64,000 nucleotides of DNA from Verrucomicrobiia bacterium (GTDB taxonomy: Bacteria > Verrucomicrobiota > Verrucomicrobiia > Limisphaerales > JAEYXS01): NCBI GenBank assembly GCA_036405135.1, contig DASWYF010000010.1, positions 124,001 through 188,000 of the forward strand, written 5' to 3'. The first letter of the stretch is position 1; every line of letters starts with the position of its first letter. The position numbers and the translations under genes were made by a program. The notes under the pieces were generated by a model. It ran no database searches, was not told where the DNA came from, and was given only the letters and a program-made list of their open reading frames with translations. Shown here piece after piece: positions 1-64,000 of this stretch.

Positions 1-114
1 GGCCCAGCACTGTGGTTAACAGTGTTCTCTTCATAGGCGATATGACTGTGTGTGATGTGTGTGCTTTGGCTGACATGGTTGTTAGCAAAAATTGCTGTCG
101 CCGTCACGAGAAAG

Positions 115-152
115 AAAAAGCCCGCTGAAGATTTTTTCTTCAACGGGCTTTT
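115..152 (-). terminator. Terminator downstream of lysA
   Basis: An inverted repeat with arms at about 115-131 and 137-152 (AAAAGCCCG...CGGGCTTTT) has a short A/T loop. Read leftward, it ends in a T-rich run just after the lysA stop codon. The T/A-rich flanks on both sides mean it could also stop rightward transcription entering the window. Confidence 0.8.
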
Positions 153-173
153 GGTTGGTTGGACTTGTAGAAA

Positions 174-1472
174 TTACTTCAACCACTTCGGCACGGATTC
201 ATCCGCCAGAATGTCTTTCACTTCCTGGCGTTTGCGCACGACGGCGCTTTCCTTGCCATTCACGAGTATTTCCGCAGTCATCGGTCGCGTGTTGTAGTTC
301 GAGGCCATCACGAAGCCATACGCACCGGCCGAGAGCAGGGCGAGCTTGTCGCCTTCACCGACCTTTGGCAGCGGGCGATCCTTGGCGAAGTAATCGCCGG
401 ACTCGCAGATCGGTCCCACGATGTCAGAGGAGATGAGCGCACCGCCTTTTTGCTCCAGTGGAACGATCTCATGATAGCTGTCATAGAAAGCAGGGCGGAT
501 GAGATCGTTCATCGCGGCGTCCACGATGACGAAGTTCTTTTTGCCCGTGCGCTTCACATATTCCACCTGCGTCACGAGGATGCCGGCGTTGCCCACGAGG
601 AAGCGGCCCGGTTCCATGAGGATGCGCAAGCCCAGCGGCTCGAGCAATGGCTTGAGCGTGGCGGCGTAACTGGCGGGCGTAAGAATCTTTTTCGCCTTGG
701 GCTGCTGCCACCATTCTTCCGAAGCACTGGCGAGAGCAGGATTGTAGATGATGCCCAGACCGCCCCCGATGCTGAAGAACTCGAAATTGTGTTTCTTCGC
801 GAGCTTCGCGACGAGCGGCACCATCTTCTCGACGGCGAGCTTGAACGGCTTTACTTCCGTGAGCTGCGAGCCGATGTGGATCTGGATGCCGCGCAGCCAG
901 AGGTTCTTCAATTTGCTGGCGCGTTTATAAACGCCTTCAATCTCTTCGATGGCGATGCCGAATTTGTTTTCGTACGTGCCCGTGGTGATCTTGGCATGCG
1001 TGCCAGCATCCACGTTCGGATTCACGCGCACGGCGATGGGCGCGATCTTCTTCACGCGACCGGCCACCTTGTTGATGCGGATGAGTTCCGCCTCGCTCTC
1101 GACGTTGAAGGAGTAGATGCCTTTTTTCAGGGCGAACTCAATTTCAGCTTCCGTCTTGCCGACACCGGCGAAGACGCATTTGCCCGGCTCGCCGCCGGCG
1201 GCGATGACGCGTTGCAACTCACCGGCACTGACGATATCGAAACCGCTGCCTTCATTGGCGAGCGCGCGGATGACGGCGATATTGGAGTTCGATTTGACCG
1301 CGAAACAGATCAGGTGATCGAGCGGATCGAGCGCGGCATCGAGCTTGTTGAAATGGTCTGTGATGGTGTTTTGGGAATAGACGTAAAGCGGCGTACCGTG
1401 TTCCTGGGCGAGCTTGTCGACCGGAACACCTTCGCAATACAGCTTCTTACCGACGTAACGAAAGTCATGCAT
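174..1472 (-). CDS. lysA: Diaminopimelate decarboxylase
   Basis: This PLP-dependent fold-type III enzyme makes L-lysine from meso-diaminopimelate, the last step of lysine synthesis, in the cytoplasm. The 432-residue length is normal for LysA. Visible family motifs are the PLP lysine in FAVKSN (about Lys60), IQIHIGSQ, the glycine-rich GGGLGI phosphate loop, EPGRFLVGNAG, the catalytic-site CESGD near the C-terminus, and the YGF...NYNTRP segment. The ATG start gives the usual N-terminus, beginning directly with the barrel domain. A terminator follows the stop codon. Upstream lies the terminator of the next minus-strand gene, so lysA probably has its own promoter in the 85-base gap. Related decarboxylases for arginine or ornithine are less likely because the CESGD and HIGSQ contexts are LysA-like. 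Confidence 0.95.
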   Translation of the reverse strand: MHDFRYVGKKLYCEGVPVDKLAQEHGTPLYVYSQNTITDHFNKLDAALDPLDHLICFAVKSNSNIAVIRALANEGSGFDIVSAGELQRVIAAGGEPGKCVFAGVGKTEAEIEFALKKGIYSFNVESEAELIRINKVAGRVKKIAPIAVRVNPNVDAGTHAKITTGTYENKFGIAIEEIEGVYKRASKLKNLWLRGIQIHIGSQLTEVKPFKLAVEKMVPLVAKLAKKHNFEFFSIGGGLGIIYNPALASASEEWWQQPKAKKILTPASYAATLKPLLEPLGLRILMEPGRFLVGNAGILVTQVEYVKRTGKKNFVIVDAAMNDLIRPAFYDSYHEIVPLEQKGGALISSDIVGPICESGDYFAKDRPLPKVGEGDKLALLSAGAYGFVMASNYNTRPMTAEILVNGKESAVVRKRQEVKDILADESVPKWLK

Positions 1473-1508
1473 GGGCGGTAGTTATGCCATAGGCTGGGCG
1501 CTTGAAAA

Positions 1509-1540
1509 TAAAAAACCCGCCGGAGGGTATCCGGCGGGTC
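1509..1540 (-). terminator. Terminator downstream of the Ala/Lys/Glu-rich protein gene
   Basis: A GC-rich hairpin (arms ACCCGCCGGA and TCCGGCGGGT around GGGTA) is followed, reading leftward, by a run of T. It lies about 20 bases after the stop codon of the 1006-residue gene and about 37 bases before the lysA start codon, which separates the two transcription units. Confidence 0.85.
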
Positions 1541-1557
1541 CCTGAATTTTACGGAAA

Positions 1558-4500
1558 TTATTCCGCGATGATCTTGGCGCGGCGCTCGTGGTATTCCTTG
1601 GGCGTGATCTTGTCCGCCTTATAGAGGTCGAGCAATTCCTTGAGCTTGGCTTCCTTGCCGGTGGCGGCAGTCGGCTTCTCAGCGGTGACCTTCTTGTCTG
1701 CCTTCTTCTCAGGCTTGGCCGGTTCTGTCTTCGCTGGAGCTGCGTCCTTCTTCATGGCCGTCTTCTTGGCTTCCTCGGCCTGCTTCTTGGCAGCGGCTTC
1801 CGCTTCCTTCTTGGCTTTGGCATCAGCCTTGGCCTTGGCTTCAGCGGCATCCTTGGCAGCTTCGTCAGCGGCCTTCTTAGCCTTGGCCTCTTCCTTGGCT
1901 TTAGCTTCCGCAGCCTTCTTGGCGTCGTTGTCCGTGTTCTTCACGGAGGCAGCAGGAGCGGATTCCATCGCTTTGGCGGCTTTCTTGTCCGCTTCCTTCT
2001 TGGCCTTGGCCTCCGCTTTGGCTTTGTCCTCGGCAGCTTTCATGGCGATGGCCTCTTGAGCCGCTTTGATGCGGGCCTGTTCTTCGGCCTGGGCCTTGGC
2101 GATTTTCATCGCCTTGGCTTCTTCCTTGGCCTTGGCTTCCGCAGCCTTCTTGGCGGCCGCTTCGGCATCGCGTTTGGCTTCCGCTTCACGTTTGGCAGCG
2201 ATCTTGGCGATCTTGGCTTCCTCAGCCTTCTTCTTTTCGGCGGCCTCGACGGCTTTTTCTGCCGCTTCCTCCTGCGCTTTCATGCGGGCCTTTTCTTCTT
2301 TGAGGCGTTGTGCTTCGGCTTTCGCTTTGGCTTCTGCCTCGGCCTTGATGCGCGCTTCTTCAGCCTTCTTGCTATCCATATCGGCCTTGGCAACCTTGGC
2401 CGGTTCAGCGGGCTTTTCCGTTTTCTTCATGCTGGCTTCCGCATCTTTTTTGGCTTGGGCCTCTGCTTTCGCTTTGGCTTCGGCGGCCTTCTTGGCGGCA
2501 GCTTCGCTTTCCTTCATTGCTTGGGCGTCCGCCTTGGCTTTGGCAGCGGCAGCCTTCGCAGCTTCTTCGGCATCCTTTTTGGCCTTGGCCTCGGCTGCTT
2601 TCTTTGCTGCAGCGGCAGTTTTGGCCTGTTCGGCTTCAATTTTCTTGGTATCCACCGCCGCCATTTCCTTCTTCTTGGCTGCCTCGGCCTTCGCTTTTTC
2701 CTCGGCGATGCGCTTCTCCTCAACCAGCTTGGCGGCTTCGGCTTCCGCCTTCATTCGGGCTTCTGGAGTGGTGGATTTAGGATCGATCGTAGGCGAACCG
2801 GACATCTTGGCGCGGGCAGCGGCGCGTTCTTTCTCGATTTGCGCCTGGCGGGCCTTGTTTTCCTCGTCAGCTTTTGCACGGGCCGCTTCGCGTTCCAAGG
2901 CACGGGCGGCACCTTCAGCATCCGCTTTCTTCTTAGCTTCAAGGCGGGCTGCGTTGACCTGCTCGGACGGAGTCATTGTTGCCGGGTCTTTGGCGACTGT
3001 TTCAGCCGGCTTGGGTGCCGTGGTGCCAAGTTTCTCGGTCTTTTCCATATCGGCCTTGGCCATCTTCGCGGCCTTTTCGGCATCGGCTTTGGCTTTTTTG
3101 TCCGCGTCAGACTTGGCCTTGGCTTCGGCCTTCGCGCGGGCTTCGGCTTCTTTCTTCGCGGCGAGTTCCGCCTTCTTCTGAGCTTCAGCGGCCTTCTTGG
3201 CCTCAGCAGCCGCAGCTTTGCTGTTCTGCGGCGGCACTGCAACGGGCTTGGTGGTGGAGGCTACCGCAGTGGAACGGGTCGGACCGGCTGGTGCGGCAGG
3301 AGGCGTGGCACGTGTTTGCGGCGTCGTCGAGCGCGACGTGTAAACCGGTTGGGTCTTCGGCGTGGAGATACGCGGAGAGGAAGGCACGCCTTGATTGATG
3401 GCCGCGCGGGCATCGGCTTCGGCCTGGCGCAGAGATTGTTCGCGCATCAGGGCCAGAGCAGAGGCTTTGGCATCGGCTTCCGCCTTTTGCAATTCAGCTT
3501 CGCGGATCTTCGCCAGTACAGCTGCTTTCGCATCCGCCTCGGACTTCAGCAAGTCCTGGTTGCGGGACATCGTCAGCACGGAAGCTTTCGCTTCGGCCTC
3601 AAATTGTTGGAGTGTCACACCGCGGTTGGCGGCAGCAGCCTTGGACTTGGAAGCAGATGTGCTTGGAGCCGGAGCGGCGGCCGTCGTCTTGCTGGTGGAA
3701 GCAGGAGCAGTGGATTTGGTGCTGGCAGAGGTCTTGGTCGCGCTCTTCTTGGCAGCGAGCTTCTCGGCGTCAGCCTTCTTCTTCGCTTCAGCAGCAGCCT
3801 TCTTGTCTGCATCAGCCTTGGCCTTCGCATCCGCCTTGGCTTTTGCGTCAGCGAGCTTCTTGGCTTCAACAGCGGCCTTTTCATCAGCCTTCTTCTTGGC
3901 CTCAGCGTCTTCTTTGGCCTTCGCTTCGAGGGCGGAAGGTTTGGCGGCGTCAGCTTCCTTCTTCTTCGCTTCAGCCATGGCCTTCTCTTGGGCCTTCTTC
4001 AGTTTGGCGGCTTCAGCAGCAGCCTCTTCCTTGGCTGCGGCTTCTTTCTTTTGAGCGGCAGCGAGAGCCTTGGCATCCGCCGCAGCTTTCTTCTTCGCTT
4101 CGTCTGCGGCGTCCTTGGAAGCGGCCATGGCCTTCTCTTCAGCAGCGGCCTTCTTCTTGGCTTCGGCGAGCGCCTTGCGACGGGCGGCTTCTTCCTGCAA
4201 ACGCTTGGCCTCAGCGGCTTTCTTCGCTTCAGCTTCGGCCTTCTTCTTGGCTTCCGCGTCGGCTTTCAATTTCGCGGCTTCTGCCTTACGGGCTTCCTCT
4301 TGAGCCTTGGCAGCGGCTTTGGCTTTCGCTTCGGCTTCTTCCTTGGCCTTTTCAGCGGCCTCTTCGGCGGCTTTGGCCTTGGCTTTTTCGGCTTCGCGGG
4401 CGGCGCGTTCGGCCTTGCGCTTGGCTTCCGCTTCTTCCTTCAGCTTGGCAGCATCAGACTTCGCTGCGTCGGCTTGGGCGTAGAGAACGGTCTCGGCGTA

Positions 4501-4578
4501 AACGGCAGTATCAGGCGTGATGGGAATAACTCCCCACGTGATCAGAAAGGCCAAAAGAAATAGCTTGGAAAGTCGCAT
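1558..4578 (-). CDS. Exported Ala/Lys/Glu-rich coiled-coil repeat protein with SHOCT-like tail
   Basis: The 1006-residue protein starts with a signal peptide or N-terminal anchor (residues 1 to about 28, hydrophobic core LFLLAFLITWGVIP, then VYAE). Almost all the rest is highly charged Ala/Lys/Glu/Asp helix with reiterated AEAKAKAEA-type units, as in TolA-like spacer helices. Two Ser/Thr/Pro/Ala-rich interruptions (about 270-320 and 390-450) flank three or four copies of a 22-residue unit beginning (S/A)EADAKA. The last 32 residues (LKELLDLYKADKITPKEYHERRAKI) resemble the SHOCT motif. I infer a long periplasmic or envelope-spanning helical rod; no enzyme domain is visible. It starts 37 bases after the squalene-synthase-like gene, in the same direction, so the two may be cotranscribed. 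The composition leaves the opposite strand almost free of stop codons, which is an artefact and not a second gene. Confidence 0.75.
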   Translation of the reverse strand: MRLSKLFLLAFLITWGVIPITPDTAVYAETVLYAQADAAKSDAAKLKEEAEAKRKAERAAREAEKAKAKAAEEAAEKAKEEAEAKAKAAAKAQEEARKAEAAKLKADAEAKKKAEAEAKKAAEAKRLQEEAARRKALAEAKKKAAAEEKAMAASKDAADEAKKKAAADAKALAAAQKKEAAAKEEAAAEAAKLKKAQEKAMAEAKKKEADAAKPSALEAKAKEDAEAKKKADEKAAVEAKKLADAKAKADAKAKADADKKAAAEAKKKADAEKLAAKKSATKTSASTKSTAPASTSKTTAAAPAPSTSASKSKAAAANRGVTLQQFEAEAKASVLTMSRNQDLLKSEADAKAAVLAKIREAELQKAEADAKASALALMREQSLRQAEADARAAINQGVPSSPRISTPKTQPVYTSRSTTPQTRATPPAAPAGPTRSTAVASTTKPVAVPPQNSKAAAAEAKKAAEAQKKAELAAKKEAEARAKAEAKAKSDADKKAKADAEKAAKMAKADMEKTEKLGTTAPKPAETVAKDPATMTPSEQVNAARLEAKKKADAEGAARALEREAARAKADEENKARQAQIEKERAAARAKMSGSPTIDPKSTTPEARMKAEAEAAKLVEEKRIAEEKAKAEAAKKKEMAAVDTKKIEAEQAKTAAAAKKAAEAKAKKDAEEAAKAAAAKAKADAQAMKESEAAAKKAAEAKAKAEAQAKKDAEASMKKTEKPAEPAKVAKADMDSKKAEEARIKAEAEAKAKAEAQRLKEEKARMKAQEEAAEKAVEAAEKKKAEEAKIAKIAAKREAEAKRDAEAAAKKAAEAKAKEEAKAMKIAKAQAEEQARIKAAQEAIAMKAAEDKAKAEAKAKKEADKKAAKAMESAPAASVKNTDNDAKKAAEAKAKEEAKAKKAADEAAKDAAEAKAKADAKAKKEAEAAAKKQAEEAKKTAMKKDAAPAKTEPAKPEKKADKKVTAEKPTAATGKEAKLKELLDLYKADKITPKEYHERRAKIIAE

Positions 4579-4615
4579 CCCCGCGTTTTAACGGGGAAAA
4601 GTTCGCAAATCAATG

Positions 4616-5635
4616 CTATTTCGGCTCATTCAAAAGTTTGAGCCGAACCAGCCGCGACCACCACGGAGTGGGATAAAGAGCTATCGAGCCTAAAACATCC
4701 GTCCAAACTTCCGTCCGGCTCACCTTTACCCGATGTTGTGGGTTCAAGATGGTCTCACTCTCCAATTTCCGCAAGGTGCGCGCTCCAATCAATATTGGCC
4801 ACGCGCAGGCCAAGCGCACCCGAACACATCCTTTTGGGAGCGCCAAGGTGTAGTTCCACCCAGCTGCCAGATGTTCTGTGGCCAAACTCAAGTAACTGTT
4901 GTACAGGGGGCGGAACTTCGCTTCTGTTTCTGGCTTGAGCAAATCTTCCTTGGTCAACCCATGCTTGGCCAAGGTTTCTGCTGGCATATAGCACCTCCCT
5001 TGGCGCAGATCCCGGGGTAGGTCGCGCAGGATATTGATCAATTGCAGACCTTTACCATAGCGGATGCCTTCCGCCAGTAACCAGGCATCGTCTATCTTCG
5101 CTTGGGGGAACAAGTGACGACGGCATATCTTGGTCCAAAACTCACCTACACAACCTGCCACCCGGTATGTGTAGTCGTCCAGCGTGGCATCCGTTTGCAG
5201 GGCTACGAGCTTATTTTTACCAGCACCCGCGAACCGGTTGAGATCCAGGACCTGCCCGCTGGTGATGGTATCCAGCACTTCACGGATCAATTTTTTGTCC
5301 TCTCCCGGGGTCTGATCCAACAGGTGGACTGCTTCTGGAATTCGTTGCAGGAGAATCTGTTCTGCCGGGTTTCCTTGCTTGCTTGACAGTTCGCCCAAGG
5401 CGGGAAGCTCGTTTGTCTCGCCCAAGATTCGAGCGCGGAGTGCGGAAAGAGCCGCCAGTCGTTGCTCTAGGGGTATTATCTCAGTGTCCGCAATGGTATC
5501 CGTGGTACGGGCCAAGAGGTAAGCCAAGCCGATCTGCGGACGTACAGGCGGGGGGAGCACGCGCAACGTGAGGTAAAACGAGCGTGAAACATCCCGCAAC
5601 AAGCGGGTCAATAATTCATCAGACCGATATTCCAT
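4616..5635 (-). CDS. Squalene/phytoene synthase family protein
   Basis: This is a head-to-head prenyl-diphosphate synthase, probably joining two farnesyl (or geranylgeranyl) diphosphates to give squalene or phytoene for hopanoids or carotenoids. The 339-residue form starts at MEYRSDELL. A longer frame to 5707 adds 24 residues without family character. Motifs: SRSFYLTLRVLP near residue 18, a first aspartate-rich site DTIADTE, YTYRVAGCVGEFWTKIC, and a second aspartate site in NILRDLPRDLRQGRCYMP. The first Asp motif is the slightly weakened DxxxD(E) seen in squalene-synthase-type members. Substrate cannot be told from sequence; SQS-type is favoured by VGEFW and QLINILRD. A gene for a long envelope coiled-coil protein follows after 37 bases. 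Confidence 0.85.
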   Translation of the reverse strand: MEYRSDELLTRLLRDVSRSFYLTLRVLPPPVRPQIGLAYLLARTTDTIADTEIIPLEQRLAALSALRARILGETNELPALGELSSKQGNPAEQILLQRIPEAVHLLDQTPGEDKKLIREVLDTITSGQVLDLNRFAGAGKNKLVALQTDATLDDYTYRVAGCVGEFWTKICRRHLFPQAKIDDAWLLAEGIRYGKGLQLINILRDLPRDLRQGRCYMPAETLAKHGLTKEDLLKPETEAKFRPLYNSYLSLATEHLAAGWNYTLALPKGCVRVRLACAWPILIGARTLRKLESETILNPQHRVKVSRTEVWTDVLGSIALYPTPWWSRLVRLKLLNEPK

Positions 5636-5707
5636 GTTAGAACCCGCCCCATAGAAGCACGGGCCACAAGCACCTGTCAGCATCGGAAATGCGTGTATAC
5701 TAAGCAT

Positions 5708-5888
5708 GTCAGGACAGCTATTTATTAGTTTTTCTATCTTTTTCTGATAATGATTTAAAAATTAAGTAATACTGAAAATATCTGTTAGTAATTTTCAAAA
5801 CATCCGCTATTCTAATAAGTCCTTCAGCGGGACGCTGGAGGAGTATGGCTGCCGGGGAGCAGTCACAAACAATCAAACAGAAAGGAAA
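5708..5888. promoter_or_regulatory. Divergent AT-rich promoter region
   Basis: This gap lies between the minus-strand squalene-synthase-like gene and the plus-strand glycosyltransferase. Bases 5710-5820 are strongly AT-rich compared with the GC-rich surroundings, as expected for back-to-back promoters. A small hairpin (TTCAGCG...CGCTGGA, 5822-5840) and a purine-rich ribosome-binding site (AAAGGAAAG, about 5880-5888) precede the glycosyltransferase ATG. No specific operator could be identified. Confidence 0.5.
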
Positions 5889-7451
5889 GTGATGATGTTG
5901 AGCAAATGGTTCAAACCGGTTTTCAAGGGAGGAGCCGTTCTGGCGGCATTAGTGGCGTTGGTATGGTTGCCGCTGGTTCATCTGGTTGTAGTGGCAGTGA
6001 ATCTGCTGGTAAGTCTTTTTGTTCTTGGAATGCAGGCAATTTCGGTTCGGCTTCCGAGAATCACCCCGGAGCGTCGTTCTTTGGGCGGGCAACGGCCGTT
6101 CATTTCCATCCATGTGCCGGCTCACAATGAACCGCCTGAATTGTTGAAAGAGACGTTGCGCAGTTTGAGTGAATTGGAATGGGATAATTACGAAGTGCTG
6201 GTGATAGATAACAATACGACTGACCGTTCCCTTTGGGAACCGGTGGCCGAGTATTGCCAGGAACTGGGACCCAAGTTCCGCTTCTTCCATGTCGAGAACA
6301 TGAAAGGCTTCAAGGCTGGCGCGATGAATTATTTGCGGCAGTTCATGGACGCGCGGACAGAATTCGTGTTCGTGGTGGATGCAGATTACGTGGTTCACCC
6401 CGATGCGATCAAAAAAGGCTTGAGCTATTTCACCGAGGAAAAAGTGGGCATGGTGCAGTTCCCGCAAGACTATCGGAACATCTGTGCGGGCAATCGCGGC
6501 ATCACGCTTGATTTCAAACACTTTTTCTCCGCCTACATGAACATGGCGAACCGGCTGGAATGCGTGCCTTCCACTGGCACGCTGAGTTTTCTGCGGCTGG
6601 CCGCGTTGAACGAAGTGAAAGGCTTCGGCACCGACGTCATCACGGAAGATGCGGATCTGGGATTGCGTCTGGCCTTGAAAGGATTTCGCGCCGTGTATGC
6701 ACACGAGACGATCGGGAGCGGTGTGATGCCGCATGATCTGAGCAGCTTGAAGAAACAGCGCTGGCGTTGGGCATTTGGCAATGCCCAGATATTGAAGCTG
6801 ACGGGCCGTACGTTGCTGGGCACGCCTCATCTGAAATGGAAACAGAAGCTTGGTTTCCTTACGCACCTGACGGCATGGTTCAATTTCAACCTGGTGCCCA
6901 CGCTCTCTTTCATGCTGATGCTGCCTCTTTTGTTCACGGGCAATCTCTCCGAATATCATCCGTACATCGTCACCATGTCAGGGTTGACACTGGTGGTGTG
7001 GCTGCTCTTGCGGTTCTCCGTCTTCTATCACGGTCTGCGCCGGGACGGGCATTCCTTGAAGGAAATCGTGCAAGGGTTCGCCACGCATACGGGGTTGGGC
7101 TGGGTTTACAGCTCCAGCTGGATCAAGTGCCTCTGGGATCATCGCGCCGCCTTTGTGCGGACCAACAAGTTCCTGACACAGAAAGTGCCGGATGCGATCC
7201 GCACGACGTTTACAGAGACGGCTCTTGGGATTGGGTTGTTTGTGGCGTTCGTGGAATTCGCCTTGGAAGGATTCTTGATCGCTCCCATTGCGGCTTTGCT
7301 GATTGGGCTCACGCGCTTCGCCATCCATTGGGTGGAAAGCCAGATGCGCCGGACCTTGGCCCTGTCCGTAGAGGAGCACAGTGGTGCCACGCCTCCTGAT
7401 GCATCCGTGACAGGGGGGATTTACCCAGTGGAATCCACCACCACCGGGTGA
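5889..7451 (+). CDS. Processive family 2 glycosyltransferase (membrane)
   Basis: The 520-residue inner-membrane enzyme has N-terminal hydrophobic segments (about 12-50), a cytoplasmic GT-A domain (about 70-310) and several C-terminal membrane segments. The catalytic signature of processive beta-glycan synthases of the cellulose-synthase-like GT2 group is intact: VPAHNE, VIDNNTTD, VVDADY (DxD), TEDADLG and the QRWRW motif. It therefore probably polymerises a cell-surface polysaccharide from a nucleotide sugar; the sugar cannot be deduced. No PilZ domain or BcsB-like partner is present. The stop codon overlaps the GTG start of the MFS transporter gene, indicating translational coupling. The start is set by the purine-rich site immediately upstream of the ATG. 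Confidence 0.9.
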   Translation: MMMLSKWFKPVFKGGAVLAALVALVWLPLVHLVVVAVNLLVSLFVLGMQAISVRLPRITPERRSLGGQRPFISIHVPAHNEPPELLKETLRSLSELEWDNYEVLVIDNNTTDRSLWEPVAEYCQELGPKFRFFHVENMKGFKAGAMNYLRQFMDARTEFVFVVDADYVVHPDAIKKGLSYFTEEKVGMVQFPQDYRNICAGNRGITLDFKHFFSAYMNMANRLECVPSTGTLSFLRLAALNEVKGFGTDVITEDADLGLRLALKGFRAVYAHETIGSGVMPHDLSSLKKQRWRWAFGNAQILKLTGRTLLGTPHLKWKQKLGFLTHLTAWFNFNLVPTLSFMLMLPLLFTGNLSEYHPYIVTMSGLTLVVWLLLRFSVFYHGLRRDGHSLKEIVQGFATHTGLGWVYSSSWIKCLWDHRAAFVRTNKFLTQKVPDAIRTTFTETALGIGLFVAFVEFALEGFLIAPIAALLIGLTRFAIHWVESQMRRTLALSVEEHSGATPPDASVTGGIYPVESTTTG

Positions 7452-8959
7452 GAGAGTCTCTCATGGCGCAAACGCCCAGTCCCTCGGTCCTGCGGCATCG
7501 GGACCGCCTCCGCTCGATGAAATATTCCACCATCGAGGCGTGCTTCAGCGTGCCCATGCTGAATCTGACGATGCCCAATCTGCCCTTCGTCATCGCATTC
7601 GTATTGGTGGCGTTGAAGTGGTCGCCTGCGTGGGTGGGGTTGCTCGCCGCGTTGCCACAGATCGGTAACGCGATACAGCCATGGGTGAGCGGCTGGCTGC
7701 GACGGCGCTATTCCCAGATCACGATCATCCGGGGCTCATTCATCCTGAGCGCTGTGCCTTGGCTGGCGATGCCGCTGTTGCGTTGGATGCCGGAAGTGCG
7801 CGACGCCTTCGTGCTCGTGATGATCACGATCGCGACGTTGGCGAACAGTGTGGCGAGCGTAGCCTGGTCTGCTTCCATCGCGGAAGTGGTGCCACCGCGT
7901 ATCAGCGGAAAGTTTTTTGCCCGCCGCAATCTCATCTTCGGTTTCTGGACAATGCTTGCTGTGCTGGTGGCTGGTTTTCTCGTCTCCACGGGCGAGCATA
8001 AGTTTGATATCTTTGCAGCTATCTTTTTCATGGCAGGGCTGGGGAGGTTGGCGGGATTGTTTTATTTAAACCGTATGACATTCCCTCACCAGATACATGA
8101 AGTGGATGCGGGTGGCACGAGCTGGGAGGAAGCGCGCGGTGTCTTACGAGATGCGAACTATCTGCGCTTCACCCTCTTCGTCGGGCTATGGGGATTTTTC
8201 TTGGGATTGGGTTTGCCGTTTCAAACGGTGTTCATGATCGATGTGCTGGATTTTCCGATGCGTGACGTGGTGGTGCTGACCACACTTGCGGGCATCGGCG
8301 GTCTGCTCACCTTGAAAGGCTGGGGAACGTTATGTGATCGCTTCGGTAACAAGCCGGTCTTGTCCGTCTGTGCCATTTTGTGGGGTTTGGTGGGCTTGTT
8401 CACCTGGCTGTTCGCCGGGCCGCATTTTCAAGCGCACCTGACCGTGGCGTTCATCCTGATCGGTGGGCTCACCGCCGGGTTTCAGCTCTGCCAGTTCAAC
8501 CTCATGCTGAAACTCATCATGGCCCAACGCCGTGCAGCGCACATCGCGGTGTTTCTGGCCGTGACGAGTCTGGTCACGGCATTGGGGCCGCTGGTGGGAG
8601 GCGCCTTGCTCGCAGCTCTTCCCCGGCAAGCTGGTGAATTGTTCGGTCAGCCGATCCTGAATTATCACCTGATATTCTCCCTCTCCATGCTCGGCTGCCT
8701 CATGCTGCCGATGCTGTTACAAACCATTCGGGAGGATGCTGAGATGCCTGCCTTACAAGTCTGGCGGGCGATGCGCGCCATGCGCACCTTCAACCCGCTC
8801 GTAGGTATGGCGACGGCGGTGGAGTTCATATTCACACCACGAGGATTGACTGGATTGGCACGGCAAAGCTGGCGCTCTTTACGACGGCAGGTCAAGGCGG
8901 TGGGGGAAGTGGGCGAGGATCTGGTGGAGGTCAGCCGTTCTCGCTTTAGCCGACGTTGA
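7448..8959 (+). CDS. Major facilitator superfamily transporter
   Basis: A 503-residue polytopic membrane protein with about 12 hydrophobic segments and no extra soluble domain until a short basic tail (about 465-503). It resembles MFS permeases of the sugar/drug type, including a short cytoplasmic loop with GWGTLCDRFGNKPV, which fits the conserved loop A-like motif. It starts at a GTG inside the stop codon of the glycosyltransferase gene; an ATG at 7463 is an alternative start. Overlap with a surface-polysaccharide synthase suggests the pair acts in one process, for example export or uptake of a related sugar, but substrate and direction are not shown by the sequence. Confidence 0.85.
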   Translation: MRESLMAQTPSPSVLRHRDRLRSMKYSTIEACFSVPMLNLTMPNLPFVIAFVLVALKWSPAWVGLLAALPQIGNAIQPWVSGWLRRRYSQITIIRGSFILSAVPWLAMPLLRWMPEVRDAFVLVMITIATLANSVASVAWSASIAEVVPPRISGKFFARRNLIFGFWTMLAVLVAGFLVSTGEHKFDIFAAIFFMAGLGRLAGLFYLNRMTFPHQIHEVDAGGTSWEEARGVLRDANYLRFTLFVGLWGFFLGLGLPFQTVFMIDVLDFPMRDVVVLTTLAGIGGLLTLKGWGTLCDRFGNKPVLSVCAILWGLVGLFTWLFAGPHFQAHLTVAFILIGGLTAGFQLCQFNLMLKLIMAQRRAAHIAVFLAVTSLVTALGPLVGGALLAALPRQAGELFGQPILNYHLIFSLSMLGCLMLPMLLQTIREDAEMPALQVWRAMRAMRTFNPLVGMATAVEFIFTPRGLTGLARQSWRSLRRQVKAVGEVGEDLVEVSRSRFSRR

Positions 8960-9126
8960 ATGATCTGGCCAGAAAAGTTTGGACAATCCCCTTTGAGGAG
9001 CCAAAGTAACTCCCTGTTCCACGAATAAGCGGTCGTTGCAGGCCGTCATTTGTTGAGCTGGCTGTAACATAACTGCACGACCAGACGTCTGGCATATGTT
9101 CACCGATAGTCCGTAAATTTTTGTAC

Positions 9127-10464
9127 ATGAAAATGACCAAACAACTTGCTGCTTTGATGGCGGTGGTCGGCTTGCTGGCCGGTTGCGCCACGACGGATAA
9201 CAAAACCTCCACCACGGAAAATAAGTCCGCGACCAAACAAGAGAAGTGGACCGATCTCTTCGATGGCAAGACCCTCAATGGTTGGGTGCAGCGGGGCGGT
9301 GCCGCCAAGTACCGTGTGGAGAACGGCCAGATCATCGGCACCACCGTGCCCAAGACGCCGAACACCTTCCTTTGCACGGACAAGACCTACGGCGATTTCA
9401 TTTTGGAACTCGAATTCAAGGTGGACCCTAAGATGAATTCCGGCATCCAGTTCCGCAGCGAAGTCTTTGCCGAGGCGACTACGCTCGAAAACGTGAAGGA
9501 TGCCAAGGGCAATCCCCTCAAAATCGCCGCCGGTCGCGTGCATGGTTACCAGTGCGAGATCGATCCTTCTGACCGTGCCTGGAGTGCCGGTATCTATGAT
9601 GAGGGCCGTCGCGGCTGGCTCGTGGACTTGAAGGACAAACCGGCTGCGCAAAAGGCGTTCAAGCAGAATGATTGGAACAAGGTCCGCATTGAGGCGATCG
9701 GTGATTCGCTGAAGACGTTTTTGAACGGTGTGCCTGCTGCCGACTTGAAAGACGGTATGACTCGTGAGGGCTTCATCTCCTTGCAGGTGCATAGCATCGG
9801 CAACAATGTGACGAACATGATGGAAGTGGCCTGGCGCAATATCCGCATCCAAGACCTCGATGCAGCCAAGCGCACGGCGATCTTCAATGGCAAGGATCTC
9901 ACTGGTTGGACGTTGGCAGACGGAAAGCCGGTCACCGCTGGTTGGAAAGCGGAAGATGGCGTGCTGACCCGTGCGGACAAGGGCGGCGATATCTATACGG
10001 CCAAGGAATACGGTGATTTCGATTTCCGTTTCGAATGGAAAGTTGCTCCCGGTAGCAATAGTGGTGTGAAGTATCGCATGGCGCAGATCGGCAAAGCATG
10101 GCTCGGACCAGAATACCAGGTGCTGGATGACGACAAGCATCCCGATGCGAAGCTCCGTGATGGCCGTCGCAAATCCGGTGGCCTCTACGATCTCTATGTG
10201 CCAAACGCGAACAAGATCCTCAAGCCCGTGGGTGGGTGGAACAACTCCCGCATCGTGGCCAAAGGCACGAAGATTGAGCATTGGTTGAACGGCGCGAAAG
10301 TGCTGAGCTACGATACCGCCTCAGAAGATTTCAAGAAACAGGTGGCGGGCAGCAAGTTCTCTAAGACGCCGACCTTCAACCAGAATACGAGCGGGCGAAT
10401 CCAATTGCAGGATCATAATGATCCGGTGTGGTATCGGAATCTGACGGTGCAGGAGCTGAAGTAA
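9127..10464 (+). CDS. Two-domain DUF1080 lipoprotein (3-keto-disaccharide hydrolase-like)
   Basis: The protein carries a lipoprotein signal (LMAVVGLLAGC, lipidated Cys near residue 21) and then two concanavalin-like DUF1080 domains. The first begins WTDLFDGKTLNGW (about 40-245) and the second AIFNGKDLTGW (about 250-445). Both keep the family's G(K)xLxGW opening and NSGI/VxxR core (MNSGIQFR, SNSGVKYR). DUF1080 proteins are abundant in Planctomycetota and Verrucomicrobiota and some cleave 3-keto-glycosides, so a cell-surface role in carbohydrate breakdown is inferred. The start is taken at ATG 9127; a TTG at 9121 would add two residues. The gene stands alone, 167 bases after the MFS gene, and ends in a strong terminator. 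Confidence 0.88.
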   Translation: MKMTKQLAALMAVVGLLAGCATTDNKTSTTENKSATKQEKWTDLFDGKTLNGWVQRGGAAKYRVENGQIIGTTVPKTPNTFLCTDKTYGDFILELEFKVDPKMNSGIQFRSEVFAEATTLENVKDAKGNPLKIAAGRVHGYQCEIDPSDRAWSAGIYDEGRRGWLVDLKDKPAAQKAFKQNDWNKVRIEAIGDSLKTFLNGVPAADLKDGMTREGFISLQVHSIGNNVTNMMEVAWRNIRIQDLDAAKRTAIFNGKDLTGWTLADGKPVTAGWKAEDGVLTRADKGGDIYTAKEYGDFDFRFEWKVAPGSNSGVKYRMAQIGKAWLGPEYQVLDDDKHPDAKLRDGRRKSGGLYDLYVPNANKILKPVGGWNNSRIVAKGTKIEHWLNGAKVLSYDTASEDFKKQVAGSKFSKTPTFNQNTSGRIQLQDHNDPVWYRNLTVQELK

Positions 10465-10481
10465 ACTTTGGTGATTTCAAG

Positions 10482-10515
10482 AAAACCCGCCTGCGAGCAA
10501 TCGCAGGCGGGTTTT
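10482..10515 (+). terminator. Strong rho-independent terminator
   Basis: A perfect 15-base inverted repeat (AAAACCCGCCTGCGA and its complement) around a GCAA loop, flanked by A and T runs, follows the DUF1080 stop codon by 17 bases. Its symmetry allows function in both directions, which suits the convergent arrangement with the next minus-strand gene. Confidence 0.92.
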
Positions 10516-10523
10516 GCTTTATA

Positions 10524-10552
10524 GGAGCGCGGCTCTCCGAGCCGCAGCAATG
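10524..10552 (+). repeat. REP-like hairpin, single copy
   Basis: GGAGCGCGGCTCTCCGAGCC followed by GCAGCAATGT: a short hairpin (GGCTC/GAGCC) with constant flanks GGAGCGC and GCAGCA. The same unit occurs in inverse orientation at 49281-49304 and as variants at 45473 and 45580. It lies between convergent genes. Confidence 0.75.
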
Positions 10553-10585
10553 TCCAAACCTCAGTGGCTAAAATTGATTACACGA

Positions 10586-11167
10586 TTACTTTTTCATGAA
10601 CCCCATCAACAAAGCGACCACACTTAACACCAGCGCACCCAAGGCTACATTAAACGCCAGCTTGGCCTTTCCATCATCACTCGCAGTAGTTGTTACGGCT
10701 GTTTCTGTATTCTTGGCCACTGCATTCAATTTGGTGACTGATGCTGGCGTCTTGGTGCCCGGTTCACCCGTCCACGCCACGACTTCATCGCCCGCATAAG
10801 TTTGATGCGCTTTCCACACAATGGACTGCGCGTCTGCGTTGATCTTGCCCATGATGCGGAATTCGACGAATTGATCAGGTAGCAATCCTTCGCCTTCAGC
10901 GGTCCAGGTGAGTTTGGTGGCATCGCCGGATGTGTTCTTCTCCATCGCGATCTTCCAGCCGGGCTTCGTCTCGTAATGATGGATGGCCACGTCTTTCGCA
11001 GGGATTTCCAGTTCTACTTTCAGCGTGGCCTTATCCTTCTCATTCGGGCAACGCACACTGAAGGTTTCATAACTCCCCGCCTTCGCCTCGCGCGGATGCA
11101 CGACGACATGGGCGTGGACGACCAGAGATGAACACCAGAGGGCGATCAACAAAACGACACGTTGCAT
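10586..11167 (-). CDS. YcnI-like (DUF1775) exported protein with C-terminal anchor
   Basis: The 193-residue protein begins with a signal peptide ending near VVHAH. The mature chain starts HVVVHPREAKAGSYETFSVRCPNEK, the hallmark of YcnI/DUF1775 domains, where the N-terminal histidine takes part in Cu(II) binding in characterised members. A C-terminal hydrophobic helix (LAFNVALGALVLSVVALLMGF) with a KK tail anchors it in the membrane. The likely role is periplasmic copper handling, inferred from the family. The usual neighbours CopC/CopD are absent here. The ATG at 11167 gives a compact signal peptide; one at 11185 is possible. A REP-like doublet fills the gap from the upstream minus-strand gene. 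Confidence 0.85.
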   Translation of the reverse strand: MQRVVLLIALWCSSLVVHAHVVVHPREAKAGSYETFSVRCPNEKDKATLKVELEIPAKDVAIHHYETKPGWKIAMEKNTSGDATKLTWTAEGEGLLPDQFVEFRIMGKINADAQSIVWKAHQTYAGDEVVAWTGEPGTKTPASVTKLNAVAKNTETAVTTTASDDGKAKLAFNVALGALVLSVVALLMGFMKK

Positions 11168-11211
11168 GATGAGAGGATGAATCAAAGAGGAGGGTAACTC
11201 AAGTGCGAGTG

Positions 11212-11350
11212 GGGCGCGGCTGTGTTCCGCTTGCGGAATCAGCCGCAGCGCGTGAAATGAACAATAAGAGCAGCAAAATATTTCAAAGCTATCTTAACCA
11301 TTTGACCCTGCTGCGACTGGTTTCTTGGGGAAACACAGTCGCGGTCCAAG
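11212..11350. repeat. REP-like inverted doublet (unit family 1)
   Basis: Two hairpin units face each other. The left unit has outer stem GCGGCTG (11216-11222) with CAGCCGC (11240-11246) and inner stem TTCCGC/GCGGAA. The right unit has GCGACTG (11313-11319) with CAGTCGC (11336-11342) and inner stem GTTTC/GAAAC. The G:C to A:T change in the outer stem is compensated on the other arm. An AT-rich spacer of about 60 bases separates the units. The doublet fills most of the gap between two minus-strand genes. Confidence 0.8.
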
Positions 11351-11368
11351 GAATATGCCACGTTCCGT

Positions 11369-12457
11369 TTAGTTCTGCGTCCGCACCGTCTTCAAGAATT
11401 CCTGCAACGCCGCCGCTTCATTCCCGCGTAGCTTTGCCTTCGGGACCATCTTGTTAATCCAAGTATCCCACTCGTCATCGGGATAGCCAGACGGGTCAAA
11501 GAGTTGGTGGCATTCCGAACAACGACCGGAGAAGACCTCGCGACCTTCCTTGCCGAGTTTCGTGAGGGCGGGGGATTCCTTCCAGCCCATGACGGGGCGG
11601 GGCGATGGCAAAGGCTCGGCGCTATCGAACTCCAGCACACAACGGAATCCATAAAGCCCGCCGCGCACATCGGGCAGATTCGGGTAATGATAGCCAGATT
11701 GAAGATTCAACGGATCAAACGTCACCCATGCCGCGCCACGCAGGAACTTCAGTTTCTTGCCGCCCATGTCGGTGTCGAGACGCTTGAACTCCAGACGCAG
11801 TTCGCTGCTGTTGAGTTTGGAGTTATACCAATCCTCACCCCACTCGAAGAGATTCCCGCCGAGATCGTGAAAGCCATTTGTATTCGCAGCTTTGCTGCCC
11901 ACGGGGCCGAAATTATTCTCCGCATCCGGCAGATAACCACCAAGCGTCGGGCGTTGATCGATGGTGGGCCATTTCTTGCCCCAAGGATATTTTTCAGGTC
12001 CGGCTGCTGCGGTCCATTCTGCACTCGTCGGTAAGCGATAACGATCCTTGGCACCGATGCGGCCTGCCTTGCGCTCCTGTTCCGTGAGCCAGCGGCAAAA
12101 ATCCGTAGCATCGTTCCAACTCACATTGTTGACCGGATGCGACGGCTTCTGCGCTAGCGATGGAGGAGGGGAGCCAACGGATTGCAGATACGCCGCGAAA
12201 TCACTGCGCCGCGTTTCCCACACGCTCATCAATACTTTTGTGCCGGGAACAGGAATGAATTTTTGCCCGAGCGAATTTTCGTAAGGCTGACCGGGCTTGG
12301 GTTTACTGCTGGCGGCGGATGGAGCAGGTGTTTCGTTCGTCGCGGCGGATTCAGCAGCTTCGGGACTTTCGGTCCTTTGTTTGCAGCCGCTATTGGAACA
12401 CAGGATAAATACCGTTGCGAGCAGGGTGAAGAACTGGAATGGAAGCTCGCGCCGCAT
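11369..12457 (-). CDS. FGE/SUMF1-fold lipoprotein fused to a c-type haem motif
   Basis: The 362-residue protein has a lipoprotein signal (LLATVFILCSNSGC, Cys about 25), then a formylglycine-generating-enzyme-like (SUMF1) domain at about 60-290. Seen motifs: PVNNVSWNDATDFCRWL, YRLPTSAEWTAAAG, YPWG, FHDLGGNLFEWGEDWY and YGFRCVLEF. A tail follows with EVFSGRCSECHQLFDP, a CxxCH haem-c site near 320. The second of the catalytic FGE cysteines may be the Cys in GFRC, but no partner cysteine is evident, so sulfatase maturation is unlikely. A cell-surface redox or binding role is inferred. It begins 6 bases after the cysE stop and is probably cotranscribed with it. The fold call is firm and the function open. 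Confidence 0.8.
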   Translation of the reverse strand: MRRELPFQFFTLLATVFILCSNSGCKQRTESPEAAESAATNETPAPSAASSKPKPGQPYENSLGQKFIPVPGTKVLMSVWETRRSDFAAYLQSVGSPPPSLAQKPSHPVNNVSWNDATDFCRWLTEQERKAGRIGAKDRYRLPTSAEWTAAAGPEKYPWGKKWPTIDQRPTLGGYLPDAENNFGPVGSKAANTNGFHDLGGNLFEWGEDWYNSKLNSSELRLEFKRLDTDMGGKKLKFLRGAAWVTFDPLNLQSGYHYPNLPDVRGGLYGFRCVLEFDSAEPLPSPRPVMGWKESPALTKLGKEGREVFSGRCSECHQLFDPSGYPDDEWDTWINKMVPKAKLRGNEAAALQEFLKTVRTQN

Positions 12458-12463
12458 GGCTGG

Positions 12464-13390
12464 TCAGATCTGAAAATCCATCGAATCCAAAGAACGGTCC
12501 TTGTCCTTCTTGGCGATGACTTTCACTTTCACATCTTCACTGAGGACGAGTGAATTCGGTGGCACGCTTTCCAAGAGGAACACATTCGCGCCGATCGTGC
12601 TGCCAGCACCGATGACCGTTTCACCGCCCACAATCGTGGTGCCTGCGTAAATGGTCACGCGGTCTTCCAAGGTCGGATGACGCTTCTGCCCCTTCAACGC
12701 CTGGCCGCCGGAGAGCGAGCGCGCCACGAGGCCCACGCCTTGATAGAGCTTCACATGATTGCCGATGGTCGAAGTCTCGCCAAGCACGCAACCCGTGCCG
12801 TGATCGATGAAGAAGTGGGAGCCGATCTTCGCACCCGGATGCAAGTCCATGCCCGTGCGGCTGTGCGCCCATTCGGACATGATGCGTGGGATGAGCGCCA
12901 CGTTCTTCTCGTAAAGTTTATTCGCCATGCGCTGCACCGCGATGGTTTCCACGAAGGGATACGCGACGATGACTTCTTCACGGCTTAAGGCGGCAGGGTC
13001 ACCATTGTAAGCGGCTTCCACATCCGTCTGCAGCAGTTCGCGTATGCACGGGAGGCAACCAAGGAAATTCAGAGTCAGATCATGCGCGAGCGGACGCAGT
13101 TCACGGGCGGAGAGTTTCTCGGGATTATGGTAGAGCAGGCTCTTGTAGATCTCATCTTCCAGGCGGCCCAGCACGCAGTCCATGAGCAGTGCCGTCTCCA
13201 CTTTCAGTTCGGAGGAGTGCAGCGGTTTTTCATCGAAGAAACCGGGGAAGAGCAGGCGCAGCAGGTCCACGGTGATGCCCGCAATGGCGGTCTTGGACGG
13301 CATGTTCTTGCCATCCAGATGATTGATGCCGCCCAGCTTCGCGTAAGACGCGACCAGTTTATCCGTCAACTCTGTGACCGTTACCTTCAC
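12464..13390 (-). CDS. cysE: Serine O-acetyltransferase
   Basis: The enzyme transfers acetyl from acetyl-CoA to L-serine, giving O-acetylserine for cysteine synthesis. An N-terminal helical domain (about 1-190) precedes a left-handed beta-helix built from hexapeptides (GMDLHPGAKIGSHFFIDHGTG through AGSTIGANVFLL). The catalytic-type Asp-His sits in FIDHGTGCVLGE. The 308-residue form starts at a GTG (VKVTVTELTDKL). Extending to the ATG at 13480 would add 30 residues encoded by an intergenic inverted repeat, not by conserved protein. The FGE-haem lipoprotein gene follows after 6 bases. This resembles the longer CysE type with an extended helical domain. Confidence 0.88.
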   Translation of the reverse strand: MKVTVTELTDKLVASYAKLGGINHLDGKNMPSKTAIAGITVDLLRLLFPGFFDEKPLHSSELKVETALLMDCVLGRLEDEIYKSLLYHNPEKLSARELRPLAHDLTLNFLGCLPCIRELLQTDVEAAYNGDPAALSREEVIVAYPFVETIAVQRMANKLYEKNVALIPRIMSEWAHSRTGMDLHPGAKIGSHFFIDHGTGCVLGETSTIGNHVKLYQGVGLVARSLSGGQALKGQKRHPTLEDRVTIYAGTTIVGGETVIGAGSTIGANVFLLESVPPNSLVLSEDVKVKVIAKKDKDRSLDSMDFQI

Positions 13391-13450
13391 GGGCGAAGTA
13401 TTCCGCAGGGGAACGCCAAACGCAAGCGGACGGATTTTGCCGCTAGACGG

Positions 13451-13565
13451 AATGACAAATGCCCAAGCTCGAATGACCAAGGAAGGCCAAATGAATCAAT
13501 GACCAGTCCCATCATTGGACATTGCTCATTCCTTGGTCATTCGGATTTAGTCATTGGGCATTTAT
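13451..13565. repeat. Imperfect inverted repeat of the CATTGG/GGTCATT word type
   Basis: Arms at about 13457-13484 (AAATGCCCAAGCTCGAATGA...) and 13529-13563 (TCATTCGG...TCATTGGGCATTT) are largely complementary. The element is built from reiterated words such as AATGACCA and TCATTGG. It extends the cysE reading frame upstream spuriously and lies in the divergent gap between cysE and the FmdB-like gene. Confidence 0.75.
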
Positions 13566-13571
13566 CGAAAA

Positions 13572-13604
13572 ATCTGCGTGTATCTGCGCCCATCTGTGGT
13601 TAGC
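13572..13604 (-). repeat. CAGAT-word repeat, single unit
   Basis: CTGCGTGTATCTGCGCCCAT followed by CTGTGGTTA: the reverse complement of the CAGAT(G/A) 10-11-base word series also present at 31809-31845 and 47936-48012. It ends about 23 bases before the FmdB-like start codon. Confidence 0.75.
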
Positions 13605-13626
13605 TTTTCTTAAAGATTTCACGACT

Positions 13627-13827
13627 ATGGCCACTTACGTTTACGAAACGATTCCGAAGAGCGCGAAGCAGAAGCCAAAACAGTTCGAGCTGCAGCAGAA
13701 GATGTCGGACGCGCCACTGACGAAGCATCCGGAAACGGGCGAACCAATTCGCCGCGTTATCATCGGCGGCAGCGGTTGGGTGACGCACGGAGCGGGTATC
13801 CTCTCCATGAACACGAAGAAGCGCTAA
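13627..13827 (+). CDS. Cysteine-free FmdB-like small protein
   Basis: The 66-residue protein follows the FmdB/CxxC-CxxC zinc-ribbon scaffold: MATYVYE at the start, MSDAPLTKHPETGEPIRRVI in the middle and a glycine-rich GGSGWVTHGAGIL end (family form: PTYxYxC..C....SDPPLxxCPxCG...R(R/L)I.GG..F..KG.G). All four metal-binding cysteines are missing; a Lys/Gln-rich stretch replaces the first pair and HPETG replaces the second. It could keep the fold without zinc or be a new binding module. It stands alone, convergent with the HAD gene 10 bases away. Confidence 0.7.
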   Translation: MATYVYETIPKSAKQKPKQFELQQKMSDAPLTKHPETGEPIRRVIIGGSGWVTHGAGILSMNTKKR

Positions 13828-13837
13828 GCCGCGCTCC

Positions 13838-14515
13838 TCAAGCGTTCAAATCTCTCGCCCGCACCCCTCGCAGATTCTCTACCAGCCACGTCGGCTTGTG
13901 CGGACGCAAATCCTCCATCGTGTGCCCACCGGTTGCCACCGCGAGGATCTTCGCGCCGATGTGCCGAGCGCAGTCGATATCCTTCGGCGTATCACCGATC
14001 ACTAAAACCTCCTCACCCTTCAACGGCCTGCCGATCATCTGCCCCGCGCGTTGTTGCGCGATGGCCGCGAGCTGGTTGCGATCCTCGTGATCATCCGAGA
14101 ACACGCCGAACTCGAAGTGATCCCATAGTCCGTGATGGCGTAGCTTGATCTCCGCCCCGATACGCAGATTCCCCGTCAGCAAACCCATGATTGGCTCCTG
14201 CGGCAGCGCCTTCAGATCGGCGATCAGTTCCTTCACGCCTGTGCAAACGTGCCCGCCGAACTCATGCATCAGATGTTCCAGCCAGAACACATAAGTGTCC
14301 GTGAACAAATCCAAGTTCTCTTGCGAGTAGGTGATGTTGTAATGCTTGAAAAATTCACGCAGTAGCGACAGATCCGTGCGCCCGGCGAAGTTCACATCCT
14401 CCGGCTTGTGTTCCTGCGCAAAGACGGAGCGGAATGTCGCCCCGAACGAACGTCCGCCGATGCCGCGGGTGCGGATCAACGTGCCATCGATATCAAACAA
14501 AACCAAGCGTATCAC
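13838..14515 (-). CDS. HAD-family hydrolase (phosphoglycolate phosphatase-like)
   Basis: The 225-residue haloacid-dehalogenase-type phosphatase has the nucleophile motif FDIDGTLI at residues 6-13, a helical cap (about 16-95), the second-motif region GLLTGN, and the fourth motif IGDTPKDIDCARHIGAKILAVATG with the metal-binding Asp. This layout matches the Gph/PGP group that hydrolyses small phosphate esters such as 2-phosphoglycolate. The substrate is not proven. It is the last gene of a uvrA / Uma2-family / HAD cluster, 9 bases after the Uma2 gene. 2-phosphoglycolate also arises from DNA 3'-end repair, so a link to UvrA is possible but speculative. Confidence 0.85.
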   Translation of the reverse strand: MIRLVLFDIDGTLIRTRGIGGRSFGATFRSVFAQEHKPEDVNFAGRTDLSLLREFFKHYNITYSQENLDLFTDTYVFWLEHLMHEFGGHVCTGVKELIADLKALPQEPIMGLLTGNLRIGAEIKLRHHGLWDHFEFGVFSDDHEDRNQLAAIAQQRAGQMIGRPLKGEEVLVIGDTPKDIDCARHIGAKILAVATGGHTMEDLRPHKPTWLVENLRGVRARDLNA

Positions 14516-14524
14516 ATCACTCCT

Positions 14525-14995
14525 TTAATCCGAGAAAAGTTCATTCATCGACACGGAGAGATTTGGCAGCAGCTTCTCCGTGAGCACTTCCTTGCTTGCG
14601 AGAATGCCTTTCAACCCAAGCCCATACTGACTGCCGTGATAGACCTCCACATTGTCGTAACGCAGATCGATCATCCACAGGCGCGGGATTTTGCAATCCT
14701 CGTAAATCTCCTTCTTCGTCACGGTGTCCCAGCGATGATCCTCCGAGCTGATGATCTCCGCAGCGATGAAAACCTTCCCTGTGGCTGCCGTCACCAGTGA
14801 CAAGTCCGGCCGCAAAATCGCATCGCTGCGCAATTGAACCGTCGAGCGCGGTTCCTGCAAAAGCGCCGGGCCGTTCACCGGTAGCGCCGCGCGCACGAGC
14901 GCATGCAAACGCTCCAGCACCAGCCGATGCCGCCCGCCCAGCACCGTCCGATGAACGCTGTTCCCCTCAATGATTTCTTCGTAAGTCCGGCTCAC
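14525..14995 (-). CDS. Uma2-family (DUF820) PD-(D/E)XK nuclease-like protein
   Basis: The 156-residue protein has the Uma2/DUF820 pattern: an N-terminal helix-strand with LHALVRAALP, then RSDAILRPDLSLVTAA (the Asp of the nuclease core in RPDLSLV), VFIAAEIISSEDHRWDTVTKKEIYEDCKIPRLWMIDLRYDNVEVY (the E...K element). Family members share a restriction-endonuclease-like core; most are uncharacterised. It is a short-spaced neighbour of uvrA (15 bases) and the HAD gene (9 bases), which makes an operon likely. Whether it cuts DNA is unknown. Confidence 0.8.
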   Translation of the reverse strand: MSRTYEEIIEGNSVHRTVLGGRHRLVLERLHALVRAALPVNGPALLQEPRSTVQLRSDAILRPDLSLVTAATGKVFIAAEIISSEDHRWDTVTKKEIYEDCKIPRLWMIDLRYDNVEVYHGSQYGLGLKGILASKEVLTEKLLPNLSVSMNELFSD

Positions 14996-15010
14996 AAATA
15001 TAAAATCTTC

Positions 15011-17770
15011 CTACCTCTTCTGGCCCGCCGGTGCAAACGGCTTCTCCACCAACGCCTTCATAAACCTCCCCGTATGCGATCCCTTCACCTTCGCCACGGC
15101 CTCTGGTGTCCCCGCCGCGATGATCGTGCCACCACCCGCACCGCCCTCCGGTCCCATATCGATCACCCAATCCGCCTCTGCGATGAGATCCAAGTTATGC
15201 TCGATCACCACCACCGTATTACCCGCTTCCACAAGCCGTTGAATGACTTCGACGAGCTTCTGCACATCCGCCATGTGCAGCCCGATCGTCGGTTCTTCGA
15301 GAATGAAGATCGCCGGTTTGATATTCATCTGCCGGATCGTCTTCAGCTCGATCTGCTCGCCCTTCAAACCCGTGAGCAGATGTGTCACCAGTTTCACGCG
15401 TTGCGCCTCGCCGCCGCTGAGCGTCGGACTCGTCTGTCCTAAGCGTAAGTAGTCCAGTCCCGTATCGCGCAAGGCCTCCAGCGGACGCCGTATCTTCGGC
15501 AACGCCGCGAAAAACTCGATCCCCTCCGCCACGCTCAGGTCCAGCACCTGCGCGATGTTCTTGCCTGCGTATTCGATGTCCAACGTCTCGCGATTGAACC
15601 GCGTGCCATTGCACGACTCACACTTCACATACGCAGGCGGCAGAAAATTCATCTCCAGCTTGATCGTGCCCGCGCCTTCGCACACCGGGCAACGCCCTTG
15701 ATTGCTGTTGAACGAAAACCGGCTGCTGCTGTAACCGCGCAACTTCGACTCCGGCAGATTCGAGAACAGCGTGCGGATATCATCGAAGAAGCCCGCATAC
15801 GTTGCCGGTGTGGAGCGCGGCGTGCGCCCGATCGGCGATTGATTCACCTCATGCACCGCACTCAATAAATCTGTGCCCGTCAGATTCTCATTCTTCTTCC
15901 CCTTGCGACCAACTGCCCCTTCCAGCGCAGGTAACAAACACTCACGCACCAGCGTGCTCTTGCCCGACCCGCTCACGCCCGTCACCACCACAAAACGCCC
16001 CAGCGGAATCTCCAGCGTCACGTCCTTCAGATTATTCGTCGTCGCCCCACGCAACGTCAGCCATTGCGTTCCCACCTCTTCACTCGCTTCGGTTTTCTTC
16101 GTTTTCTTCGCTGAAACTTTCTTCGGAGCCGTCACCACTCGTCGCTCACCGCGCGTCGGATACTTCTTCGTCTCCAGATGCGCCAGCGATTTGCCCGTCA
16201 GCGAATCTTTATGCTTCAGCAATTCCGGCAACGTCCCGTGCGCCATCACCTGGCCACCCTTCACGCCTGCACCGGGGCCGAGATCGATGATGTAATCCGC
16301 GCGCCGCATCGTGTCCTCGTCATGCTCCACGACGACGAGCGAGTTCCCGCGCGAACGCAACTTCTGCAATGCATCCAGCAACTGCTCATTATCCCGCGCA
16401 TGCAAGCCGATCGTCGGCTCATCAAGGATATAAAGCACGCCACTGAGATTTGACCCGAGTTGCGCTGCGAGACGAATACGTTGCGATTCACCGCCCGAAA
16501 GCGTCGTCACACTGCGGCTCAGTTGCAGATAGCCGAGCCCCACTTCATTGAGGAAACGCATGCGTTCGCGGATCTCTGGGAGAATATCCCGCGCCACCTC
16601 CGCCTCGCGCCCGCTCACCTGCAACCCATTGAAATACTCTGAGGCTTGGGCCACGGACATTGCACCGATGTCATCAATCGTCTGCCCTGCGAGCTTCTTC
16701 TTACCTTTCGTCGCTGCTGGCAATCCGCCCAAGATCAACCGCACCGCGCGTGCCAAGGGATTCAATCTCGCCCCTTTGCACTCCGGGCAAATCTCGCGCT
16801 TGCCTTCCTGCCAGCCGAACCACGATTCCTCAATCGCATCCGCCCTCGCACCGCGTTCTGCATCTGGTAGATAAAATGTTTCCCCGAACCCGCGACACGT
16901 CGGGCACCAACCGCGAGAAGAGTTGTAGCTGAAAAATTTCGGATCAAGTATCTCGAAGGACTTGCCGCATCCGCTGCACGACCGCGAAGTGGAATGCACC
17001 GTCGTCACCCCATGATTATCCAGCGCGAGCAGCACACCCTTACCGATGTTCAACGCCTCATCCACCACTTGCTGCGCCGTCTTGCCCGTCTGCTTCGCAC
17101 GCGGTTTCTTCTCCATCACGCCGATGACGATTTCCACGTCATGCTCCTTGAAGCGATCCAACCGTAGCCGTTCGCTTGTGGAGTAGATCTTCCCGTCCGC
17201 CCGGATCTCCGCGTAACCATGCTTCGCCGCCCACTCCGCCACTTCCGTATGAAAACCTTTACGATTCCGCACCACCGGCGCGAGCAGCAGCAGATCGCCG
17301 CGCTCCTTCATCTGTTCCTGGAGCCGTGCACCCAGTTCATCGCGTGTTTGCGATTCCACCGGTATCTGGCAGTCCGGGCAATACTGCGTGCCCAGCCGGG
17401 CGAAGAGCAATCGGATGAAATGATAGATCTCCGTCACCGTCGCCACTGTGCTCTTGCCGCCGCCGCTCGAATTCCGTTGCTCAATGCTCACCGTCGGCGG
17501 AATGCCCGCGATGAGATCCACATCCGGCCGCGAAAGCTGCTCCACGAATTGCCGCGCATACGCGTTCATGGAATCGAGGAAACGCCGTTGCCCTTCGGCA
17601 AAGAGGATGTCAAACGCCAGCGTGCTCTTGCCCGATCCGCTTACGCCCGTCAGCACCACGAACTTCCCGCGCGGGATCGTCACCGTCAGATTCTTCAGGT
17701 TATGCTCGCGCGCCCCCTGGATGAGGATGCCGTCCTGTCCCGCCACCGTTATGTCCGTCTCGTTCAACAC
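15011..17770 (-). CDS. uvrA: UvrA-family excinuclease ATPase subunit, possible divergent paralogue
   Basis: The 919-residue protein has two ABC ATPase halves as in UvrA, the damage-recognition subunit of nucleotide excision repair. Seen: Walker A GVSGSGKSTL in both halves, zinc-module cysteines CSGCGKSF...CPTCRGFG and CPVCEGAG...CESCNGTR, ABC signatures LSGGESQRIRL and LSGGEAQRVKL, and first-half Walker B LDEPTIGLH. The second half reads LEEPTIGLHMADV: Glu replaces the Walker B Asp and about 13 residues separate it unusually far from the signature. That pattern suggests a UvrA subclade other than the housekeeping copy. It leads a probable uvrA-Uma2-HAD operon. Start is ATG 17770 (MLNETDITVAGQDGILIQGAREHNL). 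No uvrB or uvrC is in the window. Confidence 0.88.
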   Translation of the reverse strand: MLNETDITVAGQDGILIQGAREHNLKNLTVTIPRGKFVVLTGVSGSGKSTLAFDILFAEGQRRFLDSMNAYARQFVEQLSRPDVDLIAGIPPTVSIEQRNSSGGGKSTVATVTEIYHFIRLLFARLGTQYCPDCQIPVESQTRDELGARLQEQMKERGDLLLLAPVVRNRKGFHTEVAEWAAKHGYAEIRADGKIYSTSERLRLDRFKEHDVEIVIGVMEKKPRAKQTGKTAQQVVDEALNIGKGVLLALDNHGVTTVHSTSRSCSGCGKSFEILDPKFFSYNSSRGWCPTCRGFGETFYLPDAERGARADAIEESWFGWQEGKREICPECKGARLNPLARAVRLILGGLPAATKGKKKLAGQTIDDIGAMSVAQASEYFNGLQVSGREAEVARDILPEIRERMRFLNEVGLGYLQLSRSVTTLSGGESQRIRLAAQLGSNLSGVLYILDEPTIGLHARDNEQLLDALQKLRSRGNSLVVVEHDEDTMRRADYIIDLGPGAGVKGGQVMAHGTLPELLKHKDSLTGKSLAHLETKKYPTRGERRVVTAPKKVSAKKTKKTEASEEVGTQWLTLRGATTNNLKDVTLEIPLGRFVVVTGVSGSGKSTLVRECLLPALEGAVGRKGKKNENLTGTDLLSAVHEVNQSPIGRTPRSTPATYAGFFDDIRTLFSNLPESKLRGYSSSRFSFNSNQGRCPVCEGAGTIKLEMNFLPPAYVKCESCNGTRFNRETLDIEYAGKNIAQVLDLSVAEGIEFFAALPKIRRPLEALRDTGLDYLRLGQTSPTLSGGEAQRVKLVTHLLTGLKGEQIELKTIRQMNIKPAIFILEEPTIGLHMADVQKLVEVIQRLVEAGNTVVVIEHNLDLIAEADWVIDMGPEGGAGGGTIIAAGTPEAVAKVKGSHTGRFMKALVEKPFAPAGQKR

Positions 17771-18519
17771 AGCTAGAGTATTATCATGGGTTGTTCAGTA
17801 TGCAAAAAGTACCTCAAAGGAAAATGTCGTAATCGTCCTGAACCCCGTGCCGCTAGGTCGGGGCGAACTCGGTTGTTTACGTTAAATCGTTAAGACGTTC
17901 CATCGTTGAATCGTTCCCACGATTCACGCCTTTCAACCATTGTAACGAATTTCGCATTGCCTCTCCTTTGTGATTACGGACGCCCATTGGTTTCATCCGC
18001 ACGAATATCCTCCCATTTCGTCCACCCTTTTTCAAAAGATTTATCTGTCAAACCGCCCCTAAATTCTTGAACAAAAACTGCGCCATCGCTGTCGTAATTT
18101 TGTGCGCAAAACTGACCCACCTTGCTGCGCCATTTTGACCCAAATCCACCCCTCTGAGACACCTTGCCTCAGTGTCCCACTTAGGGTGGAGCGTGCCCGT
18201 CCTCGGGCACAGCCACATTCATAAGCAAAGGCAGTCCAGTTTCGCTCCGAAGCCCCCCGGCCCAGCGGGCGAAAGAAAATAGCCCCGCGATTCATCGTGG
18301 GGTAGCGCGGAGTAAGAGAAACCAGTCCCGTCAGGGACGACAGAACGCACCATTACAAACCTCCCCAGTCCCAGCGGGACGACTCGATGGTAGCCGTGGC
18401 GTAAGCCCGCCCAAAGCGGGCGCAACCCACGGACTAAGCCCCACAAAAAACTCCGTCACGTAGTGACGCGCTGAACTGTGAAAGTTGCCTGCGTCAGCGC
18501 GGTATGCTAAATTTTCCTC
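17771..18519. other. Gene-free 750-base gap rich in small hairpins
   Basis: No convincing gene is visible. Bases 17880-17935 hold a CGTT/CGATT word series. From 18195 to 18480 there is a string of short palindromes: GTGCCCGTCCTCGGGCAC, CCCCGCGATTCATCGTGGGG, GTCCCGTCAGGGAC, GTCCCAGCGGGAC, GCCCGCCCAAAGCGGGC and GTCACGTAGTGAC. This cluster resembles composite intergenic repeats. Short frames within it have no protein character. Confidence 0.6.
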
Positions 18520-18861
18520 ATGCCCAAGGGCACGCCAGCATCACTACCAGAGCAATTGTCCGCTGGTGCCTTAGGCGTGGTGATACTAGTTTGGATGTTT
18601 GGTTCCTGCCTCTGCGGCCATTTCGACGCTTACGGTTTACTTGGTACAGTCCCCGGTGCGATCTTGGCCTGGACCGGCCTGGTGAAAAATCAATCTCCCC
18701 ACCTCATCACCCGTTGTGGCCTTGGTTTTGTGGCGATCACCACCACCTTCCTGCTGCTCAAAGTCATCACGGATGTGATGTGGACCGGTCATGAACCCAT
18801 GTTCACCCAGCCACCTTGGATCGAACGCTGGATCTATTGGCGGGAGATAACGGGGTTTTGA
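18520..18861 (+). CDS. Small hypothetical membrane protein
   Basis: A 113-residue protein with three hydrophobic segments (about 14-33, 38-55, 66-90) and a short polar tail ending PPWIERWIYWREITGF. I do not recognise the family. The ATG has only a weak upstream purine stretch. It stands alone after a repeat-rich gap; the next gene starts 166 bases downstream in the same direction. Hydrophobicity and codon use look genuine, but coding status rests on composition only. Confidence 0.5.
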   Translation: MPKGTPASLPEQLSAGALGVVILVWMFGSCLCGHFDAYGLLGTVPGAILAWTGLVKNQSPHLITRCGLGFVAITTTFLLLKVITDVMWTGHEPMFTQPPWIERWIYWREITGF

Positions 18862-19027
18862 TTATCTGAAGATAATGAGGAAATTTGGTAGACTCGCCAG
18901 CACAGCACAATTTTGGAATGCATGCTTCCGTGCGGTCTTGATACCCGGTCTTTTTCAGACAATCATATCCCCAAGAGCGGTCGTTAAGCGAGGTCTGCCA
19001 CGGTCGTCCCGTGACGTTTGAATTGAA

Positions 19028-19498
19028 GTGAAGCAACAAATCTCCATATCTGAGTTTGAGCCTGTCCTCACCATGACAGATTATTACGACGGTCCACGAG
19101 GTGGCATAGCACTGTTTCATGGAAAGCCGCATTTATATGAGTCTAAATTCTTAGATTTCGAACGGAATGCTGAGGGAGAATACTTAGAGGAAGACCACTA
19201 TTACCTGACTCTGATTGATGATACGGTTTTGCAACTGGCTTTGGAGGATTGGGAGATTTGGCTGCGTTGGGAAGCAGCATTTCACGCCGGGTTGACAGAT
19301 ACCAGCACACATCCGGCTCTTCCTCCTGATAGGTCTCGGCATGAAATCCTAAAGCCGCTCCTGTCTAGTGCCCTACTGACAAAAAAAGACGACGCTATTG
19401 TCGCCAAAGCAGAGTTTAGGGCGATTCCCAATAGTCGGCCTGAGGGATGTTTTCTCAAACTTGAAGTCGCATGGACTACGATCAGTCGGATTACGTAA
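19028..19498 (+). CDS. Hypothetical soluble protein
   Basis: A 156-residue protein starting at a GTG. It is acidic and aromatic-rich (FEPVLTMTDYYDGPRGGIALFHGKPHLYES...LALEDWEIWLRWEAAFHAG), followed by a polar middle and a beta-rich end. I do not recognise a domain with confidence. The YYDGPRxGxAxFxGxPHxYES and DWxIWxRWExAFxxG patterns look like a conserved family. Its lower GC content differs from that of neighbouring genes. The GNAT acetyltransferase gene begins 9 bases after its stop, so the two may be cotranscribed. Confidence 0.6.
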   Translation: MKQQISISEFEPVLTMTDYYDGPRGGIALFHGKPHLYESKFLDFERNAEGEYLEEDHYYLTLIDDTVLQLALEDWEIWLRWEAAFHAGLTDTSTHPALPPDRSRHEILKPLLSSALLTKKDDAIVAKAEFRAIPNSRPEGCFLKLEVAWTTISRIT

Positions 19499-19507
19499 AT
19501 CTATTTC

Positions 19508-19954
19508 ATGCCCACCACCATCCGCCCCGCCACTCCTTCAGACACCGACGAGATCAGCGCCATCCTCACCGAGGCGGCGCAATGGTTGGCGCATACGGGC
19601 CGCTTGATGTGGCGTGATAACGAACTGGCACCCGAACGCATCGCGGCAGATGTAGCGGATGGCTTGTTCGTGATCGCTGAACGGGACGGTATTGCCGCAG
19701 GCACCATGAAGTATCAATTGGAAGATCCGCTCTTCTGGCCGGATGTTCCCACGGGTGAAGCCGGTTACATGCATCGAGTGGCAGTGCGACGCCAGTTCGC
19801 CGGTGGAGAAGTGTCACTGGATTTGTTTCATTGGGCACTTTGGAAAACCGCTGACCTAAACCTCCGCTACCTCCGCCTCGATTGCGAAGCCTCCCGCCCC
19901 AAGCTGCGTGCCGTTTACGAAAAGTTCGGCTTCAAAAATCGAACATCCTGTTAA
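19508..19954 (+). CDS. GNAT-family N-acetyltransferase
   Basis: A 148-residue GCN5-related acetyltransferase: N-terminal TIRPATPSDTDEISAILTEAAQWL, then MKYQLEDPLFWPD, then GYMHRVAVRRQFAGGEVSLDLFHWAL with the acetyl-CoA pyrophosphate-binding loop in degenerate form, and LRLDCEASRPKLRAVYEKFGF at the end. The loop RRQFAGGEVS departs from the usual R/QxxGxG/A, so CoA binding should be considered likely but not certain. Substrate unknown. It follows the preceding hypothetical gene by 9 bases. Confidence 0.82.
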   Translation: MPTTIRPATPSDTDEISAILTEAAQWLAHTGRLMWRDNELAPERIAADVADGLFVIAERDGIAAGTMKYQLEDPLFWPDVPTGEAGYMHRVAVRRQFAGGEVSLDLFHWALWKTADLNLRYLRLDCEASRPKLRAVYEKFGFKNRTSC

Positions 19955-20125
19955 GCTCGCCAAGTTCCCCGTCATCGGTATCCACTGTCATAACCTAGTA
20001 TGATGCGCTTATTCTTGTAAGTAATGAGGTTTGTCCGGTTGGTTTAGGCCAAGTGAAAACAGGTCGAGAATGAACATTTAGGTTTTCACCTGTCCGAAAA
20101 GTTGGCACTGTCTGGTCAACCGATA

Positions 20126-22591
20126 ATGAACAGGTCAATCCGCTTTTTTTTAGTCGTGATGGGCGTTGTTTTGGGGGCAGCGTTGTTTGGGATATTGACA
20201 CGCCCCATTGGTTTCCTTGCGGCTTTTTGGCCTGCGAATGCAGTCCTGCTCGGACTCTTCATCCGTAAGCCGCACCTTGCGGCTGTCCCTGGCTGGGTGG
20301 GGGCCATCACCGGATTTCTGCTGGCCGACCTGCTTACGGGCAGCCAGTTGCTCGTCACCGTGCTGCTCTCTTCGGCCAATTTGGCTACGGTGCTGGTTGG
20401 TTGCTTGCTCTATCACCGGTTAAGTGAGGAAGACCGGCGCTTGGAGCGGCCTGTTTCAGTTCTATATCTGCTGCTTATCTCTGCTGTAGCCTCGCTCGCT
20501 TCGGCCTTGGTGGGCTGTAGTGTGTCACCGATATTGTTTGGTAATTCGTGGTTGGATGGGCTGGATCATTGGTTTTCCACGGAGTTGGCCAATACGGTGG
20601 TGATCTTGCCCGTGATGTTGACGGCCAAGCGCAGTTGGATCATCGACCACCTTCGTCGCTTTTCCCACTACCGGTTAAAGGATGTAGCTCCGATTTTAGT
20701 TTTGCTGATATCAATCACGGCGGCTCATGTAGTAGGTGGACCGGGAGCGGTTGCTTTTCCGGAACCGGCGTTGCTGTGGTGTGCGGTCAGCTACGGAGTT
20801 TTCGCCAATGCCGTGCTTCTGCTGCTGGTTTCCGTGTGGGCCATGATGGCCGTTTCTTCCGGGGCATTGCATGTTCCCTTGTCCACTGATTACTTGGATT
20901 CCATCAACTCTGCCCGTTTGGGCATCATGTTCCTCGCCTTGGGACCGTTGACCGTGGCCAGTATCAATGCCGCGCGTAATCGCTTGCTGGAACGGGAACG
21001 CCAGACCGCAAAGGATCTGGCGCAAGCACTGGCCGCAGCAGAAGCCGCCAAACATGCGAAGAGTGAGTTTCTCGCCACGATGAGCCATGAGATCCGCACT
21101 CCCATGAATGGCATAGTGGGCATGTCGAACATGCTCGTGGAAACGCTGCTCAATGCCGATCAGCAGGAGATGGCGCGCGTGGTGAAGCAGAGCGCCACCA
21201 GCCTGCTCACCATCATCAATGACATCCTCGATGTCTCGCGCATGGAGGCGGGCAAACTGGCTATCACGCCGATCGCTTTTCGTGCCGGTCAATTGGTCAC
21301 AGAAAGCCTCGCCGTGCTGGCACCGGTCGCCGACGCCAAGAAATTGCGTCTCTCCATCTCGATTGATCCCGCGCTGAACACGACCTTATGGGGAGATGAC
21401 AGCCGCATCCGCCAGGTGCTGCTGAATCTCACGGGGAACGCCATAAAATTCACCGCTCAAGGTGTTGTGGCAGTGACGGCGCAAAGAACTGGTGGAACGG
21501 CAACGCACACTGCGCTTCGCATCACGGTGAAGGATACCGGCATCGGTATCCCTGACGCGGTGCAGGCAAAATTATTTCAGCCCTTTGAGCAGGCAGATGG
21601 CAGTGTCACCCGCAAGTTTGGCGGCACGGGTCTGGGGCTTTCCATCTCGCGACGGCTCGTTGAATTGATGGGTGGCCAGATCGGCTTCAACAGCACTCCG
21701 GGCAAGGGTTCTGAATTTTGGTTCACGTTGGAGTTGGAGAATCGCGCGGCTGTCAGCGCACCGCAAACCGCGCCTTTGTTTGCCAAGCCCACGTGTGCCC
21801 TTCGCTTGCTGGTAGTGGATGACAACGAGATCAATCAAGCAGTGGCCAAACGGCTGCTGGCCACCATGGGGCATGAGGCGGACATCGTGGGGGATGGCGA
21901 GATCGCACTCACGCATCTCACCCAGCGGGCCTATGATGCCGTGCTGATGGATTGCCTGATGCCAGGGATGGATGGCTATGAAACCACGCGCCGAATCCGC
22001 TCTGGACATCTGCCAGTTTTGAATCCCAAGATCCGTGTCATCGCCCTGACCGCCTCCGCCATGGCGGATGACCGGGAGCGGTGCTATCAGGCCGGGATGG
22101 ATGACTTCGTCAGCAAGCCTATCGGGTTTCAGGAAATTCAAGCGGCGCTGGAACGGGTGGGATTTGGTGTAACGGCAGCAGATCCGGCGTCGTCTCCAGC
22201 TGTGGAACCTGCGCTGGAATTACTGGATGGCAAAGTGATCAACGAGCTGTACAAGTTATCACGTGAGGACGAGCCTTCATTGGTTCATCATCTCCTTAAA
22301 TTATTTATCCAGACGGTACCTGAAAAGCTCGAACAACTCGGTTGTGCGATGTCTTCACGAGATGCCGACAATGTTCACAAGATCGCCCACTTGGTGGCCG
22401 GGAGCAGCGTCACCGTGGGAGCGAGACCGATGGCCAGACTGCTCAAAGAGATAGAAGTCGCGGTCAAAAACAACCATTGGTCCCTGGCGGAAAGATGCCT
22501 CGGCGATCTCAAAAGCACATGGTCGCTGACCTATAAACGCATCCTGGCCGAAATGACTCCCTCAAATGAAAATACTGAGCGTAGAAGATAA
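20126..22591 (+). CDS. MASE1 hybrid sensor histidine kinase with receiver and Hpt-like domains
   Basis: The 821-residue inner-membrane sensor opens with a MASE1-type membrane domain of about eight helices (about 1-290), then a coiled linker, HisKA ([11 protein letters not shown], phospho-His about 321), HATPase with DTGIGIP and [19 protein letters not shown], a receiver domain (VVDDNEIN; phospho-Asp about 607 in [12 protein letters not shown]) and a C-terminal Hpt-like domain with [14 protein letters not shown]. The usual Lys after the Hpt His (HxxKG) is replaced by Ala. The ATG at 20126 follows the MASE1 start; a TTG 24 bases earlier is less likely. Its stop codon overlaps the start of the response regulator gene, which is the probable phosphorelay output. 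Signal unknown. Confidence 0.9.
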
Positions 22592-23132
22592 TCCGCTGGC
22601 GCAACTGGTCGTCGCCACCACCTTGAAATCACTGGGCCATGAGGTGGTGCAAACGGATGATGGCGAGGAAGCCTGGAACATCCTCGGGGCAGACCATGGC
22701 ATCCGTGCCGTAGTTTGCGACTGGCGCCTGCCCAGGCTGGATGGCCTGGATCTTTGCCGCCGTGTGCGCAAGGAAAGGAACGATTACATCAGTTTCATTC
22801 TGCTCACGCAGGAACATGCATTGCGGGAGAATCTTCAAGATGCCAGCGCTGCCGGAGTGGATAATTTCTTGAGCAAACCGGTGGATGCTTGCCAGTTGGA
22901 GCTGTGCTTGAATACCGCCGCCCGCGTGGTTGATTTTACTTCGGAGAACAAATCATCGTCGGGTCTGCTGCCCATCTGCAGCTATTGTAAAAAGATCCGG
23001 GATGGGAAAGACCGCTGGCATCAGATGGAGCATTATCTTTCCTGCGGATTCAATCTGCGCTTCAGCCACAGCATATGCCCGGTTTGCATGGACAAGCATG
23101 TTGAGCCTGAACTGAAGCGGCTGGGCATGTGA
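22566..23132 (+). CDS. Response regulator with Cys-rich C-terminal tail
   Basis: A 188-residue protein: receiver domain (about 1-120) with the acidic pocket VEDN, phospho-Asp52 in [11 protein letters not shown] and Lys in LSKPVDA, then a C-terminal module [23 protein letters not shown]...[13 protein letters not shown]. That tail matches the CxxCKKIRD...FSHGICPxC motif common at the ends of PAS and receiver proteins and probably binds zinc. No DNA-binding or enzymatic output is present, so it may work through protein contacts. The start codon lies 26 bases inside the histidine kinase gene, so the two are translationally coupled partners. Confidence 0.9.
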
Positions 23133-23200
23133 GATGGTCCGCCTGCGGCCCTTAAACTTATTTCTGGCGTAGCCGGCAGGAAGGTGCTTCAGTTTGCGCC

Positions 23201-24151
23201 ATGAAATCCCTCCTCCGTGCCTTGGGCGCTCTGGTTGCGTTGGCTTGTGTTTCGTTTTCCTCTCTGGCTTTGGCTGCGGACGTCGATCCATTTGATCAAT
23301 CTAAGGTGCCATTGGAAGTTGATACGACCGATACGAAGCTGACGAAGATCGTGTTGCTGGCGGGCACGCCGAGCAATAAATCGGGCCAGCATGAATACTT
23401 TGCAGGCTGCGCGCTGATGATGGATCTGCTGAAGCAGACGAAGGGTGTGCACGTGGTGATGGCGCGGGATGGCTGGCCGAAGAATGAGGCGATCTTCAAG
23501 AATGCGAAGGCGGTGGTTTACTTCGGCGACGGCGGTGGCAAGCAACCGTTTCTGGAACCGGCGAAGTGGAAGATCATTGAGGACCTCATGAAGGAGAAGG
23601 CGGGCTTGGTGCTGATGCATCAGGGTGTAGATTTCCCGATGGGACCGGAGAAAAACATCATGGGCTGGCTGGGCGGAATATTCCTGAAAGACATCGGATG
23701 CCGCGGGCATTGGGACATGGATTTTCCGGAGATCGGCAAGCATGCGGTGCTGGGCGGCGTGAAGCCGTTCAAACTGGCGGGCGATGGCTGGCTCTACAAT
23801 ATGCACTTCGCTGACAAAGGAGTGACACCTCTCTTGAGCGGGGCGGTGCCGGACAAGTCTCGTTCTTCGGCGGATGCGAAGAAGTATAACGGTCGCGCGG
23901 AGGTGATGGCTTGGGCGTATGAACGACCTGAGGGCGGTCGCGGGTTTGCCTTCACGGGTGCGGATTTGCACAAGAACTGGGCGGAAGAGAGCCAGCGCAA
24001 GCTGGTGGTGAACGGGATCTTGTGGTCGGCAGGATTGAAGATTCCGCAGGAGGGTGCGCCGGTGGCTTTTGATTCGGCGAATCTACAGCGGAATCTGGAT
24101 AAGAAGGATGCGCCTGCACCGGCGGCGAAGAAGGCGGCGGAGAAGAAGTGA
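23201..24151 (+). CDS. ThuA-like domain protein, secreted
   Basis: A 316-residue protein with a signal peptide (ALGALVALACVSFSSLALAAD, cut near 25), then a ThuA-like glutamine-amidotransferase-fold domain. Visible features: IVLLAGTPSNKSGQHEYFAGC, AVVYFGDGGGKQP, GLVLMHQGVDFP, GRAEVMAWAYERPEGGRGFAFTGADLHKNW. ThuA domains in Planctomycetota and Verrucomicrobiota are typically linked to sugar metabolism, but their reaction is uncertain. A short Ala/Pro/Lys-rich tail ends the chain. It is monocistronic, with the next plus-strand frame being very small. Confidence 0.87.
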   Translation: MKSLLRALGALVALACVSFSSLALAADVDPFDQSKVPLEVDTTDTKLTKIVLLAGTPSNKSGQHEYFAGCALMMDLLKQTKGVHVVMARDGWPKNEAIFKNAKAVVYFGDGGGKQPFLEPAKWKIIEDLMKEKAGLVLMHQGVDFPMGPEKNIMGWLGGIFLKDIGCRGHWDMDFPEIGKHAVLGGVKPFKLAGDGWLYNMHFADKGVTPLLSGAVPDKSRSSADAKKYNGRAEVMAWAYERPEGGRGFAFTGADLHKNWAEESQRKLVVNGILWSAGLKIPQEGAPVAFDSANLQRNLDKKDAPAPAAKKAAEKK

Positions 24152-24186
24152 TGTCTGTCAGTTACGTTGGTAAGAGAAAATTGTGT

Positions 24187-24300
24187 ATGACCATGGAGAG
24201 GATAAAAGCGGAGTTGGCGACTCTGTCAGATGATGAACTGAAGGAGATATTGAGGTTCCTGTCGGATTTGCGTGAACAGCATGAAAGACAGAAGGATTGA
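24187..24300 (+). CDS. Possible 37-residue small protein
   Basis: A short frame (MTMERIKAELATLSDDELKE...) predicts one amphipathic, highly charged helix or coiled coil. It lies 35 bases after the ThuA-like gene, in the same direction. Its length and helical pattern resemble small antitoxin-like helices, but no toxin gene follows. Evidence is only an open frame with protein-like composition. Confidence 0.3.
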   Translation: MTMERIKAELATLSDDELKEILRFLSDLREQHERQKD

Positions 24301-24346
24301 TCGCTTCGGTGACGAAAGCTGAACAAGAATACTTTGCAGTCTTAGG

Positions 24347-24712
24347 TCACGGTAAAACCACTTTTCCGGGTGGCACCGTCTCGATTTTGCCCAAGGGCGA
24401 AAGTTTCACCGCTGCTTCGGAATAGCTCAGCGATTTCCCATAGCTCACACCATACGTCACGGTTTTTTCGTGGGGTGTTTGGGTTGTTTCGGTGAAGGTA
24501 GTGGGTGAAGTGCTTTGCGTGCCGAAATTGTAATACCAGTTCTCAGCGCCATCGTTGCTGCGCTCGATGCGCAGAGGTGGACCGAACTTCGCGCGCAATT
24601 CCTCACGGGTCATGCCCACGCGCATCGGTGTGTCTATGACCAAGGGTTCGGAAGTGGTGGAACATCCGGTCACGAGAATCACAAGCAGGATTAGCGGAAG
24701 AATAGTTTTCAT
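24347..24712 (-). CDS. BamE/SmpA-like small lipoprotein
   Basis: A 121-residue lipoprotein: signal MKTILPLILLVILVTGCSTTSEP with lipidated Cys17, then MRVGMTREELRAKFGPPLRIERSNDGAENWYYNFGT, which is the SmpA/OmlA pattern (GM(T/S)xxEVxxxxGxP...W.Y). A polar tail follows. Such domains often sit in outer-membrane assembly proteins or as stand-alone lipoproteins of unknown role. The frame continues 65 residues upstream, but that part is basic and lacks protein character, so the ATG at 24712 is chosen. Confidence 0.72.
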   Translation of the reverse strand: MKTILPLILLVILVTGCSTTSEPLVIDTPMRVGMTREELRAKFGPPLRIERSNDGAENWYYNFGTQSTSPTTFTETTQTPHEKTVTYGVSYGKSLSYSEAAVKLSPLGKIETVPPGKVVLP

Positions 24713-24741
24713 GGGCTTAATTCCATTATACCACGCGCAAA

Positions 24742-25041
24742 CTAACCGCGGATATAAAAATACTGCACAGCGGCAAACAGCCAGAACATCACGATTCCAG
24801 TTGCTGCTGCTGATAAAACCATCGCCAGCCGGTTTCCTGCGCGACCTAGCTTTTGGGCGGTGACATATAGCAGGACGATGGCGACGAACTCGAAAGCTGC
24901 GAACCAAGGGTGGATACGCACCAAGACGGATGCCATGATCATGCTGATGAAGAAGGCGAGAATCGCGGCTGCGAGATAAAGAATGTCCGAGAGCGTCGCG
25001 GGCTTGCGCTCATTGGAATCAATTTCTTCGGTCTCCTTCAT
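24742..25041 (-). CDS. Small hypothetical membrane protein
   Basis: The 99-residue protein has an acidic cytoplasmic N-terminus (MKETEEIDSNERKP) and three hydrophobic helices (about 21-42, 47-62, 71-95). I do not recognise a family. It begins 28 bases after the SRPBCC gene and ends 29 bases before the small lipoprotein gene, all in the same direction, so the three are probably one unit. Confidence 0.6.
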   Translation of the reverse strand: MKETEEIDSNERKPATLSDILYLAAAILAFFISMIMASVLVRIHPWFAAFEFVAIVLLYVTAQKLGRAGNRLAMVLSAAATGIVMFWLFAAVQYFYIRG

Positions 25042-25069
25042 CGAATTGTCCCGACATAATAGATAATCT

Positions 25070-25465
25070 TTATGTCTCCATCAACTCCTTCAACTTCGCT
25101 AAATCCTTCTCCACCATTCCGCGATCACGCGCAAAATCCGCATCTGACATCGTTGGCAGTCGGAACAGTGTGAAAGTTACTACGCAACCGCCCTGTCCAT
25201 TATCCAACACGCGCATGGGGGAATAGACGATGTTGCCCGGTGCGATGGTCACGTAATGATCGGCTACACGGAATTCATTTCGTGTCACGAATCGCACAGG
25301 AAATTCGCCATCGGCCGTCCCCATCATCCACTCGTTCTTGCCGACTTTGCGCATGGATTTGCAGAAAGCCCAGCGCGGCATATTCTCGGCGTTCAGGATA
25401 AACTCATAAACCTTATCCGCTGCACAATGGATGCTCGTCGATAAAGTCACAGCTTCTGTGTTCAT
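25070..25465 (-). CDS. SRPBCC-superfamily protein
   Basis: A 131-residue protein of the START/Bet v1 ligand-binding fold: VTLSTSIHCAADKVYEFILNAENMPRWAFCKSMRKVGKNEWMMGTADGEFPVRFVTRNEFRVADHYVTI, the polyketide-cyclase-like SRPBCC layout with a long C-terminal helix (DADFARDRGMVEKDLAKLKELME). No catalytic residues can be pointed to. It lies 45 bases downstream of the ABC permease gene, the end of the sugar-importer cluster. Confidence 0.8.
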   Translation of the reverse strand: MNTEAVTLSTSIHCAADKVYEFILNAENMPRWAFCKSMRKVGKNEWMMGTADGEFPVRFVTRNEFRVADHYVTIAPGNIVYSPMRVLDNGQGGCVVTFTLFRLPTMSDADFARDRGMVEKDLAKLKELMET

Positions 25466-25510
25466 GATCTACTATCGCCTCGCTCTTCGCACTTTGCACC
25501 TCGCCCCTGC

Positions 25511-26347
25511 TCAATGGGGGAACACTTCACTCAACGAGCTCTTAAACCGTCGATGCATCACCGCGAACAGGATTGCCGTCGGTAAGATGGTGATTGTTGA
25601 GGCCGCCATCAGCACGGCGAAGGGGAAGCGCAAGCTGCTGCCAAACAATCCTGCGAGGGCGAGTGGCAAAGTCTGCTTCTCCTGTGTGCTGAGGACGAGC
25701 ATCGGGATGAGGTGCTCGTGCCATGAGAGGATGAACTGGATGAGGCCGAAGCTCAGCAGGGCGGACCAGCACAGCGGCAGTAGCGTCCAATACACGCGGA
25801 ACTCGGAGAGGCCTGCGAGTCGTGAGGCTTCCACCAATTCACGCGGCATCTGGCGGAACACTTGCGTGAAATAGAGGATGCCCAAACCACTCACCACACC
25901 CGGCAGGATCACGCCCCACGTCGAATCGATCATCTTCAACTGGTTCAGCCAGCTAAACAGCGGGATCGCCAGCGCCTGTTGCGGCAGCACGATGACCATG
26001 AGCGATACGACGAAGAGCAACCCTTGAAAACGGAAGCGATGTTGCGCGAACACATAGCCCGCGAGCGAGGTGAGGAATACCGTGCCGATCGCCTGCGCAA
26101 ACGCCACCAGCACGGAATTCGCGAACACGCGCCAGAAGGGGATGAGGTCGCCTTGGAACAGTTGCTTGTAGTAGGCGAAGTTCCAGGCGCCCGGCAGCAA
26201 TTGCAACGGCTTGAATATCTCTTTGTTATCCTTGAACGCCGAGCAGAACATCCACACGAACGGGTAGATGAAGAGGATGCCCGCGACGAGCAGAAGTATC
26301 GTGGCGACCCAGGAAGTTTTCTCAGAAGGCAGCAGAGTTTTTTTCAT
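25511..26347 (-). CDS. Sugar ABC transporter permease, MalG type
   Basis: A 278-residue inner-membrane protein starting MKKTLLPSEKTSW with six hydrophobic segments and the EAA loop EASRLAGLSEFRVYWTLLPLCW, which binds the ATPase. This is the MalG-like second permease of CUT1 carbohydrate importers. The ATG start overlaps the stop codon of the first permease gene (ATGA arrangement), so translation is coupled. A longer frame upstream to 26428 lies inside the first permease gene and is not used. Confidence 0.9.
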   Translation of the reverse strand: MKKTLLPSEKTSWVATILLLVAGILFIYPFVWMFCSAFKDNKEIFKPLQLLPGAWNFAYYKQLFQGDLIPFWRVFANSVLVAFAQAIGTVFLTSLAGYVFAQHRFRFQGLLFVVSLMVIVLPQQALAIPLFSWLNQLKMIDSTWGVILPGVVSGLGILYFTQVFRQMPRELVEASRLAGLSEFRVYWTLLPLCWSALLSFGLIQFILSWHEHLIPMLVLSTQEKQTLPLALAGLFGSSLRFPFAVLMAASTITILPTAILFAVMHRRFKSSLSEVFPH

Positions 26348-27288
26348 GCCGCCCTCCCTCGGAACCATCGCGGTCCCATCATCGCCAGCCACAGCAAGGC
26401 CAATAACACTGGTGCGACCATCAAGCACATCGCGGCAGCGGTGCCGAAATTACCGAACGTGAACGCCTGTTGATAGCTGTAAGACACGAGCAGCAATCCG
26501 GCATCTGCCGTCCCCCCACTGCCGCCTAGGAGCATGTAAGCTCCGGAGAACATCGCGAACGCGTCCACCACCAGATAGACCGCGCAGAAGAGCACGACCG
26601 GCTGCAAGAGCGGCAGCGTCACTTGCTTGAATACCTTCCGACGATTGTTCGTTTCCAGATACGCCGCCTCATAGAGCGACTTGGGAATCGCCTCCATGCC
26701 CGCGAGGAAAAAGAACGTCACGAAGCCCGTCCAGCGCCACACCGTCTGCAATACCAGCGCGGGCATGATGAAGTTCGGATCTTTCAGCCAGTTGATCGGT
26801 TTGGCATTGAGATGCAGATGAAACAGATCATTGATAAAGCCCTCGCGGCTGAAAGGCATGATGAAGAGATTATTCAGCAAACCTTCCTTGCCGTGGAACA
26901 CCAACAAGAAGAGGAGTGCTAACACCGCAGGCGGAGTTAGTCCCGGCAGCAACAACATGAATGTGAGCGCGGGGCGAACCTTCTTCCACGAGGATTGCAA
27001 CCAATACGCCAGCAACGCAGAGAGCGGCAGGATGATCAGGATGCACGCTGCTGTGTATTTGATATTATTGCGTATGGCCTTCTCAAATTTCGGATCGTGC
27101 CGCAGCTCCTGATAATGCTGCGCGCCCACATACTCCGCCTCTTCCATCAGCGTATTGCTATGCAGACTGAGGCGCAATCCGCCGACGAGTGGCATCACCC
27201 AGAAGAAAACGAAAAAGGCAAAGAACGGCAGCAAGAGCAGATACGGCGCTCCTTTCCCCCGCAGCCAATATGTTTTCCAATCACCCAT
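26344..27288 (-). CDS. Sugar ABC transporter permease, MalF type
   Basis: A 314-residue inner-membrane protein with six hydrophobic segments and an EAA loop, YEAAYLETNNRRKVFKQVTLPLLQPV. Start is MGDWKTYWLRGKGAPYLLLLPF. With the MalG-type permease it forms the CUT1 channel. The gap to the upstream binding-protein gene is filled by a REP-like inverted doublet. Confidence 0.9.
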   Translation of the reverse strand: MGDWKTYWLRGKGAPYLLLLPFFAFFVFFWVMPLVGGLRLSLHSNTLMEEAEYVGAQHYQELRHDPKFEKAIRNNIKYTAACILIILPLSALLAYWLQSSWKKVRPALTFMLLLPGLTPPAVLALLFLLVFHGKEGLLNNLFIMPFSREGFINDLFHLHLNAKPINWLKDPNFIMPALVLQTVWRWTGFVTFFFLAGMEAIPKSLYEAAYLETNNRRKVFKQVTLPLLQPVVLFCAVYLVVDAFAMFSGAYMLLGGSGGTADAGLLLVSYSYQQAFTFGNFGTAAAMCLMVAPVLLALLWLAMMGPRWFRGRAA

Positions 27289-27291
27289 TCT

Positions 27292-27423
27292 TTGGACCGC
27301 GACTGTGTGCTTGGAGCACCAGTCGCAGCGGGCACGACAGTATAGGAGCGTTCCGAAATGTTTTAGGCGGCTGTGCCTGTTTCCCGTGCTGCGGCTGGTC
27401 TAGCGACACAGCCGCGCTCCAAG
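27292..27423. repeat. REP-like inverted doublet between binding-protein and permease genes
   Basis: Left unit: outer stem GCGACTG (27299-27305) with CAGTCGC (27320-27326), inner stem GTGCT/AGCAC. Right unit: GCGGCTG (27391-27397) with CAGCCGC (27409-27415), inner stem GTC/GAC. GGACCGC and GCGCTCC bound the outer ends. It occupies nearly the whole 141-base gap inside the importer operon, where such hairpins could protect the upstream message or dampen downstream expression. Confidence 0.82.
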
Positions 27424-27429
27424 ATACGC

Positions 27430-28761
27430 CTACTTCTTCTTGTCCTTCTCCGCTGGTGGTGGACCATCTTTCCCGCCGCCCGGAGGTCCGCCTGCTTTGC
27501 TCAAGCCTTCACGCATCTGCTTCACCGCTTCCTTCGCGTCGATCTGGCCATACATGAAGGACGAGAAGATGCCTTCCTGGAACATGAACACCGCCATCGG
27601 CCGTTTCGGATTCATCGCCACCGGCGGCACGGAAGGCGCGAGGTCCACGAGCAATTGACCGAACGGCTCGTTGTTGAAAAACGCCACCGGTTCCAGCAAG
27701 CGCTCGTCTTTCCATGCCGGTTTGTAGGCGGTGAAGCTGTTGCCCTTCGTGAAGCGCAACGCATTCGCTTCCTTGTCCTTCATCACGAATTCCATGAAGC
27801 CCCAGGACTCGTCCACCTTCTTGCTGTTCTTGTAGATCATCAGGCCCTGACCGGCGAAGGTCGAGGTGCGGCGGCCCAGTTTGCCGTCCTTGCCCTTCCA
27901 CGCGGGCAGCGGCATCACGCCCCATTTACCAGAGAGGTCGGAGCTGAACTGCTGGATCATATCGAGACCGTACCAATCCGCACCGATCACGCAGAATACT
28001 TCACCATTCGCCACATCTCCGCTGAAGAACACGGGATCAAAGATCGACGCGCGATCCGGCGTGATGGCGATATGTTTTTCCTGCAAATCTTTCAGGAAAC
28101 GCAACGTATCCGTGGCCAGTTCTTCATCGGGCAACACCTTGCCATCTTTATCGAACCAATCGCTGCCGCGCTGACGCAGGAGGATTTCGAAGTAAGATGG
28201 ATCCAGCGCGAGCATGGCCTGGCCCTTCTTGCCAAGTTCTTCGCCCACGCGCAGGAAGTCATCCCACGTGGCGATGTCTTCCGGCGCCACGTAATGCTTC
28301 TGCATGATGTCCGTGCGGTAATACATCACCATGGCGCTGAGCGATTGCGGCACGCCATACGTCTTGCCCTGATAGGCGAAGAGCGAGAGGCGATTCGGCA
28401 CGATGTCCTTATCCAGCCCGGCTTTCTTGATGCGATCGCTCAATTCCACGAACGGCACCTCGCCATTCAGATACATGCCGAAGAGCACTTCATCGAGCTG
28501 CACGATGTCCGGCGGGTTCACTCCCGTCTTGATCGCCACGGCCAGCTTGTCCGGCATCTCGCGGAAACCGTAGGCGCGGATGTTCGCCTCGAAATCCTTG
28601 TGGCCCTTCTCCTTGTAGAGGCGGACCATGTCCTCGTAATAGACCTTGTCCTGGAAGGAGCTGATCCAGATCTCCAAGGGGGCGGTGATACCGCGCACCG
28701 GCAGCAATGCCAGACCTGCGACCGCCAACAATACGACTCGTGCCAATCCAAATGCTTTCAT
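27430..28761 (-). CDS. Extracellular sugar-binding protein of an ABC importer
   Basis: The 443-residue periplasmic protein has a signal peptide (MKAFGLARVVLLAVAGLALLPVRGITA). The substrate-binding fold follows from LEIWISSFQDKVYYEDMVRLYKEKGHKD, with PDIVQLDEVLFGMYLNGE and YGVPQSLSAMVMYYRTDIMQKH typical of family 1 carbohydrate-binding proteins (MalE/UgpB type). The C-terminus is a Gly/Pro/Lys-rich tail of about 20 residues. It is the receptor of the CUT1 importer encoded here. Substrate unknown; a disaccharide or oligosaccharide is inferred from the permease class. Confidence 0.9.
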   Translation of the reverse strand: MKAFGLARVVLLAVAGLALLPVRGITAPLEIWISSFQDKVYYEDMVRLYKEKGHKDFEANIRAYGFREMPDKLAVAIKTGVNPPDIVQLDEVLFGMYLNGEVPFVELSDRIKKAGLDKDIVPNRLSLFAYQGKTYGVPQSLSAMVMYYRTDIMQKHYVAPEDIATWDDFLRVGEELGKKGQAMLALDPSYFEILLRQRGSDWFDKDGKVLPDEELATDTLRFLKDLQEKHIAITPDRASIFDPVFFSGDVANGEVFCVIGADWYGLDMIQQFSSDLSGKWGVMPLPAWKGKDGKLGRRTSTFAGQGLMIYKNSKKVDESWGFMEFVMKDKEANALRFTKGNSFTAYKPAWKDERLLEPVAFFNNEPFGQLLVDLAPSVPPVAMNPKRPMAVFMFQEGIFSSFMYGQIDAKEAVKQMREGLSKAGGPPGGGKDGPPPAEKDKKK

Positions 28762-28888
28762 GAAATCGTGCTAATTTTGCGCCAAGACTGCCCCGCAGGC
28801 AATTGGCGATTTAATCCGTAGTGGGGCAGGCGCCTTCGCCTGCCAATAGTCGGACAGGCGCCGCCGCCTGTCGCATGTTTCTATTGAA
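28762..28888. repeat. Two GCAGGCG/CGCCTGC hairpins in the importer operon
   Basis: GGGGCAGGCGCCTTCGCCTGCC (28825-28846) and GGACAGGCGCCGCCGCCTGTC (28853-28873) each form a hairpin with a short loop. They sit between the ATPase and binding-protein genes, inside the likely operon. They share the palindromic, intergenic nature of the REP-like units but not their sequence. Confidence 0.65.
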
Positions 28889-30034
28889 TCAGACGCCCGG
28901 GCCCGCCATTCGTTCAACCATAACTTCGCCCGATACCCCGTCAAAGACCATGGCCCGATCCGCCGGAATCCGTACCGGCATCACCTGACCGGGGGCAAAC
29001 ATGCTCTCCACCGGAGCACGCGCCGTGAAAGGAACGCCCTGATAGGTGAAGTGTAAGAGATTTTCATGCCCCAAAGGCTCGCAAAGATCCATCGTGGCTT
29101 CCCAACTGCGCCCACCCGTGCCGATATTCGCACCAAGGAGAACATGCTCCGGGCGGAAGCCGATGACCATGTCCTTCCCCACATACGGCATCACCTTGAT
29201 GGCCAATTCCCAGCCGATATCCACCCGCAACCGTTCCTCGCTACCTTTCACGGCGACCAACAGTTCCCGCCCACCCGCATGTACAATGCCCCGGATGAGA
29301 TTCATACCCGGACTGCCGAGGAACCCCGCCACGAACGCGCTCTTCGGCTGCTGATATATCTCCAGTGGCGTGCCCGTCTGCACCACCTTGCCACCATTCA
29401 TGATGCACAGGCGTTGGCCCAGCGTCATCGCCTCCGTCTGATCATGCGTCACCAAGATCATCGTGGCCCCGAGCCGCCGATGCAATCGCGCCAGTTCCGC
29501 ACGCGTCTCGGCGCGCAGTTGCGCATCCAGATTCGAGAGTGGTTCATCCAGCAGGAAGACCTTCGGCTCGCGCACAATCGCCCGGCCCAGCGCCACGCGT
29601 TGACGCTGACCACCGGAGAGCGCGATCGGTTTGCGCTCCAACAAGTCTTCCAGCTTCAGCAGTTGCGCCGCGGCTTGCACACGCTGCTTTGTCTCGCGAT
29701 TCGTGATCTTCCGGAATTGCAGGCCGAACGCCATGTTCTCATACACCGTGAGATGCGGGAACAGCGCGTAATTCTGGAACACCATCGCCACCTCGCGATC
29801 GGCAGGAGGGAAGTCATTCACCACGCGGTCACTGATGCTGATGGAGCCGTTATCTAGCGTCTCCAATCCCGCAATGAGCCGCAGCAAGGTGGATTTCCCA
29901 CAACCCGATGGCCCCACAAGCACGAGGAATTCTCCCTCGGCGACCTCCAGCGATACGTTATCCGCCGCACGCACCTCGCGTCCGCGTGGGTCGCGGAACT
30001 TCTTGCTCACGTTATGGAGGCTGACGGCAGACAT
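28889..30034 (-). CDS. Sugar ABC transporter ATP-binding protein, MalK/UgpC type
   Basis: The 381-residue ATPase energises the CUT1 importer. It has Walker [11 protein letters not shown]-loop [14 protein letters not shown], signature [15 protein letters not shown], Walker [13 protein letters not shown], switch TH in [10 protein letters not shown], and a C-terminal OB-type/TOBE domain with [13 protein letters not shown] and [22 protein letters not shown]. Start is [13 protein letters not shown]. It follows the cytochrome c gene by 3 bases and precedes the binding-protein gene by 127 bases; all are co-oriented. Confidence 0.92.
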
Positions 30035-30037
30035 CGT

Positions 30038-30745
30038 TTATTTCGGTGCTCCCGGCTCTTTCTTCGGCAACGGCTTCGCGGCGGCCAGGTCTTCCGCGAT
30101 GTAGCGTGTGACATTCTTCAGGTCCTCATCGCTCAATCCCATCACGGCCAGCCGCATGACATTGCCCTCGGCATCCTGCGGGTGCTTCCCCCGGAGGCCG
30201 GACTTGAACTTGCGGAGCTGGTCCAGTTGAAACCAATCCTCCAACGTGTTCAAGGGCGGGGATTTAGCCTCCGCCTTGCCCTCGGCTTTCGGCCCATGAC
30301 AATTGATGCACTGGAGGTAAATCAGTTTACCCCGCTGCTTGTCCCCCTTCACGATTAGTAAGTGCGATTGCGGCGGCAGGCTGGCGATGTGTTCCGCCAC
30401 GCGCTGGATCTCCGCATCCACCTGCACGATGCTTTCCCCCGCCGCCATGAGCACCTCGGACTTGTTCGTGGGGTTGCTCCCGCGGACTTTATCCCGGAAT
30501 TTCTTCAACTGCAGCTCCACCGCCCAAGCCGGTAAACCATCGATGATCGGCCCCCGTTGCATCTCCTTCGTGCTGTGGCACAGGAGGCAAGATGCATAAA
30601 TCTCGCCACCCGTTCGCGCGGTTTCGACCTGTTTCAACGGGGGAATGGGCGATTTCGAGGCTGTCGAGCAGCCCCCCAGCAGCATTGGCATGGTTCCGGC
30701 TATGAAGCAGAAGCCTGTTAAAGCAGCGACCCGGGTAACAGTCAT
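30038..30745 (-). CDS. Dihaem c-type cytochrome lipoprotein
   Basis: The 235-residue protein starts MTVTRVAALTGFCFIAGTMPMLLGGC, a lipoprotein signal with Cys near 27. Two haem-c sites (SCLLCHS, about 56; QCINCHG, about 145) and the axial-type methionine segments give a class I diheme cytochrome. It is the first gene of the importer cluster, ending 3 bases before the ATPase start. A cytochrome in a sugar-importer operon suggests a link to periplasmic sugar oxidation, inferred only. A longer frame to 30805 overlaps the divergent gene and is rejected. Confidence 0.87.
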   Translation of the reverse strand: MTVTRVAALTGFCFIAGTMPMLLGGCSTASKSPIPPLKQVETARTGGEIYASCLLCHSTKEMQRGPIIDGLPAWAVELQLKKFRDKVRGSNPTNKSEVLMAAGESIVQVDAEIQRVAEHIASLPPQSHLLIVKGDKQRGKLIYLQCINCHGPKAEGKAEAKSPPLNTLEDWFQLDQLRKFKSGLRGKHPQDAEGNVMRLAVMGLSDEDLKNVTRYIAEDLAAAKPLPKKEPGAPK

Positions 30746-30789
30746 TTTGTGTCGTGCGAGGAGGGTAGCTGCAGAATGAGAGCGAAGCA

Positions 30790-31380
30790 ATGCAGCGAAT
30801 GACAACGACCATGGCCGCCGGTTTTTCCGTCAACCCATGGCAAACTTTGGCCGACCGATTGGACACCAACCGCAAACCGGGTTTACCTTCCGAGGTGACC
30901 CTGCAAGAAGCCACCCTATCGGAGACGCTCAATCCGTACTCGCGCCGCGTGCACGAGGCCTTCATGGCCGCGCTGCCCTTGCTGGGCGACTTCGCGCACA
31001 TGGATAACAGCCCCGGCGCACCCGAAGGTTCCCTCATCATCCGCGTGCCCCAGAGCATGAAGCCGCAGGAACCCGGTCTCTACATCTCCACCGACGTGCA
31101 GGAGATCACCGTCGGCTTCCGCGCCTGCTACGTGCACTTCATGGATTACGAACACACCGGCTCCGATGAACACATCGACCGCGCCATCGCCTACACCCGC
31201 GATGTCATGGAAGACCGCATCGTCATCAAGAAATGGTACCGCCACGGCATCCTCTGCGGCTCCAGCCTCGATACCCCCAGCGTGCTGCCCTCCCCATCCA
31301 AGAGCGGCATCACAACGGTGGAGATGATCTCCTGGACCGGCAGCCAAGATAAGACCGTAACCGTCCCAGCAGCGGCATAA
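30790..31380 (+). CDS. Hypothetical protein, family not recognised
   Basis: A 196-residue soluble protein: a polar start, then SRRVHEAFMAALPLLGDFAHMDNSPGAPEGSLIIRVPQSMKPQEPGLYISTDVQEITVGFRACYVHFMDYEHTGSDEHIDRAIAYTRDVMEDRIVIKKWYRH. No signal peptide or membrane segment is seen. A mixed alpha/beta pattern and Ser/Thr end suggest a small domain, but I cannot name it. The ATGs at 30790, 30799 and 30811 are all possible starts. Divergent from the cytochrome c gene, sharing a promoter region of about 45 bases. Confidence 0.6.
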   Translation: MQRMTTTMAAGFSVNPWQTLADRLDTNRKPGLPSEVTLQEATLSETLNPYSRRVHEAFMAALPLLGDFAHMDNSPGAPEGSLIIRVPQSMKPQEPGLYISTDVQEITVGFRACYVHFMDYEHTGSDEHIDRAIAYTRDVMEDRIVIKKWYRHGILCGSSLDTPSVLPSPSKSGITTVEMISWTGSQDKTVTVPAAA

Positions 31381-31383
31381 TTC

Positions 31384-31426
31384 CTTGGACCGCGGCTGTG
31401 TCCGCCGAGGACCAGCCGCAGCGGGA
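31384..31426 (+). repeat. REP-like hairpin, family 1, single unit
   Basis: Outer stem GCGGCTG (31392-31398) with CAGCCGC (31413-31419), inner stem GTCC/GGAC. The following 30 bases (GGGAGCAT...AAATATTTTA) match the doublet spacers at 27330 and 11250, so this looks like a doublet that lost one arm. Confidence 0.75.
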
Positions 31427-31559
31427 GCATCTCGATAGTGAGGTTCTAAATATTTTACGCCTCACTTCTCCCCCATCTCTGAACGTTGGAAGTTCAAAGT
31501 TGAACGTTGGACGTTTTCCCTAATGAATGCCCGCCGGTGCAACCGGCTTTCTTCATTCT

Positions 31560-32366
31560 CAATTCATAATTCATCATTCCCTTTGAGTCGCCTTCCCATC
31601 TCGTCCGGTCAATGTGACACTCCGCGATAGCATCCTGTCCTGCGGCACTCTAGCCACCAGTCCACACCTCCCGAATCCGACCCTCGCCAGCCACTTCAGT
31701 TAACCAGTATATGGACTCAGACTTACATTTCCCTCTCTTCCAATATGGAAGCCGAACTTCGGCATGGAGGAGAGGGCTAGGGAGAGGAGGCATTTAACAC
31801 CACTTTTCCCCATCTGTGTTTATCTGTGTCCATCTGTGGTTAAACAGAGAACCTATGTCAAAGAGCAATGAAACCACCCGACCCTTGTGCCGTATCGTGT
31901 TCTCCCTCCCTACGATTGAGAGTTCAAATTCAGCAGATGTCCAAAACCCGGCTGGTTCCGCAGTGGCTACTAGAGATTCCCCGGTCACATCACACCTGGA
32001 CTGACCGACGTCCCATTCACCCTCCAGCTTACGAGCCCCAATCCACCCGCCCGCTACACCCACATATCCTAACTGAGACTGACGCTTTTCTCCTCCCTCT
32101 CTTCCAACGATAGTTGGAGGAGAGGGCCGGGGAGAGGAGGCACTTAACCTTTCGCACCTCGAACTTCTCACCTCGTCCTTCCCATAATGGTTCCATAAGG
32201 ATCGTCATCTCCCCGCCAACGCAGGACACAACTGCACCTATGCGTGCCTAAAAACAGCACAATGCACCATCATGCTTGATGACCTTGAGGATTTTTCGGG
32301 GCTGCCTGTCGCTCTGAAAGAGCCCAACCACCGCTCCTCTCCTTTACCGACAACGAGTTGTCAGCA
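31560..32366 (-). repeat. Long dispersed noncoding repeat, copy A
   Basis: Read on the minus strand, this shares, in the same order, at least six blocks with 61151-61893 plus: GCTGACAACTCGTTGTCGG; GTCATCAAGCAT; GTTGTGTCCTGCGTTGG; GGGGCTCGTAAGCTGGAGGG with GGGACGTCGGT; CTGCGGAACCAGCCG; GGTGGTTTCATTGCTCTTTG; GCTGGCGAGGGTCGGAT; and AGAGTGCCGCAGGACAGGAT. The copies differ by short inserts at the junctions. Its role is unknown: a non-autonomous mobile element, a structured RNA or a decayed gene are all possible. Confidence 0.85.
31809..31845 (-). repeat. CAGAT-word repeat inside the long noncoding element
   Basis: Reverse complement of the (A/G)C(A/G)CAGAT 10-11-base word series: CATCTGTGTTTATCTGTGTC and CATCTGTGGTTA. 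It is present in this copy of the long element but absent at the corresponding place of the 61 kb copy. Confidence 0.8.
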
Positions 32367-32493
32367 AGAAAATTTTACTATGAAACCATTCAACATCAAT
32401 CGCTTTTTCTGAAAATCCCTTTCAAATCTCCTAATCTGCTGTCGCTCAGGAAATTGCACTCAAAGAATTTTTAAAAACATTTGAGCAAACTCC

Positions 32494-35400
32494 TCAATAC
32501 TCCTTCTCAAACTGCGGATGCACCCATAGAAACTCTTGTCGTTTATTCTGAACCCGCACCAGACCCAGCTTCGCATAGCTCGGATCCTTTTCCTTCAGCA
32601 TTGTGTGAAGCTGTCGTAGGACTGCACCACGTGCCGTCATGCCCTTGACCGCAGGCAACCCCGGATCCTCCAATCCATCTGCATCTTCCAACGTTTTCTC
32701 GCCACCTTCCAGCACGGATTCCACGCACTTCTGGCCGAAATCCAATTGATTCTCCATCGCCTTATACGCCGTCTCATCCATCCCCAGCTTCAACTGCGCA
32801 GACGCCACTGGTAGTACCAAGCTTGTAACCGTAGCAATAGTCTTCAACACCGGCGCCGCCTTAACAAACCAATCGCGCGGAATCTCAAACTCATAAACGC
32901 CCAATGTCGTATCACCTTTAGTAGCCGCATTAAGAAACGGCAATGGCTGGCGGCTATGCTCGCACCAGAGTGTCAGTTGGAACTTTTGTGCCAGCCAGTT
33001 CGGACGATCTAAGAATCCCGCATCCACCGGTTGAAGACTAAATAATCGCGGCCCTTCCTTAGCCTCATCCAACAACGTCTGCATCAAACCTGAGTAAGCC
33101 GCCTCAACCTTGCCGATGAGCTCCTTGTTAGCAGCATCAAGATGATCAAAACGTCCAAGCACTCGCACCTGCTGTGCTGACAACTGCATACGGATGCTAC
33201 CCAACGTCTGTAAAATGGTTGCGAGGTTCGCCACCAATTCATCCAACGGATTTGGGCGAGCTGCAGGGGCATTGCCCAGCAATTGTTCAACGCTCTGCCA
33301 TTCGTTGCAGATCGGGCACGGCACCTCGGGACGTCCGCGTTTTTTATTCTCAAGCAGCTTCCCTACTTCAAATAGCCCCATGCATGGTTCACCTTTCGTC
33401 TTTGGGGCAAGACAAGGCACTGTAATTTCACAGCGCATACCTTTCCAAAAATCTTCGACCAACCATTTCGTCTCATAAGTAAGCGCACCAAGAAAACTAG
33501 GTGGATATGGTGAACGCACACTGATCTTCACATCCGTCCCGATGTGCTCAAGAAAAGCACGTCCTCCTGTGTCATCCTGCAGTACCAAGCCACGCTGCCA
33601 GTGCACGCTATCGCGGAAGTTCACCCTGCCCAGCGAGTATTTATGCAGGCGTACGATAAGCTGGTAGAAAAGCCCTTCTGCGGTCGCTGATTGATTATTC
33701 GACGTATCTACTATGCGACAGATTTGAACTTGCTGTTCATCGCCGGAGGTAAGACTCTCCGGCCAAACCTCCGCCAAATCATTCTCAGGACGCATATCAG
33801 GCACAAGTTGCGCAATTAGGCTTGTGCTATCGGCCTCCGTCCTCCCCCATTCCGCAATCCTGTAGGAAAGATCGAAACGCTCCATCAATCTCAGGAAGAC
33901 TGGATGCAACGATGCTGGATAACGATTTTCCTCAGACCTGTCGGGATCATGCCAGAGCATTCCTAGCCGTTCGAACTTCACTAGCCCGTGGCCCTCTTCC
34001 CTAGTATGCTTGTCGTCAAGCACCAAGCTGATAGCCGTTGCCAGCCAGTCTGGTTTCAATACCACAATATCTTTCAATAATGGGTCATGCTCGTAGTAAA
34101 TGAGGTCACCTACGCGATGGCAAATGCGAAGGAGTAACCGTGCGTCTTCCTCTTCTATTTTGTGCTCTTTGCAAATGGCAAAGACCTTTTCCAGCGCGAG
34201 GTAAGCATCATCGCTGCTTCGTAACTTCTCACGAACTTCCTGCCAGTGTTTAGGGTAAGGGCGTCCAACTTCAGGCAGCGAGGTCGCTACGCTTGCAATG
34301 GCTTTCTTCAAGTCTGAAATGCCATCACCACTCTTGCTGTCTACATGAAAGAAATTAACTATCGTATCTTTGCCAAAGATATCCCAGAGTTCTTGTCGAT
34401 TGATATCTGGCTGACGTTTCTTAGGGCCGCCATGAGTGGCGACAACGAGGATTTTGGCATCCGGTTCACGATGCTTCACAAGTTTGATCCAATCTCTTAC
34501 GAATCCCTGTGATGATCCTTCACGCGGTTTCCATGCCACCAAATAGACTGCCGGGGCGCTGAAGAAGAGTTGGTGCGTGGGGCGATAGACCCGCTGCCCA
34601 CCAAAATCCCACCCGTTGAGCGTAATTTGAATGCCGGTGGCTGGATTAATCACCATCACTGGCTTGATCTCAATACCATGCGTGGTAGGGCGATCTTCTT
34701 CCCAAGGATCGTCACGCAATGCGCATAGCAAACAGCTCTTTCCCACTTCACCTTCACCAACGAGAATCAGCTTGGCTTCGTTGAGAAATACCTGTGACTG
34801 AGCCTTAGCACTCAGGTAACGTCTGACAGCGTTTAAACCCTCCTTATGGGCCGCGGCGAGCTCTGGATTGAGCGGGTTTTTAACGAGCCAGAGATTTTCT
34901 AATTCTTCTAGCTTCAGTAATGTGGCTGGCAAGTCAGTTAACTTATTTCCGCCTTCATCTTCAGAACCAAGCTCTAAGTGGTTAAGACATGTTAACTCGC
35001 CGATGCTGTCGGGAAGCTGTGTGAGTTCGTTTCCATCTAGGTAAAGTCTTTCGAGCTTGCTCAGTTTTCCAATCTCATCAGGCAAATTTGATAGCCTATT
35101 CTTAAAAAGACGGAGCGTCTTTAAGTTTACGAGTAGGCCAATGTCTTTCGAAAGAGAAGTCAGTCTATTTCCTTGGAGACTCAGATCACTAAGCTCCGTC
35201 AATTTCCAAACCCAATCTGGAATCTCAGAAAGCCGGAGATAAGACAAAGATAGAATGTTCAGCTTCAGAAGATGGCTTAGCGATTCCGGCAGAGCCGCCA
35301 ATTCATTGCTGGAAAGGCCGAGGTCCTGCAGTTGGGTAAGCTCGCCCAAACACTCCGGCACCACTATCAGTCCATTACGGGAAAGGTCCAGAGCCTGCAG

Positions 35401-35967
35401 CTGTTTGAGCTGACTCAGACACTCCGGCACTACGGTCAGTTGGTTGCCAGCGACGTCCAGCGACTGCAACTGTGCAAGCTGACTTATCCATTCTGGTATC
35501 GACTTAAGTTTGTTGTCGGAAACATTTAACGATTGCAACTGCGTGAGCTGCCCTAGCGTCTCAGGCAGAGTTATCAGCTCGTTGTTGCGAAGTTCGAGCG
35601 ACTTTAGTTGATCAAATTGGCCTAGGTATGGCGGCAGCATCCTTAGCCCATTGTCGCTTAGGTTCAATGACTGCAACTGCGTAAGATGGCCCAGCGACTC
35701 AGGCAGTCCAGATAGTTGATTGCCAGAAAGGTCCAGTGACCGTAACTGCGTAAGATGGCCAAGCCACTCTGGCAACGCGGCCAACTGGTTGTTAGAGAGG
35801 TCCAGTGAACTCAGATGTGTAAGCTGGCCAAGCGCTTCCGGCAGTTCGGTGAGTTTCGGCGTTTTCACACTCCATCTCCCTATGCCAAAACTAAGTTTTT
35901 CCGCTTTCGTCCGACGCGCTTTTTCTATCAACCGTTCCGCTCTACGATAAGCTTCATCTTGCGCCAT
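32494..35967 (-). CDS. Roco protein: LRR - Roc GTPase - COR, with zinc-ribbon-like tail
   Basis: A 1157-residue multi-domain protein. Residues about 39-365: fourteen 23-residue leucine-rich repeats (LxxLPExLGxLTQLxSLxLSxNx). About 395-560: Roc GTPase with P-loop GEGEVGKS, THGIE switch, G3 WDFGGQ and a G4 position reading VATHGG, which lacks the usual terminal Asp (NKxD/THxD). About 565-800: COR domain (HRVGDLIYYEHDPLLKDIVVLKPDWL). Then a Cys cluster (CEITVPC...CMG...CPIC, about 870-920), a helical region and a hydrophobic stretch (VLKTIATVTSLVLPVASA). No kinase domain follows. The gene is alone, lower in GC than its surroundings, and is flanked by a truncated gene and by the long noncoding repeat, all suggesting acquisition. 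Partners are unknown. Confidence 0.88.
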   Translation of the reverse strand: MAQDEAYRRAERLIEKARRTKAEKLSFGIGRWSVKTPKLTELPEALGQLTHLSSLDLSNNQLAALPEWLGHLTQLRSLDLSGNQLSGLPESLGHLTQLQSLNLSDNGLRMLPPYLGQFDQLKSLELRNNELITLPETLGQLTQLQSLNVSDNKLKSIPEWISQLAQLQSLDVAGNQLTVVPECLSQLKQLQALDLSRNGLIVVPECLGELTQLQDLGLSSNELAALPESLSHLLKLNILSLSYLRLSEIPDWVWKLTELSDLSLQGNRLTSLSKDIGLLVNLKTLRLFKNRLSNLPDEIGKLSKLERLYLDGNELTQLPDSIGELTCLNHLELGSEDEGGNKLTDLPATLLKLEELENLWLVKNPLNPELAAAHKEGLNAVRRYLSAKAQSQVFLNEAKLILVGEGEVGKSCLLCALRDDPWEEDRPTTHGIEIKPVMVINPATGIQITLNGWDFGGQRVYRPTHQLFFSAPAVYLVAWKPREGSSQGFVRDWIKLVKHREPDAKILVVATHGGPKKRQPDINRQELWDIFGKDTIVNFFHVDSKSGDGISDLKKAIASVATSLPEVGRPYPKHWQEVREKLRSSDDAYLALEKVFAICKEHKIEEEDARLLLRICHRVGDLIYYEHDPLLKDIVVLKPDWLATAISLVLDDKHTREEGHGLVKFERLGMLWHDPDRSEENRYPASLHPVFLRLMERFDLSYRIAEWGRTEADSTSLIAQLVPDMRPENDLAEVWPESLTSGDEQQVQICRIVDTSNNQSATAEGLFYQLIVRLHKYSLGRVNFRDSVHWQRGLVLQDDTGGRAFLEHIGTDVKISVRSPYPPSFLGALTYETKWLVEDFWKGMRCEITVPCLAPKTKGEPCMGLFEVGKLLENKKRGRPEVPCPICNEWQSVEQLLGNAPAARPNPLDELVANLATILQTLGSIRMQLSAQQVRVLGRFDHLDAANKELIGKVEAAYSGLMQTLLDEAKEGPRLFSLQPVDAGFLDRPNWLAQKFQLTLWCEHSRQPLPFLNAATKGDTTLGVYEFEIPRDWFVKAAPVLKTIATVTSLVLPVASAQLKLGMDETAYKAMENQLDFGQKCVESVLEGGEKTLEDADGLEDPGLPAVKGMTARGAVLRQLHTMLKEKDPSYAKLGLVRVQNKRQEFLWVHPQFEKEY

Positions 35968-36206
35968 ATAAAATTATAATTAAGTGTTTTGCTGCCTGAT
36001 TCAAAAACTTCACAGGTAAATGCGCCCTCACTCATGCTGGCTGAAGCCGAATACTACGCAATTCAGAGCCTCTCGCAAGTCGCAGCTTAGCTATTTATAC
36101 TCCTCCAAAGAAACTGGCCAAAAGCGAGTAGCGGTGTCTCTCATGCATCGAGCTTTGGAGCCGACATGCTTGTTTGACTCTCACTCTTCTTGCTGCTCGC
36201 TAAAAA
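35968..36206. other. Gap upstream of the Roco gene
   Basis: An AT-richer stretch of about 240 bases that must contain the Roco promoter, since the neighbour transcribes toward it and ends in a terminator. No sigma-70 hexamer pair, repeat or RNA gene stood out. Confidence 0.4.
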
Positions 36207-36234
36207 GGGAACAAAGCATCTCCGCTCTGTTCCC
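36202..36234 (-). terminator. Terminator of the truncated minus-strand gene
   Basis: Arms GGGAACA (36207-36213) and TGTTCCC (36228-36234), followed leftward by five T on the minus strand (36202-36206). It lies about 28 bases after the stop codon of the truncated frame at 36263, so that gene end, with its terminator, is preserved. Confidence 0.7.
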
Positions 36235-36262
36235 TCTGTTTTCTCCTGTTAGGAAAAATCCC

Positions 36263-36520
36263 TTACCCCACAAACAACGGCTTCAAATGCCGCTCATACA
36301 GATTCGTCGTCACATTGCGTGACACGGATTCCTCGAACTTCACCAAGGCGTTCAGATACCGGTCACCCATCTTCGCGGCGACCTTGAAGCCCACGTGCAG
36401 CAACTGGCGCAGATGCACATTGTAGCCCGGGTTCTTCTGGTCGTGGCGCAACGCGGAGACGTATTGCTCGGAGGTCCAGACATTCACCGTCCCGGTAGAA
36501 AAAAGATTTTTGAGGGAACC
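36263..36520 (-). pseudogene. C-terminal remnant of a truncated gene
   Basis: The last 80 or so residues of this frame look like genuine protein (TGTVNVWTSEQYVSALRHD...RQLLHVGFKVAAKMGDRYL...RNVTTNLYERHLKPLFVG), whereas the frame upstream of about 36520 turns into Pro/Ser/Phe-rich nonsense without a ribosome site. I read it as the C-terminus of an enzyme whose 5' part was lost. The helix-rich end resembles the last part of sugar-acid epimerase or isomerase-like proteins, but I cannot name the family with confidence. Its own terminator survives. Confidence 0.6.
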
Positions 36521-36951
36521 ATGGGTATAAAAAACAGGGGGCGGAGATGGGTTCTGGTTTAAACATCTCTGGTTGAGCAGGTTGCGTTTTTGAAATGTTT
36601 TTAAAATTATGAAGGAGTGGGACAGCGGTTGTCCTAGTGGGTGTATTAGAATAGAGGCATGAAAATAGGAGGGGAGACATGAGAAAACATCGAAACTGCT
36701 CGCGCTGGCTGGCAACACTTCTTGCAAGTCCGGTGAAGACGGAATCGGGGACTACTTTTGATGCATCACCCGAAAGTGGTAGTGGAGATTCCCACCACTG
36801 CGTTCGTGACCGGAGTAGGATTGGGCTTATGCTCAATCGTATCAGCACCGCAGTTTGGGTTTTGGCAGGGTCGTGTCTTGCCAAAATGGTGAGGTTCGGT
36901 CTTGCGGGGTGTGATAGAGAGTTTAAGATTTTTGCGAATACCCAGAATACC
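36521..36951. other. Junction region upstream of the DUF1549/1553 gene
   Basis: No gene is convincing, although a plus-strand frame runs through it into the next gene. Hairpins are frequent: AGTGGAGATTCCCACCACT (about 36779-36800), GATTGGGCTTATGCTCAATC (36819-36838) and TTTTGGCA...TGCCAAAA (about 36860-36888). It holds the promoter and leader of the plus-strand gene and the breakpoint of the truncated minus-strand gene. Confidence 0.45.
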
Positions 36952-39900
36952 ATGAAGCGAAACGCTTTTACCCGGATATTAGGCGTAGGTCTGGCCGGTC
37001 TGGCCATCTCTACTACGCAGGCGGCGTATCACGAGATCGTCATCAAGGATAAGCCGGTGGCGTATTGGCGGCTGAATGATACGAAGGCGGACAGCATCAA
37101 GAATCATGCGCCGGGTGAGAATGCGGCGCTGCTAGATGGTTCCACCACGGGCAAGGTGGCGCTGAAGCAAAGCGGTCCGGCGACGGAGAACTTTCCGGAG
37201 TTCGAACCGGATAGCGCGTCTGCGGCGTTCACGGGCAAGGGTGATTATGTGCGGATCAAAGATCCTGGGGCGAATAGTCCATTGGATTTCAAGCTGGGCG
37301 AGTCCATCACGATCGAGGCGTGGGTGTTCCTGAACAAGATCGGTGACGGGCAACAGGTTTATGTAGTCGGAAAAGGCCGCACGGGGGCGAAAGGGATGGC
37401 GGCGGATAATCAGAACTGGGCATTGCGTCTGCGGGGCGAGGATGGTGAAGCTTGCGTGAGTTTTCTTTTCCGTGATGAACGCAGTGGCAAGCAGAAGCCG
37501 GCGACGTCCGATGAGTTCTGGCATCGCTGGTCGGCGACGAAGGGTTTCATTCCGGGCGCGGGTTGGCAGCATGTGGCCATCACGTACACGTTTGGCAAAG
37601 GGGACAGCATCAAAGGTTATCTGAACGGCGTGGAGGTGAAAGGCAAGTGGGATATGGGCGGCAAGACGGATCTCGGCCCGGTGGTGGATGATGACGAAGT
37701 GTGGATCGGTTCCTCGATGGGCGGTAGCGCAGGAAATTCTTTCAATGGCTTGATCAATGAGGTGGCGTTGCATCGGCGCGCTCTGTCCGCCAGCGATCTG
37801 AAGAACCGTTATCGCTTTATCCCGCCCAGCCCGAAGATCGATGTGGCGACATTGTCGAAAGACGCGGTGCGCGTGGAGATCGTGGAAGACATTCCGACGG
37901 CGGCGAATTGGAATTTCACGCCGGGTAAGCCGGTGGAGAGCTTCACGATCCCGGCGTTTGGTTTGACCGAGGTGCCGAAGAAATATTCGGAGCGCGGAGT
38001 GGTGCTGGATCGTTCACCGGCGTTCATGGTGCGCGCGGCTTCCTACGTCACCTTGCCTGCGGGTGAGCATAAGATCTTGATGCGCTCGCTACGCACGTCG
38101 CGCCTGTTCTGGGATGGCGAATTGCTCGGCATCGCCAAAGCCGTGGCGGGCAATTCGGGCGGCCATGGCGAGGTAGCGCCGTTTCCGGAGAATCTGCCGG
38201 TGGGCCTGCGCTTCCTGCGGAATGGTCATACGGAGATGGAGTTCACAGTGAAGAGTGATGGCAAGCCGCACGTGATCGTGGCAGAAGCTTATGTGGGCGG
38301 CAAAGGGCTGAAGCCGGATATCGGCGAGTTCACGTTGAGTGTTTCCACGAAGGGGAGTTTGTATCGCCTGCTGGCGCCGAAGGTGAACGTGCCGCATACG
38401 GATGAAGGGTTTTTGGTGTATGCCGCAGAGCAACGGGCGCAGTTCGACAAGCTGGAGCGTCAGCGGCGCACGGAGAGTTTGGTGGAGGAGAACAAGTATT
38501 GGGCCAAGCGCCATGACTTCGCCCGCAAGGTGATGGCGAATTTGCCTGCGCCAGAGGTGCCGAAGACATCGGGTGCGGCGGTCCAAAATGACGTGGATCG
38601 GTTCATCAATGCGCGGTTGGAAGCCAAGAATGTGAAGCCCGCGGCGTTGGTGGATGACTGGACGTTCCTGCGCCGTCTCTCGATCGATACGACGGGCGTG
38701 GTGCCATCGCCCGAGCAGATCAAAGAGTTTTTCAACGACAAGTCGAAGGATCGTCGGGCAAAGGCGATCGAGCGTTTTATCAACCACCCGAGCTGGGCGG
38801 ATAATTGGGTGCCGTACTGGCAGGATGTGCTGGCGGAGAATCCGGCGATCCTGAAGCCGACCTTGAACAACTCGGGGCCGTTCCGCTTCTGGATCCATGA
38901 GTCCTTTGCGGATAACAAGCCGATCGACCGCTTCGCCACGGAACTGATCTCCATGGAGGGCAGTGTTTATCGTGGCGGGCCGGGCGGTTTCAGCCTGGCG
39001 ACGGAGAATGATGTGCCGATGGCGGATCGCGCCCAGATCGTTTCGCAAGCGTTCCTCGGCATGAACCTCGCGTGTGCGCGTTGCCATGATGCGCCGTATC
39101 ATGACTTTAAGCAGGCGGAGTTGTTCAGCCTGGCGGCGATGCTTAAGCAAGGGCCGCAAGAGGTGCCGAAGAGCAGTTCGATCCCGCCGAATGCGAATAT
39201 CAAGGTGGGCCGGTTGGTGAACGTGACATTGCATCCCGGCGAGAAGGTGAATCCTGCGTGGCCCTTCGCGAAGAAGGCCATGCATGATGAACTGGCCGTC
39301 GAAACCTTGCGCGAGAATCCGACCACGCGTGAGCAACTGGCCGCTTACATCACGGACCCGCGCAATGAGCGTTTCGCCAAGGTGATCGCGAACCGCGTGT
39401 GGAAGCGGTATTTCGGCTACGCCATCGTGGAGCCGGTGGATGATTGGGAAACGGCGAAGGCGTCGCATCCGGAAATGCTGAGCTGGTTGGGACGTGAATT
39501 GACGGTGAACAATTACGATCTGAAACATCTCGCGCGGGTGATCTTCAATTCGCACGCTTACCAACGCGCCATCGTGCATCAGGACGGGGATCTGACGGAT
39601 CCGAAGGTGCGCGATTTCGCCGGACAATATCGGCGTCGCATGTCGGCAGAACAGATCGTGGATTCGATGTATTCCGCGACCGGCAAGCATTTCGATTCCG
39701 AGTTGCTGACGCTGGATAATGATTCGCGGCAGGCGGCCAAGGATTTCTTGAACTTGGGTGTGCCGCGCCGTGCGTGGGAATTCACCTCGCTCTCGAATGA
39801 TCGCGACCGGCCCGCGCTGGCGATGCCGAAGACGCAGGAGATCATCAACACGCTGGCGATGTTCGGCTGGCGGGAGTCGCGGCAGAGTGCGTTGAGTGCG

Positions 39901-40359
39901 CGGGATGATTCACCGAACGTGCTGCAACCGGCAGCGCTCGCGAATGGGGAGATGGGCAATGGCCGTATCGCGCGGTTGTGCGATGGATGCGATCTGACGG
40001 AATTGTGCGTGACCCAACAGCCATTGGATACGTTGGTGAAGCAATTGTTCCAGCGCTTGCTGACGCGCGAACCATCGAGCGAAGAACTGGCGACGTTCAC
40101 GGAATATTTGAAGGCAGGTTACGAGCAACGCGTGCTGGCGGCTCCGGCGAAGAGCTTGAAGAAGGAGTATGACCCGAGTCTGTTGCTGAGCTGGTCGAAC
40201 CATCTCAACGCCAAGGCGACGGAGATCAAGCTGGCGCTGGAGGAGAAAGCGCGTCGCGGTGATGAGCCGACGCCGCGTCTGCAAGCGGCTTGGCGCGAAC
40301 GCGCCGAGGACATGGTGTGGGCGCTGGTGAACACGCCGGAGTTTGTGTTTGTGCCGTAA
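36952..40359 (+). CDS. LamG-DUF1549-DUF1553 exported protein (PSD1 type)
   Basis: An 1135-residue exported protein starting MKRNAFTRILGVGLAGLAISTTQA (signal peptide). Residues about 27-235: a LamG/concanavalin-like lectin domain (PVAYWRLNDT...ITIEAWVFLN...GLINEVALHRRALSASDLKNRYRF). About 480-690: DUF1549 (VDRFINARLEAKNVKPAALVDDWTFLRRLSIDTTGVVPSPEQIKEF). About 780-1110: DUF1553 with CARCHDAPYHDFKQAELFSLAAML, a CxxCH motif. Such proteins, abundant in Planctomycetota and Verrucomicrobiota, are usually paired with a DUF1501 protein, as here; they are thought to act in surface polysaccharide use, but biochemistry is unknown. A toxin-antitoxin module separates it from that partner. A longer frame from 36679 is rejected for lack of a signal and of coding character. 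Confidence 0.9.
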   Translation: MKRNAFTRILGVGLAGLAISTTQAAYHEIVIKDKPVAYWRLNDTKADSIKNHAPGENAALLDGSTTGKVALKQSGPATENFPEFEPDSASAAFTGKGDYVRIKDPGANSPLDFKLGESITIEAWVFLNKIGDGQQVYVVGKGRTGAKGMAADNQNWALRLRGEDGEACVSFLFRDERSGKQKPATSDEFWHRWSATKGFIPGAGWQHVAITYTFGKGDSIKGYLNGVEVKGKWDMGGKTDLGPVVDDDEVWIGSSMGGSAGNSFNGLINEVALHRRALSASDLKNRYRFIPPSPKIDVATLSKDAVRVEIVEDIPTAANWNFTPGKPVESFTIPAFGLTEVPKKYSERGVVLDRSPAFMVRAASYVTLPAGEHKILMRSLRTSRLFWDGELLGIAKAVAGNSGGHGEVAPFPENLPVGLRFLRNGHTEMEFTVKSDGKPHVIVAEAYVGGKGLKPDIGEFTLSVSTKGSLYRLLAPKVNVPHTDEGFLVYAAEQRAQFDKLERQRRTESLVEENKYWAKRHDFARKVMANLPAPEVPKTSGAAVQNDVDRFINARLEAKNVKPAALVDDWTFLRRLSIDTTGVVPSPEQIKEFFNDKSKDRRAKAIERFINHPSWADNWVPYWQDVLAENPAILKPTLNNSGPFRFWIHESFADNKPIDRFATELISMEGSVYRGGPGGFSLATENDVPMADRAQIVSQAFLGMNLACARCHDAPYHDFKQAELFSLAAMLKQGPQEVPKSSSIPPNANIKVGRLVNVTLHPGEKVNPAWPFAKKAMHDELAVETLRENPTTREQLAAYITDPRNERFAKVIANRVWKRYFGYAIVEPVDDWETAKASHPEMLSWLGRELTVNNYDLKHLARVIFNSHAYQRAIVHQDGDLTDPKVRDFAGQYRRRMSAEQIVDSMYSATGKHFDSELLTLDNDSRQAAKDFLNLGVPRRAWEFTSLSNDRDRPALAMPKTQEIINTLAMFGWRESRQSALSARDDSPNVLQPAALANGEMGNGRIARLCDGCDLTELCVTQQPLDTLVKQLFQRLLTREPSSEELATFTEYLKAGYEQRVLAAPAKSLKKEYDPSLLLSWSNHLNAKATEIKLALEEKARRGDEPTPRLQAAWRERAEDMVWALVNTPEFVFVP

Positions 40360-40402
40360 GAAATCATTGTTGGAAACGCTGATGGCAGGCTAGATTGAGC
40401 AT

Positions 40403-40594
40403 ATGGAAACAAAGGCCAAAGCGATAGTCATGGATCTGGTCAACCGGTTGCCGGATGACATCAGCCTGCATGAGATAGCCCGTGAGATAGAGTTCATCGC
40501 TGGGGTCCGTGAAGGATTGGCAGAATTGGATCGAGGCGAGGGTGTGCCGATTGAAGAAGTCGAGAAGCAGTTGGACACATGGATTACAAAGTAA
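40403..40594 (+). CDS. Antitoxin of a ParE/RelE-type module
   Basis: The 63-residue acidic protein (METKAKAIVMDLVNRLPDDISLHEIAREIEFIAGVREGLAELDRGEGVPIEEVEKQLDTWI) has the helix pattern and VREGLAELDRGEGVPxEEV ending of small antitoxins that pair with ParE/RelE toxins. The C-terminal part probably wraps the toxin. Its stop codon overlaps the start of the toxin gene by 16 bases, the usual coupling. It lies 43 bases downstream of the DUF1549/1553 gene. Confidence 0.85.
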   Translation: METKAKAIVMDLVNRLPDDISLHEIAREIEFIAGVREGLAELDRGEGVPIEEVEKQLDTWITK

Positions 40595-40881
40595 TTCTCG
40601 CTCCACGGGCTGTGCGTGATTTGCAGCAAATCATCCGATATATCGCCTGCGATAATCCTGAGCGGGCAAGGACATTCGGGCGAGAGTTGATAGCTAAGAC
40701 AAAGCAGTTGGCACAGTTTCCGGAGATGGGGCGAGTGGTGCCAGAGTTTGATGACCTTAATCTGCGTGAATTGATAAGAAGTCCGTATCGGATAGTTTAC
40801 CGGGTAAATAATGAGCGACAGCAGATTGAAGTGGCGCGTTTCTGGCATGGAGCCAGAGGCACACCGGAGATGAATGGATAA
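40579..40881 (+). CDS. ParE/RelE-family toxin
   Basis: A 100-residue basic protein, MDYKVILAPRAVRDLQQIIRYIACDNPERARTFGRELIAKTKQLAQFPEMGRVVPEF...LRELIRSPYRIVYRVNNERQQIEVARFWHGAR, with the full ParE/RelE beta-sheet pattern and conserved Arg/His near the end. ParE members poison gyrase and RelE members cleave ribosomal mRNA; the sequence alone does not tell which. The partner antitoxin overlaps upstream. The toxin end lies 37 bases before the likely start of the DUF1501 gene. Confidence 0.87.
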   Translation: MDYKVILAPRAVRDLQQIIRYIACDNPERARTFGRELIAKTKQLAQFPEMGRVVPEFDDLNLRELIRSPYRIVYRVNNERQQIEVARFWHGARGTPEMNG

Positions 40882-40918
40882 GTGGTTGCTTGGTTTAAAT
40901 ATTTTTGAATCGAAAGAC

Positions 40919-42229
40919 ATGCAAGCTATGAATCGTCGTCAGTTTATTCAACGCGCAGGCACGGCCGGTCTGGCTGTGGCGGGTGCGAGTGCTTTTGGTT
41001 CCAATCTTTTTGCGGCGGAGACCGCGAAGAAGACGTATCCCAAGGGCAAAGCGGAGCATTGCATCATGATCTGGCTGGGCGGTGGTCCGGCGCAAATGGA
41101 TACGTGGGATCCGAAGCGCCTCGGTGATCCGGAAAAAAAGATCGCGGGCTCGGCTTACGCGGGCATTAACACCGCAGTGAAGGATGTGCAGATCTGCGAG
41201 CACTTCAAGCAGACGGCCAATATCCTCGACCGCTTCTGCCTCTTGCGCACGGTGAATCACGGCATTATCGATGAGCACGCGGCGGCGACGAATTTCATGC
41301 ACACAGGGCGCAAGCCCACGGGCACGATCACGTATCCGTCCATCGGTTCACTGGTGGCGCATCAACGTGGCGCTGTCTCTGAGAACATCCCGCCGTATGT
41401 GGTGATCGGCTATCCGAGCATCATGCGCGGACCGGGCTTCCTCGGGGCGAAGCATGGTTACGTGTATCTCACGGACACGGAAGCGGGTCCGAATGGTCTG
41501 ACGCGGCCGAGCTATGTCTCGACTTCGCGACAGGCGGAGCGTGAGGAATTGCTGGCGAAGTTGCGCAAAGGTTACGTGGCGAAGAATGCGGGCGACAAGG
41601 CGGTGGTGAACTACGATGAAGCGCAGGGCACGAGCTTCGGTCTGGCGAATGGTGATTTCATGGACGCGTTCAAGCTGTCCTCCGAGCCGTCCACCTTGCG
41701 GCAGACGTATGGTGAGGAGTTCGGCCAACGCTGCTTGCTTTCACGGCGATTGATCCAGCGCGGCGTGCGATTTATCGAGGTGTCGTTCAACCTGAACTTC
41801 ATCAACGGTACGGGCTGGGATACGCACAACGACGGCCAGAAGAATCAGCACATTCTCATCCAGCAACTCGATCAGGCGCTGGCGACGATGGTGTTGGATC
41901 TGGAGAAGAACAAGCTGCTGGACAAGACGCTTATCGTGGTGGCGGGTGAGTTCGGGCGTCCAGCGGAGTTCGATGGCGGCGGCGGACGCGGGCATTGGTC
42001 CAAGGCGTTCAGCGTAGCACTCGCAGGTGGTGGATTGAAGACCGGTTGTGCGATCGGTGAAACGGATGAGTTGGCCAAGCAGATCGTATCACGGCCCATC
42101 TCAGTGCCGGACCTGCATGCGACGGTGCATTGCGCGCTCGGCATCAATCCAGCGCGGAATTTGCATGATGGCGATCGCCCGGTGCCGATCACGGACATGG
42201 GTGAGCCGGTGCGGGAAATCTTCTCGTAA
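40919..42229 (+). CDS. DUF1501 family protein with Tat signal
   Basis: The 436-residue protein starts MQAMNRRQFIQRAGTAGLAVAGASAFGSNLFA, a twin-arginine signal (RRQFIQ). The body has the DUF1501/sulfatase-like core: HCIMIWLGGGPAQMDTWDPK, RTVNHGIIDEHAAATNFMHTG, WDTHNDGQKNQHI, VVAGEFGRPAEFDGGGGRGHW (metal-binding Asp/His), and LHATVHCALGI. These proteins are the standard partners of DUF1549/1553 proteins. Alternative ATG at 40928 is equally plausible; a frame from 40874 overlapping the toxin is less so. Folded before export through Tat, it probably works in the periplasm. Confidence 0.9.
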   Translation: MQAMNRRQFIQRAGTAGLAVAGASAFGSNLFAAETAKKTYPKGKAEHCIMIWLGGGPAQMDTWDPKRLGDPEKKIAGSAYAGINTAVKDVQICEHFKQTANILDRFCLLRTVNHGIIDEHAAATNFMHTGRKPTGTITYPSIGSLVAHQRGAVSENIPPYVVIGYPSIMRGPGFLGAKHGYVYLTDTEAGPNGLTRPSYVSTSRQAEREELLAKLRKGYVAKNAGDKAVVNYDEAQGTSFGLANGDFMDAFKLSSEPSTLRQTYGEEFGQRCLLSRRLIQRGVRFIEVSFNLNFINGTGWDTHNDGQKNQHILIQQLDQALATMVLDLEKNKLLDKTLIVVAGEFGRPAEFDGGGGRGHWSKAFSVALAGGGLKTGCAIGETDELAKQIVSRPISVPDLHATVHCALGINPARNLHDGDRPVPITDMGEPVREIFS

Positions 42230-42247
42230 AAGCGAAGAACTAGTTTC

Positions 42248-42283
42248 AAAGCTCCGAGCTCATAAAGAGTCTCGGAGCTTTTG
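42248..42283 (+). terminator. Terminator downstream of the DUF1501 gene
   Basis: Arms AAAGCTCCGAG (42248-42258) and CTCGGAGCTTTT (42271-42282) with a 12-base loop, then T-rich sequence, 19 bases after the stop codon. Confidence 0.9.
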
Positions 42284-42327
42284 CTTTTGTCGTGAGCGGA
42301 TTTGCGTTAGTGCTGGATGCGAACGAT

Positions 42328-42696
42328 ATGAGTGACCCGGAAGCCGACGAGTTGTTTGCCAAGCTTTTGCCGAAAGCGGAAGAGGGCGATGCTGATGCGC
42401 AGTATGAACTGGCGTGGCGTCAGGCATTGGGCAGCGTGTTGCCACTCAATGACGAGCAGGCGGTGGGTTGGTTGGTGCGCGCAGCGGAGAATGGTCATGC
42501 GCTGGCGCAGAACAATCTTGGCGCGCGCTATTATGCAGGGGATGGTGTGGAGAAGAATTTCATCGAGGCATTCCACTGGTTCTATGCCGCTTACCAGCAA
42601 GGTGACCGGAAGGCGGGCAAGAATCTGAACTCGCTCATCGGCGAGTTATCCGATGAAGACTTGGCCAAGGCCAAGGCGCGAGCAGGGCTTACTTGA
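42328..42696 (+). CDS. Sel1-like repeat protein
   Basis: The 122-residue protein contains two to three Sel1-like (TPR-type) helical repeats: ADAQYELAWRQALG, QAVGWLVRAAENGHALAQNNLGARYYAGDGVEKNFIEAFHWFYAAYQQGDRKAGKNLNSL. Such modules mediate protein contacts. Start is chosen at ATG (MSDPEADELF); the upstream GTG at 42292 would add 12 residues overlapping the terminator region. Its end overlaps the convergent DUF4870 gene by 8 bases. Confidence 0.8.
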   Translation: MSDPEADELFAKLLPKAEEGDADAQYELAWRQALGSVLPLNDEQAVGWLVRAAENGHALAQNNLGARYYAGDGVEKNFIEAFHWFYAAYQQGDRKAGKNLNSLIGELSDEDLAKAKARAGLT

Positions 42697-43114
42697 GAAA
42701 ATTGATAGTGAACGGATAGCGGTAATGCTTCCCGTCATTCGCTTGCAGAGCGGCGACGATCGTTAGCACGACTTCTACTAGCGCCAGGATGGCAGCTATT
42801 CCTCCTACGGGAATCAGGCCCAGGAAAAGTGGTGGAAACAGAAACGAGAGCAGTAGCATCGGCAAGGCGATGACCAGTCCCAAGATGAGTATGTAGAGGG
42901 CCATGGAGATGTGGAAATTCAGCGCGGCTTTGCCGTGCTCGTTCACGCCGGCGATGTCGTGTCGTTTCCACAGCCAGATCACCAGCGGACCCACGATGTT
43001 GCCCAATGGGGCGATCGGTATGAATACCGCCAGCGCCGCCAGATGGCAGAACATCCCCCACTGACGTTGTTCCTTTTCAGCTGCACTGGGCAGGGCGGAG
43101 ATCTCAGTTTCCAT
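42689..43114 (-). CDS. DUF4870 small membrane protein
   Basis: A 141-residue membrane protein beginning METEISALPSAAEKEQRQWGMFCHLAALAVFIPIAPLGNIVGPLVIWLWKRHD, with GKAALNFHISMALYILILGLVIALP and a final KHYRYPFTINFLK. This matches DUF4870 (Tic20-like four-helix proteins). Function unknown. A frame upstream to 43336 is basic and unlike protein; the ATG at 43114 is used. It converges with and overlaps the Sel1-like gene. Confidence 0.85.
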   Translation of the reverse strand: METEISALPSAAEKEQRQWGMFCHLAALAVFIPIAPLGNIVGPLVIWLWKRHDIAGVNEHGKAALNFHISMALYILILGLVIALPMLLLSFLFPPLFLGLIPVGGIAAILALVEVVLTIVAALQANDGKHYRYPFTINFLK

Positions 43115-43366
43115 GGATTCAACGTATATCACGTTTTTCGGATTCGCGTGAAGCGGTTTCGATTGCAACGCCGGACCAGTTTTGTAATGCCGAAGGGCAG
43201 GGCCGTTCAGAAGCATGGTTGGTTTTCTACATTCTTTTGGACGCCGGAATAAGGGCTTGCCTGCCTTTGGCTCATTGTTACAGTTTTGCCACAATTTGAA
43301 TCGGTCTGAAAATCCACCATGTCGGTGGGTTTTCATTTTTGAAGCAACGGACAGCTAACGCGCCTT

Positions 43367-44311
43367 GTGAAAGTTTTCTGCGGCACATCCAACCGGCCAC
43401 TCGCCCTCTCGATTTGCGAGTATATGGGCATTGAGCTCGGCAAATGCACGGTCGATGCCTTCCCCGACGGCGAGACCTTCGTGAAAATCGAAGAGAACGT
43501 GCGTGGCGAGGATATCTACGTGGTGCAATCCACCAGCCCGCCCACGAACCACCATCTGATGGAGATGTTCATCATGATGGACGCCCTCCGCCGCTCCAGC
43601 GCCCAGCGCATCACGGCGGTGATGCCGTTTTACGGTTATGCCCGGCAAGATCGCAAAGACCAGCCGCGCGTGCCCATCACAGCTAAGCTCGTGGCGAACC
43701 TCATCGTGGCTGCCGGTGCGAACCGCGTGCTGACCATGGACCTCCATGCGCAGCAGATCCAAGGCTTCTTCGACATCCCGGTGGACCATCTGTATGCGGC
43801 TCCGGTCATGTATGACTACCTGCGGCAGATGGACCTGCCTGACCTCGTCGTGGTGAGTCCGGACGTGGGCGGTATCAAGATGGCCCATGCCTACTCCCAA
43901 GTGCTCAACGCCGGTCTGGCCATCGTGGCCAAGCGCCGCAAGAGCGCGACGGAGATCGAGTCCATGACGGTCATCGGTGACATCCGTGGCAAGACGGTTC
44001 TCATGGTGGACGACCTGACGGAAACGGCGGGCACGCTCACCACGGCGGCGAAGCTGCTGAAGAAGAAAGGTGCCAAGCGTATCTACGCCTGCGTCTCACA
44101 CGCGTTGCTGAACGATCTGGGCATCCAACGTCTGCGCGCCTCGGTGATCGATGAACTCATCACCACGGATACCGTTCTGCGCGGACCGATTGAAGGTGTG
44201 AAGGTGACTACGCTTTCTGTGGCGAGCCTCTTGGGTGAAGCCATCAAGCGCATCAATACCAACTCTTCCGTGACGACCTTGTTTGATTTCAAGGGTGGTC
44301 GGACGAGCTAG
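43367..44311 (+). CDS. prs: Ribose-phosphate pyrophosphokinase
   Basis: The 314-residue enzyme makes PRPP from ribose 5-phosphate and ATP, feeding nucleotide, histidine and tryptophan synthesis. Class I Prs motifs: FPDGETFVKIEENVRG, FYGYARQDRKDQPRVPITAKL, DLHAQQIQGFFDIPVDHL, VVSPDVGGIKMAHAY and the PRPP loop VLMVDDLTETAGTL. Start is GTG (MKVFCGTSNRPLALSI), the usual Prs N-terminus. Upstream 250 bases are gene-free; a strong terminator follows. Confidence 0.96.
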   Translation: MKVFCGTSNRPLALSICEYMGIELGKCTVDAFPDGETFVKIEENVRGEDIYVVQSTSPPTNHHLMEMFIMMDALRRSSAQRITAVMPFYGYARQDRKDQPRVPITAKLVANLIVAAGANRVLTMDLHAQQIQGFFDIPVDHLYAAPVMYDYLRQMDLPDLVVVSPDVGGIKMAHAYSQVLNAGLAIVAKRRKSATEIESMTVIGDIRGKTVLMVDDLTETAGTLTTAAKLLKKKGAKRIYACVSHALLNDLGIQRLRASVIDELITTDTVLRGPIEGVKVTTLSVASLLGEAIKRINTNSSVTTLFDFKGGRTS

Positions 44312-44330
44312 AGCGTAACAAAATATTAAA

Positions 44331-44361
44331 GGAACGGCGCATCTTTAACGGATGCGCCGTT
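44331..44361 (+). terminator. Terminator downstream of prs
   Basis: A perfect 12-base stem, GAACGGCGCATC (44331-44342) with GATGCGCCGTTC (44350-44361), and a 7-base loop, then T-rich TGTTTGTG, about 20 bases after the prs stop codon. Confidence 0.92.
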
Positions 44362-44606
44362 CGTGTTTGTGTCTTGCGAAAAATAAAGAGTAACCGTATC
44401 GATTGGTTATGCCGAGAAGTACAAGGAAACATGCCAAGAGATGTCCTAAAGAGTATTCTCAGAATAGATTGACGTCTTTCTTTGCAAAGCTCGCTGCTTC
44501 TACTGAAGGATGTCCGAAAGTAAGTCTGAAAAGCATGATGACCAGCTTGAGGCAAAGCCGTGCGTGATGGGAATCAGTTCAGAAGTTGGGTTTCTGAATT
44601 GCCAAC
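44362..44606. other. Gene-free gap after prs
   Basis: Lower-GC stretch without repeats, RNA genes or convincing frames. It separates the prs terminator from the end of the minus-strand PIG-L gene. Confidence 0.5.
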
Positions 44607-45464
44607 TCACACAAACAACTTCGTCGGATCTTCCGTCATCCCCAAGCTGCGACCGCCTTCGTAGACGTGATGCAGCGCGCCATCTTTCCATTTGCGCAGG
44701 CGATAGAGTGTGGCGAAGACGAAGTCTGGAGCGGCACCGCCTTGGCCGCCGACTACTTCGCCGCCGCGACGCACGTTATCCATCATCCACGCAGGCAGGC
44801 TGAGGTGATACGGATTCCGTTTTACTTCGCCGACGTGGAAGGTGAGGGCGGTGATGAGATCACCCAATTCCACGGGTCCTAGTTCCACCGTCAGATTTGG
44901 CGTGGGCATCTGCCCCCAGAACTCGGTTTCTACCGAATGACAGGTGAAGTCGGCGGGCATGTGCTTCAACGCGTCGAGTACCAGAAAATGCGTGCCGATG
45001 TGCGCGCTGTTCCAGTCCAGTTCATGCGGGAAGAAGATGGCCTTGGGCTGGTGTTTCTTCAAGAGACCCACGATCACATGCACCATGCTGGTCCAGTAGG
45101 GCTGGTCCGTCTGGCGGCTCTTGAGCGTCACGCGTTCAAGGCCGCAAGGCCCGGTGGCTTCGAGTTCAAAGCCGATACAATCGCAGCACGCCTTCAGCTC
45201 GCGCCAGCGCTCGGCCTGCCGTTGCTTGTTGCTCCCTTGTGTCACCGCTATGTTGACGATCCGCCAGCCGGCCTGCCGCATCAGGCGCAGGGCCAGCCCG
45301 CCGATGATGACTTCATCATCCGGATGCGGGGCGAAGATCAGGGCGACGGGGGCATCCTTCGCGATCTCCGGCTTGGGGCAATCGGGAAAGCCACCGAGCG
45401 GCCAGGATTTGCCTTCACGCGCGAACCGCGCATACGTCTCAACGAACTGGTGATAAGGATTCAT
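44607..45464 (-). CDS. PIG-L family deacetylase
   Basis: The 285-residue protein has the LmbE/PIG-L zinc deacetylase core: VALIFAPHPDDEVIIGG (PHPDDE at 46-51), IVNIAVTQGSNKQRQAERWRELKACCDCIGFE, and PKAIFFPHELDWNSAHIGTHFLVLDAL (second zinc-binding His in the SAHIGTH region). Members remove acetyl from N-acetylglucosamine-type sugars or thiol conjugates. Substrate unknown. A REP-like doublet fills the gap to the alpha/beta hydrolase gene upstream; both are in the same direction and may be one operon. Confidence 0.9.
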   Translation of the reverse strand: MNPYHQFVETYARFAREGKSWPLGGFPDCPKPEIAKDAPVALIFAPHPDDEVIIGGLALRLMRQAGWRIVNIAVTQGSNKQRQAERWRELKACCDCIGFELEATGPCGLERVTLKSRQTDQPYWTSMVHVIVGLLKKHQPKAIFFPHELDWNSAHIGTHFLVLDALKHMPADFTCHSVETEFWGQMPTPNLTVELGPVELGDLITALTFHVGEVKRNPYHLSLPAWMMDNVRRGGEVVGGQGGAAPDFVFATLYRLRKWKDGALHHVYEGGRSLGMTEDPTKLFV

Positions 45465-45472
45465 GCGTCAAT

Positions 45473-45581
45473 GGAGCGCGGGTCTCCGACCCGCAGCAAT
45501 GTTCGATTTAAAGGTGGCGTGAAATGTTCGGTAGCTGACGGAAAGTTTGAGCGTTGCTGCGACTCAGAGAGTTGCGCTCCA
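45473..45581. repeat. REP-like inverted doublet (unit family 2)
   Basis: Left unit GGAGCGCGGGTCTCCGACCC then GCAGCAATGT; right unit, on the opposite strand, GGAGCGCAACTCTCTGAGTC then GCAGCAACG. The left stem GGGTC/GACCC is a compensated variant of the GGCTC/GAGCC unit at 10524. The doublet fills the whole 121-base gap between two minus-strand genes. Confidence 0.8.
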
Positions 45582-45585
45582 CAAG

Positions 45586-46485
45586 TTACTTCGTGCCCTT
45601 CAGGTGTTTGTTCAGGAAGTTCACAGAATCGGTGATGAACTTCTGTACGTTTTCGGGTTTCTGAAAGCCGTGGCCTTCGCCTTCAAAGATGACGAGGGTG
45701 GATTCCACACCCGCTTTCTTCAGCGCATCATGGAAGCGTTGCGATTGATCCAGCGGCACGAGCGGATCGACGGTGCCATGGAAGTGCAGGAACGGTGCGG
45801 CGTTGGACGTCACTTGAAATAGCGGGGAGGCTTCCTTGTAGGTAGCCATATGCGTGCTCTTGGGCTTGGCGATGAGATTATCCACGAGGCCTTGCACCAT
45901 GGGGCCAGCGGGAACGAGCTTGGTGAAATCGAGTGTTAGATCAGTTGGGCCGAAGATGTTGATGACGCACTGGACCTTGCTGGAATGTTTGGCGAGGGCT
46001 TTGTCGGAATTATCGCGAGTCTCGATGGTGCCGAGCAGGTTCACCAGGTGACCGCCTGCTGAGCCGCCGACGGCACCGATCTTGTTCGTATCGAGCTGAT
46101 ACTCGTCGGCCTTGGAGCGGATCCAGCGGATGGCGCGTTGCACGTCATCGATCTGGGCGGGCCAGCGTGTGCTGTTGTTCACGTCGTTCGTGCGCACGAG
46201 AGTGTAACCGACGCTAAAGGTCACATAGCCGGCCTTCGCCAAGCCACGTGCACCGCTATGGAAATCTTTTTTGTTACCACCAGTCCAGCCACCGCCGTGG
46301 ACATAGACGACCACGGGCAGCTTACCTTTCTGATCTGCCGGACGGAAGACGTCAATGAGCAGTGGCTTGCCACCGTTCTCACCGTATTTCACATCGAGTT
46401 CTTCGCGTAGGAGCGGGTCGGCGCTGTGGACGTTGCCAGCGAAAGCGAGCAACAGGAGGCAGAGCAGGTGACGTAGCTTGGGCAT
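45586..46485 (-). CDS. Alpha/beta hydrolase (BD-FAE/esterase-like), secreted
   Basis: A 299-residue protein with a signal peptide (MPKLRHLLCLLLLAFAGNVHS). The esterase fold follows: LPVVVYVHGGGWTGGNKKDF (oxyanion HGGG), IGAVGGSAGGHLVNLLG (nucleophile Ser in GGSAGG), and late Asp/His in LHFHGTVDPLVPLDQSQRF and FEGEGHGFQKPENVQ. This is the hormone-sensitive-lipase/carboxylesterase type. Natural substrate, perhaps acetylated or feruloylated sugars, is inferred from similar genes beside carbohydrate loci. Four bases separate it from the ROK-like gene upstream. Confidence 0.88.
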   Translation of the reverse strand: MPKLRHLLCLLLLAFAGNVHSADPLLREELDVKYGENGGKPLLIDVFRPADQKGKLPVVVYVHGGGWTGGNKKDFHSGARGLAKAGYVTFSVGYTLVRTNDVNNSTRWPAQIDDVQRAIRWIRSKADEYQLDTNKIGAVGGSAGGHLVNLLGTIETRDNSDKALAKHSSKVQCVINIFGPTDLTLDFTKLVPAGPMVQGLVDNLIAKPKSTHMATYKEASPLFQVTSNAAPFLHFHGTVDPLVPLDQSQRFHDALKKAGVESTLVIFEGEGHGFQKPENVQKFITDSVNFLNKHLKGTK

Positions 46486-46489
46486 AGGT

Positions 46490-47893
46490 TTACTTTAGCC
46501 GAGGTAGGCTGGCGGCGGCAACAGCTTGTCCGTGGCGTTTGTCTTTTTCGTTCGGGATGTGAAAGGCGATGCGTGGGGCGAGTTCTGGGAATTCCTTCTG
46601 CAAGACTTCCTTCGCGCCATTCAAGATGAGGTCGCCGCCTTTGCCGCTGGTCACACGGCCGAGGATGAGGACGTTCTCGAACACGTAGAAATCCGTGTAA
46701 TGTGCGAGCGCGTAGCCGAGATAGGTGCCGATGGTCTGGTAGATCTTCGCAGCGCGTTCGTCACCGGCTTCCATGAACTTCTGCACGACTTTCAGTTTTT
46801 CAGGCAAGCCAAGTTTGGCATCGACTTCCAAGCCGGAAGCGGGGATGAGGCGACCCACGGCTTGTTGGGAGAAGTATTGCGCGCCCACACCGTAATCGCC
46901 CGACCATTCATCGCAGGCGGCGGCGGGATTGTAATCCACAGGGGCGAAAGCGAGTTCGCTGAGCCAGGTGGTGATGTTGCCCTCCGGCGTCACATAGCCG
47001 ACGGCTTGGCTGGTGCCGAGCGCGATGCCGAGGACGGCATTCTTGTTCAACGACATGGAGCCAGCGAGCGCGGTCACTTCGCCGTCGTTCACGACATCGA
47101 AGGGGATCTTCCATTCCTTTTGCAGATCGAGGAAGAGGTCTTTCACGCGCGTGTTGAATTGCTCGGACGAAACACCGCGGAAGAGGGAGGCGACTTTCAC
47201 GCGATTGTTCACATACACACCGGCGGAACTGCCGCCGATGGCATCGACGCGAGGCAGGTGCGCGGCGGCTTTCTTGAGCGTGTCTTGGATGCCATCGAGG
47301 TGATATTGCGGATCGGGTTGGTGATACGGGTCCCAGACGATCTCTTCACTGAAGACGACTTTGCCATCGATGACGGCGGCGACTTTGCGATCACTGCCGC
47401 CGAGGTCGAAGCCGATGCGGCAGCCATCGAGATGACGACCAAGCGGTTGCGTCTTGGCGTTTTGCGGCGGGATTTTATCGAGTGTCGTGGCGACGACGGT
47501 GAGCGGGTGATCGTAAACACGTTCCCCGATGAGATCGGAATCGAAGCGGCCCGTCGCAGTGTTCGTGAAGTGTGCTTGGAGTTGTTCCGCGAGCTTGGCC
47601 GGTCCGGCGAGATGCACGCGCCAGCCGCCCCAGGCCCAGAGCATGAACTTCACGAGGCGTTCGACGTAAACGAAATTACCGACAGCTTGCGGATGGTTCT
47701 TGGGAAAAATCTCAGTGTTGAAATGGAAGATGGAGCCGTCGGTCTGTTCGAGCGCGATGACGATCTTTTGCGCGTTGCCGGAGGCGGTGACGGCAGAGCG
47801 GTAGGCGCGATTGGCCAATACAGCGGGACGAAATTGCGGGTCGAGCACCGGTGTGATGGCCGGAGCGATGAGCGGGAGACCGTTATTCTGCAT
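46490..47893 (-). CDS. ROK-like sugar kinase family protein
   Basis: A 467-residue protein. The N-terminal 170 residues have no clear family. From IGFDLGGSDRKVAAVIDGKVVFSEEIVW the ASKHA fold begins, with the phosphate-1 motif DLGGSDRKVA, the adenosine-region IGGSSAGVYVNNRVKVASL, NDGEVTALAGSMSL and GIALGTSQAVGYV, as in ROK kinases/regulators. The usual ROK zinc motif (CxCGxxGC) is not visible, so a divergent member is inferred. Start is ATG 47893. It precedes the esterase gene by 4 bases, in one probable operon with it. Confidence 0.78.
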   Translation of the reverse strand: MQNNGLPLIAPAITPVLDPQFRPAVLANRAYRSAVTASGNAQKIVIALEQTDGSIFHFNTEIFPKNHPQAVGNFVYVERLVKFMLWAWGGWRVHLAGPAKLAEQLQAHFTNTATGRFDSDLIGERVYDHPLTVVATTLDKIPPQNAKTQPLGRHLDGCRIGFDLGGSDRKVAAVIDGKVVFSEEIVWDPYHQPDPQYHLDGIQDTLKKAAAHLPRVDAIGGSSAGVYVNNRVKVASLFRGVSSEQFNTRVKDLFLDLQKEWKIPFDVVNDGEVTALAGSMSLNKNAVLGIALGTSQAVGYVTPEGNITTWLSELAFAPVDYNPAAACDEWSGDYGVGAQYFSQQAVGRLIPASGLEVDAKLGLPEKLKVVQKFMEAGDERAAKIYQTIGTYLGYALAHYTDFYVFENVLILGRVTSGKGGDLILNGAKEVLQKEFPELAPRIAFHIPNEKDKRHGQAVAAASLPRLK

Positions 47894-47935
47894 GGCCGGG
47901 ATGATTGTGGTTTATTGGGCGGCGTCAAGAAAGCG

Positions 47936-48012
47936 TAACCACAGATGGACACAGATTAACACAGATGGGGAGAGGGGTAACCGCAGATGGGCGCAGATAA
48001 GCGCAGATAGGG
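47936..48012 (+). repeat. CAGAT-word repeat, double unit
   Basis: TAACCACAGATGGACACAGA, TTAACACAGATGGGG, then TAACCGCAGATGGGCGCAGA and TAAGCGCAGATAGGG. The word (A/G)C(A/G)CAGAT recurs at 10-11-base spacing in two back-to-back units that differ by A/G. Confidence 0.85.
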
Positions 48013-48135
48013 AAGTGGATGGATGATGGTGGGGAATTGTTTTCGTTGGCCTCATTTGGTTCGCTACGCGAACAAGGAGGGCGGCAAGATAGCGCCGGTT
48101 TTCTTTGAGAGCACGGGTGGGTGCGTGTGCGTTCG

Positions 48136-48162
48136 AACTGCTGGCAGGATGCCAGCAGCACA
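48136..48162 (+). repeat. CTGCTGGC...GCCAGCAG hairpin
   Basis: CTGCTGGCAGGATGCCAGCA then GCAC. The same design (CTGCCGGCTGGAATCCGGCA then GCAC) occurs at 59381-59407 with changes on both arms. It lies beside the end of the secreted hydrolase gene. Confidence 0.65.
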
Positions 48163-48182
48163 TTGCGGAGGGCTGTCTCACG

Positions 48183-49172
48183 TTATTTCTTCCTCTGCTC
48201 GGCCAGCCAGTGGAGGGCGGGGGAGGGGAGGCCTTCGTGGCCACCGTCAAAGATGGTCACGCGGACATTGGCGGATTCGCGACGGAAGAGGACTTTCTTT
48301 TCGCCGTGGAGCGGATCGTTCGGAATCGGGTCTTTGATGGAAGAGGGTACTTGGGATTTTTCGGTGAACCAGGTGATCTCTTCTTCGGTCAGCCGGTCTT
48401 TCGGTTCGGCGAGGAGATTGTAAGCGCGGAGCGTGTGGCTGATGGGGACGCTGCCGGTGTGGCCGTCTTTGATGCCGGCATTGATGGAGATTTTGAAATC
48501 TTTTGCTTTCGCTAAGTACGTTAGCGCGGAACGTTTCTTGGCTTCTGCACCGGCTTGGTTGTCTGGCTTGGGCACGCCGCCACAGGCCAATTCGATGTCC
48601 TTCGCGTATTTCTGTTTCTTGCGGCTGGATTCGTCGTGCCAGGCTTGGATGTCGGTGATGGGTACCCAAGCGGAAGCAGCGGCCCACAACTCTGGTGCAC
48701 GACCGGCCATGAGCAAGGTCGCATAACCGCCACCGGAAGCGCCGACGAGGTAGATGCGGTTGGGATCGATGGACGTTTCCTTCCGCGCAAACTCAACGGC
48801 GCTCAAGATATCTTGTACGACGAGTTCGGAGCCGCAGGCTTGAGGGGTGTTATTTGGTCCGCGAAAGTTCGGATGAATGAAGGCCCAGCCGTTCGTGATG
48901 CACCATTCGGCGTAAGGGGCTTGCGAGGTTTGTTTGTAATCAGCGGACCAGCTATGCAAGGCGACGAGGAGTGGTTTCTTTTCTTTGCTATCAGGTGTGA
49001 AGAACATCGCGGGTTGATCGGTGTTGTCCGCTTTGCTGGGGTATTTGATCTCTTTCACCTGTGCGGGCCAGCGTTCGATGACTTTGCCGGGGGCTTCGCT
49101 CTTGGGGACAGGCGTGGCGGCGTGGGCGCTCAGGGCGAGCGTGGTGATCAGCAAGGCGAGCGGGAAATGCAT
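48183..49172 (-). CDS. Prolyl-oligopeptidase-like alpha/beta hydrolase, secreted
   Basis: A 329-residue protein starting MHFPLALLITTLALSAHA (signal peptide). The body is an alpha/beta hydrolase: PLLVALHSWSADYKQTSQAPYAEWCITNGWAFIHPNFRGPNN, IYLVGASGGGYATLLMAGRAPEL (nucleophile in GASGGG), and a late catalytic region FDGGHEGLPSPALHWL with His. Substrate unknown. A frame upstream to 49247 lacks signal character and is not used. The thiD gene ends 133 bases upstream, with a REP-like unit between. Confidence 0.82.
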   Translation of the reverse strand: MHFPLALLITTLALSAHAATPVPKSEAPGKVIERWPAQVKEIKYPSKADNTDQPAMFFTPDSKEKKPLLVALHSWSADYKQTSQAPYAEWCITNGWAFIHPNFRGPNNTPQACGSELVVQDILSAVEFARKETSIDPNRIYLVGASGGGYATLLMAGRAPELWAAASAWVPITDIQAWHDESSRKKQKYAKDIELACGGVPKPDNQAGAEAKKRSALTYLAKAKDFKISINAGIKDGHTGSVPISHTLRAYNLLAEPKDRLTEEEITWFTEKSQVPSSIKDPIPNDPLHGEKKVLFRRESANVRVTIFDGGHEGLPSPALHWLAEQRKK

Positions 49173-49280
49173 GGGAAGAAGATAGGGGAAAAGAATGGTG
49201 TAGAGCAAGCGGGGGAGGCGTAGCAACGTGTTATGGTGAAGTTTCAAAAATGCTCAAGTCTCTCTTGCTTGTGGACCTTG

Positions 49281-49304
49281 CTGCGGCTCGGAGAGCCGCG
49301 CTCC
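49281..49304 (-). repeat. REP-like hairpin, family 2, single unit
   Basis: Reverse complement of GGAGCGCGGCTCTCCGAGCC then GCAG, identical to the unit at 10524. It ends just before the thiD stop codon, between co-directional genes. Confidence 0.8.
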
Positions 49305-49305
49305 G

Positions 49306-50109
49306 TTATTCTTCCCAGAAGCTGTTGAGCACGGAATGTTTGGCGGCTTTTTCGTGCTGGGTGATGGCTTGGGTGATGAAGTTTTTGCCGAGTTCGACGG
49401 CGATGGGGAGTTCGCAGCCGAGTGCGAGGTAGCCGGTGATGGCGGCGGAGTAGGTGCAGCCGGTGCCGTGGGTGGAGACGCCGCGCACGTAGGGCGCGGT
49501 GAGCATCAGTTCGTTTTCGTCGTCGTAAAAGATGTCGATGGCTTCACGGCTGTCTTTCAGATGACCGCCTTTGACGAGGGCAGCGCAGCCGTAGGTCTCA
49601 AAGATTTCCCGGGCGGCGGAACGGAGGTCTTCCACGTTGCTCAAGGGGCGGTTTACGAGGAGGGCGGCTTCATCCAGATTTGGCGTTACCAGTGTGGCGA
49701 GGGGGAGCAATTCTTCTTTCACCGCTTTGATAGCGGAGGATTTCAGCAGGCGTGCGCCGCTGGTGGAGACCATGACGGGGTCCACGATGAGCGGCGGCAT
49801 TTTCGCCTGGGAGAAGAACTCGGTGATGATCTTGATGATGGGCGTGGAGAAGAGCATGCCGGTCTTCACGGTGGCGGGTTTCAGTTCGGCAAAAACGGCT
49901 TCGATCTGTTTCTGCACCATTGCTGGTGACGCTGCCTGAATGCCGGTGACGGCTTTCGGGTTTTGCGCAGTGAGGCAGGTGATGGCGCTGGTGCCGTGGG
50001 TGCCGAGGGCGGCGAAGGTTTTCAGATCCGCTTGGATGCCGGCGCCGCCACCGCTATCGGAACCGGCGATTGTGAGGGTGACGGGGAGAGTGGCGGCGGT
50101 GTGTTTCAT
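49306..50109 (-). CDS. thiD: Hydroxymethylpyrimidine/phosphomethylpyrimidine kinase
   Basis: The 267-residue enzyme phosphorylates HMP and HMP-P to HMP-PP for thiamine diphosphate synthesis. ThiD motifs: [86 protein letters not shown] (anion-hole GTGCTYS, catalytic Cys). The ATG giving [16 protein letters not shown] is chosen; one 42 bases upstream is possible. No TPP riboswitch or other thi gene is seen beside it. Confidence 0.93.
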
Positions 50110-50458
50110 CGTATTGGGAACAGGATGATGGAAGAGGGCGGGGGTGGTCAATCATGAGGGGAGAGTTATGCCCTTGTGCTACGACTCACCCCTCACCTCA
50201 GCCCTCTCCCCATTGAGGGGAGAGGGAGATGGTATGTTCGCTTGCACCTATCATATTTATGCCATCGGACATTTGGATGTTTAGGCGGCATAAATGCCGC
50301 GCTCCTTTGGCGAGATCGGTGATCGTTGTGGTTCTATGTTTCTGCATTTGGTTGACGATTGCTATGAGGAGCGGTTAAGGCTCGACGGAGTCTCGCCCTA
50401 CCTTGGATAGGATTCGTTTTCGGGTTTGCAGTTTTGCTTGGGCGTGTAACGTAACGGC
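50110..50458. other. Divergent gap between thiD and polX with repeats
   Basis: It contains a CCTCACCTCAGCCCTCTCCC palindrome (50187-50232), a GGCGGCAT...ATGCCGCGCTCC hairpin (50283-50305) related to the REP-like units, and a GGCTCGACGGAGTCTCGCCC segment (50379-50398) of another repeat type. Promoters for both genes must lie here. No riboswitch fold was recognised. Confidence 0.55.
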
Positions 50459-52216
50459 ATGGCGATGGATAAAGAACAGGTGGCGGAGATTTTGCAGGAG
50501 ATCGGTGTCCTGCTGGAATTGAAGGGTGAGAATCCGTTCAAGACGCGGGCGTATGTGAATGGTGCGCGCGCGTTGGAGAGCCTTGGCGAACCGTTGGAGA
50601 AGATGGTGGCAGAGGATCGCCTCAGTGAGATTAAAGGATTTGGCGAAGCCTTGCAGCAGAAGGTCACGGAATTGGTGACCACAGGCCGCCTGAAATATTA
50701 CGAAGACCTGAAAGCGTCCATTCCGGCGGGCATGGTGGCATTGCTGGAGATCCAAGGGCTTGGCCCGAAGAAGGTGAAGGCGATGCATGATAAGCTGGGC
50801 ATCGACTCGCTCGAATCTTTGGAAGCGGCGTGCAAGGCGGGAAAGGTGGCGGAGCTGGACGGCTTCGGTGAAAAGACGCAGGCGAAGATTCTCGAGGCGA
50901 TCGATTTCCGGCGCAAATACGCCACGCGACATCGCTTGGTGGATGCGCTTTATGCAAGTGAGCCGATTCTTGATGCGTTGCGTGAACATCCGGATGTAAT
51001 CCGTTGCAGCACGGCAGGGAGCTTGCGGCGTTTCAAGGAAGTCATTGGTGACATCGATTTCTTGGTGTCTTCGAAAAAGCCTTTGGATGTCATCGATTTC
51101 TTCACGAAGTTGCCGGGCGTCATCAATGTGCTGGCGAAGGGGGATACGAAATCCAGCGTGATCGTGGAGGGCGGCATTCAGGCGGATCTACGCGTGGTGA
51201 GTGATGCGGAGTATCCCTTCGCGCTCGCGTATTTCACGGGCAGCAAGGAGCACAATATTGTGATGCGCCAGCGTGCGATTCAACGCGGCTTGCGATTAAA
51301 TGAATACGGACTGTTCCGTTCCAAGGAAGAAACGCGCGATCCGGCTTTACTCGTCGCTTGTCAGACGGAGGATGAGATTTTTAAGACGCTTGATCTGCCT
51401 TACATCGCGCCGGAGTTGCGTGAGGACCATGGTGAGTTTGCGGCAGGTGAGAAGAATGATTTGCCGCGTTTGCTCGAATGGTCCGATCTGAAAGGTTCGT
51501 TGCACAATCACTCCAATTGGAGTGATGGCCGCAACACCTTGGAGGACATCGCCAAATTCATGACGGAACTGGGCTGTAGTTACTGGGCGATCACGGATCA
51601 CAGCAAAGCTTCATACCAAGCGAATGGCTTGGATGCGGAACGTTTGCGCAAGCAGTTGGTGGAGATCAAAGCCATCAATCAGAAGCTCGCGGACGAAGGC
51701 ACGGATTTCCGCCTACTCACGGGTTCTGAAGTGGATGTGTTGAAGGAACGTTTGGACTTCGAGAACGACATGCTAGCGGAATTGGATGTGGTGGTGGCCA
51801 GTTTGCACGTGCCGGGCAGTGATGAGGCGGATAATACGAAGCGACTCATACGCGCGGCGGAGAATCCGTATGTGCACATGCTCGGTCACTTGACGGGGCG
51901 GTTGCTCTTGGAGCGTGAAGCTTACAAGGTGAACCAGCAAGCGGTGATCGATGCGTGTGCCGCGACGGGCACGTGGATCGAGCTGAATGCAAATCCCTAT
52001 CGCTTCGATATGGACTGGCGCCTGTGGCAGTATGCGAAGTCCAAGGGAGTGAAGTGCGTGGTCAATTGCGATGCTCATCGCCATGAACACGCTGGATTTT
52101 TGAGGTTAGGCACGGGCATAGCCCGTAAGGGGTGGTTGACCAAAGAGGATGTGGTTAACACCTTGACCTTGAAAGGACTGTTGCAAGCTCTGCAAAAAAA
52201 GAGAAGTGGGGTTTGA
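50459..52216 (+). CDS. polX: Bacterial family X DNA polymerase with PHP domain
   Basis: The 585-residue protein has a helix-hairpin-helix N-terminus (FKTRAYVNGARALESL, GFGEALQQKV, IQGLGPKKVKAMHDKLG), a nucleotidyltransferase core with catalytic Asp residues in IGDIDFLVSS and QADLRVV, and a C-terminal PHP metal-dependent domain (LHNHSNWSDGRNTLEDIAKF, ITDHSKA, GSEVDVL, NCDAHRHEHAGFL). This layout is bacterial PolX, a gap-filling polymerase/3'-5' exonuclease in base excision and end-joining repair. Start ATG 50459. Confidence 0.94.
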   Translation: MAMDKEQVAEILQEIGVLLELKGENPFKTRAYVNGARALESLGEPLEKMVAEDRLSEIKGFGEALQQKVTELVTTGRLKYYEDLKASIPAGMVALLEIQGLGPKKVKAMHDKLGIDSLESLEAACKAGKVAELDGFGEKTQAKILEAIDFRRKYATRHRLVDALYASEPILDALREHPDVIRCSTAGSLRRFKEVIGDIDFLVSSKKPLDVIDFFTKLPGVINVLAKGDTKSSVIVEGGIQADLRVVSDAEYPFALAYFTGSKEHNIVMRQRAIQRGLRLNEYGLFRSKEETRDPALLVACQTEDEIFKTLDLPYIAPELREDHGEFAAGEKNDLPRLLEWSDLKGSLHNHSNWSDGRNTLEDIAKFMTELGCSYWAITDHSKASYQANGLDAERLRKQLVEIKAINQKLADEGTDFRLLTGSEVDVLKERLDFENDMLAELDVVVASLHVPGSDEADNTKRLIRAAENPYVHMLGHLTGRLLLEREAYKVNQQAVIDACAATGTWIELNANPYRFDMDWRLWQYAKSKGVKCVVNCDAHRHEHAGFLRLGTGIARKGWLTKEDVVNTLTLKGLLQALQKKRSGV

Positions 52217-52326
52217 TGACGGCAGAAGATCAGGCCTAGTCAGCGGCAAGCATTAACCACTCTGACGTAAACATGCCTATCCCCGGCTCCAAACCAGCAC
52301 CACTGCCGGCCAATGAAAAATAAGGT

Positions 52327-53009
52327 TTGGAGGCAGCGATGCAGCGAACATCGCAAAGACCTGGGCTGGATTTTGTGCTGCTGGATCATCAATTACCGGG
52401 CAGTGATGCGTGCGTGCAGTGGAGTCAGTTCAAAGATCTTGCTGCATGCCGTTGGGCGTATCCGGTTGCGCTGACGAACTCGCGTTTGGCAGCGGATGCT
52501 CCGATCAAGGCGGCGGTTTACAAACCGATCCGTCGTCAGCAGATGATGGAAGTGATCTTGAAGAGTTTGAGCAAGGCTTCATCGGAGACGTCAGCGGTGG
52601 CCAAGACGGGGGTGATTTTGCTGGCCGAGAGTCATCCGGGATCGATCCTGGTGGCGGATGATAATGTGGTGAATCTCAAGGTGGCGAGCTCGTTTCTGAA
52701 ACGCATGGGTATGAGCCTGACACGGTGGTGAATGGTCGCGAGGTGCTCAATGCGTTGGCGGCAAAACATTACGATGTGGTTTTGCTGGATATCCAGATGC
52801 CGGAGTTGGACGGGTATCAGGTGGCAGTACTGGTGATCGCCAATATTTCCAGCGGTGAAAGGCCGAAGTTAATCGCACTAACGGCGAATGCGATGGAGTC
52901 GGACCGGCAGAAGTGTCTGGCGGCGGGATTGGATGATTATCTGCCGAAGCCGATCAAGGTGACGGACTTGGAGCGGGTGCTGAAGACTTACCTGACGGCG
53001 AAGCCCTAA
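52327..53009 (+). pseudogene. Frameshifted, 5'-truncated double receiver domain of a hybrid kinase
   Basis: The remains of two consecutive receiver domains. The first reads DFVLLDHQLPGSDACVQW...VYKPIRRQQMMEVIL; the second starts SILVADDNVVNLKVASSFLKRMGM, then the frame shifts by one base at about 52708-52712 and continues (YEPDTVVNGREVLNALAAKHYDVVLLDIQMPELDGY...LPKPIKVTDLERVL). Inserting one base gives a normal receiver. The upstream kinase part is absent, so this is a decayed end of a hybrid histidine kinase or orphan regulator. Confidence 0.8.
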
Positions 53010-53545
53010 AAAAGAAGTGGGCGAACGGCTAGGTAACACACAAAACCTTGCCGCCCGCCCGAGATCCATCGCAGGAGGAAACTGACGACAAATCTCACCC
53101 ATAATAAAGCACAGGAGGGGGCAAAAATAAAGTCGGAGAGGGGTGGGCAAAGCCAGGAATGGATGAGGTTATTTGGTGAAAAAACGCTAGGTAAAACCCC
53201 GTATCTTTTGATTCAGCCTAAGCGGTCAAAAAAAGCCTGATGGCGGATTTTTACCTAAACGAGTGGAAAAATTTATCCATGACAGGAAGTTTATAAAAAA
53301 ACGATACACGGGGCTATATTTTTTATAATATGTTTTCGCTCAAAGAGTTGTGTTTCGATTTTGACTGGTATTACCGAGGTGGAAAGAGTCGGAGTGAGAT
53401 TTTTTTTGAGGCTCCCTAGGCCGAAATGCCTATTGGCAAAGGAGCTGCTTAACCAGTTCAGGCGGATCAGGGGTGCGTAACCTTTGGCCAAACGAAACGT
53501 CTAGGATGGACGTAATACGGTTGGCGGCTGATCGCCAGACGTACA
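53010..53545. other. Gene-free AT-rich gap with a nested hairpin
   Basis: This 536-base AT-rich stretch has no convincing gene. A nested hairpin (GCTCC 53411-53415, TAGGC/GCCTA inside, GGAGC 53441-53445) lies about 100 bases before the TPR gene start. AAAAAA/TTTTTT runs and an ATATTTTTTATAATAT segment (about 53315-53331) suggest curved promoter DNA. Confidence 0.45.
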
Positions 53546-54274
53546 ATGATCAAAGAAGTGACTAGCATTTTAAAACGTGTGGCAGTGGTGTTGGGGCTGG
53601 TAGTGGCCTTTCTGGCCTTCATGAGTTTCCCGGCTTTTTCCAAGACGGACCGGGCAGTTGCCCAGACCGGTGAAGTCCGCGGCGCATTGAGTCCTTTTGA
53701 AGAAGACCTGTCGACATATTCTCCCCGTGAGGCAGCCGAATATTGGAATGACTGGGGGAATGAATACGGCCGCTCAGGGCCGATGACGAACATGTTCGTC
53801 TGTTTCCTGAACGCCGTCCGCATCATGCCGCATGAGCCGGCGTATCATCAGAACCTAGCCACAGGACTTTTCATGTATCGCAAGGATGCCAAAGAATTCT
53901 TTGGCGTGAATGAAGAACAGGTGTTCTCGATGGCGTTGCGTGAGTATCGCAAGGCGCGCATACTGGACCCGGAGAATTACGAGCTGGCCAAGGATCTGGC
54001 GATGGTCCATTACGGCATCAAGCCTTTCCGGGCGGAAGAGGCGCTCACGGAATGGAACCAAGTGCTGGTTTTGGCGCAAAAGAAACCGGACGCCAATCTG
54101 GATGAGATCTATGTGAACCTGGGACGGGTCAATTTTTTGGCGGCGCGTTATGCCGAGGCGCAAAAGTGGCTGTCAAAGGTGAAAGCACCCGAGTTTGAGG
54201 AGATGCGGAACGTGTTGTGGGCGCGCGTAACGGACAGTGCGCAGCTTCGCCATGATGTGGAAGTGAGCAACTGA
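53546..54274 (+). CDS. TPR-repeat membrane-anchored protein
   Basis: A 242-residue protein: N-terminal membrane anchor (VAVVLGLVVAFLAFMSFPAF), then a tetratricopeptide-like region with repeating helix pairs (FLNAVRIMPHEPAYHQNLATGLF, REYRKARILDPENYELAKDLAMVHYGIKPF, DANLDEIYVNLGRVNFLAARYAEAQKWLSKV). Such modules scaffold protein complexes. I cannot assign a specific role. It lies 91 bases upstream of the lipoprotein gene. Confidence 0.72.
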   Translation: MIKEVTSILKRVAVVLGLVVAFLAFMSFPAFSKTDRAVAQTGEVRGALSPFEEDLSTYSPREAAEYWNDWGNEYGRSGPMTNMFVCFLNAVRIMPHEPAYHQNLATGLFMYRKDAKEFFGVNEEQVFSMALREYRKARILDPENYELAKDLAMVHYGIKPFRAEEALTEWNQVLVLAQKKPDANLDEIYVNLGRVNFLAARYAEAQKWLSKVKAPEFEEMRNVLWARVTDSAQLRHDVEVSN

Positions 54275-54365
54275 TCCGCGGAGGGACGTTCCGGCGGGCG
54301 GGAGGTATTGAAATCCCGTGGTGCCACTTGCGTCGGGCAGTTTTTTGTGGCAACCAAAGGCCGTC

Positions 54366-55997
54366 ATGAATCGTATCTGGACGGTCGTCGTGTCTTCTTT
54401 GCTTTTGCTGCAAGGAGCATGCAAGCCATCGGCTCCTGCGCCGCAGGCGGAAACTGAAGCGGAGAAGCCGGTCGCACATTCTCCCGCGAATGTCACGGTG
54501 GCGGCACCCGCTGCTCCTCCCGCTTTGCTGTCCTGGCATTCGGCGGGGCTTAAATCAGTGGCAGAGGCAGAAGGTGGCAGCCGATTGAGAGAAGTCTTGG
54601 GCATGCCGCAAACCGCTGCGCTCAAGAGCAACACCCTCGTCAAACTTTCCCATAATCTTCCCGCCATCATTTTTTCTGAAGTCCTTGCGAGCAAGGCACA
54701 GGCGGACAAGCTCAAGCCCCTGCTTGATGACATCGCAACTTATGAGTCCAAGGTGGTCTGGGCCAGTGAAGCTCCGCTGCGCTGGCGCGTATCAGTGAAG
54801 ATACCGGTGGAGCGGACCGGCATCTGGTCTGCGAACCTGCATGCCCTTTTGGCGAGCGGCCAGCCGGCAGAGACGGTTCCGCTCACGAACATCACCGATC
54901 AGTGGTTCACTGTCTCCTATACTCCGCAGGAAACATACAGTTATGGTTTGAAGGAAGGCTGGGTGACGGTGGAGCGATCGGAGAAGGATTATAAATGGGG
55001 CGCTTTTTCGGCCAGTCTGGCGAGCAATGTGTGGCTGGCAGTGGAGCTTCCAGCAAGGATACTGCCGTTAACAGGCACCTTGCTGGACACAAACAATCTG
55101 CCCTACTTGCGCCTGACCATGGAGGGCAAAGGCGAGAACCAGCTCAGCCGCCTGGACCTGAAATTTCTGAAAGATTTAAAGATTCCGCAGCAACCTTGGA
55201 ATGTGCCCACCAATACGATCAAAGATCCGATCGTCAGTTTCACGGCCCTGCGCGGGGTGGGGGATATCTGGTCCCGGGTTGAAGCATTGAAACCTTTGGG
55301 ACTGCCCAAACCGCCTGAGCAAATCTATGTCTGGGCTCAGACTGACCTGCCATTTCAGACTTTCGTAGCGGCATCCGTACCGGGCGCATCGAACTTGGTT
55401 CAAACGTCATTGAAGAGCTGGACCAATGAATTACAGAAAACGTATGGCAACCGGATCGCGGGCAGGTTTGCTTCCAAAACCAACGAGCTGAACTGGGCGG
55501 GGTTGATGGGATTGCTGCCTTTTCTGAAAGCGGCTCCGGAACCGACTGACGACTATCTGGTATTCGGTCTGGCCCCGATGGTGCCGAAGCCCCAAGACTT
55601 GCCGCGTGAATTGCTGATGCAGTTCATCCATCGCACGAACCTGGTTTATTACGATTGGGAAATCACAGAAGCGCGGCTGACACATTGGCTGCAATCCGCC
55701 TCTTTGCTTTACATGGCGGCCAACAGAGTGCCCATACACAATGGCGTGGCCCCCTATCAGTGGGCGGTGAATGTGGCCTCCAAATTGGGCAACACGGTGA
55801 CGGAAGCGGAATTGGCGGCGGCGAATGAGATCAAAGTGTTCCGCAAATCTCCCGCTGGGATGTCGGGATTTGAAATCTATCTCTTTTTCCGCTGGCTGGA
55901 CCAGAAGAGCTTTCCGCGGTGGGATGAGGAAGGCGCTCATCAACTGGGATTGCCTGAGCTGCCTGCATCCCCGGGTGGGCCTGGGGTGCCCAAGTAA
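54366..55997 (+). CDS. Hypothetical lipoprotein, 543 residues
   Basis: Starts [19 protein letters not shown], a lipoprotein signal with lipidated Cys19, then a Pro/Ala/Glu linker and a long globular part ([18 protein letters not shown]...[22 protein letters not shown]) I cannot assign to a family. No membrane segments follow. It lies 9 bases upstream of pdxJ and may be cotranscribed with it. A GTG 48 bases earlier is possible but would disrupt the signal. Confidence 0.7.
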
Positions 55998-56005
55998 AAG
56001 AAGTT

Positions 56006-56746
56006 ATGTTGAAACTGGGAGTCAATATTGATCATGTGGCGACGGTGCGTGAGGCGCGGTATCGCGGACAGACGCGGGGTGAGCCTGATCCGGTGGTTTT
56101 GGCGCTGATCTGTGAGGAATCGGGAGCACATGGTATCACAGCGCATTTGCGGGAGGATCGGCGGCATATCCAGGATCGTGATGTGTGGCTGTTGCGGGAG
56201 CGGATCAAGACGCGGTTGAACCTGGAGATGGCGAACTCGCCGGAGATCGTGGAGATCGCGCTGAAGTTGAAACCGGAGATCGTTTGTCTCGTGCCTGAGC
56301 GGCGTCAGGAGGTGACGACGGAAGGTGGACTGGATGTGGTGGGGAATCTGGCGGCACTCACGGAGACGCGGAAGCGGATGAATGATGCGGGGATCGAGGT
56401 GAGCCTGTTCATCGCGCCGGACCCGCAGCAGATCGAGGCTTCGGCGAAGACAGGGACGCAGTTCATCGAATTGCACACCGGGAAGTTCGCGGATCATTTT
56501 GACCAGAAGGCGGCGCGGAATGTGGAGCTGGAAAGGTTGGTGGCGGGAGCTAAGCAGGCGCATGCGCTGGGCATCCAGGTGAATGCGGGGCATGGGTTGA
56601 ATTATGTGAATCTGCCGGTGTTGCATGTGGTGCCGCATCTGGTGGAGTTGAACATCGGGCACAGCATCGTGAGCCGGGCGGTGACGACGGGGATGGCGCA
56701 GGCGGTGAAGGATATGCTGGAGTTGATGAAAGATTATAAGGGCTAG
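56006..56746 (+). CDS. pdxJ: Pyridoxine 5'-phosphate synthase
   Basis: The 246-residue TIM-barrel enzyme condenses 1-deoxy-D-xylulose 5-phosphate and 3-amino-2-oxopropyl phosphate into pyridoxine 5'-phosphate. Motifs: [74 protein letters not shown] and [30 protein letters not shown]. Start ATG 56006 follows a purine-rich site. acpS lies 144 bases downstream, the usual pdxJ-acpS pair, here split by a CCTCTCC palindrome. Confidence 0.95.
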
Positions 56747-56765
56747 GTCGCTGTCGAGAAGGGGG

Positions 56766-56808
56766 CACCCCTCACCCCGGCCCTCTCCCCTCCGAGGGGC
56801 GAGGGAGA
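56766..56808. repeat. CCCTCTCCCC...GGGGCGAGGG palindrome
   Basis: ACCCCGGCCCTCTCCCCTCC then GAGGGGCGAGGGAG: an imperfect palindrome between pdxJ and acpS. Related forms occur at 31733-31790, 32092-32150 and 50187-50232. Confidence 0.75.
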
Positions 56809-56890
56809 TGTGGCGTTTACTCGCTTTCATCACCTGCAGGTAATTTGAGGATGTGTTCTTGGGCTGACGAGGGCGAGGTGTTGACGACAT

Positions 56891-57268
56891 ATGATTTTAG
56901 GCATTGGCATTGATTTGGTGGAGACGGCGCGGATTCAGGCGTCGATCGATCGCTTTGGGGATGCGTTCTTGGAGCGGTTCCTGTTGCCGGAGGAGATCGA
57001 GTTCTGCAAATCACACAAGTATCCACTTACGCACATCGCGGCGCGGTTCGCGGCGAAGGAGGCGGTGGCGAAGGCGTTTGGGACGGGTGTGGGTGAGGAG
57101 TTGGGCTGGCTGGATATCGAGATCGGTCGGAAGCCGACGGGAGAGCCGTTTCTGGTGTTACACAAGAAGGCGATCGAGTTGTTTCAAGCGCGTGGAGGGA
57201 AGGGGACGCATGTGTCGCTGACGCATACGGAGAATTATGCGGCGGCGGTGGTGGTGATTGAGGGGTAG
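56891..57268 (+). CDS. acpS: Holo-[acyl-carrier-protein] synthase
   Basis: The 125-residue enzyme transfers 4'-phosphopantetheine from CoA to apo-acyl-carrier protein. AcpS signature: LGIGIDLVETARIQASIDRFGDAFLERFL, then FAAKEAVAKAFGTGVGEELGW (catalytic and Mg-binding residues), and HVSLTHTENYAAAVVVIE. Start ATG 56891 gives the correct N-terminal strand. It is the pdxJ partner. Confidence 0.95.
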   Translation: MILGIGIDLVETARIQASIDRFGDAFLERFLLPEEIEFCKSHKYPLTHIAARFAAKEAVAKAFGTGVGEELGWLDIEIGRKPTGEPFLVLHKKAIELFQARGGKGTHVSLTHTENYAAAVVVIEG

Positions 57269-57273
57269 GGGGA

Positions 57274-57362
57274 TTTACGATTTACGAAGGACGATTTACG
57301 AATCGGTGGGCTCTTGATTGGGAAACATCGAACATCGAACTCCCAACGTCCAGCATCGAGAG
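57274..57362 (+). repeat. TTTACGA and ACATCGA word repeats
   Basis: GATTTACGATTTACGAAGGA, then CGATTTACGAATCGG, later AACATCGAACATCGAAC and CCAGCATCGAG. Short words recur at short spacing with mismatches. It fills the gap between acpS and the YcaQ-like gene. Confidence 0.75.
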
Positions 57363-57371
57363 GAAGCAGTT

Positions 57372-58466
57372 TTACTTAATCACCTTGTGTGAATTCATCG
57401 CCAAGAACTTGGTGAATTCGTTCAACACTGGTTTTAGCTCGATACCTTTTTCCACTGTTACGCGGGCGTTGAGGAGGTTGTTTTCACGATCCACCTTCGG
57501 GTCTACGTGGCCGATGATGCGGGTGCCGCTGAGGATGGGGAGGGCGTAGTAGCCGCGGACGCGTTTGGCGGGTGGGGTGTAAACTTCCCAGGTGTAGTCG
57601 AAATCCCAGAGGCGGCGGGTGATCTTGCGGTCGTAGATGATGGGGTCGAGCGGGGCGAGCAGGTGTGGGGTCGTTGGAGGCTCGGGGAGGTCGGCGGCGT
57701 TCTTCAATAATTCGGCGTCTTCGTTCAGGCAATAGACGGGGGCGTGGTCGGCCACTTTTACTTTGGTGATAAAGTCTTTGGCGAGTTGTGCGTGGGCGTT
57801 GTTCAAGGTCACGAGGCGGCGCTGGCGCAGGCGGACTTGGATGAGCCAGCGTTTGATCTCACGGGCGGTGGCGGGTTTGCTGGAGAGCACGGATTCAGGG
57901 AGAATGCGTTCGGGGAGATCGAAGACGCGGCGGAAGTTATCTCGGCGGGTGATGAGGAGGCGACCGTGGAAGAAGAGTTTATCGAGGGTGACTTTCGCCA
58001 AGGTGCCGGTGGTGCCCCAGCCGGTTTGGGAACTGCCGGAATCGAGGAAAGCGGAGGAACTGAGCGGGCCTTCGGTGCGGATGCGGTCGATGATCTTTCG
58101 AGCCATCTTCTTTTGATCGGCATCAAGGGCGCCGGAGTATCTGTCTGAAGTGCGGCGGGCTTTCATGCCGGGCAGGAGGTAGCGGTAGTCCTCCATTGGC
58201 AGGGCGACGAGGACGCCGACGTAGTGCTCGAAGAAGGCGCGGTCTTTTCGTTGGTATAGCGCCTTCAATAAATCATCGCGCTGATAGTTCTGTACGCGGT
58301 TGCGCAGGATGAGATCGTGCATCTTGCCGCAGACGTCGATGGGATCGATCTGGATGTAGCCGTGATGGCGGATGGCGTCATCGGTGGTGCGATGAGGGGC
58401 GTCGAGATGGAGGACGCGGCGGAGGAACTTGCGGCAGGCTTGGGGCGTGGTGGTGACGGTTTTCAA
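57372..58466 (-). CDS. YcaQ-like winged-helix DNA glycosylase family protein
   Basis: The 364-residue protein has the HTH_42/YcaQ pattern: a winged-helix start (CRKFLRRVLHL, HHGYIQIDPIDVCGKMHDLILRNRV), a central all-helical part and a C-terminal QxQ-type core (YEVYTPPAKRVRGYYALPILSGTRIIGHVDPKVDRENNLL). Characterised members (YcaQ, AlkX) unhook interstrand DNA crosslinks. I could not confirm the catalytic QxQ residues. Start ATG 58466. Confidence 0.83.
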   Translation of the reverse strand: MKTVTTTPQACRKFLRRVLHLDAPHRTTDDAIRHHGYIQIDPIDVCGKMHDLILRNRVQNYQRDDLLKALYQRKDRAFFEHYVGVLVALPMEDYRYLLPGMKARRTSDRYSGALDADQKKMARKIIDRIRTEGPLSSSAFLDSGSSQTGWGTTGTLAKVTLDKLFFHGRLLITRRDNFRRVFDLPERILPESVLSSKPATAREIKRWLIQVRLRQRRLVTLNNAHAQLAKDFITKVKVADHAPVYCLNEDAELLKNAADLPEPPTTPHLLAPLDPIIYDRKITRRLWDFDYTWEVYTPPAKRVRGYYALPILSGTRIIGHVDPKVDRENNLLNARVTVEKGIELKPVLNEFTKFLAMNSHKVIK

Positions 58467-58835
58467 AATTCACAGCCCCGACAGGAGCCGGGGTGAAAAT
58501 ACGCGGAATACGTAAAAAGGGAAACAGGGAATGGGGTTAGACAGGATCAACAAGAGTTACAGGATGGAGATATGATGCGTGATACGTAATGCGTAACGGG
58601 GAAACAGCGAGGCCGGTGGCATCAGTGGGCCTATGTGGGGTAAAGTTGAACCGGAGACGGAGGGGCAGAGAGTTTGAACAGAAGGGCGCGAAGGCAGCGA
58701 AGGGGAGAAATATTTCAACGAATGGATGGGGTGTTCCGGTTTTTTGGAGCAATCAGGGAAGTTAACCGCGAACTACGCGAAATACACGAAAAGGGAAAAC
58801 GGGGAGGGCGTGAAATGACGACTCGCGAATGAGCG
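58467..58835. repeat. Gap filled with CGCGAA, GACAGGAT and TACGTA word repeats
   Basis: Word series: AATACGCGGAATACGTAAAA (about 58498-58516), GTTAGACAGGATCAACAAGA, GTTACAGGATGG, TGATGCGTGATACGTAATGC (58572-58591), GGGCGCGAAGGCAGCGAAGG (58683-58702) and CGCGAACTACGCGAAATACA (58767-58786). No gene is visible; frames here are repeat-derived. Confidence 0.7.
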
Positions 58836-59258
58836 TCACCAAATGCGGCCGGCTCGCCACAGGTCTTTGGGGAGCCAGGTGATCTGGTTGGTGTCGGTGG
58901 TGTTGACGGAGCCGGCCAGGACGCTTTGGCGTACAGAGGGTTCCAGGTCACGGAAAGATTTCGCACTCGCTCCGATCTGGGCGCCGAGGCGGTTGTTGTG
59001 GCGGTCCATCCGGTTGGAATCTTTGCCGCCAGATTCCATCAGAGCAGTCATCAGATAGACTGCCTGCTCATCCAAGGTGTAAGAAACGACTGCACTGGCG
59101 AGGGCGTGGCGGTAGGCATCGAGGGGGCCGTGTCGGCCACCTTCGAAGTCTGATCGGAAAACGTGGGTCCAGGTGTAACCAAGAACACATAAAGGGTAGA
59201 TGCTCAGGAGGAGAGCCACGGCGGCCAGACGCCATAGTATCTTTCGCTTGTTCTTCAT
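58836..59258 (-). CDS. Hypothetical exported protein, DUF6973-like
   Basis: A 140-residue protein with an N-terminal membrane anchor or signal (LAAVALLLSIYPLCVLGY), then GGRHGPLDAYRHALASAVVSYTL and MDRHNNRLGAQIGASAKSF, which matches the GxxDAxRHAxxSA...DxHNNxxG pattern of DUF6973-type proteins. Function unknown. Upstream, the gap to the plus-strand 464-residue gene carries a CTGCCGGC hairpin. Confidence 0.68.
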   Translation of the reverse strand: MKNKRKILWRLAAVALLLSIYPLCVLGYTWTHVFRSDFEGGRHGPLDAYRHALASAVVSYTLDEQAVYLMTALMESGGKDSNRMDRHNNRLGAQIGASAKSFRDLEPSVRQSVLAGSVNTTDTNQITWLPKDLWRAGRIW

Positions 59259-59380
59259 CGAGCGGGTTAGAGAATGTCAGGAACTGTTCGGGAGTAAAAT
59301 CGCAAAACTTGTTGGCCGAGAGCAAGCGAGTGTGATTGTAAACGGGTCAGGGAAGCATGGTTGGCTACGGCGGACGTCGC

Positions 59381-59407
59381 GGACTGCCGGCTGGAATCCG
59401 GCAGCAC
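59381..59407 (+). repeat. CTGCCGGC...GCCGGCAG-type hairpin
   Basis: CTGCCGGCTGGAATCCGGCA then GCACGAGG, related to the hairpin at 48136-48162, between divergent genes. Confidence 0.6.
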
Positions 59408-59476
59408 GAGGCTCCGTGCTACGGCAAGCCGCAGGTGGGCTTGACAAGCAGCCAAGGAAAAATTGAAATTTGAGGG

Positions 59477-60871
59477 GTGAAAAGTTCGCTGAGGAGTTTT
59501 TGGGCCAAGAGCTATTACATGTTAATGGCAATGGCGGTTTTTCTATTGGCAGGAGCTTCATCCGGGATCGCGCAGACGTTGGATGCGCGGGTGCAGCGGA
59601 AGATGGAGGAGCTGGAAAAGAAGGGGGTGCCGACGACGCGGAAAGCCATCTGGGAAAAAGTTAAGGCCGTGCCCAAGGAGGATAATGCGGCACCGTTGCT
59701 GTTGGATGCCGCGATGAAGCTGGGGTTGCCGGGCAAGCCGGATGCGCGGTTGCCCTACATCGCCGGGGTGATCCCGCCAGATGTCACGCGTCCGCTATCG
59801 CTCACGGATCTAAGCATCGCGAGAGCGTGGCTGGCGCGAAGGGCGGCGGCGGTGCAGGCGTTGAGTGTGGCGCTGGGCAAGCCGGATTGTCTGTTCCTGA
59901 AACATGGAACCAGACTCGCCCGGACCGATGAAGAGTATCATTTCATGGACATGAGGCATCTGGCGCAGTTGCTGGCGCTGAAAAGTCATGTGCAGGCAGG
60001 GCAAGGGGATGTGAAGGGGGCGATCGATGCCATCGCGGACATCTTGAAGCTGAGTGATTTTCTCCGCCATGAACCGACGGTGGTGGCGTATCTGTCGCGC
60101 TTGGGTCTGGATGCGTATGCCGAGTCGGCGGCGGGGCAATTGATCGGCCGTCGAACGTTGAACGCAGAACAACTGGAGCGGCTGACAAAATTGTTTACCC
60201 GGGAGGCTTATACCGAGCAGCTAAAATTGGGGCTGGCGAGTGAGATCGTGATGAGCCGGGATTTGATGCTGCTGCCGCCGCAGCTTTTTTATGATTCGCT
60301 GTATCAGGGGAAATCAGTGGCCACCGGGGTGTTGCATACCACGCCACCCGAGGTGGTGAAGGCCGGGGAGGCGCTGTGGAAGGATGGGCGGATCCATCTG
60401 GATTCCGTGATGTTTCTGGAGCAGATGGGGGTGTTGATCGAGGCGGCGGAAAAGCCGGTGAAGCAAGGGAGGCAGATGGAGGCGGCTGTGGAAGTGAAAT
60501 GCAAGGAGGCCGAGCAGAAGCAGTTCATCCAGACTTCCTCGTTTGTGCCGCCCTTGACGGGGTTGAGTCTCAAGCAGGGTGAGGCGCTGGCGCGGCGGCG
60601 GTTGTTGCTGACGGCGCTGGCGATCGAGCAAGAGCGTTTAAAGAATATGGGGCGGGTGCCGGAATCGCTTGAGGGTTTAGCGAAGGGGGAGGGGAAGGCG
60701 GTGGCGGAAGATCCTTTTGCGGAGGGGGCACTATTCCGTTATCGCAAGCTGGCGAAGGGGTATCAGTTGTACAGCGTGGCCGGTGATGGGGCCGATAATG
60801 GCGGGGTGAAGAAGTCGTCAGGAGCCGGAGCGGGGACGGCGTATGATATCGTGGTGAATATCGGGCGGTAG
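59477..60871 (+). CDS. Hypothetical exported protein, 464 residues
   Basis: Begins at GTG with a signal peptide (YYMLMAMAVFLLAGASSGIAQ); an ATG at 59519 would shorten it. The body is largely helical (VQRKMEELEKKGVPTTRKAIWEKVKAVP..., LARRAAAVQALSVALG). The C-terminal DPFAEGALFRYRKLAKGYQLYSVAGDGADNGG resembles the DPW/DPF(G)xxxxYR...YxLYSxGxDGxDxGG ending common in secreted proteins of Planctomycetota and Verrucomicrobiota and in pseudopilins. I recognise no enzyme domain. Confidence 0.7.
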   Translation: MKSSLRSFWAKSYYMLMAMAVFLLAGASSGIAQTLDARVQRKMEELEKKGVPTTRKAIWEKVKAVPKEDNAAPLLLDAAMKLGLPGKPDARLPYIAGVIPPDVTRPLSLTDLSIARAWLARRAAAVQALSVALGKPDCLFLKHGTRLARTDEEYHFMDMRHLAQLLALKSHVQAGQGDVKGAIDAIADILKLSDFLRHEPTVVAYLSRLGLDAYAESAAGQLIGRRTLNAEQLERLTKLFTREAYTEQLKLGLASEIVMSRDLMLLPPQLFYDSLYQGKSVATGVLHTTPPEVVKAGEALWKDGRIHLDSVMFLEQMGVLIEAAEKPVKQGRQMEAAVEVKCKEAEQKQFIQTSSFVPPLTGLSLKQGEALARRRLLLTALAIEQERLKNMGRVPESLEGLAKGEGKAVAEDPFAEGALFRYRKLAKGYQLYSVAGDGADNGGVKKSSGAGAGTAYDIVVNIGR

Positions 60872-61150
60872 GATAGAATACGGTATGGCCCGCAAAACAC
60901 GCGAAAACCGGTTGCACCGGTGGGCCAATGGGGGCGAAGGCGCAGGGAAATTTTTTCAACCGAATGGGAGGGGGAATTATGAGTTATGAATTATGAGGTA
61001 TGAAAGGGGAGTTGAAAACCGGAAGGTAAAATGCGAGTTACGTGGATGGGGATTTTTGGATGTTGTTGAGTGGGAAATGGTTGGGATTTACGTGCGAATT
61101 TTAGCGAAAAGTGGTGGTTTTCTTGCGATGTTTGTGGGATTAATTCCAGT

Positions 61151-61893
61151 GCTGACAACTCGTTGTCGGTAAAGGCGGGTGAGACTGGAGGTTGGCGCTC
61201 GAATCGGAGTGGTAGGCAGCTTCTGGAGAATCCCAAAGTCATCAAGCATAGCGATACGCATTGTCGTGTAGTTGTGTCCTGCGTTGGTGGGGAGGTGACA
61301 GCCTTATGGAGCCATCATGGGATGATGGAGTGGGAAAGTTTTCAGTGTTCAGTTTTCAGCCGGTTGCACCGGAGGCCAGACTGGGAAACGAAAACAGCCC
61401 AACCAAAAGTCTCAGATAGTTAGGATCTGTGGGTGTATCGGGTGTTGGATCGGGGCTCGTAAGCTGGAGGGGGAACGGGACGTCGGTGGGTGTAGGATTA
61501 TTTATGACCCACCGGGGAATCTCACAGTACTCACTGCGGAACCAGCCGAGTCAGGAACAGCGCCAGAGTCTGGCCTCCCTGTGAGGAGGAGCCATAGGCC
61601 AGATACAGCCGCAGGGGTCGGGTGGTTTCATTGCTCTTTGACATAATTTCCTAAAGGGAATGCTGAGGTTAGCGTCCGCGTGAGGGCGAAGTTCAAGATT
61701 TATCAAAAATCGAGGACGACGACGAGAACGAGGACGAGGACGAACGGCGTTGCCTTGTGGAGTGGCTGGCGAGGGTCGGATCCGGGAGGTGCAGACTGGT
61801 GGCTAGAGTGCCGCAGGACAGGATGCTATCGAGAAGAGGGAGCATCAAACGGACGAGATGGGAAGGCTGCTTCGGGGAATGTATGAATTATGA
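61151..61893 (+). repeat. Long dispersed noncoding repeat, copy B
   Basis: Matches the minus strand of 31560-32366 in the same block order (see copy A). Where copy A holds a CAGAT-word repeat and two CCTCTCC palindromes, copy B has a CCGGTTGCACCGG palindrome (about 61362), a GAGGACGAGGACGA microsatellite (61713-61742) and different linkers. The swap happens at the same junctions. Confidence 0.85.
61710..61744 (+). repeat. GAGGACGA microsatellite
   Basis: GAGGACGACGACGAGAACGA then GGACGAGGACGAACG: six-base (GAGGAC/GACGAG) tandem units inside copy B of the long element. Confidence 0.8.
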
Positions 61894-61997
61894 AGGATGA
61901 GGTATGAAAGGGGAGAAGTTGGGGAAACATCGAACTCTGAACATCGAAAGGGGGTTAGAGCCGACTTACGTCGGGCTGCTACAGTTGGAGAATGGGT

Positions 61998-64000
61998 TTA
62001 CTCCAAGGCGGCGATGGCGGTGCGGAGTTTGCGCTCCAAGGTGTTCAAACGCTGTTGCGTGAGGAGCTTGCCGCCGCCGATCTCGGTGACGTAGAAGGAG
62101 TCGATGGCGGCGCCTTTCTCGGTGGTGATCTTGGAGAGGATGACATCCACCTTCAGGTCGCTCAGGGTCTGCGCGATGGTGTAGAGGAGGCCGACGCGGT
62201 CTTCCGTCTCGATATCAATGACGGTGCATTGCGCCGAGCTGTCGTTATCGAAGCTGATGATGATGGGCAGTTCTTCGCCTTCGAGCGGGAAGTAGAGCGG
62301 CTTCACTGCCTTCCTTTTTTTGATCAAGGCGTTGAGGTTGGTGGTGTCATCGTTCAGCACCTGAGCGAGATATTTCTCGAACAGCTCTTTGGATTCGCGC
62401 TCGGCTGGCTTGCCAGTCACGGCTTCGTTCACGAGCAAGGTGTCGATGATGATGCCATCGCCTCGGGAGAAGATCTGGGCGCTGAGAATGTTCAGGCCCG
62501 CAGCTGTGAGTGCGCCGGTGATCTTTGCGAAGAGGCCGGTGCGGTCCCAGGTGCAGACCTTCACGACGCTGTGGCTGCGGTCGGGCTCGTTATGCCAGTA
62601 GGTGACGGGCTCCAACGCACGGTTCTCTTCCGTGAGTTGCAAATGCATGAAGCGATGGGTGAGCGCGAGATCGGTCATCACATCGCGCGCCGTGTGCGTA
62701 TGGAAATAGCGTGGTGGCAACGAATGGAAGTGCGCTTGCAATTCGTCTTCGTTGAAGCTGGAAGGAGCGAGTTTACGGACTTCCTTGGCGAGGTTCTCAC
62801 GCAACTTCTCTTCCGCGCGAATAAAGTCAGGTCCACCGGCGATGAGGTTCATCGTATTGCGATGAAGCGTCCAGAGGAGCGAGTCCTTGAAGCTGTTCCA
62901 GATCTTGTCACTGGTGCCGAGTGAATCGGCGACGGTGTGAAGCGTGAGCATCACGAGGTTCTCAGGTGTCTCGATGAGCTTCGCGAAGCTCTGGATGACG
63001 GCGGGGTCATCGAGGTCGCGACGTTGCGAGATCTGCACCATGGTGAGGTGTTGCTCGACGATGAGGTGCAGCTTATCGACCGCCGCCGCGCTGAGTTTGA
63101 GGCGCTTGCCCATGCGGTTCACGAGGCGGGCACTGTCTTTCTCATGGTGACCGCTGTCATCGGCCTTGCCGGCGTCATGCAGGAGCAAGGCGAGGTAAAG
63201 GAGGTGCGGATGTTCCAGGCTGATGAACATCTCGGTGTAGGCGTTCAGCGGCGGGGTCTTCGCGCCCCAGATGTCATCGAGCTTCTGCAAGCACATGAGC
63301 GTGTGCTCATCGGCAGCGTATTGATGGAAGAACTCGTGTTGGACGAGGCAGGTGAGGCGGCCGAATTCCGGGATGTATTTTCCGAGGAAATCGACATTGT
63401 GCATCATCCGCAGAATGCGCGCGACGTCACCACGCTGGTCCATGATCTGGAGGAAGGTCTCGTGAACGTGGATATCCTCCAAGAAATAGCGGTTCACCAA
63501 GGAGAGTTCCTGACGGATGAGCTGGGCGAGATCGGGATGCAGCGAAAGACCGCGTTGCTGCGCGTAGAGGAACACGCGCATGAGTCGGCGCGGTTGCTCG
63601 CGGAAGACGCGGGCGTTCGCCGCCTCGATCTGGCCATCGAGGAAAATGAAACCATCTACCGGCGCGGGTTTGGCGGATTTGCGACTGCGCAAGATCTCGC
63701 GGAACGTCGGGAAGCGGCTGGCCACGGGCATCATCGCGAGACGTTGCTCCACGAGCTGGCTGATAAGGTAGATGTTGCGCGAGTGTTTGTAGAAATCGCG
63801 CATCAGGCCTTCGAGACGTTTGCGAGGGGAGCGATCGGTGTAGCCGAGATTGTGCGCGATAGCGGGCTGGATGCTCTTGGGCAGGGCATCGACGGGACGA
63901 CCGGTGTGATAATGCAGGTCCGTGCGGACGCGCATCAGGTAGTCGTAAGCGGCCTCAAGCTGCTTCGCTTCCGCCGCGCTCAAAAGATCGCGCAGGCGCA
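61998..64000 (-). CDS. glnD: [Protein-PII] uridylyltransferase, N-terminus beyond window
   Basis: GlnD adds or removes UMP on PII proteins according to glutamine level, linking nitrogen status to glutamine synthetase. The frame is open to the window end, so the nucleotidyltransferase domain is missing here. Seen (numbering from a TTG at 63983): a helical GlnD-linker region (LMRVRTDLHYHTGRPVDAL), the HD domain with LLHDAGKADDSGHHEKDSARL, then two ACT domains near the C-terminus (VKVCTWDRTGLFAKITGALTAAGLNILSAQIFSRGDG; VIDIETEDRVGLLYTIAQTLSDLKVDVILSKI). The HD and ACT pieces fit GlnD; the true start must lie upstream of 64000. Confidence 0.92.
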   Translation of the reverse strand, partial: RLRDLLSAAEAKQLEAAYDYLMRVRTDLHYHTGRPVDALPKSIQPAIAHNLGYTDRSPRKRLEGLMRDFYKHSRNIYLISQLVEQRLAMMPVASRFPTFREILRSRKSAKPAPVDGFIFLDGQIEAANARVFREQPRRLMRVFLYAQQRGLSLHPDLAQLIRQELSLVNRYFLEDIHVHETFLQIMDQRGDVARILRMMHNVDFLGKYIPEFGRLTCLVQHEFFHQYAADEHTLMCLQKLDDIWGAKTPPLNAYTEMFISLEHPHLLYLALLLHDAGKADDSGHHEKDSARLVNRMGKRLKLSAAAVDKLHLIVEQHLTMVQISQRRDLDDPAVIQSFAKLIETPENLVMLTLHTVADSLGTSDKIWNSFKDSLLWTLHRNTMNLIAGGPDFIRAEEKLRENLAKEVRKLAPSSFNEDELQAHFHSLPPRYFHTHTARDVMTDLALTHRFMHLQLTEENRALEPVTYWHNEPDRSHSVVKVCTWDRTGLFAKITGALTAAGLNILSAQIFSRGDGIIIDTLLVNEAVTGKPAERESKELFEKYLAQVLNDDTTNLNALIKKRKAVKPLYFPLEGEELPIIISFDNDSSAQCTVIDIETEDRVGLLYTIAQTLSDLKVDVILSKITTEKGAAIDSFYVTEIGGGKLLTQQRLNTLERKLRTAIAALE

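Follow-up and report, generated by a model that had tools for sequence, protein, structure and literature searches.

Two intergenic stretches of the window (the whole stretch of 64,000 nucleotides analysed here) belong to a family of at least 39 copies scattered over the source genome. Judged from the aligned copies, this family is a real structured RNA, with a fold under selection on one strand. Our preferred reading, held with rather more belief than doubt, is a lineage-specific, rRNA-like, multi-copy gene family for a large structured non-coding RNA. The family is probably new and heavily used, because about 40 scattered, intricately folded copies, which swap parts with each other, carry a signal like that for anti-termination in rRNA genes.

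A preliminary description of the window had noted ordered blocks common to two intervals (copies 1 and 2, Table 1), with different short inserts at the same junctions. All seven blocks that it quoted are found, in the order given there, in both copies. With copy 2 as the query of a whole-genome search, copy 1 matches with E = 2e-31 (query positions 1-495) and 2.4e-35 (608-743), much more than chance would give. The exchange of inserts is confirmed as well: the A-B junction has a CCTCTCC palindrome in copy 1 and CCGGTTGCACCGG in copy 2, and the B-C junction has CACAGAT words with a second CCTCTCC palindrome in copy 1 and a GAGGACGA microsatellite in copy 2. The edges of the two intervals were drawn too tightly, since the conserved stretch sets in some 115-150 bases before the GCTGACAACTCG hairpin, and some other copies carry an extra 3′ module. 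The two copies, correctly seen as such, are two of at least 39.

Region U of copy 1 starts directly past the stop codon of a Roco-type gene ending at 32494, which encodes a 1157-aa LRR-Roc-COR (Roco/LRRK-like) protein (window 32494-35967, minus strand). Convergent with copy 2 lies a gene for a GlnD-like uridylyltransferase with HD and ACT domains (window 61998-63983, minus strand); this same gene also follows an element copy in one of the relatives (C368 of G002).

Table 1. Positions in the window of the two copies and of their parts.
Feature	Position	Strand	Basis or remark
Copy 1	31560-32366	-	interval of the preliminary description
Copy 1, conserved region U upstream (A+T-rich, promoter-like)	32366..32480	-	conserved upstream stretch in 56 copies
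Copy 1, 5′ hairpin, 9 bp, CUCG loop	32345..32366	-	compensatory change in other copies
Copy 1, block A (type I)	32181..32365	-	
Copy 1, A-B linker with CCTCTCC palindrome	32072..32180	-	absent from copy 2
Copy 1, block B, boxA-like site at its end	31854..32071	-	alignment A2 and fold
Copy 1, boxA-like TTGCTCTTTGACATA	31854..31868	-	genome matches of first 13 bases; 16S leader likeness
Copy 1, B-C linker (CACAGAT words, second CCTCTCC palindrome)	31699..31853	-	
Copy 1, block C	31590..31698	-	alignment A3; covariation (double-change cells: 32, against 7.5 in shuffles)
Copy 2	61151-61893	+	interval of the preliminary description
Copy 2, upstream conserved region U	61031..61150	+	
Copy 2, 5′ hairpin	61150..61171	+	
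Copy 2, block A (type I)	61151..61319	+	
Copy 2, A-B linker with CCGGTTGCACCGG palindrome	61320..61420	+	
Copy 2, long-range A-B helix, 5′ strand	61306..61316	+	3′ strand 61621-61631, directly before boxA-like site
Copy 2, block B, boxA-like site at its end	61421..61645	+	
Copy 2, boxA-like TTGCTCTTTGACATA	61631..61645	+	
Copy 2, B-C linker with GAGGACGA microsatellite	61646..61758	+	
Copy 2, block C	61759..61867	+	

Members of the family measure about 0.65-1.0 kb, with a core of about 450-500 conserved positions and, in order, an upstream region, blocks A, B and C, and variable linkers holding small palindromes and microsatellites. The upstream conserved region (about 115-150 bases) falls into several classes; it contains suggestive sigma-70 hexamers, although without a consistent assignment, and the classes differ from each other. 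Block A occurs in two forms. Some copies continue with one of two extra 3′ modules, found in full only where they adjoin the element. Module D, 3′ of block C in L066, L062, L073, L079 and L081, carries GTGTTTCCATGTTCCTGCT, then a hairpin with a GTGGAA loop and CTTACC; its final hairpin, GGGACCGGGTGGAACCGGTCCTTACC, is also dispersed as a repeat in its own right. The other module, E, is likewise a large hairpin domain on the 3′ side. It takes the place of module D in L060, L074, L077 and L095 and is present also in L063, L111 and L113, with a compensatory change from GCACCC/GGGTGC to GCCTCC/GGAGGC. In most copies, short-repeat families (ATGAATTATGAA, AACATCGAACATC, ATAGGTCTTATGGGGCC and TTTACGATTTACGA) cluster just 3′ of the element (in the window, at 61880-61990 and 31440-31570).

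Structured RNA was one of three readings offered in the preliminary description, and covariation, which it had proposed as a check, strongly supports it on the sense strand only. In the fold of 44 aligned copies, the consensus energy is -222.8 vs. -153.7 +/- 7.1 for class-preserving column shuffles (z = -9.7), and there are 23 covarying pairs with double changes vs. 0-2 in the shuffles, controls that ignore the kinship of the copies. The antisense strand, at -151.9, folds no better than the shuffles. In block C, 96% of the cells are paired (slid controls, at most 49%), with 32 double-change cells where 7.5 +/- 3.0 are expected. In the 5′ hairpin, GACAACUCGUUGUC is changed into GGCAGCUCGCUGCC in other copies and pairing is kept; the hairpin occurs as CTGACAACTCGTTGTCGG in some copies and as CTGGCAGCTCGCTGCCGG in others. 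A long-range helix of 11 bp links block A with the last part of block B, directly before the boxA-like site (96.8% of the cells paired, one covarying pair). A further complementarity, between TGTCCTGCG of block A and CGCAGGACA of block C, was discarded, since TGTCCTGCG is missing from the other form of block A while block C keeps its own sequence.

G-U pairs are frequent in the helices. A repeat acting at the DNA level (a nucleoid or recombination site), with palindromes that only mimic RNA structure, would be at home with the palindromic inserts and with the mosaic exchange among copies described below; it is nevertheless very improbable, as the consensus fold favours one strand and as a DNA hairpin would not tolerate G-U pairs.

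In nearly all copies, block B is closed by TTG(C/T)TCTTTGA(C/A)ATA, a motif that looks like the anti-termination signal of rRNA genes. The first 13 bases of TTGCTCTTTGACATA have 34 exact matches in the genome vs. none for the reversed control. The single 16S gene of the source genome has GATTGCTCTTTGAAAG in its leader, and TTGCTCTTTGA is common to the motif and to this leader. In copy L089, TGTTCTTTGACATA persists even though extra bases precede the site, and the variants seen among copies (TTGTTCTTTGAAATA) fit known boxA forms. The motif lies midway along the element and not in a leader, which counts against the boxA reading. From established rrn biology, we infer that the site could bind Nus factors.

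The element could also be a cis-acting untranslated or attenuator element of the adjacent genes: copies are close to genes, and a boxA-like site could affect read-through into those downstream. We consider this improbable, given that the copies are intergenic in every gene orientation, with neighbours that differ and a downstream gene on either strand, and that many of them, including copy 2 of the window, lie between convergent genes.

The preliminary description spoke of a dispersed element and proposed a search of the whole genome and of related ones; the dispersal is borne out. In the source genome (G000, 5.8 Mb), 100 matched pieces fall at about 40 places among the matches listed, and a search with the exact boxA motif adds two further complete copies (C27 and C47). 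The count of at least 39 adds, to 29 complete copies, no fewer than 10 right-hand halves that lie at contig ends. Element sequence occurs also on 40 contigs of G002 and on about 14 contigs of G001, two relatives from the same genus with incomplete assemblies. With a covariance model of block C, the family is found only in these three among 320 genomes that represent 118 genera of the order, and only in the source genome among 388 genomes spread over the phylum. An exact 21-base motif, sought in 84,980 GTDB species representatives, is present only in the Verrucomicrobiota MAGs C_No_T20_B_bin.127 and SFB_3D_100_87, which are the two relatives. Phage and plasmid collections gave no blastn match to the element; one motif match in a viral contig (L218) was dismissed as a chance 20-mer.

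At loci shared between species, the inner blocks are usually nearer to paralogues in their own genome than to the orthologue. Region U is nearest to its orthologue, among the copies of other species, at the one locus testable in three species; in the L058/L098 pair, U fails to track the locus (rank 5 of 7), and blocks B and C keep close orthologues. None of 28 copies has a single nearest relative over all four blocks. Mantel correlations run from -0.06 to 0.07 for U-A, U-B, U-C, A-B and A-C and reach 0.45 for B-C. As read from these distances, the inner blocks assort almost independently, except B with C, and the evolution of the family is mosaic and concerted. Where copies share sequence, short reads assembled into chimeras could make the mosaicism look greater than it is; it is nonetheless seen in two independent assemblies, the copies of G002 behaving in the same way. 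The exchanged inserts are repeats placed in peripheral loops that tolerate them, and the mosaic of conserved blocks indicates recombination between copies as another origin of the exchanged appearance. The earlier phrase "landing site for smaller repeats" is apt as a description, with different short repeats at the same junctions.

Copies can be inherited at a fixed locus, and they can also be gained or lost: species have at least five loci in common, as judged by flanking genes, and two loci of the source genome hold no element in G002, the same pair of flanking genes being separated there by about 80 and about 150 bases. Such gain and loss, like the dispersal and the high copy number, would be explained by the main rival, a mobile RNA or DNA element that is non-autonomous and mobilised in trans by some enzyme, with a conserved fold since only well-folded copies transpose. 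On balance we find it unlikely. Target-site duplications leave no signal (mean longest match 7.5 vs. 7.1 in mismatched pairs, a comparison limited by uncertain ends and intergenic divergence). The reverse transcriptase domain RVT_1 (PF00078), present in 5 of 14 genomes searched, has no match in the source genome or in its two incomplete relatives. Among the matches listed, all copies lying clear of contig ends are full length, although short relics could have escaped; full-core identity within a genome does not exceed 0.89; and no family of internal ORFs is seen in the copies. These points, with the loci held in common, leave the non-autonomous mobile element of the preliminary description not established, even though its loci do come and go between species.

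The decayed gene, its third reading, is rejected: the element has no Pfam match, there is no codon periodicity and the lengths of the blocks break the frame, so that the copies do not form a gene family with conserved codon structure either. With Rfam 15, the window has no match at the gathering score and copy 2 none to E = 5 under relaxed conditions; in nine other copies, only a neighbouring tRNA matched. No description of this RNA family was found in the literature, and we file it as a new, lineage-specific family of the large structured RNA kind.

HEARO or OMEGA RNAs of IsrB-IscB elements are structured RNAs too and can be multi-copy; the present element is about twice as long, without match to Rfam, and no ORF for an HNH protein is seen inside the copies examined. 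Like GOLLD, ROOL and OLE, it is large, extensively structured and non-coding, those RNAs being several hundred to more than 800 nt long and of poorly understood function (PMC12286853). Unlike them, it occurs in a single genus as about 40 copies dispersed over the chromosome, has a boxA-like site and block shuffling, and does not match their Rfam models. GOLLD and ROOL are encoded by phages or prophages, often near tRNA islands (PMC12286853), whereas the phage and plasmid searches above gave no match to the element. REP/BIME, ERIC and MITE-like repeats are likewise dispersed in intergenic DNA, but the element is much longer, with a multi-domain fold, long-range helices and no target-site duplication signal; small REP-like repeats sit inside its linkers. 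ORF-less group II introns are large, structured and dispersed, and differ in that the element has no Rfam match and that no RVT_1 reverse transcriptase is found in the three genomes. The rRNA operons with boxA antitermination share with the element the boxA-like sequence (matching the 16S leader of its own genome), multiple copies, concerted evolution and a large structured RNA. The element, in contrast, is not rRNA, carries its boxA-like site internally, is dispersed in single copies and is restricted to one genus.

On the rRNA-like reading that we prefer, each copy would be transcribed from its conserved upstream region, and the boxA-like site would recruit antitermination machinery of the NusB/S10 type, as for rRNA, so that a long untranslated RNA may be finished despite Rho. 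The RNA would work in trans, as a structural RNA or RNP; copy number would be maintained for dosage, and gene conversion would keep the sequences alike, as it does in rRNA operons. The peripheral loops between the core blocks would tolerate insertion of the small palindromic and microsatellite repeats of the genome. A more specific version, which we put forward tentatively and with more doubt than confidence, is that of an abundant, genus-specific, rRNA-like structural RNA. About 40 boxA-bearing genes per genome, with locus-specific upstream regions and RNA modules exchanged freely by gene conversion, would then yield large RNAs or RNPs that are related, form a combinatorial set and function in trans.

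Large structured RNAs of bacteria are few and mostly unexplained. Here, dozens of natural variants per genome, the independent exchange of modules, a boxA-like site of the rRNA type and the abrupt restriction to one genus make three matters testable: function, antitermination in transcripts other than rRNA, and how RNA genes are born. The natural variants also constitute a dense alignment for structure determination.

Many contigs of the source genome end within an element copy (for example C4, C5, C7, C10, C14, C16, C24, C26, C28, C44, C45 and C49), and the element is therefore a main cause of breaks in this assembly.
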